Shown: positions 1-64,000 of the stretch, piece after piece
How positions within the stretch are numbered: the first letter of the stretch is position 1
Layout of the letters: each line of letters begins with the position of its first letter
Source of the DNA: Ensifer sesbaniae
GTDB lineage: Bacteria > Pseudomonadota > Alphaproteobacteria > Rhizobiales > Rhizobiaceae
DNA length: 64,000 nucleotides
NCBI RefSeq assembly: GCF_013283665.1
Contig: NZ_JABEKU010000002.1
Span: 804,863 to 868,862 of the forward strand
Direction of reading: 5' to 3'
The notes under the pieces: model-generated
What the model was told of the DNA's origin: nothing
What the model saw: the letters and a program-made list of their open reading frames with translations, nothing else
Databases searched by the model: none
Translations under genes and position numbers: made by a program

Positions 1-2
1 CG

Positions 3-173
3 CATGGCCTCGGCATGCGGGTCACCGCCGAAGGCGTGGAAACGGTCGGTCAGGCGGTCTGGCTGCGAAAAGAGGGATGCGACCGGCTGCAGGGCTATTT
101 CCTGGGCATGCCCATGCCGGCAGACGCGATCGGCGCCTACCTTCGCCGCTCGTCGGCCATGGCTACGCTCTAG
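3..173 (+). CDS. EAL-domain c-di-GMP phosphodiesterase, C-terminal end (partial)
   Basis: Only the last 56 residues are in the window; the gene starts upstream. The reading frame holds VTAEGVET followed by LQGYFLGMPMPA, the hallmark end of EAL domains, which hydrolyse cyclic di-GMP to pGpG. The conserved Glu of the AEGVET segment is present. Domains N-terminal to EAL (GGDEF, PAS, membrane segments) cannot be seen. It lies 144 bp upstream of the partner-switching operon on the same strand. That is suggestive because related phosphatase/STAS switches in other bacteria control c-di-GMP enzymes, but co-regulation is inferred only. Confidence 0.85.
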   Translation, partial: HGLGMRVTAEGVETVGQAVWLRKEGCDRLQGYFLGMPMPADAIGAYLRRSSAMATL

Positions 174-317
174 TCGCATCCATGCGTTGCGCAATGAGAG
201 GCGCGACGCCAAGCCTGGGTTGTTTACGTGCAAAATCCGGGGGTTGCGTGGTTACAAATCATTATGGAAAGTGCCATATGGCCGTAGCAGAGTTCGGGGT
301 GGGGAGGACATTGCTGC

Positions 318-836
318 ATGGGTGCAAGTGTCAATGAGACCACGGAGACGGCTTTCGAGCCCTTGCTTCAGTTCGATATGGAGATGGAGATATTCCTCTC
401 GGATTGGCAGCATTGCGATCATGTTTCGAGCTACCTCGCCCGTATGATCAGCCACAACAGAACCGATCCCGTGCGGCATTCGAACTTCTTCTCCTCCGCT
501 CTGAACGAGCTTCTGGAGGTCTCGTTTCGCGGCGGCACCACCGACGGAAAGATCGGCCTGTCGATCTACCGCCAGGGAGGCACGGAACGGGTTCAACTCA
601 GTTTCCCATGCCCGCCAGGTCAGGCGCGTTTCTACCGCGAGGCCGTATCCAAAACCCGCGAGAGCGATGCTCAGGCCCGCTATCTCGACGCCATTTCCAA
701 CGACCTCGCCCCGAGCCGAGAATCGGTGCTTCTGGATCTCGCCGTCAACTATGACGCCCGCCTTCGGTTGGACGAACGCGAGGCACCGGCCATCACCCTG
801 ATCGTCGACCTGCCTCTTGAAGGAATGGTGAGTTGA
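318..836 (+). CDS. Degenerate histidine-kinase-like (GHKL) regulator, first gene of partner-switching operon
   Basis: 172 residues, soluble, no signal or membrane segment. The stretch SALNELLEVSF near residue 58-68 resembles an N-box helix of GHKL ATPases (anti-sigma/serine kinase and SiaB-like proteins), but no clear G1 or G2 glycine box is visible, so ATP binding is uncertain. A GGAGG-like ribosome site lies about 10 bases before the ATG. The stop codon overlaps the TTG start of the STAS-methyltransferase gene, indicating translational coupling. By position it may be the kinase or scaffold that pairs with the STAS-like domain encoded next. The family assignment is inferred from context and one motif; it could also be a non-catalytic adaptor. 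Confidence 0.55.
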   Translation: MGASVNETTETAFEPLLQFDMEMEIFLSDWQHCDHVSSYLARMISHNRTDPVRHSNFFSSALNELLEVSFRGGTTDGKIGLSIYRQGGTERVQLSFPCPPGQARFYREAVSKTRESDAQARYLDAISNDLAPSRESVLLDLAVNYDARLRLDEREAPAITLIVDLPLEGMVS

Positions 837-2008
837 TCACCGCGGGCCTTACTCAGCGCTTCAAAGTCGCATTCGACCCGAACAGCCAGATCTTCTCGCT
901 CGCCGGAACGATCCGTCCGCGATCGATCGATGAGATCGCCGAGAGCATTCATGCGCTGCGCGAAGCAATCGATGCGGTGCGAGGCGTTCTCTATATCGAC
1001 GTGAAGCGCCTCATCCAGATGAACAACACGGCCTTCCAGGCCTTCATCCGGGTCGCGCTCGATGCCTGCCGCGAGCGGTCGGACCTGCGTCTGATCATCA
1101 TCACCTCGAGCGTCGTCGGCTGGACGACAAGGATGTTCAGGCACTTGAGCACGATTGAGCCGCAGATCTCCGTCGAGGTCTACGATTCGATGTTCTACCC
1201 CGGCCAAAGCTTCGTCGAGGATACGAGCTTCATTCCCATCCTCCGCGCGCAGACGAAAATGACCTGGCGCCACGAGCGCACCATCCTGCCGCGCCACGGC
1301 ATGCGGCCCGGCATCGCCATGGCCGACATCTGCTGCGGCATCGGCGATTTCGCCGTGCTCGCGCAGAAGGAGTTTCAGCCGGCCCGAATCGTGGCCCTCG
1401 ATCATTCCCGCGCGAGCCTTGCCTACGCGCGCACGGTGGCCGCCGATTTCGGCGTCACCGGCATCGAATACACGTTCGGCGACGCTTCCGAGATGCTGCT
1501 CGAGGACAACCAGTTCGACTTCGTGACCTGCCGGCATTCGCTGCAGATCTTCAATCAGCCGGAGCTGCTTCTCAAGGAGCTCTATCGGATCGTGAAGCCG
1601 GGCGGCCGCGTCTACATTACCAACGAGAAGAACTCGCACTGCCTCGGCGAGCCACGGGCGCAAAGCATCCAATGGACCTATAATGAGCTCGCGAGGCTGT
1701 TGAGCCACTTCGAGATGGATGTGGAGCTCGGCCCGAAGAGCCGGCGCTATCTCGCCGACGCGGGCTTCGACGACATCCTGGTCGAATCCTTCATGGTCAC
1801 CAATCTCGACGGCGACCCGCAGGATTTCGCCGACGTCATCGCCGGATGGGAGAAGATGTTTGCGGCTATGGCGACGAGACACGGCGAAACACCCGAATTC
1901 ATCGACCGTTTTCGCCAAGGCTTCCGCGATCACATCTTCGCGGCGCTGCATCCGAAGGGCTATGCAGGCTGGCCGATCTGGGCAGCGTCCGGACGCAAAC
2001 CGCTATGA
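833..2008 (+). CDS. STAS-like domain fused to a class I SAM-dependent methyltransferase
   Basis: 391 residues. Residues about 10-130 look like a STAS/anti-sigma-antagonist fold: a beta-strand ending in LYIDVKRL, then MNNTAFQAF, the loop and helix where such proteins carry the phosphorylated Ser/Thr. Thr66 is the candidate site. Residues about 145-390 form a UbiE-like methyltransferase with motif I ADICCGIGDFA (164-174), the ribose-binding acidic residue in VALDHS (D190), and ELYRIVKPGGRVYITNE. The start is TTG, chosen because it overlaps the upstream stop codon and has GAAGGA upstream; the stop overlaps the phosphatase ATG (ATGA). The fusion suggests that phosphorylation of the STAS part gates methylation of an unknown substrate. 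Annotation as a ubiquinone methyltransferase would probably be misleading. Confidence 0.75.
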   Translation: MITAGLTQRFKVAFDPNSQIFSLAGTIRPRSIDEIAESIHALREAIDAVRGVLYIDVKRLIQMNNTAFQAFIRVALDACRERSDLRLIIITSSVVGWTTRMFRHLSTIEPQISVEVYDSMFYPGQSFVEDTSFIPILRAQTKMTWRHERTILPRHGMRPGIAMADICCGIGDFAVLAQKEFQPARIVALDHSRASLAYARTVAADFGVTGIEYTFGDASEMLLEDNQFDFVTCRHSLQIFNQPELLLKELYRIVKPGGRVYITNEKNSHCLGEPRAQSIQWTYNELARLLSHFEMDVELGPKSRRYLADAGFDDILVESFMVTNLDGDPQDFADVIAGWEKMFAAMATRHGETPEFIDRFRQGFRDHIFAALHPKGYAGWPIWAASGRKPL

Positions 2009-4365
2009 GCGAGAACAATGTCCAACGTCCCCGGTTCGGTTTGAGATCCTTTCGCGCAAAGTTCGTGCTGGTCGTCGGCAGCGCCGTGCTCTTCGACCTC
2101 CTGGTCACAGGCGGCCTGGCGCTCTGGAACGTTCAAAGATTGTCGCGCGACGCGACGACGGAGGTCGGGCAGGGCCTGGAAAAGGCAAACAAAGATTACA
2201 TGCTCACCTACGCGGAATCGACGGCCGCGCGGGTTGATCTTCTGCTCGGCCAGGTTCACGCCGACGTCGCCACGCTCGCGGGCGTGCTCCAGGCGCAGAT
2301 CGACCGCCCCATGCGCAGGTCCGACGTCGGAGAGGCGCTTGCGCGGCACGCACCGGAATCCGTTACCGTGGCTTACGATCCCAAAGGTGGGTGGGCGCAG
2401 AACCTTCCGGGACCGCTCTCGAGCGTCAGCGTTTGGAGCTATCTCCTTGGCCCCGACCGCCGGCCGCTACCCGAGGTGCAGACCGATATCGAGAACAGCG
2501 CCGTTCTCGATCTGGTTGCTCCCGCCCTGCTTGCGCACGGGCGTTCCAAACTGCAGATGTACTACGTCGGACCAAAGGAGCGGCCGATCTTGCGGATGGC
2601 GCCCTATGCCGATCAGGCGCAGACGTTCGACCGCCTCTACCCCGGTCACAACGAGGCCAACTTCTGGAACTTCTTCTTCCCCGGCCTCTACGAGTCCTGG
2701 GAGGGATGGGCGAAGGATCCCGGCCTCAGGCCCGTTGCAGTCGATACCACGCAAACGGCACCTTATACGGATGCTGCCTCGGGAAAGCTGATCGTCAGCT
2801 TCTTCCAGCCGCTCTGGACGCGCGACCGCAAGGGTGTCGCCGGGGCGGCCGGAACCGATATCACGCTCGATCAGCTGGCCGAGGTTGTCGAAAGCGTCAA
2901 AGTCGGCGACAGCGGGTTCGGTTTCCTCGCCATGTCCGACGGCAACGTGGTTGCCATCAACGGCGTAGGAGAAAAGGTCATCGGCCTGCAACGATCGAGC
3001 GAGACCGGCAGCCAGGGTGTCACGGGCCTTAATCGCTCGCTGCACCAAAGTGTGCAGCCGGCGATCGCGCAACTGCCGCTCGGCGCCGACGGCGCGATAC
3101 AGCGCGTACTGCTCGACGAGGCCGGCGAGAAGGTGCCCTATCTCATCCTCTTGAAGCAACTCGAGCCGGCGAATTTCTGGGTATCCGGCCCCGTTCGCCG
3201 CGAGACCATGTCGCTCGGCATCGTCGTGCCCGAACGCGAGATCTACGCCTCGTTGTTTGCGGCGCAGGCCGGTATTTCCGAAGCAACGAACCGTATCCTC
3301 GTCTATCAGATTCTCGCTCTGCTTGCCTCGCTGCTGTTCGTCACGCTTGCAGTGTTCGGCATTTCCAAGCGGGTCACTCGCGGCATCAGCGCCCTTGCCG
3401 GAGCGGCAACACGGATCGAGGCCAAGGACTATTCGGTTCGCGTTCCGATTACGACGCGCGACGAGGTCGGCGAAGCCGGTATCGCCTTCAACCGGATGGC
3501 TGAAGAGATCAGCTACCACACCGAGAACCTCGAAAACCTGGTGACCGAGCGCACAAAGCAGCTCGAGGACGCCAACCATCAGATTTCGACGCTGAATACG
3601 CAATTGCGCAGCGAGAACCTGCGCCTCGGCGCCGAACTCGCGGTCGCCCGGCAGATCCAGATGATGGTGCTGCCCAGGGCCCGTGAGCTCGCGGAAATCG
3701 CCGAACTCGAGATCGCCGCCTATATGCGACCGGCCGACGAGGTTGGAGGCGACTACTACGACGTGCTTCGCGACGGGGAGCGGCTGAAGATCGGTATCGG
3801 CGACGTGACCGGCCACGGGCTTGAAAGCGGCGTGCTGATGCTGATGGTGCAGTCCGTCGCCCGGGCCTTGCAGGAAGCCGGCGACATGAACCCGCAAGAG
3901 TTCCTCAACCGCCTGAACCGCGCAATCTACAAGAACATCGTGCGGACCAATACCGACAAGCATCTGTCGCTCGCCTTCCTCGACTACGATGACGGCCGCC
4001 TGACCCTGTCGGGGCAGCACGAGGAACTAATCGTGGTGCGCAAGGGTGCCGAAGTCGAGCGGATTGACACGCTCGACCTTGGTCTGCCCATCGGCCTCGA
4101 ATCCGACATCTCGCGCTTCGTCGCGACCCGCGAAATTTCCTTCGGGCACGGCGACATGGTCGTGCTGCACACGGATGGCGTGACCGAGGCGGTGAACGCC
4201 AAGGGCGAAATGTTCGGCATTGAGCGGCTGTGCGCGAGCGCAGGCAAATTTTACGGGCAGAGCGCCGAAGAGGTCAAATCGGGTATCATCGAGGACCTGA
4301 TGGCGCATATCGGCAAGCAGAAGATATATGACGACATCACGCTCGTCGTCATGAGACACAGGTGA
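2005..4365 (+). CDS. Membrane sensor PP2C-type serine phosphatase (sensor-HAMP-SpoIIE/RsbU-like)
   Basis: 786 residues from the ATG at 2005, which overlaps the previous stop; an open frame upstream is not needed. TM1 is at about 20-41, followed by a large periplasmic sensor region (about 42-428, Cache-like), TM2 at about 431-454, HAMP at about 455-508, and a coiled coil containing NLVTERTKQLEDANHQI. The PP2C/SpoIIE domain has metal-binding motifs GGDYYD (about 581), GDVTGHG (about 599), HTDGVTEA (about 722) and YDDITLVV (about 775). The architecture matches SiaA/RsbU-like phosphatases that dephosphorylate STAS proteins in response to an external signal. Here the likely targets are the STAS-methyltransferase and the STAS protein of the same operon. 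The sensed ligand is unknown. Confidence 0.88.
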   Translation: MSENNVQRPRFGLRSFRAKFVLVVGSAVLFDLLVTGGLALWNVQRLSRDATTEVGQGLEKANKDYMLTYAESTAARVDLLLGQVHADVATLAGVLQAQIDRPMRRSDVGEALARHAPESVTVAYDPKGGWAQNLPGPLSSVSVWSYLLGPDRRPLPEVQTDIENSAVLDLVAPALLAHGRSKLQMYYVGPKERPILRMAPYADQAQTFDRLYPGHNEANFWNFFFPGLYESWEGWAKDPGLRPVAVDTTQTAPYTDAASGKLIVSFFQPLWTRDRKGVAGAAGTDITLDQLAEVVESVKVGDSGFGFLAMSDGNVVAINGVGEKVIGLQRSSETGSQGVTGLNRSLHQSVQPAIAQLPLGADGAIQRVLLDEAGEKVPYLILLKQLEPANFWVSGPVRRETMSLGIVVPEREIYASLFAAQAGISEATNRILVYQILALLASLLFVTLAVFGISKRVTRGISALAGAATRIEAKDYSVRVPITTRDEVGEAGIAFNRMAEEISYHTENLENLVTERTKQLEDANHQISTLNTQLRSENLRLGAELAVARQIQMMVLPRARELAEIAELEIAAYMRPADEVGGDYYDVLRDGERLKIGIGDVTGHGLESGVLMLMVQSVARALQEAGDMNPQEFLNRLNRAIYKNIVRTNTDKHLSLAFLDYDDGRLTLSGQHEELIVVRKGAEVERIDTLDLGLPIGLESDISRFVATREISFGHGDMVVLHTDGVTEAVNAKGEMFGIERLCASAGKFYGQSAEEVKSGIIEDLMAHIGKQKIYDDITLVVMRHR

Positions 4366-4369
4366 TCAG

Positions 4370-4930
4370 ATGACCACGCTCTACGGACTGGCGGACCTGA
4401 CGATCGGCGCCCACCAGAGAATGACGCGGCTGCGTCTTTATGACGGTCCGCTCGATCTGAGCTGGAAGCATTGCGCCATGGCTTCGGATTTCGTGGCCGA
4501 GCTCGCGGCGCTGCGCTACCGCGCCTCGCGCAATGTCTACCGCGAAGTTCGGCACAACATCGGCTATCTGACCAACGAACTGGTCGAGAATGCGGTGAAG
4601 TTCCGTGCATCGGGCGCCGTTGTCGTGGAAGCGGGTCTCGAAGCGAACAGCTTCCGCACGAAAGTCTCCAACATCATCGACAACGAGACGGCTGTCCGCT
4701 TCCAGTATCTGCTTTCGGAGATCGCCGAAAGCGACCCGGGAGACCTGCTCATCGAGCGTATCGAGGCCAACGCAACGGGGCTGGGTAAAAGCGGCTCGGG
4801 GCTTGGTCTTTTGACGCTGATGAGCGATTATGGCGTTCGTTTCGCTTGGGTTTTTGGCGCCCAGGGAGACGGTGGCGAAACCTCGCTGGAGACCTATGCC
4901 TCCATCGCGGTCCCAGACCTCTCGAACTGA
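4370..4930 (+). CDS. GHKL ATPase / anti-sigma-factor-like serine kinase (slr1658-type)
   Basis: 186 residues, soluble. It shows a proper N box, [10 protein letters not shown] (Asn about 70), and a G2-like box, GSGLGLLTL (about 142-150), typical of histidine-kinase-like ATPases that act as serine kinases on STAS partners. It begins 4 bases after the phosphatase stop with an AGGTGA ribosome site, and the STAS gene follows after 13 bases. Genes of this kind beside a small STAS protein are known from cyanobacteria (slr1658/slr1659) and many proteobacteria. The likely role is to phosphorylate the STAS protein at 4944-5285 and oppose the membrane phosphatase. Confidence 0.75.
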
Positions 4931-4943
4931 TGAGCCGGAGAAC

Positions 4944-5285
4944 ATGGAAAACAAGGACGAAGAAGAGTATCGCGTTTGGTCCGAAGGCAACGATATTCAT
5001 TTCGAAGGCACCATGCGGCTGCCCGGAACGGAAGCCTATGCCCCGATCTTCTCAACTGTCATGGGCGTGCTCGAAGCCGAGCCTGAGCACATCACGATCG
5101 ATCTCACCGAATTGCAGTTTCTGAACTCGTCCGGGATCAACTTGCTCGCCAAGCTGACGATCGAGGCGCGCAACCGGCCAAACGTGCAATTGACGGTGCG
5201 CGGAACCGCAGAGATTCCGTGGCAATCGAAGTCCCTGCCGAACCTCAAGAAACTGCACCCCGGCCTCGACCTCAGGCTCAATTGA
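4944..5285 (+). CDS. STAS-domain anti-sigma-antagonist-like protein (slr1659-type)
   Basis: 113 residues from the ATG at 4944, preceded by GGAG; the longer open frame upstream overlaps the kinase gene and is not needed. The sequence [20 protein letters not shown] is a canonical STAS beta-strand, loop and helix. Ser62/Ser63 in LNSSGI align with the phosphorylated serine of SpoIIAA/RsbV proteins. It is the last gene of the five-gene operon, so the operon carries two STAS-type substrates, one free and one fused to a methyltransferase. The downstream effector of this free STAS protein is not evident in the window; c-di-GMP enzymes such as the EAL protein upstream are a guess. Confidence 0.82.
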
Positions 5286-5465
5286 GGCCGGCCGTTCGGC
5301 GGCTTCGCGGCCCGCTCAAAGCGATGACGTCAGGCCAGCGCTCCCTTGCCGGCGGCGCTGGTTGATGCCGGCAAGACAGATTTCAAGGGAAGAACCCGAT
5401 GCAGCTCGGCCCTCGGCTGCGCTCTATGCTGATTGACTGGCGGAGCAATCCGACTTATTGATAAA

Positions 5466-5494
5466 ATCATCTGATGACTTGATGAGCAGATGAT
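5466..5494 (+). promoter_or_regulatory. Inverted repeat over the start of the GntR gene, candidate autoregulatory operator
   Basis: ATCATCTG at 5466-5473 and its exact complement CAGATGAT at 5487-5494 flank 13 bases and cover the start codon. Inside lies TCATCTGATGA (5467-5477), an 11-base odd palindrome of the compact type bound by FadR-family GntR dimers. Binding here would block the start of the regulator-transporter pair. Regulatory function is inferred from symmetry and position only. Confidence 0.4.
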
Positions 5495-6170
5495 GCAGCC
5501 GATCAATCGTACCAATCTCGCCGAGAGCGCGGCCGAAAGCCTGCGTGCGGAAATCCTCAGCGGCCGCTGGGCGGTCGGGGAGCGTATTCCCAACGAAACG
5601 GCGCTCACCGAGTTGCTCGCCGTCAGCCGAGGCACGGTGCGCGAAGCCGTACGGGTCCTGATCTCGAAGGGCCTGCTCGACGCCCGCCAGGGCTCCGGCA
5701 CCTATGTCCGTTCGACCGTCGACGCCTCCGGCGCTCTCGACCGGGTCAAGCGCACGAGCCTGCGCGATCAATGGGAAGCGCGCGCGGCACTCGACGTCGA
5801 GGCCGCCCGGCTGGCGGCACTGCGCCGCACGCCTGAAGACCTCGAGCGCCTGTTCAAGCTGCTTAGGGCGCGCGGCACGGTGGCCGACGGCGGACGTGAA
5901 GCTTTCAGCCAACGCGACATCGCCTTCCACCGATCGATCGTCGAGGCATCGGGCAATCGCGCCATCATCGAACTCTACGATTTCTTCACCTCCGCCATCC
6001 TCGAGACGATCCACTCGACGCTCAATGGCGACCTGCCAGAACCTGACGACCGGGCGCATGCGGCGATCGTCGAGGCCATCGCGACCGGCAATCCGGACGA
6101 GGCCGCAGCCTCGGTCCGGGCGTTCATGGCCCCGGTCCTCGCTGAACTTGATCGGCTTCTCACCCAATGA
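5490..6170 (+). CDS. FadR-subfamily GntR transcriptional regulator
   Basis: 226 residues. The N-terminal winged helix (about 8-75) contains LRAEILSGRWAVGERIPNETALTELLAVSRGTV, the GntR signature region. Residues about 85-220 form the all-helical FCD ligand domain, with the metal/ligand-contact pattern D-x3-H (DIAFHRSI) and later His residues. The stop overlaps the start of the MFS transporter gene (ATGA), so the regulator and its likely target are co-translated. The start could be either of two adjacent ATG codons. It probably controls export or uptake of a small carboxylate, cyanate-like compound or drug; the ligand is unknown. Confidence 0.88.
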   Translation: MMQPINRTNLAESAAESLRAEILSGRWAVGERIPNETALTELLAVSRGTVREAVRVLISKGLLDARQGSGTYVRSTVDASGALDRVKRTSLRDQWEARAALDVEAARLAALRRTPEDLERLFKLLRARGTVADGGREAFSQRDIAFHRSIVEASGNRAIIELYDFFTSAILETIHSTLNGDLPEPDDRAHAAIVEAIATGNPDEAAASVRAFMAPVLAELDRLLTQ

Positions 6171-7471
6171 ACCAGACTTTTCGTACTCCCCACACGGCCG
6201 AGACCGCCGAGCGGCTGGACCTCGAAGACCAGCTTATCGATGCCGAGGCCGACAGCCTGCCGGCGCCGCAGCCACCCGTCCTGAGCCGCAGCGCCCGTAT
6301 CCTTCTGGGCGTGAGCCTCGTCCTGATCGCCTTCAACCTGCGGCCGCTGTTTTCCAGCCTCTCGGTGCTGCTGCCCGAGGTCATGCAGACGACCGGCCTG
6401 TCCACCGCCGGCGCCAGCGTGCTCACCACCCTGCCGGTGGTCTGCCTCGGCATCTTCGCGCCGCTTGCGCCGAAACTCGCGCAACGTTTCGGCGCCGAAC
6501 GCACTCTTCTTGGCGTGCTGCTGCTGCTGACGCTCGGCACGGGCCTGCGCGGCATCCAGTCGGTGCCACTGCTATTCCTCGCAACCTTTGCCGCCGGTGC
6601 GGCGATCGCGATCGGCAACGTCCTGCTTCCCGGTCTCGTCAAGCGTGACTTTGCCGACCGGGCCGCGATGATGACGGGTCTCTACACGATGGCGCTCTGC
6701 GCCGGCGCGGCGAGTGCCGCCGGTCTCACTTTGTCGATCGAGCATCATGTCGTCAGCTCCTGGTCCGGCGCGCTCGCGGCCTGGGCGGTGCCGGCGCTCA
6801 TCGTGGTGATGATCTGGGCGCCGCAGGCGCTGCGCGGCAAGGCGCAGGCCCGCCACAGCGGCTTCCGCGTCGTCGGCCTCTGGCGCGACGGGCTCGCCTG
6901 GCAAGTGACCCTTTTCATGGGACTGCAATCGGCCCTCGCCTATTGCGTCTTCGGCTGGATGGCGCCGATCCTCCGCGAGCGCGGCCTCGATGCCGCCACC
7001 GCCGGTGCGGTCGTTTCGGCCTCGATCATGATGCAGGTCGTCACCTGCCTGCTCGTTCCTTCCTTTGCCGTCAGGCGTCGAGACCAGCGTGCCGTCTGTG
7101 TTGCGCTCGTGGGCGCGGCCGTCTTTGCGCTCATCGGCATCCTCTTTGCGCCGATATCGACGGTTCTCATCTGGGCCGTGCTGCAGGGCATCGGACAGGG
7201 CGGCCTGATCGCCGCGGCGATGACCCTCATCGTGCTCCGCTCGCCCGATTCCCATGTCGCCGCCCACCTCTCCGGCATGGCCCAGGGCGTCGGCTACGTG
7301 CTTGCCGCCATCGGCCCGCTGCTCGTCGGTTTCATCCGCGGCTGGACCGGCAGCTTCGCCGCCAGCTCCGTTCTCTTCATCGCCCTCGGCACCGGTGTGG
7401 CGATCATGGGGATGGGCGCAGGCCGGGCGCTCCATGTCGGCGCCCGGACTGTCCGGATTGACGATCGTTAA
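6167..7471 (+). CDS. MFS transporter, CynX/NimT-like
   Basis: 434 residues with about 12 hydrophobic segments after a hydrophilic N-terminus of about 40 residues. Features typical of the CynX/NimT (cyanate/2-nitroimidazole) branch are the first helix, LLGVSLVLIAFNLRPLFSSLSVLLPEV, and LAPKLAQRFGAERTLL in the loop after TM2. The inner-membrane protein likely acts as an exporter or proton-linked transporter. It overlaps the GntR gene by 4 bases. Substrate prediction within this branch is unreliable, so the name describes the family only. Confidence 0.85.
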   Translation: MNQTFRTPHTAETAERLDLEDQLIDAEADSLPAPQPPVLSRSARILLGVSLVLIAFNLRPLFSSLSVLLPEVMQTTGLSTAGASVLTTLPVVCLGIFAPLAPKLAQRFGAERTLLGVLLLLTLGTGLRGIQSVPLLFLATFAAGAAIAIGNVLLPGLVKRDFADRAAMMTGLYTMALCAGAASAAGLTLSIEHHVVSSWSGALAAWAVPALIVVMIWAPQALRGKAQARHSGFRVVGLWRDGLAWQVTLFMGLQSALAYCVFGWMAPILRERGLDAATAGAVVSASIMMQVVTCLLVPSFAVRRRDQRAVCVALVGAAVFALIGILFAPISTVLIWAVLQGIGQGGLIAAAMTLIVLRSPDSHVAAHLSGMAQGVGYVLAAIGPLLVGFIRGWTGSFAASSVLFIALGTGVAIMGMGAGRALHVGARTVRIDDR

Positions 7472-7558
7472 AGCAGACCAGGCCTCTCGGGGCAGGCATC
7501 GATCGGATCGGGCTCCATTTCTTAGGTGGGGCCCATTCTGTCGATCTCCGCGGCTGCA

Positions 7559-8776
7559 TCACGCCGCCGCAGCAACCGCCTGCTGATAGCGCGGTGCAGG
7601 CCTGAACGTCAGCGCGATCAGGAATGCCCCGAGGCCGATACCCCAGGAGCCGACATAGAGCCAGGTGTAGCTTGCCAGCGCATCGTAGATCATGCCGCCG
7701 GCAATCGGTCCCGTCGCCATCCCCAGGCTGCCGGCCATGGCCGTTCCACCGATGACGGTTCCCATCATCCGCAAGGGGAAATTCTCGCGGGCAAGCACGG
7801 CATAAAGCGGCATGACGCCGGCATAGATGAAGCCGAACAGGGCCGCGACGGCATAGAAAGAGCCAAGCCCCGCCGCAAAGACATAGGCCAGCGCCCCGAA
7901 GGCCTGGGCGAGCAACCCGAGAACCAGGACGCGCTTTGCCCCGAAGCGGTCGCCGAGCAGACCGAACACCACGCGCCCGCCCATGCCGGCCAGTCCCTCG
8001 ACGCTATAGATCGACACGGCCGCCATCACCGGAATGCCGCATGTGACGGCATAGCTCACCGTATGGAAGATCGGGCCCGAATGGGTGGCGCAGCAGAAGA
8101 AATTCGTCAGCAGCAGGATGATGAAGAGTGGCGATTTCAGCACCTGGCTCGTCGTCATCGACGAATGCGCCTCGTCCTCCGGAGATACCGCGGCAGCGCC
8201 CGCTGCGAATGCCGGCGGCTGGCGAACGAGAAGCGACACCGGGATCATCACGACGGCGACGACGACCGCGATGATCTGCAGTGCGGTTCTCCAGTCGTAG
8301 CCTGAAACCAGCCAGGCCGCGAAGGGCGACATCGTCATCGGCGCCATACCCATGCCGGCCGAAACGAGCGAGACCGCGAGGCTCCGGTGCGTGTCGAACC
8401 AGCCGGTGACGCAGGCCATCATCGGCGCGAAAATCGCCGCCGCTGCCGTGCCGACGACGACCCCGAAGACGATCTGGAAGACGATGAGGGACGTTGCCCA
8501 GCTTGCTGCCATCAGGCTGACGGCCAGCAGCACCGAGCCGATGAGCACGATCGGCCGTGCGCCCCAACGATCGGAGAGGCTGCCCCAGGCAATGCTGGCG
8601 AAGGCCATCGCCAGGAAGCCGATGGTCATCGCACTGGAGACTCCGGTGACAGACCAGCCGGTATCACGCGAGATCGGCAGCAGGAAAACCGGAAGCGAGA
8701 ACATGGCGCCGATCGCCAAGCAGCCAAGCAGACCACCGGCCGCCACGATAACCCAACGATAATGCGAATTGGTCAT
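7559..8776 (-). CDS. MFS transporter (OFA/monocarboxylate-like)
   Basis: 405 residues, about 12 transmembrane helices. The ATG at 8776 is chosen because AGGGAG lies 8-9 bases upstream and the first helix (YRWVIVAAGGLLGCLAIGAMF) follows at once; the open frame extends further but has no ribosome site. The loop GSLSDRWGARPIVLIG is the MFS signature between TM2 and TM3, and a second copy, GLLGDRFGAKRVLVLG, opens the second half. It is convergent with the CynX-like gene and divergent from the regulator at 9097, with no enzyme partner next to it. Substrate unknown, probably a small organic acid. Confidence 0.82.
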   Translation of the reverse strand: MTNSHYRWVIVAAGGLLGCLAIGAMFSLPVFLLPISRDTGWSVTGVSSAMTIGFLAMAFASIAWGSLSDRWGARPIVLIGSVLLAVSLMAASWATSLIVFQIVFGVVVGTAAAAIFAPMMACVTGWFDTHRSLAVSLVSAGMGMAPMTMSPFAAWLVSGYDWRTALQIIAVVVAVVMIPVSLLVRQPPAFAAGAAAVSPEDEAHSSMTTSQVLKSPLFIILLLTNFFCCATHSGPIFHTVSYAVTCGIPVMAAVSIYSVEGLAGMGGRVVFGLLGDRFGAKRVLVLGLLAQAFGALAYVFAAGLGSFYAVAALFGFIYAGVMPLYAVLARENFPLRMMGTVIGGTAMAGSLGMATGPIAGGMIYDALASYTWLYVGSWGIGLGAFLIALTFRPAPRYQQAVAAAA

Positions 8777-9096
8777 TGCAAATCTCCCTGACGGCGCCCC
8801 ACTGTCGGCAGCGCCGATAACGTGCAAACTGATCGCGCAGCAGGTTGGAAGTGCAGAGCACCACCTCTTGCTCGTTGCTTTAAGACGCTGGTGCCAACCG
8901 AAATCCGACACCGTATTTTGCAGAATTTTATAATTATTGCAGGTTCGCCGGGCGTCTTCCCAGCCACGCCTGCAACCGGTCTGGATCCAGGCACTTGATC
9001 GTGCCGTGAAGGTCCTCACTGTTGTCCCGTGCCGTTCGAGCAATAGATAGAGGCCGGAGCACAAGTTGGGGGAGTGACAAGTGTGACGGGATTTCC
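8777..9096. other. Divergent intergenic region, no gene seen
   Basis: This 320-base stretch separates the divergent MFS gene (minus) and the TPR/winged-helix regulator (plus). It includes an AT-rich patch (about 8920-8940) suited to promoters in both directions. No credible open frame, strong hairpin or repeat was found. Confidence 0.5.
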
Positions 9097-10317
9097 ATGG
9101 ATTCGCTGATTACCGCGGCAGGCCGGGCTCTGGCGGCCGGCGATCTGCTCGGTGCGTTGAAGCGGGTCGCCTTGCGGGACGACCCTCCGGCCCTGGCGCT
9201 TCGCGGTATCGCCATGGCTCAGCTCGGAGAGCTCGGCCGCGCCAAGACCCTTTTGAAAGCGGCGGCGCGCGGCTTCGGCCCGAAGGAGGCCGTGGCCCGG
9301 GCGCGGTGCGTGGTTGCCGAAGCGGAAATCGCCATCGTCTCGCGCGATCTCTCCTGGCCGATGAAGGCGCTCGACGCCGCCCGCGCCACGCTCGAAGCCC
9401 ACGGCGACCACCTCAATGCCGCACACGCTCGAAATCTCGGCGCCCGGCGCCTATTGCTTCTCGGCCGTCTCAACGAGGCCGAACACATGCTTGCCAAAGT
9501 CGATGCGGGCCGGCTGACACCGCCAGCAAAAGCCACACACGAACTCGTGGTTGCCGGCATCGCCGTTCGCCGATTGCAGACGGCCGCCGCGGCCAGCGCC
9601 TTCGCCCGGGCAACCGAAGCGGCGCGAGCAAGCGGCATGCCGGCTCTGGGCGCGGAAGTCGAAGGCGCGGCCCTTGTCCTGAAGACACCTGCGGCCCGGC
9701 TTCTGTCCAGGGGAGACGAGCGCCTGCTGCGGCTCGCCGATGTCGAAGCCCTGCTCAATTCCGGCGTGCTGGTGGTCGATGCGTGCCGGAACATCGTCCG
9801 GCGCGAAGCCTCCGCCGTTTCACTTGCAACGCGGCCGGTGCTCTTCGCGCTGGCGCGCGCACTTGGAGAGGCGTGGCCGGCCGATTTGTCGCGGCGCGCC
9901 TTGCTCGCCCGTGCGTTCGGCGCGAAACATGTCGACGAATCCCACCGGGCAAGGCTGAGGGTCGAGATCGGCCGACTGCGCGAAGAACTCCGCGCCTTCG
10001 CGGACATCATCGCGACCCAGGACGGCTTCCGGCTGGTTCCGCAGGGCGAGCACACGGTCGTCGTGCTCGCGCCGCCAGTCGATGAACGCCATGCGGCGGT
10101 GCTGGCGCTGCTTGGCGACGGCGAGGCGTGGGCAAGTTCAGCTCTCGCCATTGCACTCGCCGCCAGCCCGCGTACCGTGCAACGGGCGCTCGACGAGCTT
10201 TCCTCAGAGGGAAAGGTGCTGCCGGTCGGTCGCGGGCGGGCGCGACGCTGGGTGATCCCGCCGGTACCGACATTCCCGACAGTCTTGTTACTCCCCGGTC
10301 CACTGCCAAGCGATTAG
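9097..10317 (+). CDS. TPR-like protein with OmpR-type and C-terminal winged-helix regions, putative regulator
   Basis: 406 residues from the ATG at 9097; an extended frame from 9022 looks unlike protein. Residues about 1-235 are an Ala-rich helical repeat resembling TPRs (GELGRAKTLLKAAARGF, GRLNEAEHMLAKV). Residues about 265-315 recall an OmpR/BTAD winged helix (SHRARLRVEIGRLREEL then IIATQDGFRLVP). The last 60 residues hold another helix-turn-helix (SPRTVQRALDELSSEGKV). The architecture suggests a cytoplasmic transcription factor whose repeats sense a protein partner. It lies 10 bases before the beta-propeller gene, which is its likely co-transcribed partner. I recognise no named family member. 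Confidence 0.6.
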   Translation: MDSLITAAGRALAAGDLLGALKRVALRDDPPALALRGIAMAQLGELGRAKTLLKAAARGFGPKEAVARARCVVAEAEIAIVSRDLSWPMKALDAARATLEAHGDHLNAAHARNLGARRLLLLGRLNEAEHMLAKVDAGRLTPPAKATHELVVAGIAVRRLQTAAAASAFARATEAARASGMPALGAEVEGAALVLKTPAARLLSRGDERLLRLADVEALLNSGVLVVDACRNIVRREASAVSLATRPVLFALARALGEAWPADLSRRALLARAFGAKHVDESHRARLRVEIGRLREELRAFADIIATQDGFRLVPQGEHTVVVLAPPVDERHAAVLALLGDGEAWASSALAIALAASPRTVQRALDELSSEGKVLPVGRGRARRWVIPPVPTFPTVLLLPGPLPSD

Positions 10318-10327
10318 GATTGAAACC

Positions 10328-10969
10328 ATGAAACGATCCGAAGCCGAAATCCTCCGCGAATATGGCCCCTTCCCCGGGGCTGACCACGTCCATGGCGTCA
10401 CTTTCGACGGCCGGAACATCTGGTTTGCCTCCGGCGACAAGATCAATGCACTCGACCCGGAAAGCGGCAGCACCGTGCGCTCGATCGACGTCGCCGCGCA
10501 TGCCGGTACGGCCTTTGACGGCAAGCACCTGTTCCAGATCGCCGAGGACCGCATCCAGAAGATCGATCCCGATAGCGGCCGCGTGCTGGCGACGATCCCG
10601 GCACCGGGCGGCGGCGGGGACTCCGGCCTTGCCTGGGCCGAAGGGACGCTTTGGGTGGGGCAGCATCGGGGCCGGAGAATCCATCAGATCGATCCCGAGA
10701 CCGGCGCAATCCTGCGCACCATAGAGTCCAAGCGCGTCGTGACCGGCGTCACCTGGATCGATGGAGACCTGTGGCACGGCACCTGGGAAGGCGACGACAG
10801 CGACTTGAGGCGCATCGACCCTGAAACGGGGTCGGTGCTCGAGCGGATCGTAATGCCATCGGGCACCGGTGTCTCGGGGCTGGAGTCCGACGGCGGCGAT
10901 CGCTTCTTCTGCGGCGGCGGTGGAAGCGGAACGATCCGGGCCGTTCGCCGGCCGAAGCGGTCCCGCTGA
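10328..10969 (+). CDS. YncE/glutamine-cyclotransferase-like beta-propeller protein
   Basis: 213 residues, no signal peptide. It is built of repeated blades with the pattern ALDPESGSTVRSID, KIDPDSGRVLATI, QIDPETGAILRTI, RIDPETGSVLERI, spaced about 45 residues apart, each followed by a W/F-G-x-W/LW strand. This is a small beta-propeller of the YncE type, usually a binding scaffold rather than an enzyme. The ribosome site AGGA lies 8 bases upstream, and the gene directly follows the TPR/winged-helix regulator. It could be a signal-binding partner of that regulator, which is inference. Cytoplasmic location is implied by the lack of a leader. Confidence 0.7.
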   Translation: MKRSEAEILREYGPFPGADHVHGVTFDGRNIWFASGDKINALDPESGSTVRSIDVAAHAGTAFDGKHLFQIAEDRIQKIDPDSGRVLATIPAPGGGGDSGLAWAEGTLWVGQHRGRRIHQIDPETGAILRTIESKRVVTGVTWIDGDLWHGTWEGDDSDLRRIDPETGSVLERIVMPSGTGVSGLESDGGDRFFCGGGGSGTIRAVRRPKRSR

Positions 10970-10982
10970 TCCTCCAGCAGTC

Positions 10983-12179
10983 TCAACGGTTCGACAGAGC
11001 CTGGGCCGGGCTGCGCCTTGCGCGGAGCTTCGCTGTCAGCGCCGCCACCGCAAGCACGGCGCCGAGCAGGCTGACGCCCGGCCACGCGCCACAGCTCCAG
11101 GCGGCGAAGGACAGGGCGGAACCGGCCGCTCCTCCGAGAAACATGCTGGTCATGAAGACCGTGTTGATACGGCTGCGCGCCGCAGGTTCCAGCGCATAGA
11201 TGATGTGCTGGTTGGCAATCAAGGCGACCTGGATACCGACATCGAGCACGATGACGCCGGCCACCAGTCCGGCAAGCGAGGTCCACGTTCCGAGTAGAGC
11301 CCAGGCGGCGAGCGTCAAGACGGCGCCGAACCAGACGACGGACCGCGCACCTCTTCGATCTGCCATTCTGCCGGCGAGTGGTGCCGCAAAGACGCCGACC
11401 GCGCCGACAATACCGAACAGACCGGCAGTATCCGCGCCCAGATTGAAACGCGGCGTCGCAAGAAAAAGGGCAAGCACGGTCCAGAACGCCGTAAAGGATG
11501 CGAAAAGCGCCGCCTGCACCATCGAGGCGAGGCGCAACTCGGGTTCGCGCCGCCAAAGCGTGGCAAGCGAACCAAGCGCCTCGCGATAGGGCAAGCGCGA
11601 TGCCGGACGCAGATCCGGCAAGGCCCGGATCATCAGCAACGAACCTGCGAGAGCAAGCGGGACACTCGCCCAGAACATCTCGCGCCAGCCGGCATGGGCG
11701 CCGACAAAGCCGGAAACCGTGCGGCTGAGCAGGATACCGGTCAGGACTCCAGCCATGACTGTCCCGATCGCCGCCCCGCGTTTGTCAGGCGTGGCAAGCA
11801 TTGCAGCGAGCGGGACGATCTGCTGCGCGACGGTCGCGCTTGCTCCGAGCAGCACGGACGCGGCAATCAGCCATGACGGCGACGGAGCCACAGCCGCGGC
11901 TGATGCTGCTACAGCAACTGCCAGGAACTGGCCGACGATCAGTCGCCGCCGACGGACGATGTCCCCAAGCGGCAACAGAAGCAAGAGGCCGAGCGCGTAA
12001 CCGAGTTGCGTCGCTGTCGGAAGGAGGCCGACGGCCGCCTCACCGGGAAACTCGGCCTCGATGAGACCCAGCAGCGGCTGATTGTAATAGATGTTTGCGA
12101 CCGCGACGCTGCTGGCGACGGCCATGGCGTAGAGGCGGATTCGGCCGAGACCGGAATGCTCCATTTCGTGGGTAACCAT
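10983..12179 (-). CDS. MFS transporter (drug/sugar efflux type)
   Basis: 398 residues with about 12 transmembrane helices; the ATG at 12179 follows GAAGG by about 9 bases. The sequence SVAVANIYYNQPLLGLI in TM1, LLLLPLGDIVRRRRLI after TM2 and GAAIGTVMAGVLTGILLSRTVSG in TM5 match a widely distributed efflux-type MFS group (YnfM/inner-membrane transporters). It is divergent from the LysR gene at 12283, about 100 bases away, the usual arrangement of a LysR regulator and its target. Export of a toxic or aromatic compound is likely but unproven. Confidence 0.85.
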   Translation of the reverse strand: MVTHEMEHSGLGRIRLYAMAVASSVAVANIYYNQPLLGLIEAEFPGEAAVGLLPTATQLGYALGLLLLLPLGDIVRRRRLIVGQFLAVAVAASAAAVAPSPSWLIAASVLLGASATVAQQIVPLAAMLATPDKRGAAIGTVMAGVLTGILLSRTVSGFVGAHAGWREMFWASVPLALAGSLLMIRALPDLRPASRLPYREALGSLATLWRREPELRLASMVQAALFASFTAFWTVLALFLATPRFNLGADTAGLFGIVGAVGVFAAPLAGRMADRRGARSVVWFGAVLTLAAWALLGTWTSLAGLVAGVIVLDVGIQVALIANQHIIYALEPAARSRINTVFMTSMFLGGAAGSALSFAAWSCGAWPGVSLLGAVLAVAALTAKLRARRSPAQALSNR

Positions 12180-12282
12180 TTCACTTGCCCTTCTCACTGG
12201 AGAGATGGGTTTGATCTATCTCTTTATCGATATGCGCTGTAGTGTTGTATTTCTTGGCACTAGTATATCGGAGATCGATATA

Positions 12283-13176
12283 ATGAATCTCGATGAGGTC
12301 CGCGTCTTCGCCGCGGCGGCGCGCGGCGGCAGCCTCGCCGAAGCCGCGCGGCGGCTTGGCATCACGCCAATGATCGCGACCAGGCGGCTTGCCTCATTGG
12401 AGCAGGTGCTCGGCGTTCGGCTGATGCATCGCACGACCCGGTCACTGTCGCTGACGCCGGAGGGCGAGACCTTTCTGCCCTATGCCCAAGGCCTGCTCGA
12501 AACCGAACAGCAGGCGCGAACGCTCCTGAGTGGTGACGGGGATGGGGCGAGCGGTCTCCTGCGCGTCTCGGCGCCCGTTGCCTTCTCGATCAAGCTGATC
12601 GCTCCGCTGATCCCCTCGCTGCTTGATGACCATCCGGAACTCAAGATCTCACTCGACATGAGCGACACCATGCCCGACCTCGTGGCATCGGGCATCGATC
12701 TGGCGATCCGCATCGCACGACTGAAGGACAGCAACCTGATAGCCCGCAAACTCAGCGAAAACCCGCGTTCCCTCGTCGCCGCTCCATCCTATGTCGAAAA
12801 GCACGGACGGCCTCGGACCGGCAGCGATCTCATTCATCATCAATGCCTGCCCTTGCACGGCGTCAGCCATTGGACCTTTCTGAGCGCCGGGGCCGAGACA
12901 CATGTCCGCTTGCAGAGCCGCTTCTCGTCGACGAGCATCGAGGGGTGTCATGCCGCCTGCCTCGCCGGTGCCGGCATCACACTGCTATCGGACTGGAACG
13001 TTGCCGACGATCTCGACGCGGGCCGGCTGGTGCGCATTCGCCTCGAAGACGCGGAGGCCGAGACTTTGGCGATCTGGGCGGTCTACCCGACGACAAAGCT
13101 CGTCGCGCCCAAGGTACGGGTCTTCATCGACCGGTTGATGCGCGCGCTTGGTGAAACCGCGAAGGCACGCGCTTGA
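12283..13176 (+). CDS. LysR-family transcriptional regulator
   Basis: 297 residues. The ATG at 12283 is preceded by GGAG and begins MNLDEVRVFAAAARGGSLAEAARRLG, the LysR helix-turn-helix (about 1-60). An effector-binding domain follows (about 88-290) with LIPSLLDDHPELKISLDMSD. A longer frame from 12205 adds an unrelated leader and is rejected. It is divergent from the MFS efflux gene and probably controls it. The intergenic region holds the short palindrome TATCGATA and other AT-rich symmetric elements that could be its binding sites. Confidence 0.88.
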   Translation: MNLDEVRVFAAAARGGSLAEAARRLGITPMIATRRLASLEQVLGVRLMHRTTRSLSLTPEGETFLPYAQGLLETEQQARTLLSGDGDGASGLLRVSAPVAFSIKLIAPLIPSLLDDHPELKISLDMSDTMPDLVASGIDLAIRIARLKDSNLIARKLSENPRSLVAAPSYVEKHGRPRTGSDLIHHQCLPLHGVSHWTFLSAGAETHVRLQSRFSSTSIEGCHAACLAGAGITLLSDWNVADDLDAGRLVRIRLEDAEAETLAIWAVYPTTKLVAPKVRVFIDRLMRALGETAKARA

Positions 13177-13186
13177 GCAACAAAGA

Positions 13187-13213
13187 CCCGCACCGCGATC
13201 ATGGCGGTGCGGG
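13187..13213 (-). terminator. Stem-loop terminator between convergent genes
   Basis: CCCGCACCGC (13187-13196) pairs perfectly with GCGGTGCGGG (13204-13213) around a 7-base loop. Read on the minus strand, the hairpin is followed by TCTTTGTT, a modest U tract, so it best serves the alpha/beta hydrolase operon; it may also act on the convergent LysR gene. Confidence 0.65.
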
Positions 13214-13273
13214 CACCAACATTCATCCCGGCACGGTCCGCTGTCCCGAGACGCTGCGGATCATGCCAGCCTT

Positions 13274-14104
13274 TTAGGCCTCGATGAAGGCAAGCAGGTC
13301 AGGATTGATGACATCGGCATGGGTCGTCAGCATGCCGTGTGCATAGCCCTCGTAGACCTTGAGCGTACCGTTTTTCAGGAGCTTGACCGCAAGCCGCGCA
13401 CTGTCGTCGATCGGAACGATCTGGTCGTCGTCGCCATGCATGACCAGCGTCGGCACGTCGATCGCCTTGAGGTCTTCGGTGAAATCGGTTTCGGAGAAGG
13501 CCTTGATGCCCTCGTAATGGGCCTTGGCGCTTCCCATCATGCCTTGGCGCCACCAGTTCCGGATCACACCCTCGGACGGCTCGGCGCCCGGCCGGTTGAA
13601 GCCGTAGAAAGGGCCGGTCGGAACATCGAGGAAGAACTGGGCGCGATTGGCGGCCAGTGCCGCCCGGAAGCCGTCGAACACCTCGATCGGCAGGCCGCCG
13701 GGATTGCTCTCGGTCTTGACCATGATCGGCGGCACGGCACCGACGATGATGAGCTTGGCGACCCGGCCGCCGCCGTGGCGCGCCACATAGGCGACCGCTT
13801 CACCACCGCCTGTGGAGTGGCCGATATGCACGGCGTCGCTGAGACCGAGCTTGGTGGTGAGTGCGGCCACGTCCTTGGCGTAGTGGGCAATATCGTGACC
13901 TTCGCTCACCTGTGTCGAGCGACCATGGCCGCGGCGGTCGTGGGCAATGACGCGATAGCCCTTGTTGACGAAATAGAGCATCTGCGCGTCCCAATCGTCT
14001 GCCGACAGCGGCCAGCCATGGTGAAAGACGATTGGCTGGCCCGTGCCCCAATCCTTGTAGAAGATGTCGACGCCGTCTTCAGTCCTGACGAAGCTCTCGG
14101 TCAT
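13274..14104 (-). CDS. Alpha/beta hydrolase, non-heme chloroperoxidase/esterase-like
   Basis: 276 residues, cytoplasmic. The nucleophile elbow GHSTGGG places Ser97 as catalytic serine. The oxyanion region is FHHGWPLSADDW, the acid is in VMHGDDDQIVP, and the histidine is in YEGYAHGM. This set matches the group of so-called non-heme chloroperoxidases (perhydrolases/esterases). The ribosome site AGGAA precedes the ATG. It is the last gene of a seven-gene minus-strand cluster and is followed by a terminator hairpin. The natural substrate is unknown; halogenation is a side activity in this family. Confidence 0.85.
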   Translation of the reverse strand: MTESFVRTEDGVDIFYKDWGTGQPIVFHHGWPLSADDWDAQMLYFVNKGYRVIAHDRRGHGRSTQVSEGHDIAHYAKDVAALTTKLGLSDAVHIGHSTGGGEAVAYVARHGGGRVAKLIIVGAVPPIMVKTESNPGGLPIEVFDGFRAALAANRAQFFLDVPTGPFYGFNRPGAEPSEGVIRNWWRQGMMGSAKAHYEGIKAFSETDFTEDLKAIDVPTLVMHGDDDQIVPIDDSARLAVKLLKNGTLKVYEGYAHGMLTTHADVINPDLLAFIEA

Positions 14105-14190
14105 GGGAATGGTTCCTTTGCTTGGGTTCTATTGCATGTTTTCAGGCACGTTCCGTGGCGCTGGCTTCGCGACATGGAACGCCACCCGCT

Positions 14191-15792
14191 TCAACCGAGA
14201 TGCGGCCGGTTGATCGCGAGAAGGTGGTGAACGACCGGTGCCGCCGGTCCCTTGTGAAAGCGACGAACGTTTTCCTGGACATCGGCATCCGCCTTGGACA
14301 CGCGCTTGTGCTGGCGCAGATGCTCAGCCCAGGACTCGACCATGAACCACTCCACCATGCGGCCGGTATCAGCCGCGTCCTCGGTCACGCCCCAGCCATA
14401 GGCGCCGTCGCGGCGACGCTCATGCGACAGGCGGGCAAGCGCCTTCAGGAATTCGGAACGATCCGCCTTTTCGACTGAGTATTCGATCAGCACGAGCACG
14501 GGGCCCCGGTCGTGTTCGACCGGCTCGCTGGTCAGTGGCTCCGGCCAATGGTTGGAGGGGATGAGGTCCGCCTCTCCCTTCGGCAGTTTCATGGTGTGAA
14601 AGACGCCCCCGACGCACAGAAGGCCGACGGCCGCCACTCCCAGGGTGAAGGGCACGCCGATCGCCTCGGCGATCGCGCCCCAGGCAAGGCTGCCACCGGT
14701 CATGGCACCATTGAAAACGGTAAGATAGACGGCGAGGGTACGCCCCCGCACCCAGTTTGGAAGGATGGCTTGCGCGGTGCTGTTCAGGGTCGTCAGCGCC
14801 GTAATCCAGGCGGCGCCGCAAACGAGCAGCGCCACAACCGCCACCCATTGCGCCGGCGCGAAGGAGAGCACGCCCATCACCGCGGCCGTGAATACGGCCG
14901 CAAGCAGTAGCAGCCCGTCCGCATCCATCCGGGCGCGCAGGCGCGGCATCACCAGCGCGCCGCCGATCGCACCGGCGCCGACGGCACCGAGCAGGATGCC
15001 GTAGAAGCTGGCGCCACCGCCGAGAAGCTGACGGGCGACCAGCGGCAGGAGCGCCCAAATCGCGCTCGAAAACGCGAAGAACACGGCGGCACGCAGCAGG
15101 ACAACGTGCAGTTCGCGGCTGGCGCGGGCGTAACGCAACCCCGCCCGGAAGGCGCCGAAGAAGCGCTCTGCAAGAGCGTCGTCTTCCGCCGCCCCGCGCC
15201 GCCACCACAGGAGTGCCGCGATCACGAAGGCATAGCTGATGACGTCGACGCCATAGGTGACGGCGGCGCCGAACCAGGCAAGCAGCAGACCGCCGAGTGC
15301 CGGACCGATCGCGCGGGCGATGTTGATGCCGAGCGAGTTCAGCGCCACGGCGCCCTTGACGTCCTGCCTTGAGACGAGCTCGGGCACGATCGCCTGCCAG
15401 GTCGGGGCGACCAGTGCCGCGCCGATGCCGCCCACAAAGGTCAGCGCGATCAGCGAACTCACGGACTGCAATCCGGTCGCGGAGAGAAACAGCAGGCAAA
15501 GGCTTGCGGACGCGAGCAGGAACTGCACCACAATCAGGAACTTGCGTCGGTCGAGGATATCCGAGAGGACACCCGCGGGAATGGCGAGCAGGAAGATCGG
15601 CAGCGTCGCCGCCGCCTGGACCATAGAAACGGCGGCCGGCGTCGCAGAAAGGTCTGTGACCAGCCAGGAGCTGGCGACATCACGAATGAAGCTGCCGGTA
15701 TTGCCGATGATCGTCGCGACCCAGAGAACCGCGAAGACCTTCTGCCGGAGCGGTGCAAACGTGCCTGCGCCCTGCTTCGCTGCCGCCGTCAT
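14191..15792 (-). CDS. MFS_3 (EntS/DUF894-type) exporter with C-terminal monooxygenase-like domain
   Basis: 533 residues. The first about 415 form 12 transmembrane helices of the enterobactin-exporter-like MFS_3 family (FAVLWVATIIGNTGSFIRDVASSWLV; GVLSDILDRRKFLI). The last about 115 residues are soluble and resemble the antibiotic-biosynthesis-monooxygenase ferredoxin-like fold (PVLVLIEYSVEKADRSEFLKAL, then MVEWFMVESWAEHLRQH). This tail occurs in many MFS_3 members. The start overlaps the stop of the DoxX gene by 4 bases. Likely an inner-membrane exporter; the role of the soluble tail is unknown. Confidence 0.83.
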   Translation of the reverse strand: MTAAAKQGAGTFAPLRQKVFAVLWVATIIGNTGSFIRDVASSWLVTDLSATPAAVSMVQAAATLPIFLLAIPAGVLSDILDRRKFLIVVQFLLASASLCLLFLSATGLQSVSSLIALTFVGGIGAALVAPTWQAIVPELVSRQDVKGAVALNSLGINIARAIGPALGGLLLAWFGAAVTYGVDVISYAFVIAALLWWRRGAAEDDALAERFFGAFRAGLRYARASRELHVVLLRAAVFFAFSSAIWALLPLVARQLLGGGASFYGILLGAVGAGAIGGALVMPRLRARMDADGLLLLAAVFTAAVMGVLSFAPAQWVAVVALLVCGAAWITALTTLNSTAQAILPNWVRGRTLAVYLTVFNGAMTGGSLAWGAIAEAIGVPFTLGVAAVGLLCVGGVFHTMKLPKGEADLIPSNHWPEPLTSEPVEHDRGPVLVLIEYSVEKADRSEFLKALARLSHERRRDGAYGWGVTEDAADTGRMVEWFMVESWAEHLRQHKRVSKADADVQENVRRFHKGPAAPVVHHLLAINRPHLG

Positions 15793-16247
15793 CGCCCTGC
15801 CCTCCTTGCGGACGCCCGTTGGCTGAGATCGTAGCAGGCGACGAGCAGGAAGGCACCGGCGAGACCGATATGCTCGAAGAATCCGTTCGTCGCCATCGCC
15901 CGTTCCATGCCCGGCGGCAGCTCCCAGAAGCGAAACGCAAGGAAGGTGGCAGCCAGTGTGAACGCGGCAAGCGCACTGGCTGCCGCCCAGCGATAGAACC
16001 CCATGAGAATGAGGGCCGACATCAGAAGCTCGAAGATGATCACGCCGACGGCAAAGAGCGGTGCCGGATGCAGACCGAAGTGGTCCATCTCGGCAAGCGC
16101 ACCCGGAAAGTCGAAGATCTTCGTGAGCGGCCCCTGGATGTAAGCCGAGCAGAGCGCCAGCAGCCCGATGAACACGACGCGGCTGCCGGCAAGGCTCGGC
16201 CGAAGGCGAGCGACGAGATGGCTTTCAAGGGAGGAAAGGCTCAGCAT
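15789..16247 (-). CDS. DoxX-family membrane protein
   Basis: 152 residues with four predicted transmembrane helices (about 24-44, 63-83, 87-109, 120-141). The first helix ends with FIGLLALCSAYIQGPLTKIFDFPGALAEM, the DoxX-type substrate/quinone-binding region. DoxX proteins are linked to thiosulfate:quinone oxidation, disulfide stress and various redox operons, but most are uncharacterised. AAGGAA lies before the ATG, and the stop overlaps the MFS_3 start. In this operon it probably acts with the exporter or the amidohydrolase in a redox context, which is inferred from linkage only. Confidence 0.82.
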   Translation of the reverse strand: MLSLSSLESHLVARLRPSLAGSRVVFIGLLALCSAYIQGPLTKIFDFPGALAEMDHFGLHPAPLFAVGVIIFELLMSALILMGFYRWAAASALAAFTLAATFLAFRFWELPPGMERAMATNGFFEHIGLAGAFLLVACYDLSQRASARRAGR

Positions 16248-16275
16248 TTTGGTTCCTTGTCAGGCGGCCTTCAAC

Positions 16276-16512
16276 TCAACGGGGAGCCGGACTGCCCTCA
16301 TCGCGTTTGCTGTCATTCGAGATGGCGATCGGGGTCTGGGACACGCCTTTGTAGTAGGCGCCATGCTTCGACGCCGGATGGTTCACCACGACCTTCGCCC
16401 AGGGGTGCCGGACGCCGGCCGTTGGCGAGGCTGAGGCGCAAACAGGAGCAAGCGACGAGCTGATCAGGATTGAGACCGCCGCCATCGCCGCAGTCCCGAC
16501 TATCGTTCGCAT
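16276..16512 (-). CDS. Small exported protein of unknown function
   Basis: 78 residues. A strong GGAGGG ribosome site lies just upstream of the ATG at 16512. Residues 1-28 look like a Sec signal peptide (MRTIVGTAAMAAVSILISSSLAPVCASA), leaving a mature peptide of about 50 residues with HPWAKVVVNHPASKHGAYYKG, rich in His, Lys and Pro. It begins 19 bases after the amidohydrolase stop and precedes DoxX, so it is part of the operon. A longer frame starting at 16809 runs antisense to nothing but overlaps the amidohydrolase and is rejected. I recognise no family; it may be a periplasmic partner of the exported amidohydrolase. Confidence 0.6.
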   Translation of the reverse strand: MRTIVGTAAMAAVSILISSSLAPVCASASPTAGVRHPWAKVVVNHPASKHGAYYKGVSQTPIAISNDSKRDEGSPAPR

Positions 16513-16531
16513 TTGATCCCTCCACTCTTCC

Positions 16532-18517
16532 TCACACGGCCCAGCACGAGCAGCCGAGCGCCCCGAAGAAGCCCTTGAGATCGGCGATCGGCAGGCGGGA
16601 CGTCCAGGCGCCGGCGTGGTCGTGGCCATGGACGCCGCAATTGCTGGCGCAGCCACAGGAGCTGATCGCGGTCCGCCGGAGGGAATTCTTGCCGGCACCA
16701 TCGGGCTCGCCCCAGGCAGCATAGCCGCCGAAGCTTCGCACCGGCGACCAGTCCGGCATCGCCGGCGGCAACGGGTTTTCGTCGTGGGGCGCAAAATCTC
16801 CCGCCGCATAGACGATCTTGCCGCCGACCATCGTGAGCTCCGAGGTGAGGAACGAGATCTCGTCCTCGGCGCAGTTGAAATAGTCCTTGTCCGGCACGAT
16901 CAGGTCGGCGAACTGCCCCTTCTCGATGCGCCCCTTCTTGCCCTCCTCGTTGGAGAACCACTGCACCTTTTCGGTCCACATCCTCAGCGCCGTTTCGCGG
17001 TCGAGACAATTGGCGCGCGGATAGAGCTGCATGCCGCCGACGGTCTTGCCGGTGACCATCCAGGACAGCGAGACCCAGGGATTGTAGGAGGCAACGCGGG
17101 TCGCGTCGGTACCGGCGGAAACCTTGACGCCCTTTTCGAGCATCTTCGCCACCGGCGGTGTCGCTTCCGCCGCCCCATGGCCATAACGCTCGACGAAATA
17201 CTCGCCCTGATAGGCCATGCGATGCTGGACGGCGATGCCGCCGCCGAGTGCGGCGATCCGGTCGATCGACCGGTCGGATATCGTCTCGGCATGGTCGAAG
17301 AACCAGTTGATGCCGGAAAGCGGGATATCCTGGTTGACCTTCTCGAAAACGTCGAGCGCGCGGGTGATCGTCTCGTCATAGGTCGCATGCAGCCGCCAGG
17401 GCCAACGGTTCTCGGCCAGGATCCGGACGACCTCTTCGAGTTCCCCCTCCATTTCCGGCGGCATGTCCGGACGCGGCTCGCGGAAGTCCTCGAAATCGGC
17501 GGCCGAGAAGACCAGCATCTCGCCGGCGCCGTTGTGACGGAAGTAGTCGTTGCCCTGCTTGTATTTGACCGAGGAGGTCCACTTCAGGAAGTCTTCCTTC
17601 TCCTGCTTCGGCTTCTGGGTAAAGAGGTTGTAGGCGAGGCGCACGGTCATCTGGCCCTCATCCGACAGCTTCTGGATGACGGCGTAGTCGTCCGGGTAGT
17701 TCTGGAAGCCGCCGCCGGCATCGATGACGCTGGTCACCCCCAGCCGGTTGAGCTCGCGCATGAAATGGCGGGTCGAGTTGAGCTGATAGTCGAAGGGCAG
17801 TTTCGGCCCCTTGGCGAGCGTCGAATAGAGGATGCCGGCATTGGGCTTTGCAAGCAGCAGACCGGTCGGGTTGCCGTTGGCGTCCCGGCTGATCTCCCCG
17901 CCCGGCGGGTTCGGCGTGTCCTTGGTGTAGCCGACCGCCCGAAGGGCTGCGGCATTGAGCAGTGCCCGGTCATAGAGATGCAGCAGAAACACCGGCGTAT
18001 CCGGCGCCACCGCGTTGATCTCGTCGATGGTCGGCAGCCGCTTCTCCGCGAACTGGTGCTCCGTGAAGCCGCCGACGACGCGCACCCATTGCGGCGCCGG
18101 CGTGATCGCCACCTGCCGCTTCAGCATCGCCATTGCATCGGCGAGCGAGCGCACCCCGTCCCAGCGCAGTTCCATGTTGAAGTTCAGACCGCCGCGCACG
18201 ACGTGGGTGTGGTTGTCGTTGAGGCCAGGCAGGACGCGCTTGCCCTTGAGGTCGATCTTTTTCGTGGCTGACCCGGCCAGTGCCATCACCGTCCGGTCGT
18301 CGCCGACGGCAAGAATGAGGCCGTCCTTAATCGCAATCGCGGTCGCAGCCGGGTTGGCGCGGTCGAGCGTCGTGACAAGGCCGTTGTGAAGGATCAGGTC
18401 GGGCGTCATCGAGGGGTCTCCGGTCTGTTGGGCGCCGGCGCTACGGACCGACGAAAAAAGGGCAGGCAGGGCAAGCGACGATGCCGCGCCGAGGAAGGAG
18501 CGTCGCGTCGGCATCAT
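16532..18517 (-). CDS. Tat-exported amidohydrolase (YtcJ-like) with Cys/His-rich C-terminal tail
   Basis: 661 residues. The N-terminus TRRSFLGAASSLALPALF is a twin-arginine signal, so the folded enzyme is exported to the periplasm. The amidohydrolase_3/YtcJ core shows metal ligands in NDNHTHVVRG (about 103-106), later FDHAETI, and SAGTDATRVASYNPW. The last about 45 residues are unusual: SSCGCASNCGVHGHDHAG and GALGCSCWAV place five cysteines and three histidines in a tail that could bind metal. The start has two adjacent ATGs overlapping the XapX stop. Substrate unknown; the relatives hydrolyse cyclic amides or N-acyl compounds. Confidence 0.83.
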   Translation of the reverse strand: MMPTRRSFLGAASSLALPALFSSVRSAGAQQTGDPSMTPDLILHNGLVTTLDRANPAATAIAIKDGLILAVGDDRTVMALAGSATKKIDLKGKRVLPGLNDNHTHVVRGGLNFNMELRWDGVRSLADAMAMLKRQVAITPAPQWVRVVGGFTEHQFAEKRLPTIDEINAVAPDTPVFLLHLYDRALLNAAALRAVGYTKDTPNPPGGEISRDANGNPTGLLLAKPNAGILYSTLAKGPKLPFDYQLNSTRHFMRELNRLGVTSVIDAGGGFQNYPDDYAVIQKLSDEGQMTVRLAYNLFTQKPKQEKEDFLKWTSSVKYKQGNDYFRHNGAGEMLVFSAADFEDFREPRPDMPPEMEGELEEVVRILAENRWPWRLHATYDETITRALDVFEKVNQDIPLSGINWFFDHAETISDRSIDRIAALGGGIAVQHRMAYQGEYFVERYGHGAAEATPPVAKMLEKGVKVSAGTDATRVASYNPWVSLSWMVTGKTVGGMQLYPRANCLDRETALRMWTEKVQWFSNEEGKKGRIEKGQFADLIVPDKDYFNCAEDEISFLTSELTMVGGKIVYAAGDFAPHDENPLPPAMPDWSPVRSFGGYAAWGEPDGAGKNSLRRTAISSCGCASNCGVHGHDHAGAWTSRLPIADLKGFFGALGCSCWAV

Positions 18518-18807
18518 CCGACCCTTTCATCGTTGAGCGCCGCATCCTTCGCCTTGCCGGCGGTGGCCTGGGCGCCGCCAGGGAGGTGGCCGAACATGTG
18601 CGGCATGCACTGCAGATTGAACCAGCTGAGATTGACCGGTTCACCCGACAGGACGCGCTTGACCAGCGGGACGGATTGCTCCCCGACGAGGATGCCGAGC
18701 AGTCCGACCAGCGCGACGACGGGCGGCGCCGGCGAGCGGACGTTCAAGAGGGAATAGATGACGCCGACCAGCACCCCGGCTGCGAGCGAGAGAAGATACA
18801 TCTTCAT
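18514..18807 (-). CDS. XapX/DUF1427-domain membrane protein
   Basis: 97 residues from the ATG at 18807, chosen for its AAGGAG 7 bases upstream. It has two transmembrane helices (MYLLSLAAGVLVGVIYSLL and PPVVALVGLLGILVGEQ) joined by the SPAPP loop that defines XapX proteins, then a hydrophilic tail with FNLQCMPHMFGHLPGG. XapX proteins are uncharacterised membrane peptides frequently next to isochorismatase-like hydrolases and amidohydrolases, exactly as here. The stop overlaps the amidohydrolase start. A frame to 18909 adds an unsupported leader. Confidence 0.82.
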   Translation of the reverse strand: MKMYLLSLAAGVLVGVIYSLLNVRSPAPPVVALVGLLGILVGEQSVPLVKRVLSGEPVNLSWFNLQCMPHMFGHLPGGAQATAGKAKDAALNDERVG

Positions 18808-18927
18808 CGCCAACTCCTTCACGAATGACATTGCCGCCCCGGCGACCGCAAGCGCGGCCAGAGCGTTCATCCAGGGCGCCGCGCGTTCAGAGAAACGCGC
18901 GGCGCCCACTTTGATCAGAGCGTCCCG

Positions 18928-19578
18928 TCAGTGCCCTTCGGAAGCGCCGAACATCGACTTGGCGTAGATGATGCCGAGGCCATAGGCGCCGCCGAACTTC
19001 TTGGCGATGCCGGTGGTCATGTCGTAGGTCTCGATGCGTGCCCAGTCGCGCTGAAGCTCGAGCATGTATTGCAGCGAAGTCATCGGCCGCACGCCGGCCT
19101 GCACCATGCGGTCCATCGCGCGCTCATGCGCCTCGTCGGAGACGTCGCCGCAGGCGTCGGCAATGACATAAACCTCAAAACCCTGGTCGAGCGCCGACAG
19201 CGTCGGACCGACGATGCAGACGGACGTCCAGAGCCCGCACATGACGAGGCGCTTCTTGCCGATGCGGTTGACCTCTTCGATCACGGCCGCGTCTTCCCAG
19301 GTGTTCATCGAAGTGCGGTCCAAGAGCTTCTGGCCCGGGAAGGCATCGGTGATCTCGGAGAACATCGGACCGGAGAAGGTCTTCTCGGCAACGGTGGTGA
19401 GAATGGTCGAAACGCCGAATCCCGCGGCCGCATGGGCGACCAGCGCCGCATTGTTGCGCAGGAGAACCGCGTCGATCGACTTGGTCGCAAAGGACATCTG
19501 CGACTGGAAGTCGATCATGATCAGGGTGTGATCCCTGGGCGAGACGAGGAGTTTGCCGGGGGTCGCTGTCGCGGACAT
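18928..19578 (-). CDS. Isochorismatase-like cysteine hydrolase (YcaC type)
   Basis: 216 residues from the ATG at 19578, preceded by AGAGG. The catalytic triad of the isochorismatase-like superfamily is visible: Asp23 in MIDFQSQM, Lys66 in AEKTFSG and Cys121 in CGLWTSVCI. The closest pattern is YcaC-type hydrolases, whose physiological substrate is unknown. It is the first gene of the seven-gene minus-strand operon and lies beside an AraC regulator gene at 19759-20661 on the same strand. With the amidohydrolase it suggests stepwise hydrolysis of an amide-type compound. Confidence 0.85.
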   Translation of the reverse strand: MSATATPGKLLVSPRDHTLIMIDFQSQMSFATKSIDAVLLRNNAALVAHAAAGFGVSTILTTVAEKTFSGPMFSEITDAFPGQKLLDRTSMNTWEDAAVIEEVNRIGKKRLVMCGLWTSVCIVGPTLSALDQGFEVYVIADACGDVSDEAHERAMDRMVQAGVRPMTSLQYMLELQRDWARIETYDMTTGIAKKFGGAYGLGIIYAKSMFGASEGH

Positions 19579-19758
19579 GGTCGTGGCCTCTTTCTGTTGA
19601 AACTCACTCCGATCGGAGAGGCTCAACTATGCCGTCGACGGCGGTCCCGTTCTTGTCGCCAAAGATGGATTTTTGAAAGTTTCGCTCGCCATGCCAGCGG
19701 CCGACAATCTGGTCCGAGCCGCTTCACCGCACAACTATACTTTTGGTAGCCCGAAAGA

Positions 19759-20661
19759 TTACTGGCTGCGGCGCCACAGACGCGGTGTCGTCCCGACCGC
19801 CTGCACGAAGGCACGGGTAAAATGGCTCTGATCCGAAAAGCCGCAGGTGGACGCGATCTCGCTCAGCGGTGTGGAGGAGAACTGCAGCAGGTCCTTGGCC
19901 TTTTCGATCCTTTGCTGCAGCAGCCAGCGATACGGCGTGCTTCCCATGGTCTCCCGAAAGGCGCGAAGAAAAGCGGCCTGCGACAGATTGCAGGTCGAGG
20001 CCAACTCCTCCACGGTGAGCCCGCCGTCAAGACGGGCCTGCACGAGTTCGCGGATCTTTGCCTGGCAGCGCTGCGAGAGCCTACGCCCCCCCGCCAAGCT
20101 ATCGCCGCGGCCGTTGCCGTACTGTCGCACCATATGCACGCCGATTGCGACCGAGAGCTGGTCGACGAACAGGGCGCTTCGATCCGTGTGGCCGTCCACC
20201 GATGCAAACAAGGCGCCGAGCATGCCGCCGAGAACGGGATCGGGAGAGCCGGAAATGGATCTGAGCTCGCTGACACCGGTAAGATCTGCCGCATCCGCAA
20301 TGCGCTGCAGCGCACCGTAGCCGATTTCAAGCAGGGTAAAGTCAAAGGACCCTTTCAGATCCGCCTTGTAATCGTCGGCGAAGTTCCTGACGTAAATCGA
20401 GTTCTGGCCGAATTCCTGGATCGCCGAATGATGCTCCCCGAAGACCCGACGGCTATGGCCGCCTGAAAGCGACAGGCCAATCAGATATCCCCGTCCATTG
20501 CCGGGCGTCGTGACCCGGCCCGGCGGCCCTGCAAGCGATCGCTTGCGATAAAAGACCATGTCGCGGCCTTCGATCGTCCTGTCGTCGTCGAGTTGGTCCA
20601 GCGAGCATCCGAGGCTGTCGCGCGGCCGCGTTCCGGCCGAGGCAGCGGAGGCATTCGTCAT
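19759..20661 (-). CDS. AraC-family transcriptional regulator (first of three)
   Basis: 300 residues from the ATG at 20661 with AGGAGCG upstream; the frame extends to 20781 without a ribosome site. The N-terminal part (1-190) is an AraC-binding-like sensor (SLSGGHSRRVFGEHHSAIQEFGQNSIYVRNF). The C-terminal 100 residues hold two helix-turn-helices: LTVEELASTCNLSQAAFLRAF and LSEIASTCGFSDQSHFTRAF. It lies 180 bases upstream of the isochorismatase-like gene, reading toward it, and is the best candidate activator of that operon. Confidence 0.88.
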   Translation of the reverse strand: MTNASAASAGTRPRDSLGCSLDQLDDDRTIEGRDMVFYRKRSLAGPPGRVTTPGNGRGYLIGLSLSGGHSRRVFGEHHSAIQEFGQNSIYVRNFADDYKADLKGSFDFTLLEIGYGALQRIADAADLTGVSELRSISGSPDPVLGGMLGALFASVDGHTDRSALFVDQLSVAIGVHMVRQYGNGRGDSLAGGRRLSQRCQAKIRELVQARLDGGLTVEELASTCNLSQAAFLRAFRETMGSTPYRWLLQQRIEKAKDLLQFSSTPLSEIASTCGFSDQSHFTRAFVQAVGTTPRLWRRSQ

Positions 20662-20905
20662 CGTCTTCGCTCCTGTTTGTCGCGACCACCTGCCAAAACC
20701 TCCTGCAGCGCTGATGAAAACGAAAAGCGCGGAACCATACTGACGCGCGGATCGCGGCGCGCTTGAAACGCGTGCACGCAATTCATTCTCATATTCACCA
20801 GATCGTCTGCAGGAGCGGCGTATGATTGCCCCGACCGCGGCGGCATTCTTGCACGCTTTTCATGTATTTTGAATGATCCGTATGAGGGCGCGCCCTCTTT
20901 CCGCG

Positions 20906-21814
20906 CTATAGCTGAGATCGATCGACCGCCACGCTGACGGCCCGGTTCTTTTTCCTGAAACGCGCCGGTGTTTCTCCCGTCTGGCTGGTGAAAACCCGGG
21001 TCATGTGGCTCTGGTCGGCAAAACCGCAGTGGATCGCGATTTCGGCAAGAGGGATGTCCTGAAGCAGACACTCCTTGACCCGTGCAATCCGGTACTCGGT
21101 CAGCCACCTGGAAGGCGTGCGCCCGAAGCTCTCCTTGAAAGCCTTGTTGAAATAGCTGCGCGAGAGCTCGCACTGAGCCGCGAGATCGCCGATTGAAAAC
21201 GCCTTGTTGAAGTGTGCGACCAGAAACTCCGTTGCCTGCCTCTCCTGCCAGGGCGCCAGCGTGCCTTTCTTGTCGACAGGGAAATGCAAGCCGCCATAGG
21301 TCTGGCTGAGATGAGCCAGTGCCGCGAGGTTGATCTGTTCGACGAAAAGCAGATTGGCCCGGTCCGGCTCGTCGAGCGAAGGCAGCAGTGCCTGGGCAAG
21401 GCCGAACATCACCGGATCGACCCGTCCCTGCACCGGCGAGAGCGACACATACTCGCCGCGCCCCGCCCTTTCGGTGAAGGTCCGCATGCAGGAAAAGGGG
21501 ATGTGGAAGCGGACATTGTCGAAGGGAGACAGGTGATGGCACTGCCATTGATCCCGAAGGTCGGTGATCGCGAGCGATGCCTTTGAGTGCCCGCCTTCGT
21601 AGACGAGCTCGCCACGGCGCCACAGCCGATGCGCCTCGAAATCGCGCATCTGGACGATGACGTTGAAGGCGTCGGCGACGGGGATCATCGGCCCGAGCTC
21701 CAGATCGAAACGATCCGAGAAGGTTCTCGTCACGGTGATCTCGCCCGCGCTGATCTTTTTGACAGTGGGGCGCGACGTGCGATCGCCGGCGCTCAATCCC
21801 TCATGCAAGGCCAT
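20906..21814 (-). CDS. AraC-family transcriptional regulator (second of three)
   Basis: 302 residues. The C-terminal DNA-binding domain holds FSIGDLAAQCELSRSYFNKAF and LAEIAIHCGFADQSHMTRVF, ending with GETPARFRKK. The N-terminal about 180 residues form a sensor unlike that of the first AraC protein in detail but of the same layout, including FHIPFSCMRTF. GGGAG lies 10 bases before the ATG. It shares orientation with its two neighbours but is separated from them by 244 and 135 bases, so it probably has its own promoter. Ligand and targets unknown. Confidence 0.85.
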   Translation of the reverse strand: MALHEGLSAGDRTSRPTVKKISAGEITVTRTFSDRFDLELGPMIPVADAFNVIVQMRDFEAHRLWRRGELVYEGGHSKASLAITDLRDQWQCHHLSPFDNVRFHIPFSCMRTFTERAGRGEYVSLSPVQGRVDPVMFGLAQALLPSLDEPDRANLLFVEQINLAALAHLSQTYGGLHFPVDKKGTLAPWQERQATEFLVAHFNKAFSIGDLAAQCELSRSYFNKAFKESFGRTPSRWLTEYRIARVKECLLQDIPLAEIAIHCGFADQSHMTRVFTSQTGETPARFRKKNRAVSVAVDRSQL

Positions 21815-21949
21815 CGGTCACGCTCTCCCGATTTCCAGCTCGGCCGTCCGCTTCAGCGGCCGGGCAGATGCTACACCGGTTGGCCACCACATGACAGCGG
21901 CAATTCCCGCGGCGCTTCTCAGAGCTTCATGGGTCAACGTCGTGTCCCC

Positions 21950-22840
21950 TCACTGCAGCCAGCGCGCACGCCAGGCAGCGGGCGTAACCCCTGTCACCTC
22001 GCGAAAGGCTTCGATGAAACGCGTCTCGTCGGCATAGCCGCAACTGGCAGCGACTTTGGCGCACGACCAGCCCTCCTCGATCAGGTAGCGTTTCGCTCGA
22101 CCGATCCTGTAGCGTATCAACCACTCTTCCGGCGTTTGTCCGGTCACGGCCACGAAGGCTGCGGCAAAGTCGCCCTGCGACAGGTTCGCGGCCGCCGCCG
22201 CCGCCGCCATCGAAAAGTCCTTGGCCCAATGGTCGATCATGAAATCCTTGGCCGCCTTCTCCTGCCATACGGACAGATCCGGGCCGCCGGATAGAGTGGC
22301 GCGATCCGGATAGGAGTGCAGGAGATGTGCGCAAATGGCGACGGCAATATGCCGCAGCACCGGACCAGGTTCGTTCTCACTCTCCGCAAGCAGCGGCAGC
22401 AGGGCCAAGGCAAGATTGTGCATGACGTCGTCGATCTCGCCGCGGCGGCACCGCAGACCAGTGGCGGCGGGAGCGTGCGAGAACTCCGAGACTTCGCGCA
22501 ACAAGGCCCGCGGCAGATGAAAGGCGACTGAATCGAGATCGCTGACAAGTCGGATGCTGGCGCCCTGAACGAGATCGACGAGACAGATCGATCCTTGCCG
22601 GTAACGGCGAATTTCACTGTCGCTTGCGCCCGCAACCACGTCGCAATGCATGACGTCCTTGAAATAGAACATCAGGAAATAGGCGTCGTCCGCGGGAAGG
22701 GAGACGACACGGCTCAATGCTCCATTGAGCCGGCACTTGAGACGCGTGACCGAAAACCGAGCGTCGCGGACGGGCCGAACCATGAGCGACCGCGCCTTCG
22801 GCTCGCCGAAATGCGCTCCAATGCCATTCGGATCTGTCAT
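21950..22840 (-). CDS. AraC-family transcriptional regulator (third of three)
   Basis: 296 residues. The DNA-binding end shows AAAAAAANLSQGDFAAAFVAVTGQTPEEW and CAKVAASCGYADETRFIEAFREVTGVTPAAW. A run of seven alanines replaces the usual first recognition-domain helix start, so the first helix-turn-helix may be weakened. The sensor part includes FYFKDVMHCDVVAGASDSEIRRYRQGSICLVDL. It is the most diverged of the three tandem AraC genes. No adjacent enzyme gene points to a target. Confidence 0.83.
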   Translation of the reverse strand: MTDPNGIGAHFGEPKARSLMVRPVRDARFSVTRLKCRLNGALSRVVSLPADDAYFLMFYFKDVMHCDVVAGASDSEIRRYRQGSICLVDLVQGASIRLVSDLDSVAFHLPRALLREVSEFSHAPAATGLRCRRGEIDDVMHNLALALLPLLAESENEPGPVLRHIAVAICAHLLHSYPDRATLSGGPDLSVWQEKAAKDFMIDHWAKDFSMAAAAAAANLSQGDFAAAFVAVTGQTPEEWLIRYRIGRAKRYLIEEGWSCAKVAASCGYADETRFIEAFREVTGVTPAAWRARWLQ

Positions 22841-23070
22841 AACCTGCCGTCCACCCTCGCCTCCTGGCGATGGAGTTCATTCCTCGCGTGGAACCGGCCC
22901 CAATGCTTGATCGACCCGATGGCGAACGCACAGGGGATCATCTCGCGATTGCCGTCCATGTCAGGGAAAAGATGCGGGGGCCTGCCGCCAATTTCTTGTA
23001 TCCTTTGCTCACATTTAGCCCCAAACGACTCCGTTTTGAGGGAAAATCCGTTCGACATGAACCGATCGGG

Positions 23071-23970
23071 CTAGAGCGGTCGCGTTTCGGTGACATAGCT
23101 CTCGAAGAAATCCGAGAACTTGGCAACCCTCAGCGGCAGCCGTTCATAGGGCGGATAATAGAGCGTGAGCCACAGTTGCGGGGCCTCCCACCCATCGAGG
23201 ATCTGCTTGAGCGCTCCAGTTGCCAGCGCATCCTCGACGATGAAAAGCGGCAGGAGCGCGATGCCCTCTCCATTTTCCGCAAGCCTCGCGACGAACTCGC
23301 CATTGTTGGCAGCCAAGGTCTGGCCGGCCCTGACCCTTCGCGCCCGGCCCTGGGATGTGAGTTCCCAGGTCTCCGAGATCGCCTGTCCGTCATAGGCAAG
23401 GCAGCCGTGACGGTCGAGATCATCCGGCGTCTGCGGGGATCCATATCTGGCGAGGTAACCGGGCGACGCGACCAGCACGCGCCGCACCGGGCAGATCCGG
23501 CGCCAGATCGTCGATTTGTCGCGCGGCGGTTCCGACACGCGGACAGCAAGATCGAAATCCTCGGCCACGATGTCGATGAGCCGGTCGGTCAGCGACAGCG
23601 AAATTTGCGTGCCCGGATGCTCGGCGCGAAAGCCGGTGACGATATCCGGCAGGATGTGCTGGCCGAGCGACAGCGGCGCGTTGATGCGGATCAGTCCGGC
23701 GACGTCGCCGTGCTGCTCACGCAGATCCTCGCGCGCTTCATCGAACTGGCGGATCAATGGCTCGATACGCGCCGCATAGACCGCGCCAGCCGAGGTCAAT
23801 GATACCTGGCGTGTCGTGCGCAGCAGCAACTGAACCCCGAGGTCGTCTTCCAAAGCACTGACTGCGCGGGTGACACTTGGCGCCGTCATCGAAAGCTGGC
23901 GCGCTGCGGCGGTAAAGCTTCGCTGTTTCGCCACCGCCAGGAAGACGCGGATATCACTCAAATCGCTCAT
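23071..23970 (-). CDS. LysR-family transcriptional regulator
   Basis: 299 residues from the ATG at 23970 (MSDLSDIRVFLAVAKQRSFTAAARQLSMTAPSV, the LysR helix-turn-helix). The frame upstream to 24006 runs through the operator-like palindrome and is not used. The effector domain has AGLIRINAPLSLGQHILPDIVTGF and the characteristic DKSTIWRRICPVRRVLVASPGYLARYG, typical of the CrgA-like subgroup. It is divergent from the alpha/beta hydrolase-like gene at 24150, its probable target. Confidence 0.87.
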   Translation of the reverse strand: MSDLSDIRVFLAVAKQRSFTAAARQLSMTAPSVTRAVSALEDDLGVQLLLRTTRQVSLTSAGAVYAARIEPLIRQFDEAREDLREQHGDVAGLIRINAPLSLGQHILPDIVTGFRAEHPGTQISLSLTDRLIDIVAEDFDLAVRVSEPPRDKSTIWRRICPVRRVLVASPGYLARYGSPQTPDDLDRHGCLAYDGQAISETWELTSQGRARRVRAGQTLAANNGEFVARLAENGEGIALLPLFIVEDALATGALKQILDGWEAPQLWLTLYYPPYERLPLRVAKFSDFFESYVTETRPL

Positions 23971-23990
23971 GCGAAATAATTGCGATAAAT

Positions 23991-24015
23991 GCAATAATAT
24001 TGTCAATATTATTGC
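23991..24015. promoter_or_regulatory. Perfect 25-base palindrome, candidate LysR operator
   Basis: GCAATAATATTG at 23991-24002 and its exact complement CAATATTATTGC at 24004-24015 flank a single T. An imperfect further copy (AATAATTGC, 23976-23984) lies between it and the LysR start. The position, 20 bases upstream of the LysR start codon and 135 before the divergent hydrolase gene, fits a LysR recognition site that controls both. AT-rich composition contrasts with the surrounding GC-rich DNA. Confidence 0.6.
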
Positions 24016-24149
24016 TGTTCATTTTGCCTATGAATGCACCGATCCTTGTCTCGGGAGAAGCGCGACGCGTGGCGTGCTGACCGGGATCAGGCAGCAGTGC
24101 CTGCGGCCTCGACGACGGCCTCTCGATCTCCCAAATCGGGAGTGGCAGC

Positions 24150-24782
24150 ATGACAATCTCACGTTTCGACGAGCAGGTGGAACAGTTCAGGCACGACGCA
24201 CCGATCGTCTTTGCTTTCTACGATCCCGGTCCGGACGATCCGGTCGCAGGGCTGATCGCCAGCATACTACCGGATGCCCAGGTGTTTTCTTTCAATAAAG
24301 GCACGAGAGATACCGATCCCGCGCGCCCTTCCCGGATCAGCGACGCGATGCCCGATATGCAGGCATTCGCTGTTCATGTGGAAGACTTGACAAACGTCAT
24401 TACCGATAAGCGGCGCCTATATGATGGCAGGACCGCCTATGGGATCGGCTACACGACCGGAGCGACGGTGCTCACGGCGCTCCTGGTCAAACGCCCTGAT
24501 CTGTTCGATCGCGCCGCCTTGTTGCATCCCCTCGTTGCGTGGACGCCGCCCGGCAATGCCGGGCTTGCGGGCAAACCGGTCCTCGTCACGGGCGGCCAGG
24601 ACGATCCGGCTCGCCCATTGGCGCTTATCGAGCGGCTGGTCGACTATCTTGCCGGACAAAAGGCTGATGTCCGAGCCCTCTACAATCGCGGCACGCATGA
24701 GATCGGACGGGAAGAAATGATGGCACTGCGAGAATTCCTAGAGGAACCCATAGGCAGAAGAGATGCGAGCCGCGTCGGCTGA
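24150..24782 (+). CDS. Alpha/beta hydrolase-fold protein with Thr at the nucleophile position
   Basis: 210 residues, resembling the phospholipase/carboxylesterase (YpfH-like) group: APIVFAFYDPGPDD at the first strands, YGIGYTTGATVLTALLVKRPDLFDRAALLHPLV around the elbow, PVLVTGGQDDPARP with the acid, and NRGTHEIGRE with the histidine. The usual G-F-S-x-G elbow reads G-Y-T-T-G, so Thr102 stands where the catalytic serine should be. Asp and His are kept. Either threonine is used as nucleophile or the protein is a binding homologue. Divergent LysR gene likely regulates it. Confidence 0.7.
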   Translation: MTISRFDEQVEQFRHDAPIVFAFYDPGPDDPVAGLIASILPDAQVFSFNKGTRDTDPARPSRISDAMPDMQAFAVHVEDLTNVITDKRRLYDGRTAYGIGYTTGATVLTALLVKRPDLFDRAALLHPLVAWTPPGNAGLAGKPVLVTGGQDDPARPLALIERLVDYLAGQKADVRALYNRGTHEIGREEMMALREFLEEPIGRRDASRVG

Positions 24783-24788
24783 CGCGGC
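24769..24788. terminator. Hairpin between convergent genes
   Basis: GCCGCGTC (24769-24776) pairs with GACGCGGC (24781-24788) over a 4-base loop, extended by a GCG/CGC step after one mismatch. It covers the stop codon of the hydrolase gene and lies 12 bases beyond the stop of the convergent 740-residue gene. U tracts are weak both ways, so it may be only a stabilising hairpin. Confidence 0.45.
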
Positions 24789-24799
24789 CCGCAATCGCG

Positions 24800-27022
24800 T
24801 TACTGTGCCGTGGCTTCGAGGTCGACCTTGTCGAGCAGAAGCGCGGGGTTTTCGGCAGCGCCCATCAGCTCGAGGGCGCCGATCCCGGCTTCATCCTTGG
24901 CCTTGACCTTCAGGGTGAAGGCGCCGGGCTTGCTGATGAACTGGGTAAACGCAGTTGCCGCGTCCTGCAGCTTCGGCTGGGTGGCAGCAAAATGCTGCAC
25001 GCCTGCGCTCGTCATCAGCACGAGGAGCCCACGAACGCTGTCCTCGGTCATGTGGTTGTCCTCGGCATAGAGCTTGATGCCCTTGGCCAAGATGCCCTTG
25101 TCTTCAAGCTTGAGCGTGGCTTCCCGGGCCGTGAGGCCGAAGAGCGCCACCTGCGCAGCGGTCATGTCGCCGGAGAAGAAATCCTTGCTGGCGCCTCCCA
25201 TCAAGCCGGAGAAGGAGAAGCTGCCCATGTCCTTGCCGTTCACGGAGATGTCCTTGATGACGAGGTTCTCGTTCGGCTCATCCCAGGCGAGCTCGACGTT
25301 GGAGGAGAACACCAGCTTGTCGAAACCCAGCTTGCGCAGCGTCGCGAAACCCTCGTCCTGCGTATCAGCCGGCACCTGCACGCTGAGATCACGGTAGGTG
25401 ACCCGAACATCCGTCGGGATGCCGTTGCGCGGCTTGGTCAGAGCCACCTCGTAACTGTCGAGCGTGAAGCGCACGCGTTCGGGGACCGAAGGCACGGCAT
25501 CCTGCTCGGCCGGCGCTTCGACCATCGGAGCGTCCTGGGCATCGGCCGGGACCTCTGTCTCGGATGCGGCATCCCCATCCGTCGCGGCATCACCATCGGA
25601 GGAAGCATCGCCATCGGTTGCCTCATCCGGCACGGGCTCGGTGCTGACGGACGGATCGGCCTCATTTTCGGTCGCGCTCGGGTCGCCGTCGATAATTTCG
25701 CTGTCCGTCAAGCTTGACGGCTCGGCGCCAGGCATGTCCACGTCCAGTCCGGCGATGCGGATTGTTCCGAACTCCGGCATCAGCGTCGTGAAGGGGAAGG
25801 TTTCAAACTCTTCCTCTTTCAGCCCTGCCAGCTTCGTGAGCGCCTCCATGGTCGGAGCCCAGGAGAAGCCCTTGATGCTTGCTTCGGCGAGCTTGACGTA
25901 GTCGGCACCTTCGCCGGCAGAAAGGCCGTGGAGGGAACCGTCGAAGCTGCGGCCATCGAGCTGCATCGCCACCTTGTCGACGGCGAGCTTGATCGTCTTG
26001 CCTTCCTCATCGCTGCTCTTGTCCGGCACTTCCATCTTGATGCCCGACAACTCGATGTCGCCGTTGCCGATCATGTCGACGATCGAAAGGACGCGCTTGA
26101 AGAACGCCTGCCGCTCGGCCGGCGGCAACGCCTCGGGGTCTGTTACGCCTTGCAGTTTTTCGAGCGTTTCGAGCAGGGGTTCCGCTGGCATGCGCGCAGT
26201 GAAGCCCTTGCTGCGCACTTCGTCATAGCCGAACGTCGCCTTGCCGTCGGAGAAGGCAAGGTTCTTCACCGTGATCGGGCCATAGAGCGGCTTCGGCTCC
26301 TTGTCGTCGGGTCCGGCCTTTTCCGTATAGATCCGCGTCAGATAGGCCGCATCGAAGTTCTCGCCCGTGACGGCCCCGATCGAGCCGTTCATCTGCTCGC
26401 GCTTCGTTGCGCCTTCTCCGTCAGGAACATCCATGGCAAAGGCGAAGCTTGCGCCGCTCGCCGAATAACGGGCGACGCGACCGCCCGCGATGTCCTCGAG
26501 GGCGAGATCCTTGTACACCGTCTTCTGCTCGGTACCGGCCACATCTTGGCTGATTGTCGCCTCCGGCGCCGAGATCCGTTTTGCGGCAAAACGCTCGATG
26601 CGTTTCAGGGTCGTCAACTCACCCTGATCGCCTGCCTTGGAGAGCGCGCCGGCGAAGAAGTCCGGCTCCTCGATGACCGCATGCGGCACAGAGAACTTTC
26701 CTGCGGCGATGTCGAGTTCAAGTCCCTTCACGTCAAGCTTGCCGCTCAGGAAGAAGATCTTGGGACGGCCATCGATCGCGGCGACCTGTACCTTGGTGCC
26801 ATTGGCAAAGGGCAGCGTCACGTCGCGCAGGTGAAGGCGGCCGAGAAAGTCCGCCTCGACGGAGCCGGCCTTGCCACCACGCGCGGCGATGAACTTATCG
26901 ACCGACCTTTCGAGCATGAACTTGCCGCCGGTCACGCCGGCGGCCGCGATCGCGATCACTGCGACGGCCGCCCAAAGCGCTTTGCGACGGCCCTTGCCGG
27001 CCCCAGTTTCTGTCTCAGCCAC
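24800..27022 (-). CDS. Large membrane-anchored protein of unknown function with acidic repeat linker
   Basis: 740 residues. One transmembrane helix near the N-terminus (about 14-32, ALWAAVAVIAIAAAGVTGG) anchors a large periplasmic part with no cysteine. The body is rich in beta-strand-like segments (VEADFLGRLHLRDVTLPFANGTKVQVAAIDG), reminiscent of AsmA/DUF748-type envelope proteins, but I cannot assign it. Residues about 430-515 form a low-complexity acidic linker with repeated DGDA units (ATDGDASSDGDAATDGDAASE). It is convergent with the hydrolase gene and monocistronic. A role in the cell envelope is a guess. Confidence 0.65.
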   Translation of the reverse strand: MAETETGAGKGRRKALWAAVAVIAIAAAGVTGGKFMLERSVDKFIAARGGKAGSVEADFLGRLHLRDVTLPFANGTKVQVAAIDGRPKIFFLSGKLDVKGLELDIAAGKFSVPHAVIEEPDFFAGALSKAGDQGELTTLKRIERFAAKRISAPEATISQDVAGTEQKTVYKDLALEDIAGGRVARYSASGASFAFAMDVPDGEGATKREQMNGSIGAVTGENFDAAYLTRIYTEKAGPDDKEPKPLYGPITVKNLAFSDGKATFGYDEVRSKGFTARMPAEPLLETLEKLQGVTDPEALPPAERQAFFKRVLSIVDMIGNGDIELSGIKMEVPDKSSDEEGKTIKLAVDKVAMQLDGRSFDGSLHGLSAGEGADYVKLAEASIKGFSWAPTMEALTKLAGLKEEEFETFPFTTLMPEFGTIRIAGLDVDMPGAEPSSLTDSEIIDGDPSATENEADPSVSTEPVPDEATDGDASSDGDAATDGDAASETEVPADAQDAPMVEAPAEQDAVPSVPERVRFTLDSYEVALTKPRNGIPTDVRVTYRDLSVQVPADTQDEGFATLRKLGFDKLVFSSNVELAWDEPNENLVIKDISVNGKDMGSFSFSGLMGGASKDFFSGDMTAAQVALFGLTAREATLKLEDKGILAKGIKLYAEDNHMTEDSVRGLLVLMTSAGVQHFAATQPKLQDAATAFTQFISKPGAFTLKVKAKDEAGIGALELMGAAENPALLLDKVDLEATAQ

Positions 27023-29679
<2,657 letters not shown>

Positions 29680-30097
29680 GATCCGGTCGGACTGCCGAAA
29701 TCCAGTACAGATCCCGGCATCATGCCGGGATCTGGTTCGTGCACGTCGAATGCAAAGCGTCACCCAAGGTTGCAGCCACGGCTCGTTGCCCGTAATGGCC
29801 GACCACACGTTAAACGACCGCTGCCAAACGTCCCAACTAACCGGACGACCGAGAGTCCCAGGCTGTCGAGCCCTTCCGCGTCGAACAGGCCTCCCCGCGC
29901 AAGCCTTTGCTTTTGTGACAACTTCTCTCTGTCGGCATCCTCCATCGGCAAATTCGCCGTCGCTCTGCATCCGGCGCCTTATCAATCACTAATTGCGTGA
30001 CTTGACGTGGATAACGTGTTCTGATTTCAACGCCATCGGGCCGCCTGCGAAGGCGACCGACGTCATCTCAAGCTGTTTCGTTCAGGGGGAACGTTGC
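29680..30097. other. Intergenic region between katG and the RND operon
   Basis: 418 bases. The katG hairpin lies at 29708-29734. The second half, upstream of the RND adaptor gene, includes TTGACG (30003-30008), a possible -35 element with no convincing -10 partner. No regulator gene or credible protein frame was found here. Confidence 0.5.
29708..29734 (+). terminator. Stem-loop after katG
   Basis: CAGATCCCGGCA (29708-29719) pairs perfectly with TGCCGGGATCTG (29723-29734) over a 3-base loop, 28 bases after the katG stop. The hairpin is strong, but the following GTTCGT is a poor U tract, so termination efficiency is uncertain. Confidence 0.6.
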
Positions 30098-31210
30098 ATG
30101 CATCGCTCAAGAGTCCGGGTCGCTTCACTTTCATCAACACTCCTTGTCGCGATCTTCCTCGCGGCGCAAACCGCCTCTGCGCAGCAGGCTCCGGCGGTGG
30201 TCGTGGCGCCGGCCACGGTCATGGACCTGCGCGAGAGCGTCGATCTGACGGGTCAGGTCACCGCCATCCAGAAGGTCGATATTCGCGCCCGCGTTTCGGG
30301 CTTCCTCGAGGCCGTCAACTTCACCGAGGGACAGAAAGTCACCGCTGGCACGGTGCTCTACCAGGTCGAAGACGGTGCCTATCGCGCCGCAGTCCAGGAA
30401 ATCGAGGGGCAGATCGAAGCGGCGGAAGCAGCCAAGGAACTTGCCATCCTCGAACGTGACCGCGCCGAGCAACTGCTGACGACCAAGACGATTTCTCAGG
30501 CGAAGGTGGACGAGGCCCATGCCGAGGTGAGGAAGGCCGAAGGCGATCTGGTCCGGCTCAGAGGCAGCAAGGACAACGCCGACCTCAACCTTTCCTATAC
30601 GAAGATCGTCGCGCCCTTCGACGGCATCGTCGGCTTGACAGCCGCGGATGTCGGCGCGCTCGTCGGCCCGGACAGCGGGCCGCTGGTAACGCTGACTCGG
30701 CTTGATCCCATCTATGTTCAGTTTCCCGTGGCGACCGCCCTCTACCTTACCTATCGCGAGCGTGTGCTGAAGGGCGAGATCAGCGGCGGCGCCAATGTCG
30801 GGCTCGGGCTGCCGAACGGCACGGAATACAAGCAGAAGGGCACGATCAACTTTATCGCCAGCAACGTCTCGCAAGGGACGGACACAGTGACGGTGCGCGC
30901 CGAGTTCCCTAATCCGGACAGCATCCTGCTCGACGGCGCCCTGGTGCGCGTCATGCTCGAGCAATCCGACAAGCAGGAGGTTCTCGCCGTGCCGCAGCAG
31001 GCGGTCCAGCGTGATCAGCAGGGCGCCTTCGTGCTGGTGGTCGATGCGAGTTCCAAAGTGGAGCTTCGCCGCGTCGATGTCACGCGCAACACGCGCGGCC
31101 AGGCCGTCATCGGCAAAGGCCTCAAGGAAGGCGAGAACGTCATCACCGAGGGGGCGGGCAAGGTCCGACCGGGCATCGCTGTCGATGCCGCCACGGCAGC
31201 AGGTGGCTGA
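30098..31210 (+). CDS. RND efflux periplasmic adaptor (membrane-fusion protein)
   Basis: 370 residues from the ATG at 30098, with GGGGGA upstream. A signal peptide (about 1-28, ending TASAQQ) is followed by the adaptor layout: a beta-strand and lipoyl half (VDIRARVSGFLEAVNFTEGQKVTAGTVLYQVED), an alpha-hairpin (about 105-165), the second lipoyl half (LNLSYTKIVAPFDGIVGLTAADVGALV), a beta-barrel, and a membrane-proximal domain. It links the inner-membrane pump encoded 4 bases downstream to an outer-membrane channel. Without cysteine at the leader end it is probably not a lipoprotein. Confidence 0.92.
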   Translation: MHRSRVRVASLSSTLLVAIFLAAQTASAQQAPAVVVAPATVMDLRESVDLTGQVTAIQKVDIRARVSGFLEAVNFTEGQKVTAGTVLYQVEDGAYRAAVQEIEGQIEAAEAAKELAILERDRAEQLLTTKTISQAKVDEAHAEVRKAEGDLVRLRGSKDNADLNLSYTKIVAPFDGIVGLTAADVGALVGPDSGPLVTLTRLDPIYVQFPVATALYLTYRERVLKGEISGGANVGLGLPNGTEYKQKGTINFIASNVSQGTDTVTVRAEFPNPDSILLDGALVRVMLEQSDKQEVLAVPQQAVQRDQQGAFVLVVDASSKVELRRVDVTRNTRGQAVIGKGLKEGENVITEGAGKVRPGIAVDAATAAGG

Positions 31211-31213
31211 CCC

Positions 31214-34200
31214 ATGATTTCAGAGATCTTTATCGATCGCCCGCGCTTCGCCACGGTCATTTCCATCGTGCTGACGCTGGCGGGCCTTCTTGCGCTCACC
31301 CGCCTGCCGATCGCGCAATTCCCCGATATCGTACCGCCGCAGGTGAGCGTCACCGCAAGCTATCCCGGCGCCGGCGCCGACGTAGTCGAAAACACGGTCG
31401 CCCAACCGATCGAAAGCAAGGTCGTCGGTGTCGACGACATGCTGTACATGAAGTCGACCAGCGGCGCTGACGGCTCCTATACCCTGACCGTCACCTTCGC
31501 CGTCGGCACCGACCCCGATATCGCCACCGTCAACGTCCAGAACCGCGTCTCGCTCGCCGAAGCTGGCCTGCCAGCGGAAGTCAAGCAGAGCGGCGTCAGC
31601 GTGCGCAAGAAGTCCTCGGCGCTGATGCAGGTGATTGCCATCTATGGTGCGGACGAGAAACAGAACTTCGATTCCCTGTTCCTGTCCAACTACGCCACGA
31701 TCAACGTGCTCGACACGGTCAAGCGCGTGCCCGGGGTCGGCGATGCTCAGCTCTTCGGTGCGCAGGACTACTCCATGCGCGTCGTCCTCGACATCGACCG
31801 GATGACCAGCCTCGACCTGACGCCGACAGACGTGATCAATGCGCTCAAGGCCCAGAACGTCCAGGCGGCGATCGGCCGCATCGGCGCGCAGCCGATGACC
31901 GACGACCCGCTGTTCCAGCTAAATCTCCAGACACAGGGCCGCCTCACCGACCCAAAGCAGTTCGAGGATGTGGTGCTGCGTGCAAGGCCCGATGGTTCCT
32001 ATGTACGCATCCGTGACGTGGCGCGTGTCGAGCTCGGCGCCGCCAGTTCTGATTCCAGCGCCCGGATCAATGGCAAGCCTGTCGCCATGATCGGCACCTA
32101 TCAGGCGCCGGGCGCCAACGCGCTTGCCGCTGCCAGAGGCGTGCAGGAGGCGATGGAACGATTGTCGAAATCCTTCCCGCCGGGCCTCACCTATTCGGTC
32201 TCCTACGACACGGCGCAATTCGTCGAAGCGAGCGTCGACAATGTCGAGGAAACACTGTTCGAAGCCTTCGTCCTCGTCATTATCATCGTCTTTCTCTTCC
32301 TTGGAAACTGGCGGGCAACGCTGATCCCGCTCGTCGCCGTTCCGGTCGCGCTGATCGGCACCTTCGCGGTGCTGCTTGCCATGGGCTTCTCGCTCAACAC
32401 CGTGTCACTGCTGGCTTTGGTTCTGGCGATCGGTATCGTCGTCGACGATGCGATCGTGGTGGTCGAAAACGTCGAGCGGGTGATGGAGGAGAACCCGGGT
32501 CTCTCGGCGGCGGAAGCGGCGCGGCGCGCGATGGGCGAAATCACCGGCGCCATCGTTGCGATCACCCTTGTGCTCCTGTCGGTTTTCGTGCCGGTGGCCT
32601 TCATTCCCGGGTTGAGCGGCCAACTGTTCCAGCAGTTCGCCGTCGCCGTCTCGGTATCGATGGTGATCTCGGCAGTCAACGCGCTGACGCTCAGCCCGGC
32701 GCTCTGCGCCGTGCTGCTGAAGCCGCATCACGGACCCAAGCGCGGCATTCTCGGCTATATCTCGCGCACCATCGACAAGGGGCGCGACGGCTATGCCTTT
32801 GTGGCCGGGCATATCGCCCGGCGCGCGATCATCGGCCTCGCGCTGCTGGCACTCGCCTTCGTCGCGGCCGGCTCCCTCTTCCGCGTCGTTCCGACGGGTT
32901 TCCTGCCGGCAGAAGACCAGGGCGCCTATTTCACCGAAATCCGTCTGCCTGAGGGCTCTTCCTACAACCGTACCGATGCCGTCGTGAAGCAGGTGGAGAC
33001 GATGCTTGGCGGCATCGAGGGCGTCGCCAATGTGACCACCGTCACCGGCTACTCCTTCCTCGACGGCCTTTCCAAATCGAACTCCGCTTTCGCCATCGTG
33101 ACGATGAAGCCCTTCGCGGAGCGCCTAAGCGCATCGGCCGGCGTCGAGGCGGTGATCGCCACCACCATGGCCAAGGGACAAACGATCCGCGGTGCGCAGA
33201 TCTTCGCCTTCAACCTGCCACCAATCATGGGTCTCGGCACCGGGTCGGGCTTCGAATACCAGTTGCTCGACCTGCAGGGCCGCTCGGTCACCGATCTCGC
33301 GGCGACTGCCGGCGGGCTGATCATTGCCGCCAACCAGAACCCGGCGCTCGGTCCCACCTTCACCACCTATTCGGCCAGTTCACCGCAACTCTATCTCGAC
33401 ATCGACCGCGATCGGCTGCAATCGCTCGGCGTGTCGGTCAGCGATCTGTTCACGACGCTGCAGGGCACGCTCGGCAGCTACTACGTCAACGACTTCAACC
33501 TCTTCGGCCGCACCTGGAAGGTGACGATGCAGGCGGCCCAGGCCGACCGCAACGCCGTCGACGACATTCAGCGCCTGCACGTGCGCAACGTGAACGGCGA
33601 CATGGTCCCCGTCGCCTCGGTCGCCAAGGTCGACTATATCGTCGGCCCGCAGTCGATCGTGCGCTACAACAACTACCGCTCGATCACGCTGAACGGCCAG
33701 CCGTCCGCCGGCCATTCCTCGGGCGAGGCGCTGGCCGCGATGGAAGCGCTATCCGCCTCGACCCTGCCGCCCGGCTACAGCTACGAATGGACCGGGACGG
33801 CGCTGCAGGAACTGGAAGCGGCCGGCAAGACGACCGCCATTCTGGCGATGGCCGTGCTCTTCGCCTATCTCTTTCTCGTGGCGCTCTACGAGAGCTGGAC
33901 GATCCCGGTACCGGTGCTGCTGTCGGTCGCCTTTGGGGTTACGGGTGCGCTGCTGTCGGTGCTCGTCGCCGGTCTCTCCTTCGACATCTACGCCCAGATC
34001 GGCCTCGTCGTTTTGATCGCGCTCGCCTCGAAGAATGCGATCCTGATCGTCGAGTTCGCCAAGGCGCACCGCGAGGCCGGTGCGACGATCGTCGATGCGG
34101 CGATCGAAGGCGCGCGCGCCCGCTTCCGTGCCGTGATGATGACGAGCTTCGCCTTCATCGTCGGCCTGGTGCCGCTGGTGATCGCCAAGGGCGCCGGCGA

Positions 34201-34423
34201 ACTCAGCCGCCGCGCGGTCGGCACCGGCGTTGCCGGCGGCATGCTCGCCGCCGCTCTCGTCGGCATCTTCGTCATCCCGGCACTCTACGTCGCCTTCCAG
34301 TGGCTGCGCGAACGCGGCCACAAGCTCGCCGGCATTTCCAAGCATCCAGCCGAAGCGCAGGGTGCCTCGGCTGAGAGCGGCATGACGGAAGGCAAGACTG
34401 CGACACCGGCCAGCCACGGTTAG
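31214..34423 (+). CDS. RND efflux pump permease, HAE1 family
   Basis: 1069 residues, typical length. It starts [23 protein letters not shown], the classic HAE1 first helix, and has 12 transmembrane helices and two large periplasmic loops. The proton-relay Asp pair lies in TM4 ([20 protein letters not shown]), and the [18 protein letters not shown] segment is conserved. It probably exports drugs, detergents or plant compounds as a proton antiporter with the adaptor encoded just upstream. No outer-membrane factor gene or regulator adjoins it, so a TolC-like protein from elsewhere is needed. A terminator hairpin follows. Confidence 0.94.
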
Positions 34424-34446
34424 GTTTGGGGCCGGACGATAACATC

Positions 34447-34473
34447 GAGACGGGGCCAATCTGGCCCCGTTTC
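34447..34473 (+). terminator. Rho-independent-like terminator of the RND operon
   Basis: ACGGGGCCA (34450-34458) pairs with TGGCCCCGT (34462-34470) over a 3-base loop, extended outward by G-T, A-T and G-C pairs. The short run TTT follows. It lies 24 bases after the permease stop. Confidence 0.7.
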
Positions 34474-34567
34474 CGCGTTCACCATTTCCAGTCGGAGCCC
34501 GTGTCGAATTCCAAACCTGACGAAAAACCGCCTTCGGGACGTTCCGGCTCTGTTGTGCGGATGTCCG

Positions 34568-36085
34568 TCAGGACAGGGTGATCCCTTGTTCCGCCAGATA
34601 GGCATCGAATAGCTCGGGTGCCTGCTTTTCAGCGGCGAGCGCCACGTAAGTGTCCGGCCGCAGGAGATAGACGGCATCCGCGGCCAAACCTGCCGTCCCG
34701 TGCGCCCTCGTCCATGGGAACACATGGAGCGGCACGCCGCGCGCTCCGCACCAATCTCTCATCTCGTCGCGCGGCGTGCCATAAACATGCACCTGCCAGG
34801 TGATGGCGGTGAGCGGCTGATAGTTGTCGCGGCCAGCCGTATCGACCCAGGGAAGCCGGTCTCCGCCCTTCACTCCGCCGGCCGTGCCGCGGCTCAAGGG
34901 GCCACCGCGATAGTTCAGCTGGGTCTGCGAAAGCATCCGGAACAGAAACTCGCGGACACGGCCGATGCGGAAGGCGACACCCGCCAGAATGGGAGCGATC
35001 TCGACACGCAAGACGTCCGCGAAACGGCCTTCGGCAGTCACGAAGGTGAACAGGCGATCCGTGGTCGCAACGAGCTGGCGCGCGAAACCGATGCGCTCGC
35101 GCTCATAACTGTCGAGCAGGCTGTCGGGCGCCTGTCCCTTCAATACTGCCGCAAGCTTCCAGGCAAGATTGATCGCGTCGCCGATACCGGTGTTCATGCC
35201 CTGGCCGCCGACGGGGCTGTGCACATGGGCAGCGTCACCCAGCAGGAATGTGTGTCCCTGTCGAAAGCGATCAGCGACGCGATGATGGACGCGATAGGTC
35301 GAGAACCAATTGACCCTGTCGATCGTGAGCCGCAAACGCGCGATCGCCCGGTGGCTGACATCCTCGAAGGCGAGCCTGTCCGCGTCCTCCCGTTCGTCGC
35401 GGACGAGGCCGATCAGACGCCCGCGACCCTTGGCATAGGCAAGCAGCGCAACAAAGTCGTTGCTGTCGAGGGAAACATGCACCTCGCCATTGGCAGTGGG
35501 ACCGCTCGCCTCGACATCGGCGACATAGAAAATCTGGTTATACGTGCCGCCTGCAAAACCGGTCGCGAGCTTGTGCCGCACGGGCGAGCGCGCGCCGTCG
35601 CATCCCGCGAGATATCGGGCGATCGAAACCTCCTCGCTGCCGTCGGGCAGCCGAAGTTGCGCGCTCACGTGGCCATCGGCGTCCAGGAAGCCGACAAGCT
35701 CGGTCTGCCGCTCGACCTTGACGCCCAGGGCTTCCAGCCGTGCAGCAAGCAGCCCCTCATGATGATCCTGCGGATAGATCAGGACAAACGGATAGGCCGT
35801 CAGCTTCGCACCGGTCGAAGTGAAGGAAATTCGTGCCTTTTCCCTGCCTTTGGCCCAAAGATTGACCGAAGGGTTGCGGTGCCCCGCTTCGATCACGGCG
35901 GATGCCAAATCGAGCTGGCGATAGAGCTCGAGTGTACGGGCATGCACCACCATCGCCCGCGACGTCGGACCGGGACCGGTGTTTTTATCAATGATGCGGA
36001 CCTTCACCCCCTGGGCGGTCAGCCAGAGGGCAAACACCAGCCCCGTCGGTCCAGCGCCGACGATCAGCACATCCTGTTCCGTCAC
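34568..36085 (-). CDS. FAD-dependent aromatic monooxygenase (PHBH/PheA-type group A hydroxylase)
   Basis: 505 residues, GTG start with GGAG 9 bases upstream. The dinucleotide fold VLIVGAGPTG (Gly10, Gly12, Gly15) binds FAD. GCDGARSPVR is the DG motif that contacts both FAD and NADPH, and FLLGDAAHVHSPVGGQGMNTGIGDA is the GD motif. The C-terminal region is thioredoxin-like, as in pentachlorophenol and MhpA-type hydroxylases. It likely hydroxylates a phenolic or polyketide-like compound using NAD(P)H and O2. It stands alone: the convergent RND pump and the GntR gene upstream show no shared operon, so the substrate cannot be inferred. Confidence 0.88.
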   Translation of the reverse strand: MTEQDVLIVGAGPTGLVFALWLTAQGVKVRIIDKNTGPGPTSRAMVVHARTLELYRQLDLASAVIEAGHRNPSVNLWAKGREKARISFTSTGAKLTAYPFVLIYPQDHHEGLLAARLEALGVKVERQTELVGFLDADGHVSAQLRLPDGSEEVSIARYLAGCDGARSPVRHKLATGFAGGTYNQIFYVADVEASGPTANGEVHVSLDSNDFVALLAYAKGRGRLIGLVRDEREDADRLAFEDVSHRAIARLRLTIDRVNWFSTYRVHHRVADRFRQGHTFLLGDAAHVHSPVGGQGMNTGIGDAINLAWKLAAVLKGQAPDSLLDSYERERIGFARQLVATTDRLFTFVTAEGRFADVLRVEIAPILAGVAFRIGRVREFLFRMLSQTQLNYRGGPLSRGTAGGVKGGDRLPWVDTAGRDNYQPLTAITWQVHVYGTPRDEMRDWCGARGVPLHVFPWTRAHGTAGLAADAVYLLRPDTYVALAAEKQAPELFDAYLAEQGITLS

Positions 36086-36206
36086 CCGGTTCTCCGCTCG
36101 CCTTCACCCGCAGCGGCAGCCTACGCGCACGCGACGGACAAAGCCAAGCCGCGCGGAAAGTGCCTTGCGGTCACGCGTCGCGAAGCATCCGGTGCTCACT
36201 TCCGGG

Positions 36207-36935
36207 TCAGTCGCGCACCCGCAAATTTGCGATCAGCTGTTGTTGCCCCACGCGTATCACGTGCTCCATTGCGCTTCGTGCACCTTCCTCGTTGCGCAGG
36301 CGGATTTCCTCGACGATACGGATATGCGCGACGGCGACACGATCGATCTCGGCACCATCGGTGGCCGCGTTGCTCAAGCTGAAAACGCCCATCAGTGCCG
36401 CCTCGATCAGGCTGCCCACCGTCTGCATGAACGGATTGAGGGAAGCTTCGAGAAGGCGGAGATGGAATTCGAGATCGGCAATGGCCAGCGTCTGCGCGCT
36501 GTGCCCGGCATCGCCCATGGCGACCGCCAGCCGCATCATATGGGAGATATCGGCGTCGGTGGCCCGACGCGCAGCGAGCCCAGCCGCAAAGGGTTCCAGG
36601 GCGAGACGGACCTCGGTGACATGGCGCAGGAACTCCTCATCGACACCGGCCCGGAAATGCCAGGAAAGCACGTCCCCGTCGAAAAGGTTCCAGTTCGCCC
36701 GGGGCATCACGCGTGTGCCGATGCGAGCGCGCGCGACGACGAGCCCCTTGGCGGCGAGCGTCTTCATTGCTTCGCGCAGAACCGTGCGGGAGACGTTGAA
36801 CCGCGCCGCAAGCTCCACGTCTCCGGGCAGGATGGCGCCGACGGCGAATTCCCCTGCGACGACCGCCTGGCCGAGCTCTTCAACCACGAGCCGATGGCTC
36901 GTCCTCTTGCGCGGCGGTTGGAAGAATGGCCACAT
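36207..36935 (-). CDS. FadR-subfamily GntR regulator of the sugar ABC operon
   Basis: 242 residues. The winged helix (about 12-75) has LGQAVVAGEFAVGAILPGDVELAARFNVSRTVLREAMKTLAAKGLV. The FCD domain (about 95-235) includes ALEPFAAGLAARRATDADI and the D-x3-H ligand pattern ADLEFHLRLL. It follows yjfF by 18 bases on the same strand, so it is probably the last gene of ytfQRT-yjfF and controls that operon. This subgroup often responds to sugars or sugar acids such as galactonate; the true effector is unknown. Confidence 0.86.
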   Translation of the reverse strand: MWPFFQPPRKRTSHRLVVEELGQAVVAGEFAVGAILPGDVELAARFNVSRTVLREAMKTLAAKGLVVARARIGTRVMPRANWNLFDGDVLSWHFRAGVDEEFLRHVTEVRLALEPFAAGLAARRATDADISHMMRLAVAMGDAGHSAQTLAIADLEFHLRLLEASLNPFMQTVGSLIEAALMGVFSLSNAATDGAEIDRVAVAHIRIVEEIRLRNEEGARSAMEHVIRVGQQQLIANLRVRD

Positions 36936-36953
36936 CGCACGATCCTTGTCCGG

Positions 36954-37922
36954 TCACGCCGGCTGTCGACGATGACGCGAGACGTAGATGATGCCCTTCT
37001 GCAAGAGGATGAAAGCAAAGAGCAGAAGGCCGATCAGGATCTTCGTCCACCAGCTCGACAGCGATCCGTCGAAAGTGATGTAGGTCTGGATCAGGCCCTG
37101 GATGAGGGTGCCGACAAATGTGCCCGCAACGAAACCGGAGCCACCGGTCAAGAGCGTCCCGCCAATGACGACGGCGGTAATCGCGTCCAGTTCGACGCCG
37201 ACGGCCGCAAGGGAGTAGCCCGCGGACGTGTAGAGCGAAAAGACGATGCCGGACAACCCGGCGAGCAACCCCGAGAGCGCGTAGATCCTCACGGTCGTTG
37301 CCGCAACCGGAACGCCCATGAGCCGCGCCGTCGCCGTACCGCCGCCGAGCGCATAGACATTGGTGCCGAAGCGGGTTCGATGCGCCAGGAGAATACCGAC
37401 CGCAAAGACGAGCAGCATCAGCCCGCCGATCAGCGTGATGCGTCCGCCGCCGGGCAGCTTGACGTAAAGTCCTTTCAACGTCGCGTAGAACGGATGCTTG
37501 ATCGGGATGGAATCGATCGACAGCACGAAAGCCATGCCGCGCGCGAGAAACATCCCCGCAAGCGTGACGATGAAGGCCGGCATCTCCAGATAGTGGATGA
37601 TCGCACCCATCGCGGCACCGAAGAGCGTCGCGATCGCGAGGACCATCGCGAAGGCGACGAGCGGGTGGATGCTGCTGTGTTCCAGCACGACGGCCAGGAA
37701 GACGCCGGTGAACGCGATGACTGAACCGATGGAGAGATCGATGCCGCCCGAGAGGATGACGAAGGTCATCCCGACGGCCGCGATGCCGAGGAAGGCATTG
37801 TCGGTCAAAAGGTTTCCAATCACCCGCGTGGACAGGATGTTCGGATACTGCGCGACGCAAAGCGCATAACCGAGCAGAAAGATCACGAGCGTCGCGATCA
37901 GCGGAAGATATTTCGGCTTCAT
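36954..37922 (-). CDS. yjfF: Galactofuranose-type ABC transporter permease YjfF
   Basis: 322 residues, about 8-10 transmembrane helices, of the ribose/galactofuranose permease family (BPD_transp_2). Signature stretches are NAFLGIAAVGMTFVILSGGIDLSIGSVIAF and LGGGTATARLMGVPVAATTVRIYALSGLLAGLSGIV. The start overlaps the ytfT stop (ATGA). With YtfT it should form the heteromeric membrane channel of an importer that moves galactofuranose or a related sugar into the cytoplasm, powered by YtfR. Confidence 0.88.
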   Translation of the reverse strand: MKPKYLPLIATLVIFLLGYALCVAQYPNILSTRVIGNLLTDNAFLGIAAVGMTFVILSGGIDLSIGSVIAFTGVFLAVVLEHSSIHPLVAFAMVLAIATLFGAAMGAIIHYLEMPAFIVTLAGMFLARGMAFVLSIDSIPIKHPFYATLKGLYVKLPGGGRITLIGGLMLLVFAVGILLAHRTRFGTNVYALGGGTATARLMGVPVAATTVRIYALSGLLAGLSGIVFSLYTSAGYSLAAVGVELDAITAVVIGGTLLTGGSGFVAGTFVGTLIQGLIQTYITFDGSLSSWWTKILIGLLLFAFILLQKGIIYVSRHRRQPA

Positions 37923-38944
37923 TTTGCAGCTCGCTCGCTTGGTTTGCTCGCACCGCGCGCCGGCACGAGGAAGGCAAAGGCGGTGCGGAACCGCGGCGAC
38001 TGAAGCACCAGGATGACGACGATGATCGCCGCCTTGATGATCAGGTTGAACTCTGGCGGGAAGCCGGAGAGAAGAATACCGGTGTTGATCGCCTGGATGA
38101 TGATCGCGCCGAGCACCGATGCGGCGATGCTGAAGCGTCCGCCGAGCAGCGACGTGCCGCCGACCACGACCGCGAGAATGGCATCGAGCTCCAGCCAGAG
38201 CCCGGCATTGTTGGCATCGGCGCCACGAATGTCGGCGGCGGCAATGATGCCGGCAATGGCGGCGCAGAGACCGGAGAGAACATAGGCGGCGATCAGCAGG
38301 ACTGGCGTCAGCACGCCGGACAGCGTGCTCGCCTGACGATTGACGCCGATCGCCTCGATCAGCATGCCGAGCGCCGTCCGCCTGACGAGCATGGCGATCA
38401 GCACCCCGAAAACCAACCAGATCACGACCGGCATTGGCAGGCCCGCGAAGGAGCCGCTGCCGATGAAGATGAGGCCGGGATCATTGAAGGTCAGGATCGC
38501 GCCCTCGGTAATGAGCTGGGCAATCCCCCGCCCGGCGACCATGAGGACCAACGTGGCAATGATCGGCTGGATGTCGAGCACCGCCACCAGCACCCCGTTC
38601 CAAAGACCGCAAAGAATACCGACGGCAAGCGTGATCAGCAGCGTTCCGGCGAGCGAGTGGCCGGAGGTGATCGCAGCGGCGGCGGTGGCGCCGCAGATCG
38701 CCATCACCGCGCCGACCGAGAGATCAATGCCCTTGGTGGCGATGACGACAGTCATGCCGATTGCCAAAAGCACGACGGGCGCGCCGCGATTGAGGATGTC
38801 GACGAGGCTGCCATAAAGGCGTCCGTTCTGGATTTCCAGGTTGAGGAAGCCGGGAAACACCAGTGAAACCGCCACGACGATGACGGCAAGCGCGATCAGT
38901 TGCGGCAGCAACCGGTTCAAATAGAGCCGGAAGAACGACGTCAT
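37919..38944 (-). CDS. ytfT: Galactofuranose-type ABC transporter permease YtfT
   Basis: 341 residues, about 8-10 transmembrane helices. Diagnostic segments are GAPVVLLAIGMTVVIATKGIDLSVGAVMAICGA and GMLIEAIGVNRQASTLSGVLTPVLLIAAYVLSG. The ends overlap both neighbours (ytfR stop and yjfF start), showing a single transcript with coupled translation. It is the second membrane subunit of the sugar importer. The substrate assignment follows the E. coli YtfQRT-YjfF gene order and is not proven here. Confidence 0.88.
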   Translation of the reverse strand: MTSFFRLYLNRLLPQLIALAVIVVAVSLVFPGFLNLEIQNGRLYGSLVDILNRGAPVVLLAIGMTVVIATKGIDLSVGAVMAICGATAAAAITSGHSLAGTLLITLAVGILCGLWNGVLVAVLDIQPIIATLVLMVAGRGIAQLITEGAILTFNDPGLIFIGSGSFAGLPMPVVIWLVFGVLIAMLVRRTALGMLIEAIGVNRQASTLSGVLTPVLLIAAYVLSGLCAAIAGIIAAADIRGADANNAGLWLELDAILAVVVGGTSLLGGRFSIAASVLGAIIIQAINTGILLSGFPPEFNLIIKAAIIVVILVLQSPRFRTAFAFLVPARGASKPSERAAK

Positions 38945-40455
38945 GACGCCCTCCTTTCATTGGTTGCGGCGATCGCTTCGACGATCTCGTGGGCCGTGAG
39001 CCGGTTGCCGTCGAGTTCGGCGACATGGGCGCGATCCCGAAGCACGATGACCCGCGTGCTGTAGGCGACCAGTTCCTCGATCTCCGACGAGACGACGATC
39101 AGCGACAGCCCCTTCTCGCGCAGCGCCTCAATGAGCTTGACGATCTCCGCATGGGCGCCGACGTCGATGCCACGGGTCGGCTCGTCGAGGATCAGGAATT
39201 CGGGCTCGGTCGCAAGCCAGCGCGCCAGGATCGCCTTCTGCTGATTGCCGCCGGATAGAAGCTTGATCGGTTTTTCTCGATCGGCGGTGCGGATATCGAG
39301 CGCGCGGATGTAGTGGTCCGCCAGCCGGTTCTGTTCCGCCCGCGAGATCGGCCGTGTCCAGCCGCGGCGCGCCTGCAGCGCGAGCACGATGTTCTCGCGC
39401 ACCGAGAGATCGCCAATGATGCCTGATGTCTTCCGATCCTCCGGGCAGAAGCCGAACCTGTGCCGGATGGCGGCACGCGGCGATGATAGATCGATCGCGC
39501 GGCCGTCGATCTCCGCCTGACCGCTATCGGCAGAGTGGGCGCCGAAGAGAAGCTCCGCGGTTTCCGTCCGTCCGGAGCCGAGCAGGCCGGCCATGCCGAC
39601 AACTTCGCCGGCACGGACATCGAGGTCGAAGGGACGAACGCGACCCTTGCGGCCATAGTTGCGAAACCGGTAACGCAGCGGCCCTTCCGAGGTTTGCGCA
39701 CGCGGGGCATGAATCTCAGCGGCCAGTTCACGGCCGATCATCATCGCGATCAACGCGCGGCGGTCGAGATTGGCAGTTTCACGGGTTCCGACGAGCTGCC
39801 CGTTCCTGAGCACCGTTATCCGGTCGGAAATCTCGTAGACCTGTTCAAGAAAATGGGTGACGAAGACGATGCCGAGCCCGCGGGCCTTGAGGCGCCGGAC
39901 AATGCGGAACAGCATCGCCACCTCATGCGCATCGAGGCTTGCCGTCGGCTCGTCGAGGATCAGCACCTTGCCTGAGAGATCGACGGCACGGGCGATGGCG
40001 ACGACCTGCTGGATCGCCACGGAATAGCTTGCGAGATCGCGGGTGACGTCGATGTCGAGCTCATAGTCAGCGAGCAGCTCCCGCGCACGCCGGTTCATGG
40101 CGCCAACGTCAACCATGCCGAAGCGGCGCGGCTGGCGCCCGAGGAAGAGGTTTTCGGCAACCGTCAGGTTCGCCAACAGGTTGACCTCCTGGTAGACCGT
40201 GCCGATACCCAGAGTCTGGGCCTCGAACGTGTCGCGGGGATCAACCTCCGTGCCGTCGAGCAGGATGGCACCGCCGTCGCGGCGGTAGGCGCCCGTAAGG
40301 CATTTGATGAGAGTAGACTTGCCGGCGCCGTTTTCGCCAAGCAGCGCATGAACCTCTCCACGCCGGAGGTGAAAATCGACCTTGTCGAGGGCCCTGGTGC
40401 CCGGGAAGGCCTTCTCGATCCGGATCGCCGAAAGAATGTGGTCACTGGTCTGCAT
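38941..40455 (-). CDS. ytfR: Galactofuranose-type sugar ABC transporter ATPase YtfR
   Basis: 504 residues from the ATG at 40455 (MQTSDHILSAIRIEKAFPGTRAL); an extension to 40680 is unlike protein and is dropped. Two ABC domains are fused. The first has Walker A LLGENGAGKST (about 38-48), and Walker B LILDEPTASLD with its signature. The second has a degenerate Walker A (GMAGLLGSGRTETAELL), LLSGGNQQKAILARWL and LILDEPTRGIDVG. This double-domain layout is normal for sugar importers of the RbsA/MglA/YtfR class. A strong hairpin separates it from ytfQ. Confidence 0.9.
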   Translation of the reverse strand: MQTSDHILSAIRIEKAFPGTRALDKVDFHLRRGEVHALLGENGAGKSTLIKCLTGAYRRDGGAILLDGTEVDPRDTFEAQTLGIGTVYQEVNLLANLTVAENLFLGRQPRRFGMVDVGAMNRRARELLADYELDIDVTRDLASYSVAIQQVVAIARAVDLSGKVLILDEPTASLDAHEVAMLFRIVRRLKARGLGIVFVTHFLEQVYEISDRITVLRNGQLVGTRETANLDRRALIAMMIGRELAAEIHAPRAQTSEGPLRYRFRNYGRKGRVRPFDLDVRAGEVVGMAGLLGSGRTETAELLFGAHSADSGQAEIDGRAIDLSSPRAAIRHRFGFCPEDRKTSGIIGDLSVRENIVLALQARRGWTRPISRAEQNRLADHYIRALDIRTADREKPIKLLSGGNQQKAILARWLATEPEFLILDEPTRGIDVGAHAEIVKLIEALREKGLSLIVVSSEIEELVAYSTRVIVLRDRAHVAELDGNRLTAHEIVEAIAATNERRAS

Positions 40456-40553
40456 CGATACCGTCTCCGCGATGCGGGTATCTGTCGGACGAGAAGCACA
40501 GTTTGGCCGCGGCAAGCTGCACTCTTCGCCCGGAAAGTATCTCAGGAAAGGAG

Positions 40554-40588
40554 CCTGGCCCGCGCGCGAGAAGAGGGCGCGGGCCAGG
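40554..40588 (-). other. Intercistronic hairpin between ytfQ and ytfR
   Basis: CCTGGCCCGCGC (40554-40565) pairs perfectly with GCGCGGGCCAGG (40577-40588) around an 11-base loop, 7 bases after the ytfQ stop. No U tract follows on the minus strand. Such hairpins after binding-protein genes usually protect the upstream mRNA and attenuate the transporter genes, giving excess binding protein. Confidence 0.7.
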
Positions 40589-40595
40589 GGCGACG

Positions 40596-41558
40596 TCAGT
40601 AGCCGAGGCCCTTCTTTTCCTCGTAGACCTTCAGCGGTTCGTCGGCCTGCGTATAGAGCTTCGATTCCGTCTGGATCCACTTCGGCGGTGCCGTGCCATC
40701 CTTCTGGTAAGCAGCAAGCGCATCGAAGGCGGGGCCGGCCATGTTCGGCGTCAGCTCGACCGTGGCATTGGCTTCGCCGGCGGCCATCGCCTGGAAGATA
40801 TCCGGCACGGCATCGATCGAGACGACAAGGATATCCTTGCCGGGTTTCAGGCCGGCCTCCTTGATCGCCTGGATGGCGCCGACGGCCATGTCGTCATTGT
40901 GGGCGTAGAGTGCGCAGATGTTCTTGCCGCCGTCCTCGGCCTTCAGAAAGCTTTCCATCACTTCCTTGCCCTTGGTGCGGGTGAAGTCGCCGGTCTGGCT
41001 GCGGATGATCTTCAGGTTGTCATGCCCCGACAGCGCCTGTTCAAAGCCCTTCTTGCGGTCGATCGCCGGCGAGGACCCCGTCGTACCCTGGAGCTCTACG
41101 ACATTGCAGGGCTTGCCGGCCGTGGTGTCGACGAGCCATTTGCCGGCGACACTGCCCTCGTGCACCAGGTCGGAGGTTACCGCCGTCAGATAGAGATCCT
41201 TCGAGGCGTCGACGGTGCGGTCGAGCAGGATGACCGGAATTTCCGCGTCCTTGGCTTCCTGGAGAACTTCGTCCCAGCCGGTTGCTACGACCGGGGCGAG
41301 AAGAATGGCGTTCACGCCCTGCGCGATGAAGGAGCGGATCGCCTTGATCTGGTTTTCCTGCTTCTGCTGCGCATCAGCGAACTTGAGGTCGATGCCGCGC
41401 TGTTCGGCTTGCTGCTTGGTCAGCGTCGTCTCGGCGGCGCGCCAGCCGGACTCCGAGCCGATCTGCGAGAAGCCGACGACCAGTTCGGCGGCAGTAGCGC
41501 TGCCGAACGTGCAGGCAGCAAGGATCGTTGCACTCGCAAGTGCCTTGGCGATTTTCAT
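40596..41558 (-). CDS. ytfQ: Galactofuranose-type sugar-binding protein YtfQ
   Basis: 320 residues from the ATG at 41558, with a near-ideal GGGAGGAAATC leader. Signal peptide about 1-23 (ILAACTFGSATA). The mature part is a type I periplasmic binding protein: ELVVGFSQIGSESGWRAAETTLTKQQAEQRGI, NAILLAPVVATGWDEVL, PVILLDRTVDASKDLYLTAV, ALYAHNDDMAVGAIQAI. These match YtfQ-like galactofuranose binders. First gene of the operon ytfQ-ytfR-ytfT-yjfF-gntR. A TATAAT-like element and an inverted repeat lie 50-70 bases upstream. Confidence 0.9.
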   Translation of the reverse strand: MKIAKALASATILAACTFGSATAAELVVGFSQIGSESGWRAAETTLTKQQAEQRGIDLKFADAQQKQENQIKAIRSFIAQGVNAILLAPVVATGWDEVLQEAKDAEIPVILLDRTVDASKDLYLTAVTSDLVHEGSVAGKWLVDTTAGKPCNVVELQGTTGSSPAIDRKKGFEQALSGHDNLKIIRSQTGDFTRTKGKEVMESFLKAEDGGKNICALYAHNDDMAVGAIQAIKEAGLKPGKDILVVSIDAVPDIFQAMAAGEANATVELTPNMAGPAFDALAAYQKDGTAPPKWIQTESKLYTQADEPLKVYEEKKGLGY

Positions 41559-41609
41559 GATTTCCTCCCAAAGAAAGCTGCCTCCGCGCAGCCAGCGAGA
41601 AAAAATCAT

Positions 41610-41627
41610 ATTATATTACTTTTGTAA
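41610..41627 (-). promoter_or_regulatory. Candidate -10 element and operator of the ytfQ operon
   Basis: On the minus strand TATAAT occurs at 41615-41610, and directly before it TTAC-AAAA-GTAA (41627-41616) forms a short inverted repeat in a strikingly AT-rich patch. The -35 region is poor, consistent with an activated or repressed promoter. The FadR-type regulator of the operon is the natural candidate to bind here. Assigned by eye only. Confidence 0.35.
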
Positions 41628-41774
41628 ACCGACACTTCTCACTTAGCGCGTAAGATGTGGATGAAATTCACCGGGAGGTCGCAGACGAAAGAGCGCGGGT
41701 CAGCCGCCCCGCGGCAAGCGACAGCGGAATTTTCGTAGGATTGACGAACGAGAACGGCGCCTTCCGCTATGGCG

Positions 41775-42683
41775 TTAGGCTTTCGCCAGCACGGTCCCGG
41801 CGGCACTGGCGAGCATCACGAGTGCGACGCCGAAGATCTGGTGGAGCGACAGCACCTGCCCAAGGACGATGAAGCCCGCGCAGGCGCCGATAGCCGGCTC
41901 CAGGCTCATCAGGATACCGAAGGCCGATGGCTGCATGCGGCGGAGCGCCATGAATTCGAGCGCGTAAGGGAGCAACGGCACCAGAACGGCGAGCCCGGCC
42001 GTCACCAGCAGCAGGTCGAAGGATAAGCCGGATTGCACCTGGTGAACGCCGAACGGCGTTGCGACGAGTGCTGCAAACAATAGCGAAACGGCAAGCCCCT
42101 CCAATCCCCTGAAGCTTTGGCCGGCATGTTTCATCAGCACGATATAGCCGCCCCAGCCGATCGCAGCGCCGAAGGCGAAAAGCAGCCCGCGCGCATCCGC
42201 CACCCACGCCGAACCGTCCCAGGAAAGGCACAGCACGCCGGCCGCGGCGATCGCAGGGAAAAGCAGGCGCCAACCGCGACCGCCAAATATCGCCGCGACG
42301 GTCAAGGGGCCGAGAAACTCGATCGCCACGCCAAGCCCAAGCGGGATCCGTTCGATCGCCGCGAAGAAGCAGAGCGTCATCGTCGCCATCGTGGCGCCGA
42401 GCGAAAGCGCCGTTAGCCACTGCGACCGCGTGTAACTGAAGAAGCGCGGCCGGACGAGAAGCAGCAGGAATGCCGCAGCCCAGGAAACCCGCAGCCAGGT
42501 TGCGCCAAAGGCGCCAAGGCTTTGCATGGCCGGCTTCGAGAGCGCGGCGCCGAACTGCACGCTCGACATGGACAGAAGGCAAAAGGCGATCGCTATAGAC
42601 ACTCGCCCGGCAGAACCGGGCACCGTTGCCGGCCCGCTCCAGCCGCTGTCTGCCGTTACCGTTGCCGTTTCCGTATCAGCCAT
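41775..42683 (-). CDS. EamA/RhtA-like DMT-family exporter
   Basis: 302 residues from the ATG at 42683 with AGGAG upstream. About ten transmembrane helices arranged as two EamA repeats. Characteristic segments are SVQFGAALSKPAMQSLGAFGATWLRVSWAAAFLLL and the second-half AFGILMSLEPAIGACAGFIVLGQ, which match RhtA/YdeD-type amino-acid or metabolite exporters. The gene is divergent from the LysR gene at 42775, about 90 bases away. Export of threonine/homoserine-like compounds is a family inference only. Confidence 0.86.
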   Translation of the reverse strand: MADTETATVTADSGWSGPATVPGSAGRVSIAIAFCLLSMSSVQFGAALSKPAMQSLGAFGATWLRVSWAAAFLLLLVRPRFFSYTRSQWLTALSLGATMATMTLCFFAAIERIPLGLGVAIEFLGPLTVAAIFGGRGWRLLFPAIAAAGVLCLSWDGSAWVADARGLLFAFGAAIGWGGYIVLMKHAGQSFRGLEGLAVSLLFAALVATPFGVHQVQSGLSFDLLLVTAGLAVLVPLLPYALEFMALRRMQPSAFGILMSLEPAIGACAGFIVLGQVLSLHQIFGVALVMLASAAGTVLAKA

Positions 42684-42774
42684 GTCCGTTCTCCTGTTGG
42701 GCTTGAACGGACATAGCAATTTCGGCACAATAATGAACTCTAATAGTTGTGATGCCTCTATAAGGGATCGTTAT

Positions 42775-43659
42775 ATGCATGATCTGGACATCGGCCTGTT
42801 GCGGGCCTTCGTCGTCACCGCCGAATGCGGCAGTGTCAGCGGTGCCGCCCAGCGGCTGGCGCGGACCCAGGCCGCCGTCAGCATGCAATTGCGCCGGTTG
42901 GAAGACGATCTTGGCGCCAGGTTGTTGAACCGCAGCACAAGGGGCATGGACCTCACCGAAGCCGGGTATGTGCTGCTTCCCTACGCCCGGAAAATGCTGG
43001 GCTTGAGTACGGGCGCACGGAGGGCGTTGGCCGGCCGATCGGTCCACGGCCCGATCCGCTTCGGCATGATCGAGGACATCGCCGTCGGCTCGCTGCCAAG
43101 GGCACTGCAGCGCTTCTCCGAATGCCATCCAAACGTGGCACTCGAGCTGACGGTCGCCGAAAGCACCGTGCTGTCGGAGAAGCTGTCGCAGGGACAGCTC
43201 GATGTCGCAATCGGCGACCCCGCTCTGATCCATGGCCGGCCGATCCTCGCCTGGCGGCTACCGCTCCGCTGGGTCGCCGCGCGTGGTTTCGCGATGCCGG
43301 ACGAGGGTCCCCTGCCGCTCGTCACCTTCGACGGGGTCTGCACCTGGCGCCAAAAGATGATCGAAGCGCTGAACGGTGGCAAAAGACCGTGGCGCACGGT
43401 GCTGACGAGCGCCAGCCTCGCCTCGATCCAGTCGATGATCGAAGCCGGTCTCGGCATTGCGGTTCTGCTGGATCTCAACATCCGCCCGAACACGATGAAG
43501 ATCCTTGGCGCCAATGAAGGCTTGCCGCCGGCTCCGGTGATCGAGCTCGGCCTCTTCGCCGCCGACGACCAGGGCCTGTCGTCACAGCCCGTCGCGGCGC
43601 TCTGGGAATTTCTCTCCGATGAACTTCAGGCAGAAGCCCTGGCAACAGCTCAATCTTAG
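42775..43659 (+). CDS. LysR-family transcriptional regulator
   Basis: 294 residues from the ATG at 42775 (MHDLDIGLLRAFVVTAECGSVSGAAQRLARTQAAV, the LysR helix-turn-helix), preceded by AAGGGA. A further in-frame ATG at 42733 would add 14 residues and is less likely. The effector domain (about 90-285) begins GPIRFGMIEDIAVGSLPRALQRF. It is divergent from the EamA exporter gene and likely activates it when the exported metabolite accumulates, as for other LysR/exporter pairs (inference). Confidence 0.86.
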   Translation: MHDLDIGLLRAFVVTAECGSVSGAAQRLARTQAAVSMQLRRLEDDLGARLLNRSTRGMDLTEAGYVLLPYARKMLGLSTGARRALAGRSVHGPIRFGMIEDIAVGSLPRALQRFSECHPNVALELTVAESTVLSEKLSQGQLDVAIGDPALIHGRPILAWRLPLRWVAARGFAMPDEGPLPLVTFDGVCTWRQKMIEALNGGKRPWRTVLTSASLASIQSMIEAGLGIAVLLDLNIRPNTMKILGANEGLPPAPVIELGLFAADDQGLSSQPVAALWEFLSDELQAEALATAQS

Positions 43660-43733
43660 CAATCGCAAATGCAGTCCGATCCCGGAACGAAATACGGCCC
43701 CGGCGCGAACCGGAGATTGAAAATCCCAAAGCA

Positions 43734-43750
43734 AAATTTTACTAAATAAT
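43734..43750 (+). promoter_or_regulatory. Operator-like site upstream of lacR (copy 1)
   Basis: AAATTTTACTAAATAAT shares the core TTTAC-n-AAATA with the two sites in front of lacE. It lies 52 bases before the lacR start, so LacR may repress its own gene. Confidence 0.45.
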
Positions 43751-43801
43751 GATTGCGCCGCGCCCGAAACCGGGCCGCTGGCGGCGGGCAGGAAGCTGGA
43801 C

Positions 43802-44830
43802 ATGGTCACAATAAAGGAAATCGCGTCGGCTGTCGGGGTTTCGTCGGCAACGGTTTCGCGGGTGCTGAACTACGATCCGACGCTTTCGATCTCCACGAAA
43901 AAGCGTCAGGCGATCATCGAAACGGCCGAGGCGCTGAACTACGCGACGCCACGCAATCGCGGCCGCGGCGCCGGCTCGATGCAGGGCCTGAAGTTCGCAC
44001 TGGTGCATTTCCTTCAGCCCGCGCAGGAACTGATCGACCCCTATTATGTCGGCGTTCGGCTCGGGATCGAGAACCGCTGCCAGGCGCTGAAAATCGAGGT
44101 GGTCAAAGTCTTCCACAACGGCAACCTGCCGGAGGCGGCGATCCTCCAGGGCGCCAGCGGCGTCGTTGCCGTCGGTCACCACTACGGCGAAGAGGTTCAC
44201 TGGCTGCGGCGCCATAGCCGCCACCTGGTCTTTGCCGACTTCGCGCCTGACGACGACATCGACGACAGCGTGATGAGCGATGTCTCCGTGGCAATGAACC
44301 GCTTGTTGCAAGGCGTTCACGGCATGGGTTACCGCCGCATCGGCTTCCTCGGCTGGATCGACGCCTTTCGTGGCAAGGACGACATCCATTCCGAACGCCG
44401 CTGCCGCGCCTTCATCAACTGGACGACGAATGCAGGCCTTTACGATCCGGACCTCTGCATGGTCGAGAAGCTGACGCCGGACAGCGGCTACACGTTGGCA
44501 AAGGCCATGCTGTCGAAACCCAATCGGCCTGAGATCCTGATCACCTGCAACGACAACATGGCGATCGGCGCCTATCGCGCAATTCACGAGATGGGCCTGA
44601 AAATTCCGGAGGATGTCGCCGTGGCAAGCTTCAACGACATTCCGGTCGCGCAGTTTCTCGGCCCACCGCTTTCGACGGTCAAGATACCGGCGGAAATTAT
44701 CGGCGAAACGGCCGTCGACCTGCTGGTCGAGCGGCTCTCGGGACGCGACGTCGCCAAGAAGGTGCTGCTCGGAACGGAGATCGTTTGGCGCGGCAGCACC
44801 GCCGCCGGAAGCGCGACTGCAGGCCGGTAA
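43802..44830 (+). CDS. lacR: LacI-family repressor of the lac operon
   Basis: 342 residues. The N-terminus TIKEIASAVGVSSATVSRVLNYDP is a textbook LacI helix-turn-helix with hinge near residue 50-60. The periplasmic-binding-like sensor domain follows (LKFALVHFLQPAQELIDPYYVGVRLGIENR; ILITCNDNMAIGAYRAIHEMGLKIPEDVAVASFNDI). AGGAAG precedes the ATG. It lies 112 bases before lacE and is co-oriented, as in the Sinorhizobium/Agrobacterium lac clusters, where LacR represses lactose transport and hydrolysis genes. The effector is probably a galactoside. Confidence 0.88.
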   Translation: MVTIKEIASAVGVSSATVSRVLNYDPTLSISTKKRQAIIETAEALNYATPRNRGRGAGSMQGLKFALVHFLQPAQELIDPYYVGVRLGIENRCQALKIEVVKVFHNGNLPEAAILQGASGVVAVGHHYGEEVHWLRRHSRHLVFADFAPDDDIDDSVMSDVSVAMNRLLQGVHGMGYRRIGFLGWIDAFRGKDDIHSERRCRAFINWTTNAGLYDPDLCMVEKLTPDSGYTLAKAMLSKPNRPEILITCNDNMAIGAYRAIHEMGLKIPEDVAVASFNDIPVAQFLGPPLSTVKIPAEIIGETAVDLLVERLSGRDVAKKVLLGTEIVWRGSTAAGSATAGR

Positions 44831-44840
44831 AAATGGCTTG

Positions 44841-44862
44841 GTAAAAATTTACTGAAATATTG
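44841..44862 (+). promoter_or_regulatory. Operator-like site upstream of lacE (copy 2)
   Basis: GTAAA-AA-TTTAC is an inverted repeat (44841-44852), continuing into TTTACTGAAATATT, which matches the core at the lacR promoter with one extra base. It lies about 80 bases before lacE. Confidence 0.5.
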
Positions 44863-44872
44863 CCTTCTTCAG

Positions 44873-44888
44873 AGTTTTACGAAATACT
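44873..44888 (+). promoter_or_regulatory. Operator-like site upstream of lacE (copy 3)
   Basis: AGTTTTACGAAATACT is an imperfect 16-base palindrome centred on CG, the hallmark of LacI-family operators; six of eight base pairs are symmetric. It lies about 55 bases before lacE and 32 bases from copy 2, roughly three helical turns apart. Confidence 0.55.
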
Positions 44889-44942
44889 CCGCGCCGAGAC
44901 ACGGAGGAACGTCTCGGGGAACGAAAATCGAGGGAGGAAATT

Positions 44943-46211
44943 ATGGACATGCGTACCTATCTGCCGCGTTTTGCCGCCATCGCGCTCGCGGGGGCCAGCC
45001 TGTTGGCGGTGACTTCAGCGCAAGCCAAGGAAATCACGGTCTGGTGCTGGGATCCGAACTTCAACGTCGCGATCATGAAGGAGGCCGGCGCGCGCTATAC
45101 CAAGTCGCACCCTGACGTCACCTTCAACATCGTCGATTTCGCCAAGGCCGATGTCGAACAAAAGCTGCAGACCGGTCTCTCGTCCGGTACGGCGGATGCG
45201 CTTCCCGATATCGTGCTGATCGAAGACTACGGCGCGCAGAAATATCTACAATCCTTCCCCGGCGCCTTCGCGCCACTCTCCGGCACCGTCGACTATTCCG
45301 GCTTCGCTCCCTACAAGGTCGAGCTGATGACGCTGAATGGCCAAGTCTACGGCATGCCGTTCGATTCCGGCGTGACCGGCCTCTATTATCGCAAGGACTA
45401 TCTGGAGCAGGCCGGTTTCAAGCCCGAAGACATGCAGGATCTCACCTGGGATCGCTTCATCGAGATCGGCCAGCAGGTCGAAGCCAAGACCGGCAAGAAG
45501 ATGATGGGTCTCGACCCGACCGACGCCGGGCTCGTGCGCATCATCATGCAGTCGGCCGGGCAATGGTACTTCGACAAGGAAGGCAACACGAACATCACCG
45601 GCAACGCCGCGCTCAAGGCGGCGCTGGAGACGGTTGGCAAGATCATGTCCGCCAACATCTACAAGCCGGCCGCCGGCTGGTCCGACTGGGTCGGCACCTT
45701 CACGTCGGGTGACGTCGCAACCGTCATTACCGGCGTCTGGATCACCGGCACGGTCAAGGCGCAGCCGGATCAATCGGGCAAATGGGGCGTGGCACCGATC
45801 CCGGCCCTTTCGATCGATGGCGCGACGCATGCCTCGAACCTTGGCGGATCGAGCTGGTACGTGCTTGAAAGCTCGGCCGAGAAAGCCGAGGCGATCGAAT
45901 TCCTCAACGCGGTCTACGCCAAGGACGTCGATTTCTACCAGACAATCCTCCAGGACCGCGGTGCCGTCGGCTCTCTGCTTGCCGCACGCGGCGGGGCCGC
46001 CTACGGCGAGGCCGACGCCTTCTTCGGCGGCGAAAAGGTCTGGCAGAACTTCTCCGACTGGCTCGCGAAGGTCCCCTCGGTCAACTACGGCATCTTCACC
46101 AACGAGGCGGACACCGCCGTCACCGCGCAACTGCCGGCGCTGTCGCAGGGAACGCCTGTCGACGAGGTCCTGAAGGCGATCGACGCCGAGGTCAGCGCAC
46201 AGGTCCAGTAA
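44943..46211 (+). CDS. lacE: Lactose-type ABC transporter substrate-binding protein LacE
   Basis: 422 residues. GGGAGGAAATT gives a strong start. A signal peptide (about 1-28, ending TSAQA) leads to an extracellular solute-binding protein family 1 (MalE/UgpB-like) fold: ITVWCWDPNFNVAIMKEAGARY, GLYYRKDYLEQAGFKPEDMQDLTWDRF, and ASNLGGSSWYVLESSAEKAEAIEF. It delivers lactose or a related galactoside to LacFG. The first transport gene of lacE-F-G-Z-K, followed by an intercistronic hairpin. Confidence 0.9.
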   Translation: MDMRTYLPRFAAIALAGASLLAVTSAQAKEITVWCWDPNFNVAIMKEAGARYTKSHPDVTFNIVDFAKADVEQKLQTGLSSGTADALPDIVLIEDYGAQKYLQSFPGAFAPLSGTVDYSGFAPYKVELMTLNGQVYGMPFDSGVTGLYYRKDYLEQAGFKPEDMQDLTWDRFIEIGQQVEAKTGKKMMGLDPTDAGLVRIIMQSAGQWYFDKEGNTNITGNAALKAALETVGKIMSANIYKPAAGWSDWVGTFTSGDVATVITGVWITGTVKAQPDQSGKWGVAPIPALSIDGATHASNLGGSSWYVLESSAEKAEAIEFLNAVYAKDVDFYQTILQDRGAVGSLLAARGGAAYGEADAFFGGEKVWQNFSDWLAKVPSVNYGIFTNEADTAVTAQLPALSQGTPVDEVLKAIDAEVSAQVQ

Positions 46212-46240
46212 TCGCCGCGGCGATTGTCTGCCTTATTCCC

Positions 46241-46265
46241 GGCCGTGGCGGCGTATGCCACGGCC
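46241..46265 (+). other. Intercistronic hairpin between lacE and lacF
   Basis: GGCCGTGGC (46241-46249) pairs perfectly with GCCACGGCC (46257-46265) over a 7-base loop, 30 bases after the lacE stop. No U tract follows. As after ytfQ, it likely sets the excess of binding protein over permease. Confidence 0.65.
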
Positions 46266-46282
46266 AACGGCTCCTGCTATCC

Positions 46283-47194
46283 ATGAGGATGATGATGGCT
46301 CTCGCACATCGCGGCGGCATCGGCCGATACTACAACATCAATGGCTGGCTATTCGTCGCGCCGGCGCTCGGGCTGATCGCCCTTTTCATGATCTATCCGA
46401 TCCTCTGGTCGCTGTGGATGTCGTTCCAGTCCGGCCGCGGGATGATGCTGAAGTTCGCCGGTTTCGCCAACATCGTCCGTCTCTGGAACGATCCGGTCTT
46501 CATCAAGGCACTCACCAACACGATGACCTATTTCGTCGTGCAGGTGCCGATCATGATCCTCCTGGCGCTGATCCTGGCGTCGCTGCTCAACAATCCGAGG
46601 CTCGTCGGCCGCGGCTTCTTCCGCACCGCCATCTTCCTGCCCTGCGTCACTTCGCTGGTCGCCTACTCCGTTCTCTTCAAGGGAATGTTCGCGCTCGACG
46701 GCATCGTCAACTCGACCCTCGAGGCGGTCGGCATCATCGCTTCGCCGATCCCGTGGCTGACGCATCCCTTCTGGGCCAAGGTGCTCGTAATCATCGCCAT
46801 CACCTGGCGCTGGACCGGCTACAACATGATCTTCTACCTCGCGGCGATGCAGAACATCGACAAGTCGATCTATGAGGTGGCCCGCATCGATGGGGTGCCT
46901 GCCTGGGCGCGCTTCACCCACATCACCATCCCGCTGTTGAAGCCCGTCATCCTGTTCACGACAGTCATTTCGACGATCGGCACGATCCAGCTCTTCGACG
47001 AGGTCTACAACCTCACCGAGGGCAAGGGCGGACCGTCGAACGCGACGCTGACGCTGTCGCTCTACATCTACAACCTGACCTTCCGCTTCATGCCGAATTT
47101 CGGATACGCGGCAACGGTCTCCTATGTGATCGTCGTGCTCGTCGCCCTGCTTGCCTCTCTTCAGTTCTTCGCAGCACGGGAGCGTGACCGATGA
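46283..47194 (+). CDS. lacF: Lactose-type ABC transporter permease LacF
   Basis: 303 residues with six transmembrane helices (MalF/UgpA type). The EAA loop that contacts the ATPase is NIDKSIYEVARIDGVPAWARFTHITIPLLKPV. The first helix begins WLFVAPALGLIALFMIYPILWSLWMSF. Several ATG codons are clustered at the start (46283, 46289, 46292, 46295) and no strong ribosome site distinguishes them. The stop overlaps the lacG start. It forms the channel with LacG. Confidence 0.92.
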   Translation: MRMMMALAHRGGIGRYYNINGWLFVAPALGLIALFMIYPILWSLWMSFQSGRGMMLKFAGFANIVRLWNDPVFIKALTNTMTYFVVQVPIMILLALILASLLNNPRLVGRGFFRTAIFLPCVTSLVAYSVLFKGMFALDGIVNSTLEAVGIIASPIPWLTHPFWAKVLVIIAITWRWTGYNMIFYLAAMQNIDKSIYEVARIDGVPAWARFTHITIPLLKPVILFTTVISTIGTIQLFDEVYNLTEGKGGPSNATLTLSLYIYNLTFRFMPNFGYAATVSYVIVVLVALLASLQFFAARERDR

Positions 47195-48012
47195 ACAATG
47201 GATCCGCACGTATCGCCGGCGCCATCGTCACCTACGGCTTCGTCGGGCTGATGGCCTTTCTCTCGATCTTCCCCTTCGTCTGGATGCTGCTCGGTGCTAC
47301 CAATTCGTCGATCGACATCATCAAGGGCAAGATGTTGCCGGGCAGCGCGCTTGCCACCAATATCAGCACCTTCTTCACCCAGGTGAACGCGCCGCTGGTC
47401 TTCTGGAATTCGGCCAAGATCGCCATTCTTGCGACAGCGCTGACGCTCGCCGTCTCGTCGCTTGCCGGCTACGGTTTCGAGATGTTCCGCTCGCGCCGTC
47501 GCGACCGGATCTACAGCGCTCTTCTGCTGACGATGATGATCCCGTTTGCGGCGCTGATGATCCCGCTCTTCATCATGATGGGCAAGGTGGGCCTCATCAA
47601 CACGCACCTCGCCGTGGTGCTGCCGTCGATCGGCTCGGCCTTCGTGGTCTTCTATTTCCGCCAGTGCACCAAGGCGTTCCCGTCGGAGCTTCGCGACGCG
47701 GCCAAGGTCGACGGGCTGAAGGAATGGCAGATCTTCCTCTACATCTACGTGCCGGTGATGCGCTCGACCTATGCGGCGGCCTTCATCATCGTCTTCATGA
47801 CGGCGTGGAACAACTATCTCTGGCCGCTGATCGTGCTGCAGTCAAACGAGACGAAGACGATCACGCTGGTCATCTCCTCGCTCGCCTCCGCCTACTATCC
47901 CGACTACGGCGTCGTCATGGTCGGCACCATTCTCGCAACGCTTCCCACCCTTGCGGTCTTCTTCTTCATGCAACGCCAATTCGTCCAGGGAATGCTGGGC
48001 TCAGTCAAATAG
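47191..48012 (+). CDS. lacG: Lactose-type ABC transporter permease LacG
   Basis: 273 residues with six transmembrane helices (MalG/UgpE type). The EAA loop is ELRDAAKVDGLKEWQIFLYIYVPVMRS. The final helix is followed by QRQFVQGMLGSVK, the usual permease end. It overlaps lacF by 4 bases (ATGA) and is followed within 10 bases by lacZ. Second channel subunit of the importer. Confidence 0.92.
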   Translation: MNNGSARIAGAIVTYGFVGLMAFLSIFPFVWMLLGATNSSIDIIKGKMLPGSALATNISTFFTQVNAPLVFWNSAKIAILATALTLAVSSLAGYGFEMFRSRRRDRIYSALLLTMMIPFAALMIPLFIMMGKVGLINTHLAVVLPSIGSAFVVFYFRQCTKAFPSELRDAAKVDGLKEWQIFLYIYVPVMRSTYAAAFIIVFMTAWNNYLWPLIVLQSNETKTITLVISSLASAYYPDYGVVMVGTILATLPTLAVFFFMQRQFVQGMLGSVK

Positions 48013-48020
48013 GAATGATC

Positions 48021-50285
48021 ATGCGTTCTGTTACATCCTTCAACGACACCTGGGTCTTTTCCGAAGGTTTCTCCGCCACTGAAACCAGCCGGCTGCGGGC
48101 CGGCAAGCCCGTCAGCCTGCCGCACAATGCGGTGGAACTGCCGTTCAACTATTTCGATGAGACCTCCTATCAACGCAGCTTCACCTATCAGAAGGTGCTT
48201 GCCTGGCGTCGGGAGTTCCACGGCCGCGAAGTCTCGCTCGTCTTCGACGCTGCCATGGCCGACGCCGTCGTCTACCTCAACGGCGAAGAAATCGTCGCCC
48301 ACAAGGACGGCTACACGCCCTTCGAGGCGCGGCTGACGGACAGGCTCAAGGAGGGAGACAACCTGATCACGGTCAAGATCGACGGCAGCGAGAACCCGGA
48401 GATCCCGCCCTTCGGCGGCCGCATCGACTACCTCACCTATGCCGGCATCTATCGCGACGTGTGGCTGAAAGTCACCGATGCCGTTTCGGTCGCCAATATC
48501 AAGATCGAGACCCGCGACGCACTCAGCGACACCAAGTCTGTCACGGTCCGCTGCGATCTCGCCAATCCGCAAGGCTTGACCTTCGCCGGTACAATCACGG
48601 CGCTGCTCAAGGACGCCAACGGCCGAGTGCTGGCGGAAGCCATCGGCGAAACCCGCGGCGAGAGCGTCACATTGGAAATGACCGGTCTCGCCAGGCTTTC
48701 GCTCTGGGATATCGACGATCCGGTCCTCTATGAAATCGAAGTCCAACTGCGCAGCGATCGCGGCAGCGACCGCCTCTCCTCGCGCTTCGGCTTCCGCACG
48801 GCGGAGTTCACCACGGATGGGTTCAAGCTCAACGGCCGGCCGCTCAAGATCCGCGGCCTCAACCGCCACCAGGCCTTCCCCTATGTCGGCTATGCCATGG
48901 GCCGCACGGCACAGGAGCGCGATGCGGAGATGCTGAAGAACACGCTGCATTGCAATCTGGTGCGGACCTCGCACTACCCGCAGTCCAAATGGTTCCTCGA
49001 CCATTGCGACCGCATCGGCCTGCTGGTGTTCGAGGAAATCCCCGGCTGGCAGCATATCGGCGGCGAGGCGTGGAAACAGGAGGCGATCCAGAACGTCCGC
49101 CGCATGATCGAGCGCGACTGGAACCATCCTTCGATCATCATCTGGGGCGTGCGCATCAACGAGTCGCAGGACTCGCACGACTTCTACGTCGAAACCAACC
49201 GGCTCGCCCGTGAACTCGACCCGACGCGCCAGACCGGCGGCGTGCGCTACATCACCGACAGCGAATACCTCGAAGACGTCTACACCATGAACGACTTCAT
49301 CCTCGGCAACGAGGAGCTGCCCGGCGCAAACCGCCCGCGCACGGCGCTGCGGCCGCAGCAGGAATGCACCGGGCTCAATCGCAAGGTGCCCTATCTCATC
49401 ACCGAATTCGGCGGCCACATGTACCCGACGAAGATCTACGACCAGGAGCAGCGGCAGGCCGAGCACGTACGCCGGCACCTGGAGGTACTGAATGCCGCGC
49501 ACGGCGACGCAAGCATTTCCGGCGCCATCGGCTGGTGCATGTTCGACTACAACACCCACAAGGACTTCGGCTCCGGCGACCGGATCTGCTATCACGGTGT
49601 CATGGACATGTTCCGTCAGCCGAAATTCGCGGCCTATGTCTATGCCAGCCAGTGCGAACCGTCGGAGGAAGTGGTGATGAAGCCGGTCACCTTCTGGGCG
49701 CGCGGCGAGCGCAACATCGGCGGCGTGCTGCCGCTGATCGTGCTCACCAATTGCGACGAGGTCGAGCTGAGATACGGCTCGCTGGTGAAGCGCGTCGGTC
49801 CGGACCGGGAAAACTTCCCGCATCTGCCGCATCCGCCCGTCGTCATCGACCATCGCCACTTCACCAAGGACGAACTCGGCGTCTGGGGCATGAAGTGGGA
49901 AGATGCCGCTTTCACCGGCTTCATCGACGGCAAGGCCGTTGCCAACCTCCGGATGGTCGCCGATCCCGTGCCGACGACGCTGGAGGTCGTCGCCGACAGC
50001 ACGACGCTGAGAGCCGAAGGGCGTGACGGCGTCCGCGTGATCGTGCGTGCGCTCGATCAGGCCGGCAACGTCCTGCCGTTCCTCAACGATGCGGTCGACG
50101 TCACCGTCACTGGGCCGGCCCGGCTGCTCGGGCCCGAACGCCTCGTCTTCCAGGGCGGCTCGACCGGTTTCTGGCTGGAGACGACGGGAGCTGCCGGCGG
50201 CATCGCGGTCGCGGTGGCCTCGACACGACTTGGGTCCGTAAGACTCGAACTTTCGGCAATCGCCAGCGAGGCAGCGGCTGCATGA
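48021..50285 (+). CDS. lacZ: Glycoside hydrolase family 2 beta-galactosidase LacZ
   Basis: 754 residues from the ATG at 48021 (AGGA 8 bases upstream; another ATG lies at 48015), cytoplasmic. The GH2 sugar-binding jelly roll (about 40-150), immunoglobulin-like domain (about 155-260) and TIM barrel (about 261-560) are recognisable. The acid/base Glu381 lies in RINESQD, the nucleophile Glu462 in ITEFGGHM, and the GH2 signature near [10 protein letters not shown] and [18 protein letters not shown]-terminal beta domain follows. Shorter than E. coli LacZ but normal for the rhizobial type. It splits imported lactose or another beta-galactoside; beta-glucuronidase activity is a possible alternative for this GH2 branch. 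Confidence 0.88.
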
Positions 50286-51358
50286 GCGAACTCCAACTCA
50301 GCGACGTCAGAAAATCCTATGGCAACTTCGAGGTCATCAAGGGCGTAGACCTCGACATCAGGACAGGCGAGTTCGTCGTTTTCGTCGGACCATCCGGCTG
50401 CGGCAAGTCGACTTTGCTCCGGATGATCGCCGGCCTCGAAGAGATCACCTCCGGTGATCTCTTGATCGATGGCGAACGCATGAACGATGTCGACCCGTCG
50501 AAGCGCGGCATCGCCATGGTGTTCCAGTCCTATGCGCTCTATCCGCATATGACGGTGAGGGAAAACATGGGCTTTGCGTTGCGCTTTGCCGGGGTGCCGA
50601 AGGCCGAGATCGACAGCCGCGTCGGCGAGGCGGCGAACATTCTCGAACTCGGACCGCTGCTCGACCGCAAGCCGAAGCAGCTTTCCGGCGGCCAGCGTCA
50701 GCGCGTGGCGATCGGCCGGGCGATCGTGCGGCATCCGAAGATCTTCCTTTTCGACGAGCCGCTGTCCAATCTCGATGCGGAACTGCGCGTGCACATGCGC
50801 ATCGAGATCGCGCGGCTGCACAAGAAGCTGGCAACCACGATCATCTACGTCACCCACGATCAGGTCGAGGCGATGACGCTCGCCGACAAGATCGTCGTCA
50901 TGCGCGGCGGCGTGGTCGAGCAGGTCGGTTCGCCCCTCGATCTCTATGACGATCCCGCCAATCTCTTCGTCGCCGGCTTCATCGGTTCGCCGAAGATGAA
51001 TTTCCTGAAGGGGATCGTCGAAATGGGCGCGGGCGGAGACAAACACGTCCGCCTGCCGGATTTCGGCAACGCGACGCTTCCGGTTACGGCAAGGGATGCG
51101 GCACCCGGCAGCGCCGTGACGATCGGCATCCGGCCCGAGCATTTCGGCGACAATGGTTCGGCCCATCTCGCTCTGACGATCGACATGCTGGAGCATCTCG
51201 GCGGCGAGACCTTTGCCTATGCTCGCCACGGCAACGGTGAGCTGATCGTCATCGAAACGAAGAACGGCCGCAGCCTGAAGTCCGGCGACAGCATCGCCGC
51301 TCGTTTCGACTCCACCGTCGCTTTGGTATTCGACGCGGATGGCAGACGCCTGCGCTAG
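50282..51358 (+). CDS. lacK: Lactose-type ABC transporter ATPase LacK
   Basis: 358 residues, MalK/UgpC type. Walker A is GPSGCGKST (36-44), signature [15 protein letters not shown], Walker [12 protein letters not shown], and the switch histidine is in [14 protein letters not shown]. The C-terminal about 120 residues form the OB-like regulatory domain ([12 protein letters not shown]). It overlaps lacZ by 4 bases and is the last gene of the operon. A Tn3-type remnant starts just 7 bases after its stop, so any native terminator or further gene may have been lost. Confidence 0.92.
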
Positions 51359-51364
51359 AGTATC

Positions 51365-51793
51365 TTAGGGCTTGCCGGCGACCATCGTGGCGGCGCACCG
51401 GAAGAGATCGGGCCAGTTGGAAACGATCAGCTCTTCGCGGATTTTGCCGCCGATCAGGCCGCGCAAGTCCTTCGGCATTGCTGCAGGATAGAACACGTAG
51501 AGTCGTTTTGAGGGCAGATCGCGGATGCGCAGGATGGGCCGATAGCCGATGCGTTGAGTGCTGAAGGCCGCAGCTACCGTTGGGTCGCGCGCGACCTTGG
51601 TATGTCGGCAGAGGAGTAGCCGCAGGCCCTCGATGAAGCCATCCCGTCCCCAGCGGAAACTCGCGCGTTCATGAAACACCGCGACGGTTCCGTCCTTCAC
51701 TATCGACAATCGGCCGCGACCTTCCGCAACGGCGCATGGCGGTTGCGAAGCGACAAGCTGTAGGCTGGTCGCTCCACAATGGGGGGAAGTCAC
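51365..51793 (-). pseudogene. Tn3-family transposase remnant
   Basis: The open frame gives 142 residues. From about residue 80 it reads QRIGYRPILRIRDLPSKRLYVFYP, then LIGGKIREELIVSNWPDLFRCAATMVAGKP. This matches the conserved region of Tn3-family TnpA (LIGG-I-x5-I-x2-NWDDILRLA). Intact TnpA is about 1000 residues, so only a small piece remains. The residues before about 75 do not look like transposase. The frame stops 7 bases from the lacK stop, marking a deletion or insertion border. No 38-base terminal repeats or resolvase gene were found. Confidence 0.75.
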
Positions 51794-51828
51794 CCCACCA
51801 AGGCACCACTCTCGCGGCAGTCTCGCAC

Positions 51829-52692
51829 TTACGGGAACATGCCCTTTGGCGTCTCGCCCTTCAGGAAGGGCTCGGTGAACGCGTATAGGAGATCCGTCTG
51901 GTTGATGACCGCGGTGTGCGACGTCGCCGGCAGGATCGCAAGGCGAGAGGCGGCGAGCGGCTTGCCCATGTCGCCCATCGCTCCGCCGCCGAGCAGGCGG
52001 AACAGCGCAACATTGTGTTCGAGCGTCGCCACGTCGGCATCGCCGGCAATGATCAGAACCGGTACCTTCAGAGCCTTGACGTCAGCCTCCCAGGCCATCG
52101 GCTCCTTTTCGAGCTGGATGAGCTTTCTCGCCAGTTCCGGAAAGCCGTCCGGGTTGGCGGCGAGCTTGCGATAGTCTTCGGCAAAGGGCAGGCCGACGAT
52201 CATCTCAACGGTCATTTGCGGGATGACCGCCTTGAACTCCGGCTGCCAGCCCTCGGCATCATAGGCGACGGATGCGGCCACGAGCTTGTTGACCTTCTCC
52301 GGATGCCGGATCGCGAGCTGCAGACCGGCGGCCGCGCCCATCGAATAGCCGAAGACGTCGGCCTTCTTGAGATCGACGGCATCCATGAAGGCGGCGACAT
52401 CGTCAGCCAGGTTCGGATAGGTGATCGGCCGGTCGATATCGGTCGTGCGGCCATGGCCCTGCAGCTCGACCACGTAGACCTTGTGGGTCTCGGCAAGCCT
52501 CGGGATGATCTCGCCCATCGACGGAATGTTCATGTAGGCGCCGTGCAGCACGACCAGCGGTTCACCCTCGCCCGAGACCTCGTAATACATCTTCATGCCG
52601 TTGACATCGACGCGATTGCCGATCGGCTCGGCCTCGGCAGTCGCGGTGCCGAAAATTAGCAGGGCGCCTGCGATCAAAGCGGTACGAAACAT
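51829..52692 (-). CDS. Exported alpha/beta hydrolase
   Basis: 287 residues from the ATG at 52692 with GGGAG 8 bases upstream. A signal peptide (about 1-22, LIAGALLIFGTATAEA) sends it to the periplasm. Catalytic features are the oxyanion stretch VVLHGAYMNIPSM, nucleophile Ser117 in FGYSMGAAAG, the acid in IIAGDADVATLEH, and the histidine in LPATSHTAV. It is a general esterase/lipase-like member with no specific substrate signal. It stands alone between the Tn3 remnant and a DUF488 gene, all on the minus strand. Confidence 0.83.
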   Translation of the reverse strand: MFRTALIAGALLIFGTATAEAEPIGNRVDVNGMKMYYEVSGEGEPLVVLHGAYMNIPSMGEIIPRLAETHKVYVVELQGHGRTTDIDRPITYPNLADDVAAFMDAVDLKKADVFGYSMGAAAGLQLAIRHPEKVNKLVAASVAYDAEGWQPEFKAVIPQMTVEMIVGLPFAEDYRKLAANPDGFPELARKLIQLEKEPMAWEADVKALKVPVLIIAGDADVATLEHNVALFRLLGGGAMGDMGKPLAASRLAILPATSHTAVINQTDLLYAFTEPFLKGETPKGMFP

Positions 52693-52836
52693 TCTCAATC
52701 TCCCTGTTGCCAGCGCGGTCCAAAACCGCCGTCGAGATTAAGACGTGCGGCAACCGCCCGTCCCGACATTGACGGCCAAGAAACTTCGCGGTTTTTCATG
52801 CAGCAGGTGGCTCGCAGATCGGGGCGTCCGTTATCG

Positions 52837-53187
52837 CTATGCTCGCCCCAGCATATGGGCCTTGAGGACCTCGGCGTGATTGTGCGTCTCGTCCTTCACG
52901 CTGTAGAGCAAGGTTACCGGGCCTTCTTCGATGAGGTTGCGCAACTGCTCGACCACGGCCCGGTTCCCGTCGAGCTCGGCAAGGTAACGTTTGCTGAACT
53001 CGGCCCAGGTGCCCTGATCTCCATGAAACCAACGGCGCAGTTCCGTCGTCGGCGCGATCTCCTTCAGCCAGAGATCGACCGCGGCTTCCGCCTTGGTCAA
53101 CCCCCGCGGCCACAGGCGATCGACGAGGATGCGCATTCCGTCGCTGTCGGCTTTCGGCTCGTAGACACGTTTCGTGCTCAGTTGCAT
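52837..53187 (-). CDS. DUF488-family protein
   Basis: 116 residues from the ATG at 53187 (MQLSTKRVYEPKADSDGMRILVDRLWPRGLTKAEAAVD). The motif GMRILVDRLWPRGL and the later ELRRWFHGDQGTWAEFSKRY define the DUF488 family of small cytoplasmic proteins of unknown function, often found near stress or metal genes. The end TLLYSVKDETHNHAEVLKAHML is also typical. It lies 87 bases downstream of queE on the same strand and may be read through from the que operon. Confidence 0.85.
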   Translation of the reverse strand: MQLSTKRVYEPKADSDGMRILVDRLWPRGLTKAEAAVDLWLKEIAPTTELRRWFHGDQGTWAEFSKRYLAELDGNRAVVEQLRNLIEEGPVTLLYSVKDETHNHAEVLKAHMLGRA

Positions 53188-53274
53188 GACCGCCCCCCGC
53201 GCATCCCCACCGTTGGAGCATAGACCAAGGCCTTTGTCCAATCGCGCTCCGGTGATCTGGCAACGGCCGGGGCG

Positions 53275-54012
53275 TCACACCCCGCGCCTGTTGCCCCAGA
53301 GCAGGACATGCAACTGCGGCAGAACGCGGGCCTCGAACCAGCGATCCTCCGTTACCTTGCCGACGAGCCAGAGCATGCGGTCGATGATACCGTCGATATC
53401 GACGGTGGCGTTGTCGTCATCAGGCGGTGGCGGCGTGTGGTTGCCGGGCTGCAGGTAGAGCGGCAGATGCGGATAACGAGCCGCGACGTCACGCGCATAG
53501 GCATAGTCGCGCTCGTCGAACACGACGATTTTCAGCGCCACCTCAGGCTTTCCCGCCGCCATCAAAAGACAGTCGTCGAAGTCGTGCCAGTTCGTTTCCA
53601 TGCCGCTCGACGGCGGCTTCGGGCTCAACACCAGGACGTCGAGATCGGCGAACCAGTCCTTCGCGATACTGCCCTGCGTCTCCAGGGCAAACCGGTAACC
53701 ATCCTTTCGCCCACGCGCGATCAGGGGGCCGAGCGGCTGGATCGCCGGATTGCCGCCGGACAGCGAGACCGTGAGCGGCTTGCCGCCCGATAGCCGGATC
53801 ACTTCGCTCCAGATCTGCTCCACCGTCATCGGCAGCCATTGGTCGCGGTATTCGCTGTCGACGGCATGCAGCGTATCGCACCAGCTACAGCGATAATCGC
53901 AGCCGCCCGTGCGCACGAACACGGTCGGCAGGCCGATCAGTATGCCCTCGCCCTGGATCGTCGGGCCGAAGATCTCGCTGACGCGGATGCGCGTTTCGCC
54001 GGGTCCGGTCAT
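53275..54012 (-). CDS. queE: 7-carboxy-7-deazaguanine synthase QueE
   Basis: 245 residues from the ATG at 54012. A radical SAM enzyme with the CX3CX2C variant cluster motif [10 protein letters not shown] (Cys38, Cys42, Cys45), normal for QueE, and the N-terminal [20 protein letters not shown] that forms its substrate region. It converts 6-carboxytetrahydropterin to 7-carboxy-7-deazaguanine on the way to queuosine. It overlaps queD by 4 bases and is the last of queC-queD-queE. The frame beyond 54012 is not used. Confidence 0.94.
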
Positions 54013-54365
54013 GGCCGGTATTCCGCCCAGGTCTTCGGCGTCTCGCTGACGCGCACCGCCGACGTTTCGGGCAGCCTCGCCTTGCACCAGTCGTAGAAAT
54101 GCTTCGCCAGAAATTCGGCCGTCACCTGGTCGTGGCCGAGAACATCGTTGAGGTGACGATGGTCGAAGCTCTCATCGATATAACGCTTCAGGGGTGCCAG
54201 CTCGTGATAGTCGCGGACAAAACCGTGGACATTCAATTCCTCGGCAGCGAGTTCGACTTCGACGACGTAGTTGTGGCCATGCAGCCGGGCGCATTGGTGG
54301 TCAGCCGGCAGGCTCTTCAGCTGATGCGACGCGGAGAAATGGAACTCCTTGGTGATCCGAAACAT
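54009..54365 (-). CDS. queD: 6-carboxytetrahydropterin synthase QueD
   Basis: 118 residues. The zinc ligands are His14 (FSASHQL), His29 and His31 (LHGHNY), and the catalytic Cys25 lies in [11 protein letters not shown]. The motif [23 protein letters not shown] is the second active-site segment. It makes 6-carboxytetrahydropterin from dihydroneopterin triphosphate. The ATG at 54365 overlaps the queC stop (TGATG) with GAGGTGAAG as ribosome site; a GTG 3 bases upstream is possible. Confidence 0.94.
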
Positions 54366-55075
54366 CACTTCACCTCCTCTGCCGCATATGCCGAGGTCGC
54401 AGCCACCCAGAAATCCGGATCCTCATAGTCGGTCGGATCCGCAACGCCGGCGAGATGGAAGGCCTCGCGCCGCTCGACACAGGTGCCACAGCGACCGCAG
54501 TGGCGGGCGCCGCCCTTGTAGCAGGACCAGGTCTCTTCAAAGGGTGTCGCATGGCTTGCGCCGTCGGCGACGATATCCGCCTTTGAGATCGTCACGTAGG
54601 GCGCATAGAGCGCGACCTTGGCGTAACCATCGAGCGCGTGGTTCTGCATCGCCTGGAACGCGTCGATGAAGCCGGGTCGGCAGTCGGGGTAGATGAAATG
54701 GTCGCCGCCATGCACGGCGACGGCCACCGCATCCGCCTTCTGTGCCGCCGCCAGTCCGAAGGCAATGGCGAGCATGATGGCGTTGCGGTTCGGAACAACC
54801 GTCGCCTTCATCGTTTCCTCGGCATAGTGGCCGTCGGGCACGTCGACGTCATCCGTCAGTGCCGATCCGGTGAGATGCGTACCTATCGTGCGGATGTCGA
54901 TGATCTGATGCGGAACGCCGAGGCGCCGGGCGCAAGCCGCGGCAAAGTCCAGTTCCTTGCGGTGTCGTTGTCCGTAGTCGAACGAGAGCAAGCCAACAAG
55001 CTCCCGCTCGGCTGCGACCTTGTGGGCAAGCGATACCGAGTCCAATCCGCCGGAGCAGATGACGATGGTCTTCAT
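54365..55075 (-). CDS. queC: 7-cyano-7-deazaguanine synthase QueC
   Basis: 236 residues. The ATP pyrophosphatase P-loop CSGGLDSVSLAHK (residues 7-19) and the C-terminal zinc site CYKGGARHCGRCGTC, with four cysteines, identify QueC, which converts carboxydeazaguanine to preQ0. First gene of the operon. Its ribosome site AAGGA lies inside the 3' tail of a class I preQ1 riboswitch, so preQ1 should repress translation of the whole operon. No queF (preQ0 reductase) is seen in the window. Confidence 0.95.
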   Translation of the reverse strand: MKTIVICSGGLDSVSLAHKVAAERELVGLLSFDYGQRHRKELDFAAACARRLGVPHQIIDIRTIGTHLTGSALTDDVDVPDGHYAEETMKATVVPNRNAIMLAIAFGLAAAQKADAVAVAVHGGDHFIYPDCRPGFIDAFQAMQNHALDGYAKVALYAPYVTISKADIVADGASHATPFEETWSCYKGGARHCGRCGTCVERREAFHLAGVADPTDYEDPDFWVAATSAYAAEEVK

Positions 55076-55083
55076 GATAGGTG

Positions 55084-55114
55084 TCCTTGTTTTGACCGGG
55101 TAGGCTGCGACCGG
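55084..55114 (-). promoter_or_regulatory. preQ1 class I riboswitch in the queC leader
   Basis: Read on the minus strand, CCGG (55114-55111) pairs with CCGG (55099-55096) around the loop UCGCAGCCUAC, and the A-rich tail UCAAAACAAGGA follows. Loop start UCGCAG and tail AAAACAAGG match the Thermoanaerobacter tengcongensis preQ1-I aptamer (as I recall it) almost base for base. The tail contains the AAGGA ribosome site 8 bases before the queC ATG, so ligand-induced pseudoknot formation would hide it. The downstream queC-queD-queE genes make the precursor of this ligand, supporting feedback control. Confidence 0.78.
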
Positions 55115-55166
55115 ATTACAGGGTGCCTTCTAGGACAAAGCAGGGGCGATGGGAAGCGTTATGTTT

Positions 55167-55201
<35 letters not shown>

Positions 55202-55372
55202 CGTGGTGGGTTTATATCGACCGCCTTCGGGAGCGGCCTCTGGCGTAATCTGGGCGCGCTTCGGCTGCGAATGACGGGAGAACGTGCGCCCGCTGGTTGC
55301 AATCAGCAAATAGCAACTCCAAACACAACCACAAGGCACGCACCAGAGAGAATATGCCGTTGTTTTTATACC

Positions 55373-55416
55373 TTTTGTCCTGCAAAATCAAAAAAATCAG
55401 AATTTGCAGGACAAAA
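55373..55416. repeat. Inverted repeat abutting the nucleotidyltransferase gene start
   Basis: TTTTGTCCTGCAAA (55373-55386) and its exact complement TTTGCAGGACAAAA (55403-55416) flank a 16-base A-rich centre. The right arm ends 4 bases before the ATG, and no ribosome site lies between. It could be an operator, a leader hairpin, or the scar of a mobile element end. Confidence 0.7.
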
Positions 55417-55420
55417 CTTT

Positions 55421-56437
55421 ATGGTTGAAATCGTAACCCCATACACTGATGAACAGCGGCGCGTTCTCATCAACATCGAACAACACTATGACGTGTGGCT
55501 GGGTGTGGAACGCGCCCTGCTAACGCTCCCTTATGGGATGAAATGGGCAGAACGCTCGGGCAAACAATACCTTTACGAATTGCTCGACAGAACCGGGAAC
55601 GCGAAAAGTCTGGGAGCCAGGTCTGAGGAGACCGAAGCTGCCTACGAAAGGTTCCTCCGCACTAAGGATGACCTAGCAGGACGACTGCTAGAAAGCCGCA
55701 AGAGATTAGCCGAAACCTGCGCCCTCTATCGCTCCCTCCTATTACCACAGATACCTTCGGAGGCGGCTAAAATCCTCAGGGAGGCTGACAAGCGTCGAAT
55801 GCTGGGGGAAAAGCTGTTGGTTGTGGGTACAAACGCTATGCCGGCTTACAACATCGAAGCCGGCGGGCGCATAAATGACGCCCCCGATGAGACCGATGAC
55901 TTCGACATGACGTGGTCGGCGCTTATAAAGGACGATACCGGCGGCGGCGTCATGTCCATGCTGAAGGCAGCCGACAGCACTTATACAGTCAACACAGAGA
56001 GAACCTTCCAGGCCAGAAACGCAAAGGCGTTTGAGTTCGAGTTGTTAGCTGCGCCATCTACGGTTTCCAATATGCTCCAAAACGACAGGCCCAGTCCGCT
56101 TCCCCTACCAGAGCAGGAATGGCTGTTGTTGGGTCGGCATGTGAACCGCGTCGTTGTAGGGCGAGATGGGACGCCGGCTCGGCTCGTCGTTCCCGATCCT
56201 CGGTACTTTGCGCTTCAAAAGCTTTGGATGGCCGATCAGGACAAGCGCAACTTTCTGAAACGACCCAAGGATGTCAAGCAAGGCTCCGCAGTGCTCGCCG
56301 CGATCGCAGCCTCGATGCCTCATTTTCCCCTGGATGAGCGGTTCGCGCAGTCACTGCCTGCAGAACTCAGTCCGTACTTCGACCAATGGCGGTCTACGTA
56401 CAATGAAACTCCCGCAAAATCTCCCTCTTGGTGGTAA
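55421..56437 (+). CDS. Orphan nucleotidyltransferase-fold protein (GSU2403/NTP_transf_8-like)
   Basis: 338 residues from the ATG at 55421; the open frame continues upstream antisense to queC and is rejected. Residues about 1-115 are helical (EQHYDVWLGVERALLTLPYGMKW). About 126-165 reads EKLLVVGTNAMPAYNIEAGGRINDAPDETDDFDMTW, a nucleotidyltransferase core with G-T-x-A and the acidic D-D-x-D strand. This fits the GSU2403 family, distantly related to AbiEii/MNT toxins and aminoglycoside-type transferases. Codon use is visibly more AT-rich than its neighbours. No partner antitoxin gene is visible. Function unknown; defence or toxin roles are speculation. Confidence 0.65.
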   Translation: MVEIVTPYTDEQRRVLINIEQHYDVWLGVERALLTLPYGMKWAERSGKQYLYELLDRTGNAKSLGARSEETEAAYERFLRTKDDLAGRLLESRKRLAETCALYRSLLLPQIPSEAAKILREADKRRMLGEKLLVVGTNAMPAYNIEAGGRINDAPDETDDFDMTWSALIKDDTGGGVMSMLKAADSTYTVNTERTFQARNAKAFEFELLAAPSTVSNMLQNDRPSPLPLPEQEWLLLGRHVNRVVVGRDGTPARLVVPDPRYFALQKLWMADQDKRNFLKRPKDVKQGSAVLAAIAASMPHFPLDERFAQSLPAELSPYFDQWRSTYNETPAKSPSWW

Positions 56438-57198
56438 TCCAGATTGGTGGCTCGTCCCATTCTTCAGCCGATCTTAATCCGTAACCGGCACAAAACCCGC
56501 GACCACATCGCGCACCCGAACGCCGTAAAAGTCCATCGATACCCGCGAGGATACGATTGAGCGGCTTGTCCCGAGTACCTTTTTTCGAGGACGAGGTCCT
56601 CACGAGTTATGTCGCGCGCGTAGCGCGAGCTAATGGCCGATCGTCGTCCTCGACGGCCGGAAACCTATCAAGCGAGCCGCCAAAATCACTCAAAAATCGA
56701 TAACAATTTCAGATACTTAGAGCGCGGTCAGATTAGCCTGTCATTTGGGACATTTTGCGGTGACGCAGGCTGCGCTAACCCTCTGAAATTGTTGGTACGA
56801 CTAGGTCAAACTCCGTGTCTTTCCACATGTTGTTCGTGCTCTGCCTCGGCAACGCCGGGACCGTCATCTGAGCTCTCCATCACACCCCGGCGCTTCACCC
56901 GCGTGCCGGTTCCGGCTTGCTTGATCGCATCCTGAACTGGGTTGGCGATGGCCCGTCTGAGGGAAACCGCGAACGAGTTATCGATCGCCAGACTGGGTGG
57001 CGGCAATGTTGCGGCACAACTCGACGTCATCCACGGTGCCAGCCAATTCTTTGAAATCGCGCAAATCTGAAAGGAGATCGTTCTACGCGTTTTCAGGATT
57101 TGCTCTCAATCCGGGAAAAACAAAAGTTTGCATCGAAACATGCTACCTGTTCGCGGCCCGGAGCTGCGGCGCCGGGCCGCGACCTTCGCTGCTCATCA
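56438..57198. other. Gene-poor stretch in the putative insert
   Basis: About 760 bases without a credible gene. Small hairpins occur, such as GAGGAC-GAG-GTCCTC near 56585-56600. Short frames exist (minus 56394-56603; plus 56948-57070, reading MARLRETANELSIARLGGG) but none has a good ribosome site together with a recognisable family. The stretch looks like decayed DNA, consistent with an old insertion. Confidence 0.5.
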
Positions 57199-57555
57199 TC
57201 ATGCATGCGCATGCGGGTGCTGCCGTTCGTCCCAGACCGACCAGATCGCGAGCGCAGTCACCAGTGCCCCGAGGACGACATGCGTCCACATGGGATTGGC
57301 GCTGGTCGAGAAGCCGAGCAGCCAGGGGGAAGCGATCAGCCAGAGCCCGACGACGAGGCTTGCCCATTCCTCCCATTCCGCAAACATGGCCAATGTTGCG
57401 ATCGCCAGAACGCCGAGTACGACGCCAGCGGCCCAGGCGTTCCAAGCCGGAACGCTCTCGACAACAAAGCCCATGATCCAGGGGGAGATGAACAGGCAGA
57501 CGGCGAGAACCAGATTGATCCAGTCCTGCGCTTTCTTTCCTTCCATCAGTGCCAT
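57199..57555 (-). CDS. SPW-repeat membrane protein
   Basis: 118 residues from the ATG at 57555, with GGAGG 6 bases upstream. Two tandem repeats each hold W-x-N/S-L-V-L/G... followed by the SPW motif: LAVCLFISPWIMGF and GLWLIASPWLLGF. Four transmembrane helices are predicted. SPW proteins are small integral membrane proteins of unknown role, frequent in rhizobia. A His-rich tail (ERQHPHAHA) closes it. Monocistronic, downstream of the insert and convergent with it. Confidence 0.85.
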   Translation of the reverse strand: MALMEGKKAQDWINLVLAVCLFISPWIMGFVVESVPAWNAWAAGVVLGVLAIATLAMFAEWEEWASLVVGLWLIASPWLLGFSTSANPMWTHVVLGALVTALAIWSVWDERQHPHAHA

Positions 57556-57761
57556 GACAACCTCCACGAATGAAGCTTGATCAAAGCGCACGACCGCGTG
57601 CGGCGCACGCTCTGGAAACTATAATAAATTCAATCAAAAGCGCTTTCAAATCTTTTTCGCGCGAGCATCCGGTGATCGCACCTGCGGAACCGCGCGGCGA
57701 ACCGGCGATCCGCCGCTTTCCCGGGTGGCACCGTCTTGCCACCATCGTCTCGCCAAAACTC

Positions 57762-57877
57762 TAGATCACGATGATTTTGGGTCGGGTCGACCCAAAATCA
57801 TAAACGTGATCGATTCTAATAGGTTGGAGCGGGATGCGGGCGGAAAACCGCACACACTTTTCCTCATCCCGCTCTAG
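57762..57877. repeat. RIME-type rhizobial intergenic element (two palindromes)
   Basis: First palindrome: ATGATTTTGGGTCG (57771-57784) pairs with CGACCCAAAATCAT (57788-57801), flanked by GATCAC/GTGATC. Second: GAGCGGGATG (57827-57836) pairs with CATCCCGCTC (57865-57874) around a GC-rich centre with GGAAAACCGC. The element begins and ends in CTAG. This two-palindrome organisation is the known Rhizobium-specific intergenic mosaic element. Its last bases overlap the ggt stop codon. Confidence 0.8.
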
Positions 57878-59613
57878 TAGCCGCGCGCAGCGCCTGCGCC
57901 GATGCGGCTGTCTACCGCGCCGTTGTAGCGGGCGCCGCCGCCGGACTCGATGTCGGAGAGACTCTCGCCGCCGACGAGAATGCCGGTCGCCTGCCCCCAG
58001 ATCGTCCAGTTTTCGTCGATCTGGACCTTGTGGCCCATTGCCGAGAGAAGCTTGCGGGTATCGGGCGAGAGGGCATAGGGCTCCATGAAGACCTTGTCCG
58101 GCAGCCATTGATGATGGATGCGCGGCGCGTCGACCGCTTCCTGAATGTTCATGCGATGATCGATCACATTGAGGATTGCCTCGAGCGTGATGGTGATGAT
58201 GCGGGCGCCTCCGGGGCTGCCGATCACCATGAAGGGTTTGCCATCCTTGGAGATGATCGTCGGGCTCATCGACGATAACGGCGTCTTGCCGGGCGCGATC
58301 GCGTTCGCCTCGCCCTGGACGAGCCCGTAGAGATTGGGCACGCCGGGCTTGGCGGTGAAGTCATCCATCTCGTTGTTGAGGAGGATACCGGTTCCAGGCG
58401 CCACCACGCCGGCGCCGAAGGAGCCGTTCAACGTATAGGTGACGGCGACGGCATTGCCCTCGTCGTCGATGATCGAATAGTGGGTCGTCTCCTTGCTTTC
58501 GCCGAAGCCCTTGGGGATCAGCGCCGCGGAGACGCCGGCACGGAACGGATCGATCTTGGCGCGGATCTCCTTCGCATAGGCCTTGTCGGTGAGCTTGGCG
58601 ACCGGGTTTTCGACGAAATCAGGGTCGCCGAGCGACGTGTTGCGGTCGACATAGGCGTGGCGCATCGCCTCGATCATCGCGTGAACCGTGTCTGCGGCGC
58701 CGTAACCCATATAGGAAAGCGGATAGCCTTCGAGAATATTGAGGATTTCGCAGATGATGACGCCGCCGGAGGACGGGGGCGGCGAGGAAATGATGTCGTA
58801 GCCGCGATAGTTGCACTTGACCGGCTCCAGCTCGCGCACCGCATAGCGCTCGAAGTCTGCTTTCGCCAGAATACCACCCTTCTCGGCACTGGCCTTGACG
58901 ATCGCATCGGCAATCGCGCCCTTGTAGAAGGCGTCGGTTCCCTTTTCGGCGATGCTGGACAGAGACGCCGCAAGATCTGTCTGAACCAGCTTCTCGCCGA
59001 CCACGAAGGGCTTGCCGTCCTTGAGGAAGATCGCGGCGGCCGCCGGATCCTTGGCGAGCCTATCGGTCTCGCCGTCGAAGGAGTCGATATCGCCTTGCTC
59101 CAGCACAAAGCCGTCCTTGGCAAGCGCGATCGCCGGCGCGATCAGGTCGGCCAGCGGCTTCGTGCCGTAGCGGCTGCGGGCCACTTCGAAGCCCATGACC
59201 GGCCCCGGCACGCCGACGGCAAGATAGCCCTCGGTGCTCAGCCCTTTGACGACATCTCCCTTGTCGTCGAGATACATGGTCTTGGTCGCCGCCTGTGGCG
59301 CCCGCTCGCGGAAATCGAGGAAGGTCGTCTTGCCGTCCTTGAAGCGGATGGTCATGAAACCACCTCCGCCGATATTGCCGGCAGTCGGGTAGGTGACAGC
59401 CAGCGCGTAGCCGACGGCAACAGCGGCATCCACCGCATTGCCACCGCTCTTCAACACCGCAACGCCGACATCCGATGCCAGGTGCTGGGCGGTGACGACC
59501 ATGCCGTGCTCGGCCTTCACCGGCTCCGGCGAGGCCGCTCGGCCCTCTATTGGCGCCAAGCTCAGCGCGAGAAACAAGGTAACGGGCAGGCTCTTCAAGC
59601 GGAAACTCAGCAT
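57874..59613 (-). CDS. ggt: Gamma-glutamyltransferase (glutathione hydrolase)
   Basis: 579 residues from the ATG at 59613 (GAGGGAG upstream); a longer frame to 59718 is not used. Signal peptide about 1-26 (LPVTLFLALSLAPIEGRAA). The precursor self-cleaves before the catalytic Thr in KETTHYSIIDDEGNAVAVTYTLN; oxyanion and substrate-binding GSPGGARIIT and PLSSMSPTI are present, as is the end RHHQWLPD-like segment (IHHQWLPDKVFMEP). The periplasmic enzyme hydrolyses glutathione and transfers gamma-glutamyl groups. Monocistronic; its stop lies within a RIME element. Confidence 0.95.
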   Translation of the reverse strand: MLSFRLKSLPVTLFLALSLAPIEGRAASPEPVKAEHGMVVTAQHLASDVGVAVLKSGGNAVDAAVAVGYALAVTYPTAGNIGGGGFMTIRFKDGKTTFLDFRERAPQAATKTMYLDDKGDVVKGLSTEGYLAVGVPGPVMGFEVARSRYGTKPLADLIAPAIALAKDGFVLEQGDIDSFDGETDRLAKDPAAAAIFLKDGKPFVVGEKLVQTDLAASLSSIAEKGTDAFYKGAIADAIVKASAEKGGILAKADFERYAVRELEPVKCNYRGYDIISSPPPSSGGVIICEILNILEGYPLSYMGYGAADTVHAMIEAMRHAYVDRNTSLGDPDFVENPVAKLTDKAYAKEIRAKIDPFRAGVSAALIPKGFGESKETTHYSIIDDEGNAVAVTYTLNGSFGAGVVAPGTGILLNNEMDDFTAKPGVPNLYGLVQGEANAIAPGKTPLSSMSPTIISKDGKPFMVIGSPGGARIITITLEAILNVIDHRMNIQEAVDAPRIHHQWLPDKVFMEPYALSPDTRKLLSAMGHKVQIDENWTIWGQATGILVGGESLSDIESGGGARYNGAVDSRIGAGAARGY

Positions 59614-59862
59614 GCGTCTCTCCCTCGCAGGCGTTGCTCGCAGTGCTTTGCCGACGGCCGCAGCGCGGACGCCCCTCACCGCAGCAAATGCGGCGGCAAC
59701 AATCTCTTGGCCAGGCAAGCACTGATTGTGGGCAGCTATGAAGTCAACGGAGTATAGCCACGCTCGATCGGCGATGGCAATTCACACCTGGCCAATCGCA
59801 GCGCTTGCATTCGCGGCCGGCGAAGCCCCAGCCAGCGAACGGTGGACCATTCGGACCCCGCG

Positions 59863-61476
59863 TCAGGCGGCATCCGCCAGGATGAGATCGGCGCCCTTTT
59901 CCGCAACCATCATCGTCGGCGCATTGATGTTGCCGGCGGTGATGTTCGGGAAGATCGAGGCGTCGACGACGCGCAAACCCGGAACGCCATGGACCCGCAG
60001 GCTGCCGTCGACGACGGAGGTCGCCTGATCCGGCCCCATCGTGCAGGTGCCGCAGAGATGGTAGATCGACCCGGAGTTTTCGCGGAAATAGTCCATCAGA
60101 GCCTCATCGCTTTCCACGCGCGGCACCGGCGAAATCTCTTCCGCGGTCAGCGAGGAGAGCGCCGAGGCAGAAGCGATCCGGCGGACGAGCCGGCTTCCCT
60201 GCAATACCTCATCGATGTCGCGATCGGTCGTCAGGTAGTTCGGGCGAATGAGCGGCTTCTGTGCGGGGTCGCCGGACGCGATCGAGATGCTGCCGCGGCT
60301 CGTCGGCCGGCAGGAATTGAAGCAGATCAGGTAGCCGGGATAGGGCTCGGGCTTCAGGCCCGCCTTTGGATCCTTAGGGATGCGATACGACAGAGGATTG
60401 AAATAGAGCTGAATGTTCGGTCGTTCTTCATCTGGCCTGCCGCGGAAGAAGCCGCCGGCCTGGTTGACGCTCATCGAGAACGGACCCTTGCCGGTCAGCA
60501 GATATTGGAGGCCGAGGCGCATCTGGCCGAAGAGACTGCCGAATTCGTCGTTGAGCGTCGGGATCGTCGCGCGATAGTAGAAGCTGGCGCAGAGGTGGTC
60601 CTGCAGGTTCTGGCCGACGGCCGGCAAGTGTCGCCGCGTTTCCATGCCGAGCGTGGAGAGTTTCGCGCCATCGCCGATCCCGGAGAGCTGCAGCAACTGC
60701 GGGCTGCCGACCGCGCCGGCGGCGAGAATGACCTCACGCGCAGCCGTGAAGCGCCGCCGCTCTCCGTTCTGGAGAACATCGACGCCGGTCACACACCCAT
60801 CGTCCCCAAAGACCAGCCGCTCGGCCTGGGCATAGCGCTCGATCGCAAGATTCGGCCGCTTCAGCGCCGGCCGAAGATATTCCGCGCTCGAATGCGACCG
60901 GCGGCCGTTGTTGGTGTTGACGTCGTAGACGCCGGCCCCTTCGATCGAGGCGCCGTTGAAGTCCTCGTTCAGCGGCAGTTGCAGCGATCCGCAGCTTTGG
61001 AGAAAGGCGTCGGTGATCGGGTGCGTCATGCCGCGCATCGGCGTGATATGGATCGGGCCTTCGCCGCCATGCCATTCTGACGATCCGCGCGCATGGGTTT
61101 CGAGCCGACGAAAATAGGGCAGAACGTCGTCATAACCCCAGCCTGCATTGCCGGCGTTTTTCCAATCGTCGAAATCGTCGCGCGCGCCGCGCACGAAGAT
61201 CATAGCGTTGATCGATCCGGAGCCACCCTGGACTTTGCCGCGCGGCACATAGATGCGGCGATCCTGCAACTCGCCCTCCGGCTCGCTCGAATACATCCAG
61301 TTGACCCGCGGATTGTAATAGTTGCGGGCATAGCCGACGGGGATCTTGAACCAGAAGGAATTGTCGTTGCCGCCCGCCTCGATCAAGAGGACGCGGTGCC
61401 GGCCATTCTCGCTGAGGCGGCTCGCCAGGATGCAGCCTGCCGACCCGGCGCCGACGACGATATAATCGTGGATCAT
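59863..61476 (-). CDS. GMC-family oxidoreductase (choline dehydrogenase-like)
   Basis: 537 residues from the ATG at 61476. The FAD-binding N-terminus is YIVVGAGSAGCILASRLSE, with GMC signature 1 PRGKVQGGSGSINAMIFVRG and signature 2 near GAVGSPQLLQLSGIG. The active-site His is in SIYHLCGTCTMG and the partner Asn in GNINAPTMMVAE. It oxidises an alcohol or polyol to an aldehyde, passing electrons to a quinone or oxygen. It lies 21 bases after the dehydratase gene in a catabolic cluster with an aldehyde dehydrogenase, so it likely acts on a sugar alcohol-like substrate rather than choline. Confidence 0.88.
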   Translation of the reverse strand: MIHDYIVVGAGSAGCILASRLSENGRHRVLLIEAGGNDNSFWFKIPVGYARNYYNPRVNWMYSSEPEGELQDRRIYVPRGKVQGGSGSINAMIFVRGARDDFDDWKNAGNAGWGYDDVLPYFRRLETHARGSSEWHGGEGPIHITPMRGMTHPITDAFLQSCGSLQLPLNEDFNGASIEGAGVYDVNTNNGRRSHSSAEYLRPALKRPNLAIERYAQAERLVFGDDGCVTGVDVLQNGERRRFTAAREVILAAGAVGSPQLLQLSGIGDGAKLSTLGMETRRHLPAVGQNLQDHLCASFYYRATIPTLNDEFGSLFGQMRLGLQYLLTGKGPFSMSVNQAGGFFRGRPDEERPNIQLYFNPLSYRIPKDPKAGLKPEPYPGYLICFNSCRPTSRGSISIASGDPAQKPLIRPNYLTTDRDIDEVLQGSRLVRRIASASALSSLTAEEISPVPRVESDEALMDYFRENSGSIYHLCGTCTMGPDQATSVVDGSLRVHGVPGLRVVDASIFPNITAGNINAPTMMVAEKGADLILADAA

Positions 61477-61497
61477 CTCCAAATCCTATCGTCGCAG

Positions 61498-62715
61498 TTA
61501 TCCGCGCGCCGGTGCGAAGGCCTTCACGTCGGCCGGCCGGCTGTCCATCTGCAGGTGCAGACGCTCGCCGGCATAGGGCGTGTGCTCTTCGACAACCTCC
61601 AGGTCGAGTTCGATGCCGAGCCCGGGCTCGCGCGAGGGGATCAGGTAGCCATCGTCGAAGGCGAGCTTGGTCTTCAGCACATCCGCATGGAAACCGGAGA
61701 AATCGAGGATCGCCTCGTGGATCAGGAAATTCGGCGTCGCGGCCGAGAGCTGGATGCTCGCCGCGGCGCCCACCGGACCGTTGTAGAGATGCGGGGCGAT
61801 CTGGGCGTAATGGGCCTCGGCCATGCCGGCGATCTTCTTCGCCTCCAGCAGGCCGCCGACGCGTGCGACGTTCATCTGCAGGATCGACGCCGCCTTGAGC
61901 TCAAGCACGCGTTGAAATTCGTATTTCGTCGTCAGGCGTTCGCCGGTCGAAACGGGAATCGAGGTTGCGCGCGCCACTTCGGCCATGGCCGCTTCCTGTC
62001 CCGGAGGAACGGGCTCCTCGAACCAGAGCGGGTCATATTTTTCCAGGCGCCGCGCCAGCCGGATGGCCGAGGACGGCACCATCTGGCCGTGGGTCCCGAA
62101 GAGGATATCCGCGCTGCTGCCGACCGCGTCGCGTATCTTGCGGCAGAACTCCTCGCAGCGATCCATGACGCCGAGCGAAAGCTGATGGCCGGAATAGTTG
62201 GTGTAGGGACCCGCGGGATCGAACTTGACCGCGGTGAATCCCATTTCGACCATCTCGACGGCGCATTCGGCCGCAAGATCCGGGTCGTTGAAATCGAACT
62301 CGCCGGCGGCGTTCTTCGGGTAGAGATAGGTATAGGCGCGGAGCTTCTCGTGCACCGTTCCGCCGAGCAGATCTGACACAGGCCGGCCGGCTGCCTTGCC
62401 GATGATGTCCCAGCAGGCGATCTCAAGTCCGGAGACGATGCCCATCATCGTCGGATCAGGGCGCTGGGTGAAGCCGCTCGAATAGGCCGAGCGCCAGAAT
62501 CGCTCGATCTGATGGGGATCACGGCCGAGCAGATGCCGCTCGAAGACGTCCTCGATCAGCGGCGTCATGACGCTCGGATGGAACGAGGTCGCATAAATCT
62601 CGCCGATGCCCTCGATGCCGCAGGCGGTCGTGAGGCGTACGAAGATCCAGTACATTCCGCCCACATGCGGCGGCGGAACGGCGACGGCATAGGTCTTGAG
62701 CGACGCGATTTTCAT
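61498..62715 (-). CDS. Enolase-superfamily sugar-acid dehydratase (mandelate racemase/muconate lactonizing family)
   Basis: 405 residues from the ATG at 62715 with AGGG 10 bases upstream (another ATG lies 9 bases earlier). The capping domain is followed by the barrel: KFDPAGPYTNY, metal ligand and base region DILFGTHGQM, WFEEPVPP with the second ligand, STGERL with the third, and HLYNGPVGAAASIQL with the catalytic His. This pattern is close to galactonate/gluconate-type dehydratases and cycloisomerases. It likely dehydrates an aldonic or uronic acid. It is in a cluster with GMC and aldehyde dehydrogenases. Confidence 0.85.
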   Translation of the reverse strand: MKIASLKTYAVAVPPPHVGGMYWIFVRLTTACGIEGIGEIYATSFHPSVMTPLIEDVFERHLLGRDPHQIERFWRSAYSSGFTQRPDPTMMGIVSGLEIACWDIIGKAAGRPVSDLLGGTVHEKLRAYTYLYPKNAAGEFDFNDPDLAAECAVEMVEMGFTAVKFDPAGPYTNYSGHQLSLGVMDRCEEFCRKIRDAVGSSADILFGTHGQMVPSSAIRLARRLEKYDPLWFEEPVPPGQEAAMAEVARATSIPVSTGERLTTKYEFQRVLELKAASILQMNVARVGGLLEAKKIAGMAEAHYAQIAPHLYNGPVGAAASIQLSAATPNFLIHEAILDFSGFHADVLKTKLAFDDGYLIPSREPGLGIELDLEVVEEHTPYAGERLHLQMDSRPADVKAFAPARG

Positions 62716-62746
62716 GTGTGTCATCCCTTTTTCGTGGGGCGGACCA

Positions 62747-62845
62747 TTAGAACCAGGGGGCGATCACGATCAGCGCCAGTTGCAGATAGCGGCTGCGAGT
62801 CGCGGCGGATGGCGCGGCGGTATCGGTTTCGGCAATTGAGCTCAC
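62747..62845 (-). pseudogene. 32-codon N-terminal stub of a probable MFS transporter
   Basis: GTG start with AGGAG about 8 bases upstream, encoding 32 residues: a polar leader (SSIAETDTAAPSAATRS) and then RYLQLALIVIAPWF, which resembles the beginning of the first helix of MFS sugar-acid transporters, cut by a stop. It sits between aldehyde dehydrogenase and dehydratase genes, where such a transporter would be expected. It may be the scar of a deleted transporter gene. Alternatively it is a genuine single-helix small protein; the good ribosome site means it could still be translated. Confidence 0.45.
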
Positions 62846-62951
62846 AGGTCGTCTCCTCCCCCTGCCGGTAGCGAGAGCGCCGCCATCGGCCCGGTATTGA
62901 TGTCGGTCAGCAGTTCCGGTTTCCGGCCGGACTTGCGCAATCTCGAAAGGT

Positions 62952-64000
62952 TTAATGTTTGAGCACCACGAGGCGCGTCTGGGTGAATTCCAGCATGCCA
63001 TGCTTGCCGTCATCACCGCCGAGACCCGAACGTTTCCAACCAGCGTGGAAGCCCTGATAGGGATCGGCCGGGAAGCGGTTGACATAGAGTTCACCAGCCT
63101 CGATCGCCTCGCTGGCGCGCATCACCGTGCGATAGTTCTCGGTGAAGAGCACCGAACTCAGGCCGAACTGATGGTCGCTCGCCTTCGCAAACGCTTCCTC
63201 GAAGGTGGCGTAACGGAGAACGGCGAGCACCGGGCCGAAGACTTCTTCGCGAACGATCTCCATCTGCTGGCGGCAGCCGGAAATCAGCGTCGGCGGATAG
63301 AAATAGCCGTCTCCCTCAGGCAGGTAGCCACCGGTCTCAACGACGCCGCCTTCCGCCCGCGCCTGCTCCACCATGGCGTGAACCCGCTTCTGCGCGGCGG
63401 CGTTGGCGAGCGGCCCCATGCGGGTAGCGTCCTCGGCGCGGTCGCCGAAGGCGCGGCCGGCAAAACCTTCGCGCAGCTTGGCGAGCAGCCGATCATGCAC
63501 GCTTTCGTGCACGTAGAGCCGCTCTGCGCTGGTGCAGACCTGGCCGCAATGGGTGGTCTTGGCGGCGATGATCATCCCGGCCACCGCATCAAGATCCGCG
63601 TCCGGCTCGACGATCACGGGCGTCTTGCCGCCCAGTTCGAGCGACGGCTTGGCAATATTTTCCTTGCAGTATTCGAGCACGACACGACCAGCCGACACGC
63701 TTCCCGTCAGGGTGATCATGCCGACACCAGGATGGGTGCAGAGCGTCTTCGCGACGTCGTGCGACATCGTCAGGATGTTGACGAGTCCTTCCGGCAAGCC
63801 TGCCTCGGCGACGGCCTCGGCAAAAACGAAGGCCGAGGTCGGCGTGTTGTTGCTCGGCCGCACGACGACGGCGTTTCCGGCAATGAGCGCTGGTGCGATC
63901 TTCCGCACCAGCGTGTAGATCGGATAGTTGAACGGGATCAGGCAGGCGACCACTCCGATCGGCGTGCGCTTGAGGAGAAGCGTTTCGCCAGGATTGTCGC
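62952..64000 (-). CDS. NAD(P)-dependent aldehyde dehydrogenase (partial, start outside window)
   Basis: The last 348 codons are present; the N-terminus lies beyond 64000 and the frame stays open to the edge. KRTPIGVVACLIPFNYPIYTLVRKIAPALIAGNAVVVRPS is the cofactor-binding part, LELGGKTPVIV holds the general-base Glu, and THCGQVCTSAERLYV has the catalytic Cys. EIVREEVFGPVLAVLRY is the conserved C-terminal segment. It resembles lactaldehyde/glycolaldehyde or semialdehyde dehydrogenases. It is the upstream gene of the visible catabolic cluster and likely oxidises the aldehyde formed by the GMC enzyme or by cleavage of the dehydrated sugar acid. Confidence 0.92.
   Translation of the reverse strand, partial: DNPGETLLLKRTPIGVVACLIPFNYPIYTLVRKIAPALIAGNAVVVRPSNNTPTSAFVFAEAVAEAGLPEGLVNILTMSHDVAKTLCTHPGVGMITLTGSVSAGRVVLEYCKENIAKPSLELGGKTPVIVEPDADLDAVAGMIIAAKTTHCGQVCTSAERLYVHESVHDRLLAKLREGFAGRAFGDRAEDATRMGPLANAAAQKRVHAMVEQARAEGGVVETGGYLPEGDGYFYPPTLISGCRQQMEIVREEVFGPVLAVLRYATFEEAFAKASDHQFGLSSVLFTENYRTVMRASEAIEAGELYVNRFPADPYQGFHAGWKRSGLGGDDGKHGMLEFTQTRLVVLKH

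Follow-up and report, generated by a model that had tools for sequence, protein, structure and literature searches.

The leader of a queC-queD-queE operon in the 64-kb window (the whole stretch of DNA analysed here) harbours what is, with high probability, a class I preQ1 riboswitch of type II controlling translation of queCDE, as judged by its sequence, the conservation of its structure and its gene context. The element, CCGGUCGCAGCCUACCCGGUCAAAACAAGGA, is the minus-strand reading of 55114-55084 (CCGGTCGCAGCCTACCCGGTCAAAACAAGGA as DNA); it is followed by CACCTATC (CACCUAUC in RNA form) and, 8 nt downstream, by the ATG at 55075-55073 that starts queC (open reading frame (ORF) 55075-54365). A first-pass annotation, made from the letters alone, had called a preQ1-I riboswitch before queC at this place and described a short stem, a UCGCAG loop and a class I tail with the ribosome site inside it. 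Sequence and coordinates agree with that description, and all of these parts are present, the ribosome site being AAGGA at 55084-55088. The identity as a preQ1-I element is further supported by a conserved stem P1 with compensatory changes and by loop and tail blocks identical to those of the Thermoanaerobacter tengcongensis (Tte) aptamer, and the class can be refined to type II by the AC before the 3' strand of P1. The parts of the element and the genes that follow it are listed in Table 1.

Table 1. Features of the putative riboswitch and its operon in the window.
Feature	Position	Strand	Basis
Putative preQ1-I type II aptamer, including built-in ribosome-binding site	55084..55114	-	Sequence, RF00522 register, conservation, P1 covariation, Tte match
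P1 5' strand CCGG	55111..55114	-	Partner 55096-55099; compensatory changes at 2/4 pairs
Loop UCGCAGCCUA, predicted 5' side of pseudoknot helix P2	55101..55110	-	UCGCAG same as Tte aptamer; P2 itself by homology
C15, counterpart of Tte ligand-pairing C	55100	-	Invariant in 14/14 rows of alignment A4; role from PMC11625349 (excerpt)
P1 3' strand CCGG	55096..55099	-	Pairing in A4
A-rich L3 and 3' tail UCAAAACAAGG, predicted 3' side of P2	55085..55095	-	AAAACAAGG invariant in 14/14 rows, also in Tte
Shine-Dalgarno AAGGA, 8 nt 5' of start codon	55084..55088	-	Read from sequence
queC	54365..55075	-	NCBIfam TIGR00364; Pfam QueC
queD, start overlapping queC stop	54009..54368	-	NCBIfam TIGR03367; Pfam PTPS
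queE, longest ORF	53275..54087	-	NCBIfam TIGR03365 from residue 33; Pfam Radical_SAM

Type II of class I is defined by AC before the 3' strand of P1 (PMC11625349, excerpt). A14, directly 5' of C15, supplies this signature, and both bases are invariant in all 14 rows of our alignment of varied leaders (A4, described below). Type I, which needs UC at this place, was considered and rejected on the AC found in every row. P1 forms a hairpin stem whose two top G-C pairs occur in 14/14 rows, UC and then GCAG follow its 5' strand, and the A-rich L3 runs into a tail that contains the Shine-Dalgarno sequence, with queC downstream.

The operon downstream is queC-queD-queE as first annotated: NCBIfam recognizes all three genes, and Pfam concurs on QueC and QueD, assigning QueE to Radical_SAM. 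The start of queE is probably an internal ATG about 25 codons into the longest ORF, overlapping the end of queD. That the operon makes the precursor of the ligand holds in so far as queCDE make preQ0, the direct product of QueC; preQ1 requires QueF in addition, one copy of which is encoded in the same genome on another contig. One Tgt is also encoded, so this genome can both make and use preQ1. In its DNA the window resembles Sinorhizobium, and among plasmids the queCDE region is best matched (96%) by one of 2.64 Mb from S. chiapasense. The neighbours of queCDE in the window are an alpha/beta hydrolase gene and a nucleotidyltransferase-like gene; on S. meliloti pSymB, exo genes lie near queC and the immediate neighbours are unlike those of the window.

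Two other sequence features were observed upstream of the operon. A pure CT/GA dinucleotide tract lies at 55170-55198, upstream of the queC leader, in the place of which S. chiapasense has an AAC-type repeat; neither is found in the other same-genus leaders read. An inverted repeat (TTTTGTCCTGCA...TGCAGGACAAAA) at 55372-55417 directly precedes a divergent gene (55421-56437) with a Pfam NTP_transf_8 domain.

The Rfam covariance model RF00522, which had been proposed as the check on the assignment, gave a divided answer. Searched against a 45-base stretch, it is the sole match and lies in the right register, at a weak 12.8 bits that fall far below the cut-off of 39; searched against a 701-base stretch around the element, it is not listed at E values up to 10. 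This failure says little about the window, because a Tte-type aptamer from T. thermocopriae (locus L101, 215-265) itself reaches only 24.4 bits, also under the cut-off. A scan of 15 loci at the gathering threshold (10 alphaproteobacterial, with both L101 and L001, the copy of the window element, in the set) gave no PreQ1 match, and none of 41 genomes, the window's own among them, had an RF00522 match above the cut-off. Sub-threshold matches occur in 16/41 genomes against 10/14 control genomes, one of the controls exceeding the cut-off, and are mostly noise given their frequency in the controls; one such place (G047:C13) coincides with a core-pattern match. The window element stays below the gathering cut-off, but type II is not defined by that score; the cut-off leaves out even the structurally solved Tte kind and looks too strict for type II. 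Plain folding, with tools that do not model pseudoknots, is likewise unremarkable (z-score of +0.87 for the 31-mer, with 157/200 shuffles folding at least as well), which is not unexpected for a stem of only 4 bp.

Fifteen of 16 same-genus leaders entered an alignment (the sixteenth, L017, also has an intact element), in which a single position, T or C, varies across the block that runs from ATCCGG to AAGG, with conservation falling at both edges. The pSymB replicons of S. meliloti 2011 and ml56 carry an identical 31-mer before queC (exsB). A QueC search (E value up to 0.001) matched 34 of 61 genomes, consisting of the window's own and relatives, from which 30 loci were retrieved. Among the 25 closest (L001-L025), 21 have a canonical element right 5' of the start codon and one (L022) has an element with an insertion; it is absent before queC in L020, L024 and L025, and the five distant loci (L026-L030) have no element in the 130 nt upstream.

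At the level of the order, we used the pattern GGTCGCAGN{1,6}ACCCN{2,25}AAAACAAGG, which has one match in the 64-kb window; by our own model (R1), the element is single-copy in its genome. The exact pattern occurs in 27/297 genomes of the order, whereas a reversed-pattern control occurs in 0/297, which together with the association with que genes rejects a chance origin. Twenty-two of the 27 matches lie directly before queC (21 with QueC by phmmer, and L048 through a tblastn match at that place, L154), four before a small ORF and queD, and one upstream of queF. In the four (L053-L056, all from one genus), the element is followed by a short ORF beginning MKMTNICI and then by queD, the small ORF ending at the queD start with queE next in the three printed (L053, L055 and L056). 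The queC of these genomes sits elsewhere, and the short ORF may be a queC remnant or a coupling leader peptide. In the single case (L066), 63 nt separate the element from a downstream queF ORF, for which a TTG start is presumed and behind which lies a gene for a Vut_1-family transporter; here the Shine-Dalgarno sequence of the element does not adjoin the queF start codon. These exceptions also point to the queuosine pathway, and the genes under the element are, as in type II, queuosine synthesis or transport genes.

Of the 297 genomes of the order, 34 have a window-type QueC (E value up to 1e-40). In 22 of these the exact pattern precedes queC, and in four it precedes queD; two others have a form with a hairpin in L3 (G273 and G307), five have a variant core (genus g76) and one (G164, L155) has a window-type queC without the element. 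Altogether, 29/34 carry the element or a recognizable variant directly before queC, and the exact pattern is present anywhere in 26/34 compared to one (G165) of the other 263 genomes. A long-gap version of the pattern matched 2/297 genomes, both before queC, but proves little by itself as its reversed control also gave one match. Among 398 genomes of the phylum, all 12 pattern matches fall within the class. R1 gave 14 matches in 289 genomes of the class (E value up to 0.1): the strong ones are the window's own and three others (L069-L071), these three before queC, and a weaker one (L072) also precedes queC; in the other nine (L073-L081), the looser core pattern is found only in L073, there without the tail. 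By sequence and gene context, the same putative switch is thus present before matching genes in many other Alphaproteobacteria. The element was also seen in three IMG/VR viral contigs, before queT (L123, by Pfam) or before queC-like ORFs (L125 and L127, by sequence), and these contigs are perhaps proviruses or host DNA wrongly assigned.

The stem reads CCGG/CCGG in 16/17 rows of an alignment (A2), and a palindrome CCGG-N11-CCGG of this kind could also be a DNA operator read by a repressor. Because most P1 stems in the order have this sequence, varied stems were sought in named genomes with a pattern that requires a non-G base after ACCC. This returned 41 stretches, of which seven lie before queC (L089, L090, L094, L106, L118, L121 and L122) and one before queF (L096). 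Seven more (L085, L095, L097, L107, L109, L110 and L119) were rejected as chance-like on account of a poor P1 and the lack of a que-like ORF; three (L082, L091 and L115) have no usable ORF, and in the remainder, from Firmicutes, the downstream ORFs are QueT-like or Vut-like. Eight of the 41 were examined with Pfam (L089, L090, L096, L101, L111, L117, L118 and L122). The stem is CUGG/CCAG in queC leaders of uncultured Bartonella (L090, L094 and L106) and of a gammaproteobacterial bin (L089), CGGG/CCCG in Rhizobium sp. Leaf306 (L122), UGGG/CCCA in an alphaproteobacterium (L118) and AUGG/CCAU in a Paracoccaceae bin (L096), where the element stands directly before queF. Stems such as CUGG/CCAG, CGGG/CCCG and AUGG/CCAU change sequence yet keep pairing, conservation extends to a loop without symmetry and to a tail that merges with the ribosome site, and in 21 queC loci this tail lies 6-11 nt from the start codon, all of which makes an operator very improbable.

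For a quantitative view of the RNA stem, we chose 14 rows with distinct sequences and equal loop lengths (A4), leaving out extra-T loops (L045 type), L3-hairpin forms, the f51 g76 variant, Firmicutes, the viral contig and near-duplicates. Pair counts were taken from A4 because an alignment that included Firmicutes (A3) was misaligned by one base, on our reading owing to their differing loop lengths. All 56/56 P1 cells are paired and 8/56 are changed on both sides, a proportion that is not a frequency since the choice of rows favours varied stems; the double changes are confined to the two outer of the four pairs, and the other two never vary. The covariation score is 0.445, compared to 0.112 for shuffled alignments (0/500 reach 0.445) and at most 0.091 when slid. 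The strength of the covariation lies in the cells and the score, as the number of doubly changed pairs (two) is matched by 57/500 shuffles and that of further pair types (four) by 136/500. The bases of P2 are invariant across the 14 rows and hence offer no covariation test. The first-pass annotation had named a missing model match combined with a missing stem conservation as the outcome that would speak against it; the stem is conserved, with compensatory changes.

On the preferred reading, a translational preQ1-I switch, the 4-bp P1 and the A-rich tail would enclose one ligand in an H-type pseudoknot, with preQ1 pairing with C15. Helix P2 would form between the UCGCAG loop and the tail CAAGG and so cover the first bases of AAGGA, which is tail and ribosome site at once. 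Translation of queC would then drop, and probably that of queD and queE too, as their starts overlap the end of the preceding gene. By analogy, the switch very probably turns the preQ0-synthesis genes down when product suffices. P2, the ligand and repression are modelled on the homologous Tte riboswitch, which buries two Shine-Dalgarno bases (PMC11625349, excerpt); observed directly here are the sequence, its place, its conservation, the P1 covariation and the association with que genes.

Two other modes of control were weighed. The type II riboswitch of Bacillus subtilis acts by premature transcription termination (PMC11625349, excerpt), and the window element might do so as well; however, we found no promoter-like or terminator-like site in 55050-55450 and the tail is only 8 nt from the start codon, so termination is highly unlikely. 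From the position of AAGGA in the tail, 8 nt from the AUG, and the lack of a terminator-like site in that region, we infer ligand-dependent hiding of the Shine-Dalgarno sequence. Alternatively, an upstream anti-Shine-Dalgarno hairpin, in which UGUCCU pairs with AGGACA, could be the main control and the likeness to an aptamer secondary. The window sequence allows this pairing (third fold), and L002 and L004 retain UGUCCU. Beyond these the upstream half is not conserved (GCCCU in L003, GGCCU in L006 and L008, another sequence in L014) whereas the aptamer core is, which leaves such a hairpin extremely improbable as the main control.

Returning to the translational switch, its ligand is most likely preQ1, perhaps preQ0, and preQ0 may be bound as well. 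That preQ0, the QueC product, is the physiological ligand of the same aptamer rather than preQ1 would fit a queCDE pathway that ends at preQ0, with QueF encoded on another contig, and Tte does bind preQ0 with a KD of 35 nM, 17-fold more weakly than preQ1 (PMC10622847, excerpt). As the Tte pocket favours preQ1, and as queF follows the element immediately in L096 and after 63 nt in L066, positions in which preQ0 would oddly repress its own consumer, we consider this unlikely.

The least familiar members are the relatives with a hairpin in L3 or with an altered loop and tail. The queC leaders of L144, L147 and L022 have an extra predicted hairpin in L3, between P1 and AAAACAAGG, of 7 pairs (-9.1 kcal/mol), 12 pairs (-13.1) and 11 pairs (-12.4), respectively, with sequences that look unrelated. 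Five genomes of one genus (f51 g76; L149-L153) have CCGGUCGAGAACCACCCGGA(U/G)AAAACAGG before queC, with a variant core GGTCGAGAACCACCC and the tail AAAACAGG. Their loop is altered and, by eye, of equal length (UCGAGAACCAC where others have UCGCAGCCUAC), and their tail CAGG is one base shorter than CAAGG, so that P2 is perhaps re-registered. These variants would bear on what a minimal preQ1 pseudoknot tolerates. Tentatively, and at somewhat less than even chance, the Alphaproteobacteria may hold a large branch of preQ1-I type II that has gone unnoticed and that remodels one of the smallest riboswitch folds known, through L3 hairpins, altered loops and tails and the placing before a tiny ORF, queD and queE, and that sets the dose of queC/exsB in Sinorhizobium.

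Queuosine precursor synthesis in rhizobia thereby gains a concrete candidate regulator. The exsBCD genes have been argued to be likely orthologues of queCDE, and symbiosis is impaired in S. meliloti mutants of queC, queF and tgt, with queA little or not affected (PMC3568095, excerpt); the exsB mutant, as cited in the same excerpt, overproduces succinoglycan. If the branch is real, a Sinorhizobium switch would dose queC/exsB, the loss of which increases succinoglycan in S. meliloti and impairs its symbiosis, and by extension a link to symbiosis may exist in the organism of the window.

The class itself is known, and what is new here is a further candidate preQ1-I type II switch that the current Rfam threshold misses. 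Among the literature matches listed, judged by title and start of abstract, we found no report of a rhizobial or alphaproteobacterial queC riboswitch. A 2014 study by McCown is reportedly the main survey of preQ1 classes and may include some of these sequences. A review has already placed type II in Pseudomonadota (PMC11625349, excerpt), and a 2013 survey of RNA regulons, with 15 Rhizobiales genomes included, described preQ1 switches as largely confined to Firmicutes, besides one or two proteobacterial lineages (PMC3766115, excerpt).

The closest known system is the crystallised preQ1-I type II riboswitch of Tte (PDB 3Q50; aptamer sequence printed in PMC10639078, excerpt), with which the window element shares the blocks GGUCGCAG, ACCC and CAAAACAAGG, the AC before the 3' strand of P1, the Shine-Dalgarno sequence in the tail and the translational layout. 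C6, G10 and C26 are the counterparts of C7, G11 and C30, which form the ceiling triple of Tte (PMC11625349, excerpt); they are invariant in A4 as bases, and their contact is predicted by homology. The two differ in that P1 has five pairs in Tte and four in the window, that the window has one extra nucleotide between G10 and C15, and that the stretch from P1 to C26 (G19-C26) has 6 nt in the window and 9 in Tte. A Tte-type aptamer of T. thermocopriae (L101), whose core is identical to the printed Tte core (excerpt), precedes a Pfam-confirmed queT, whereas that of the window precedes queCDE. The B. subtilis riboswitch is of the same class and type and also governs an operon that contains queCDE (queCDEF; PMC9495176, excerpt), but, in the excerpts, has a UUCUAG loop, a CUAAGG tail and a Watson-Crick P2, and acts by termination. 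The gammaproteobacterial preQ1-I type III is, like the window element, a small proteobacterial aptamer with an AAGG tail and AC before the 3' strand of P1; its loop is pyrimidine-rich with a UU motif and it regulates yhhQ (PMC11625349 and PMC10622847, excerpts), in contrast to the UCGCAG loop and queC of the window.
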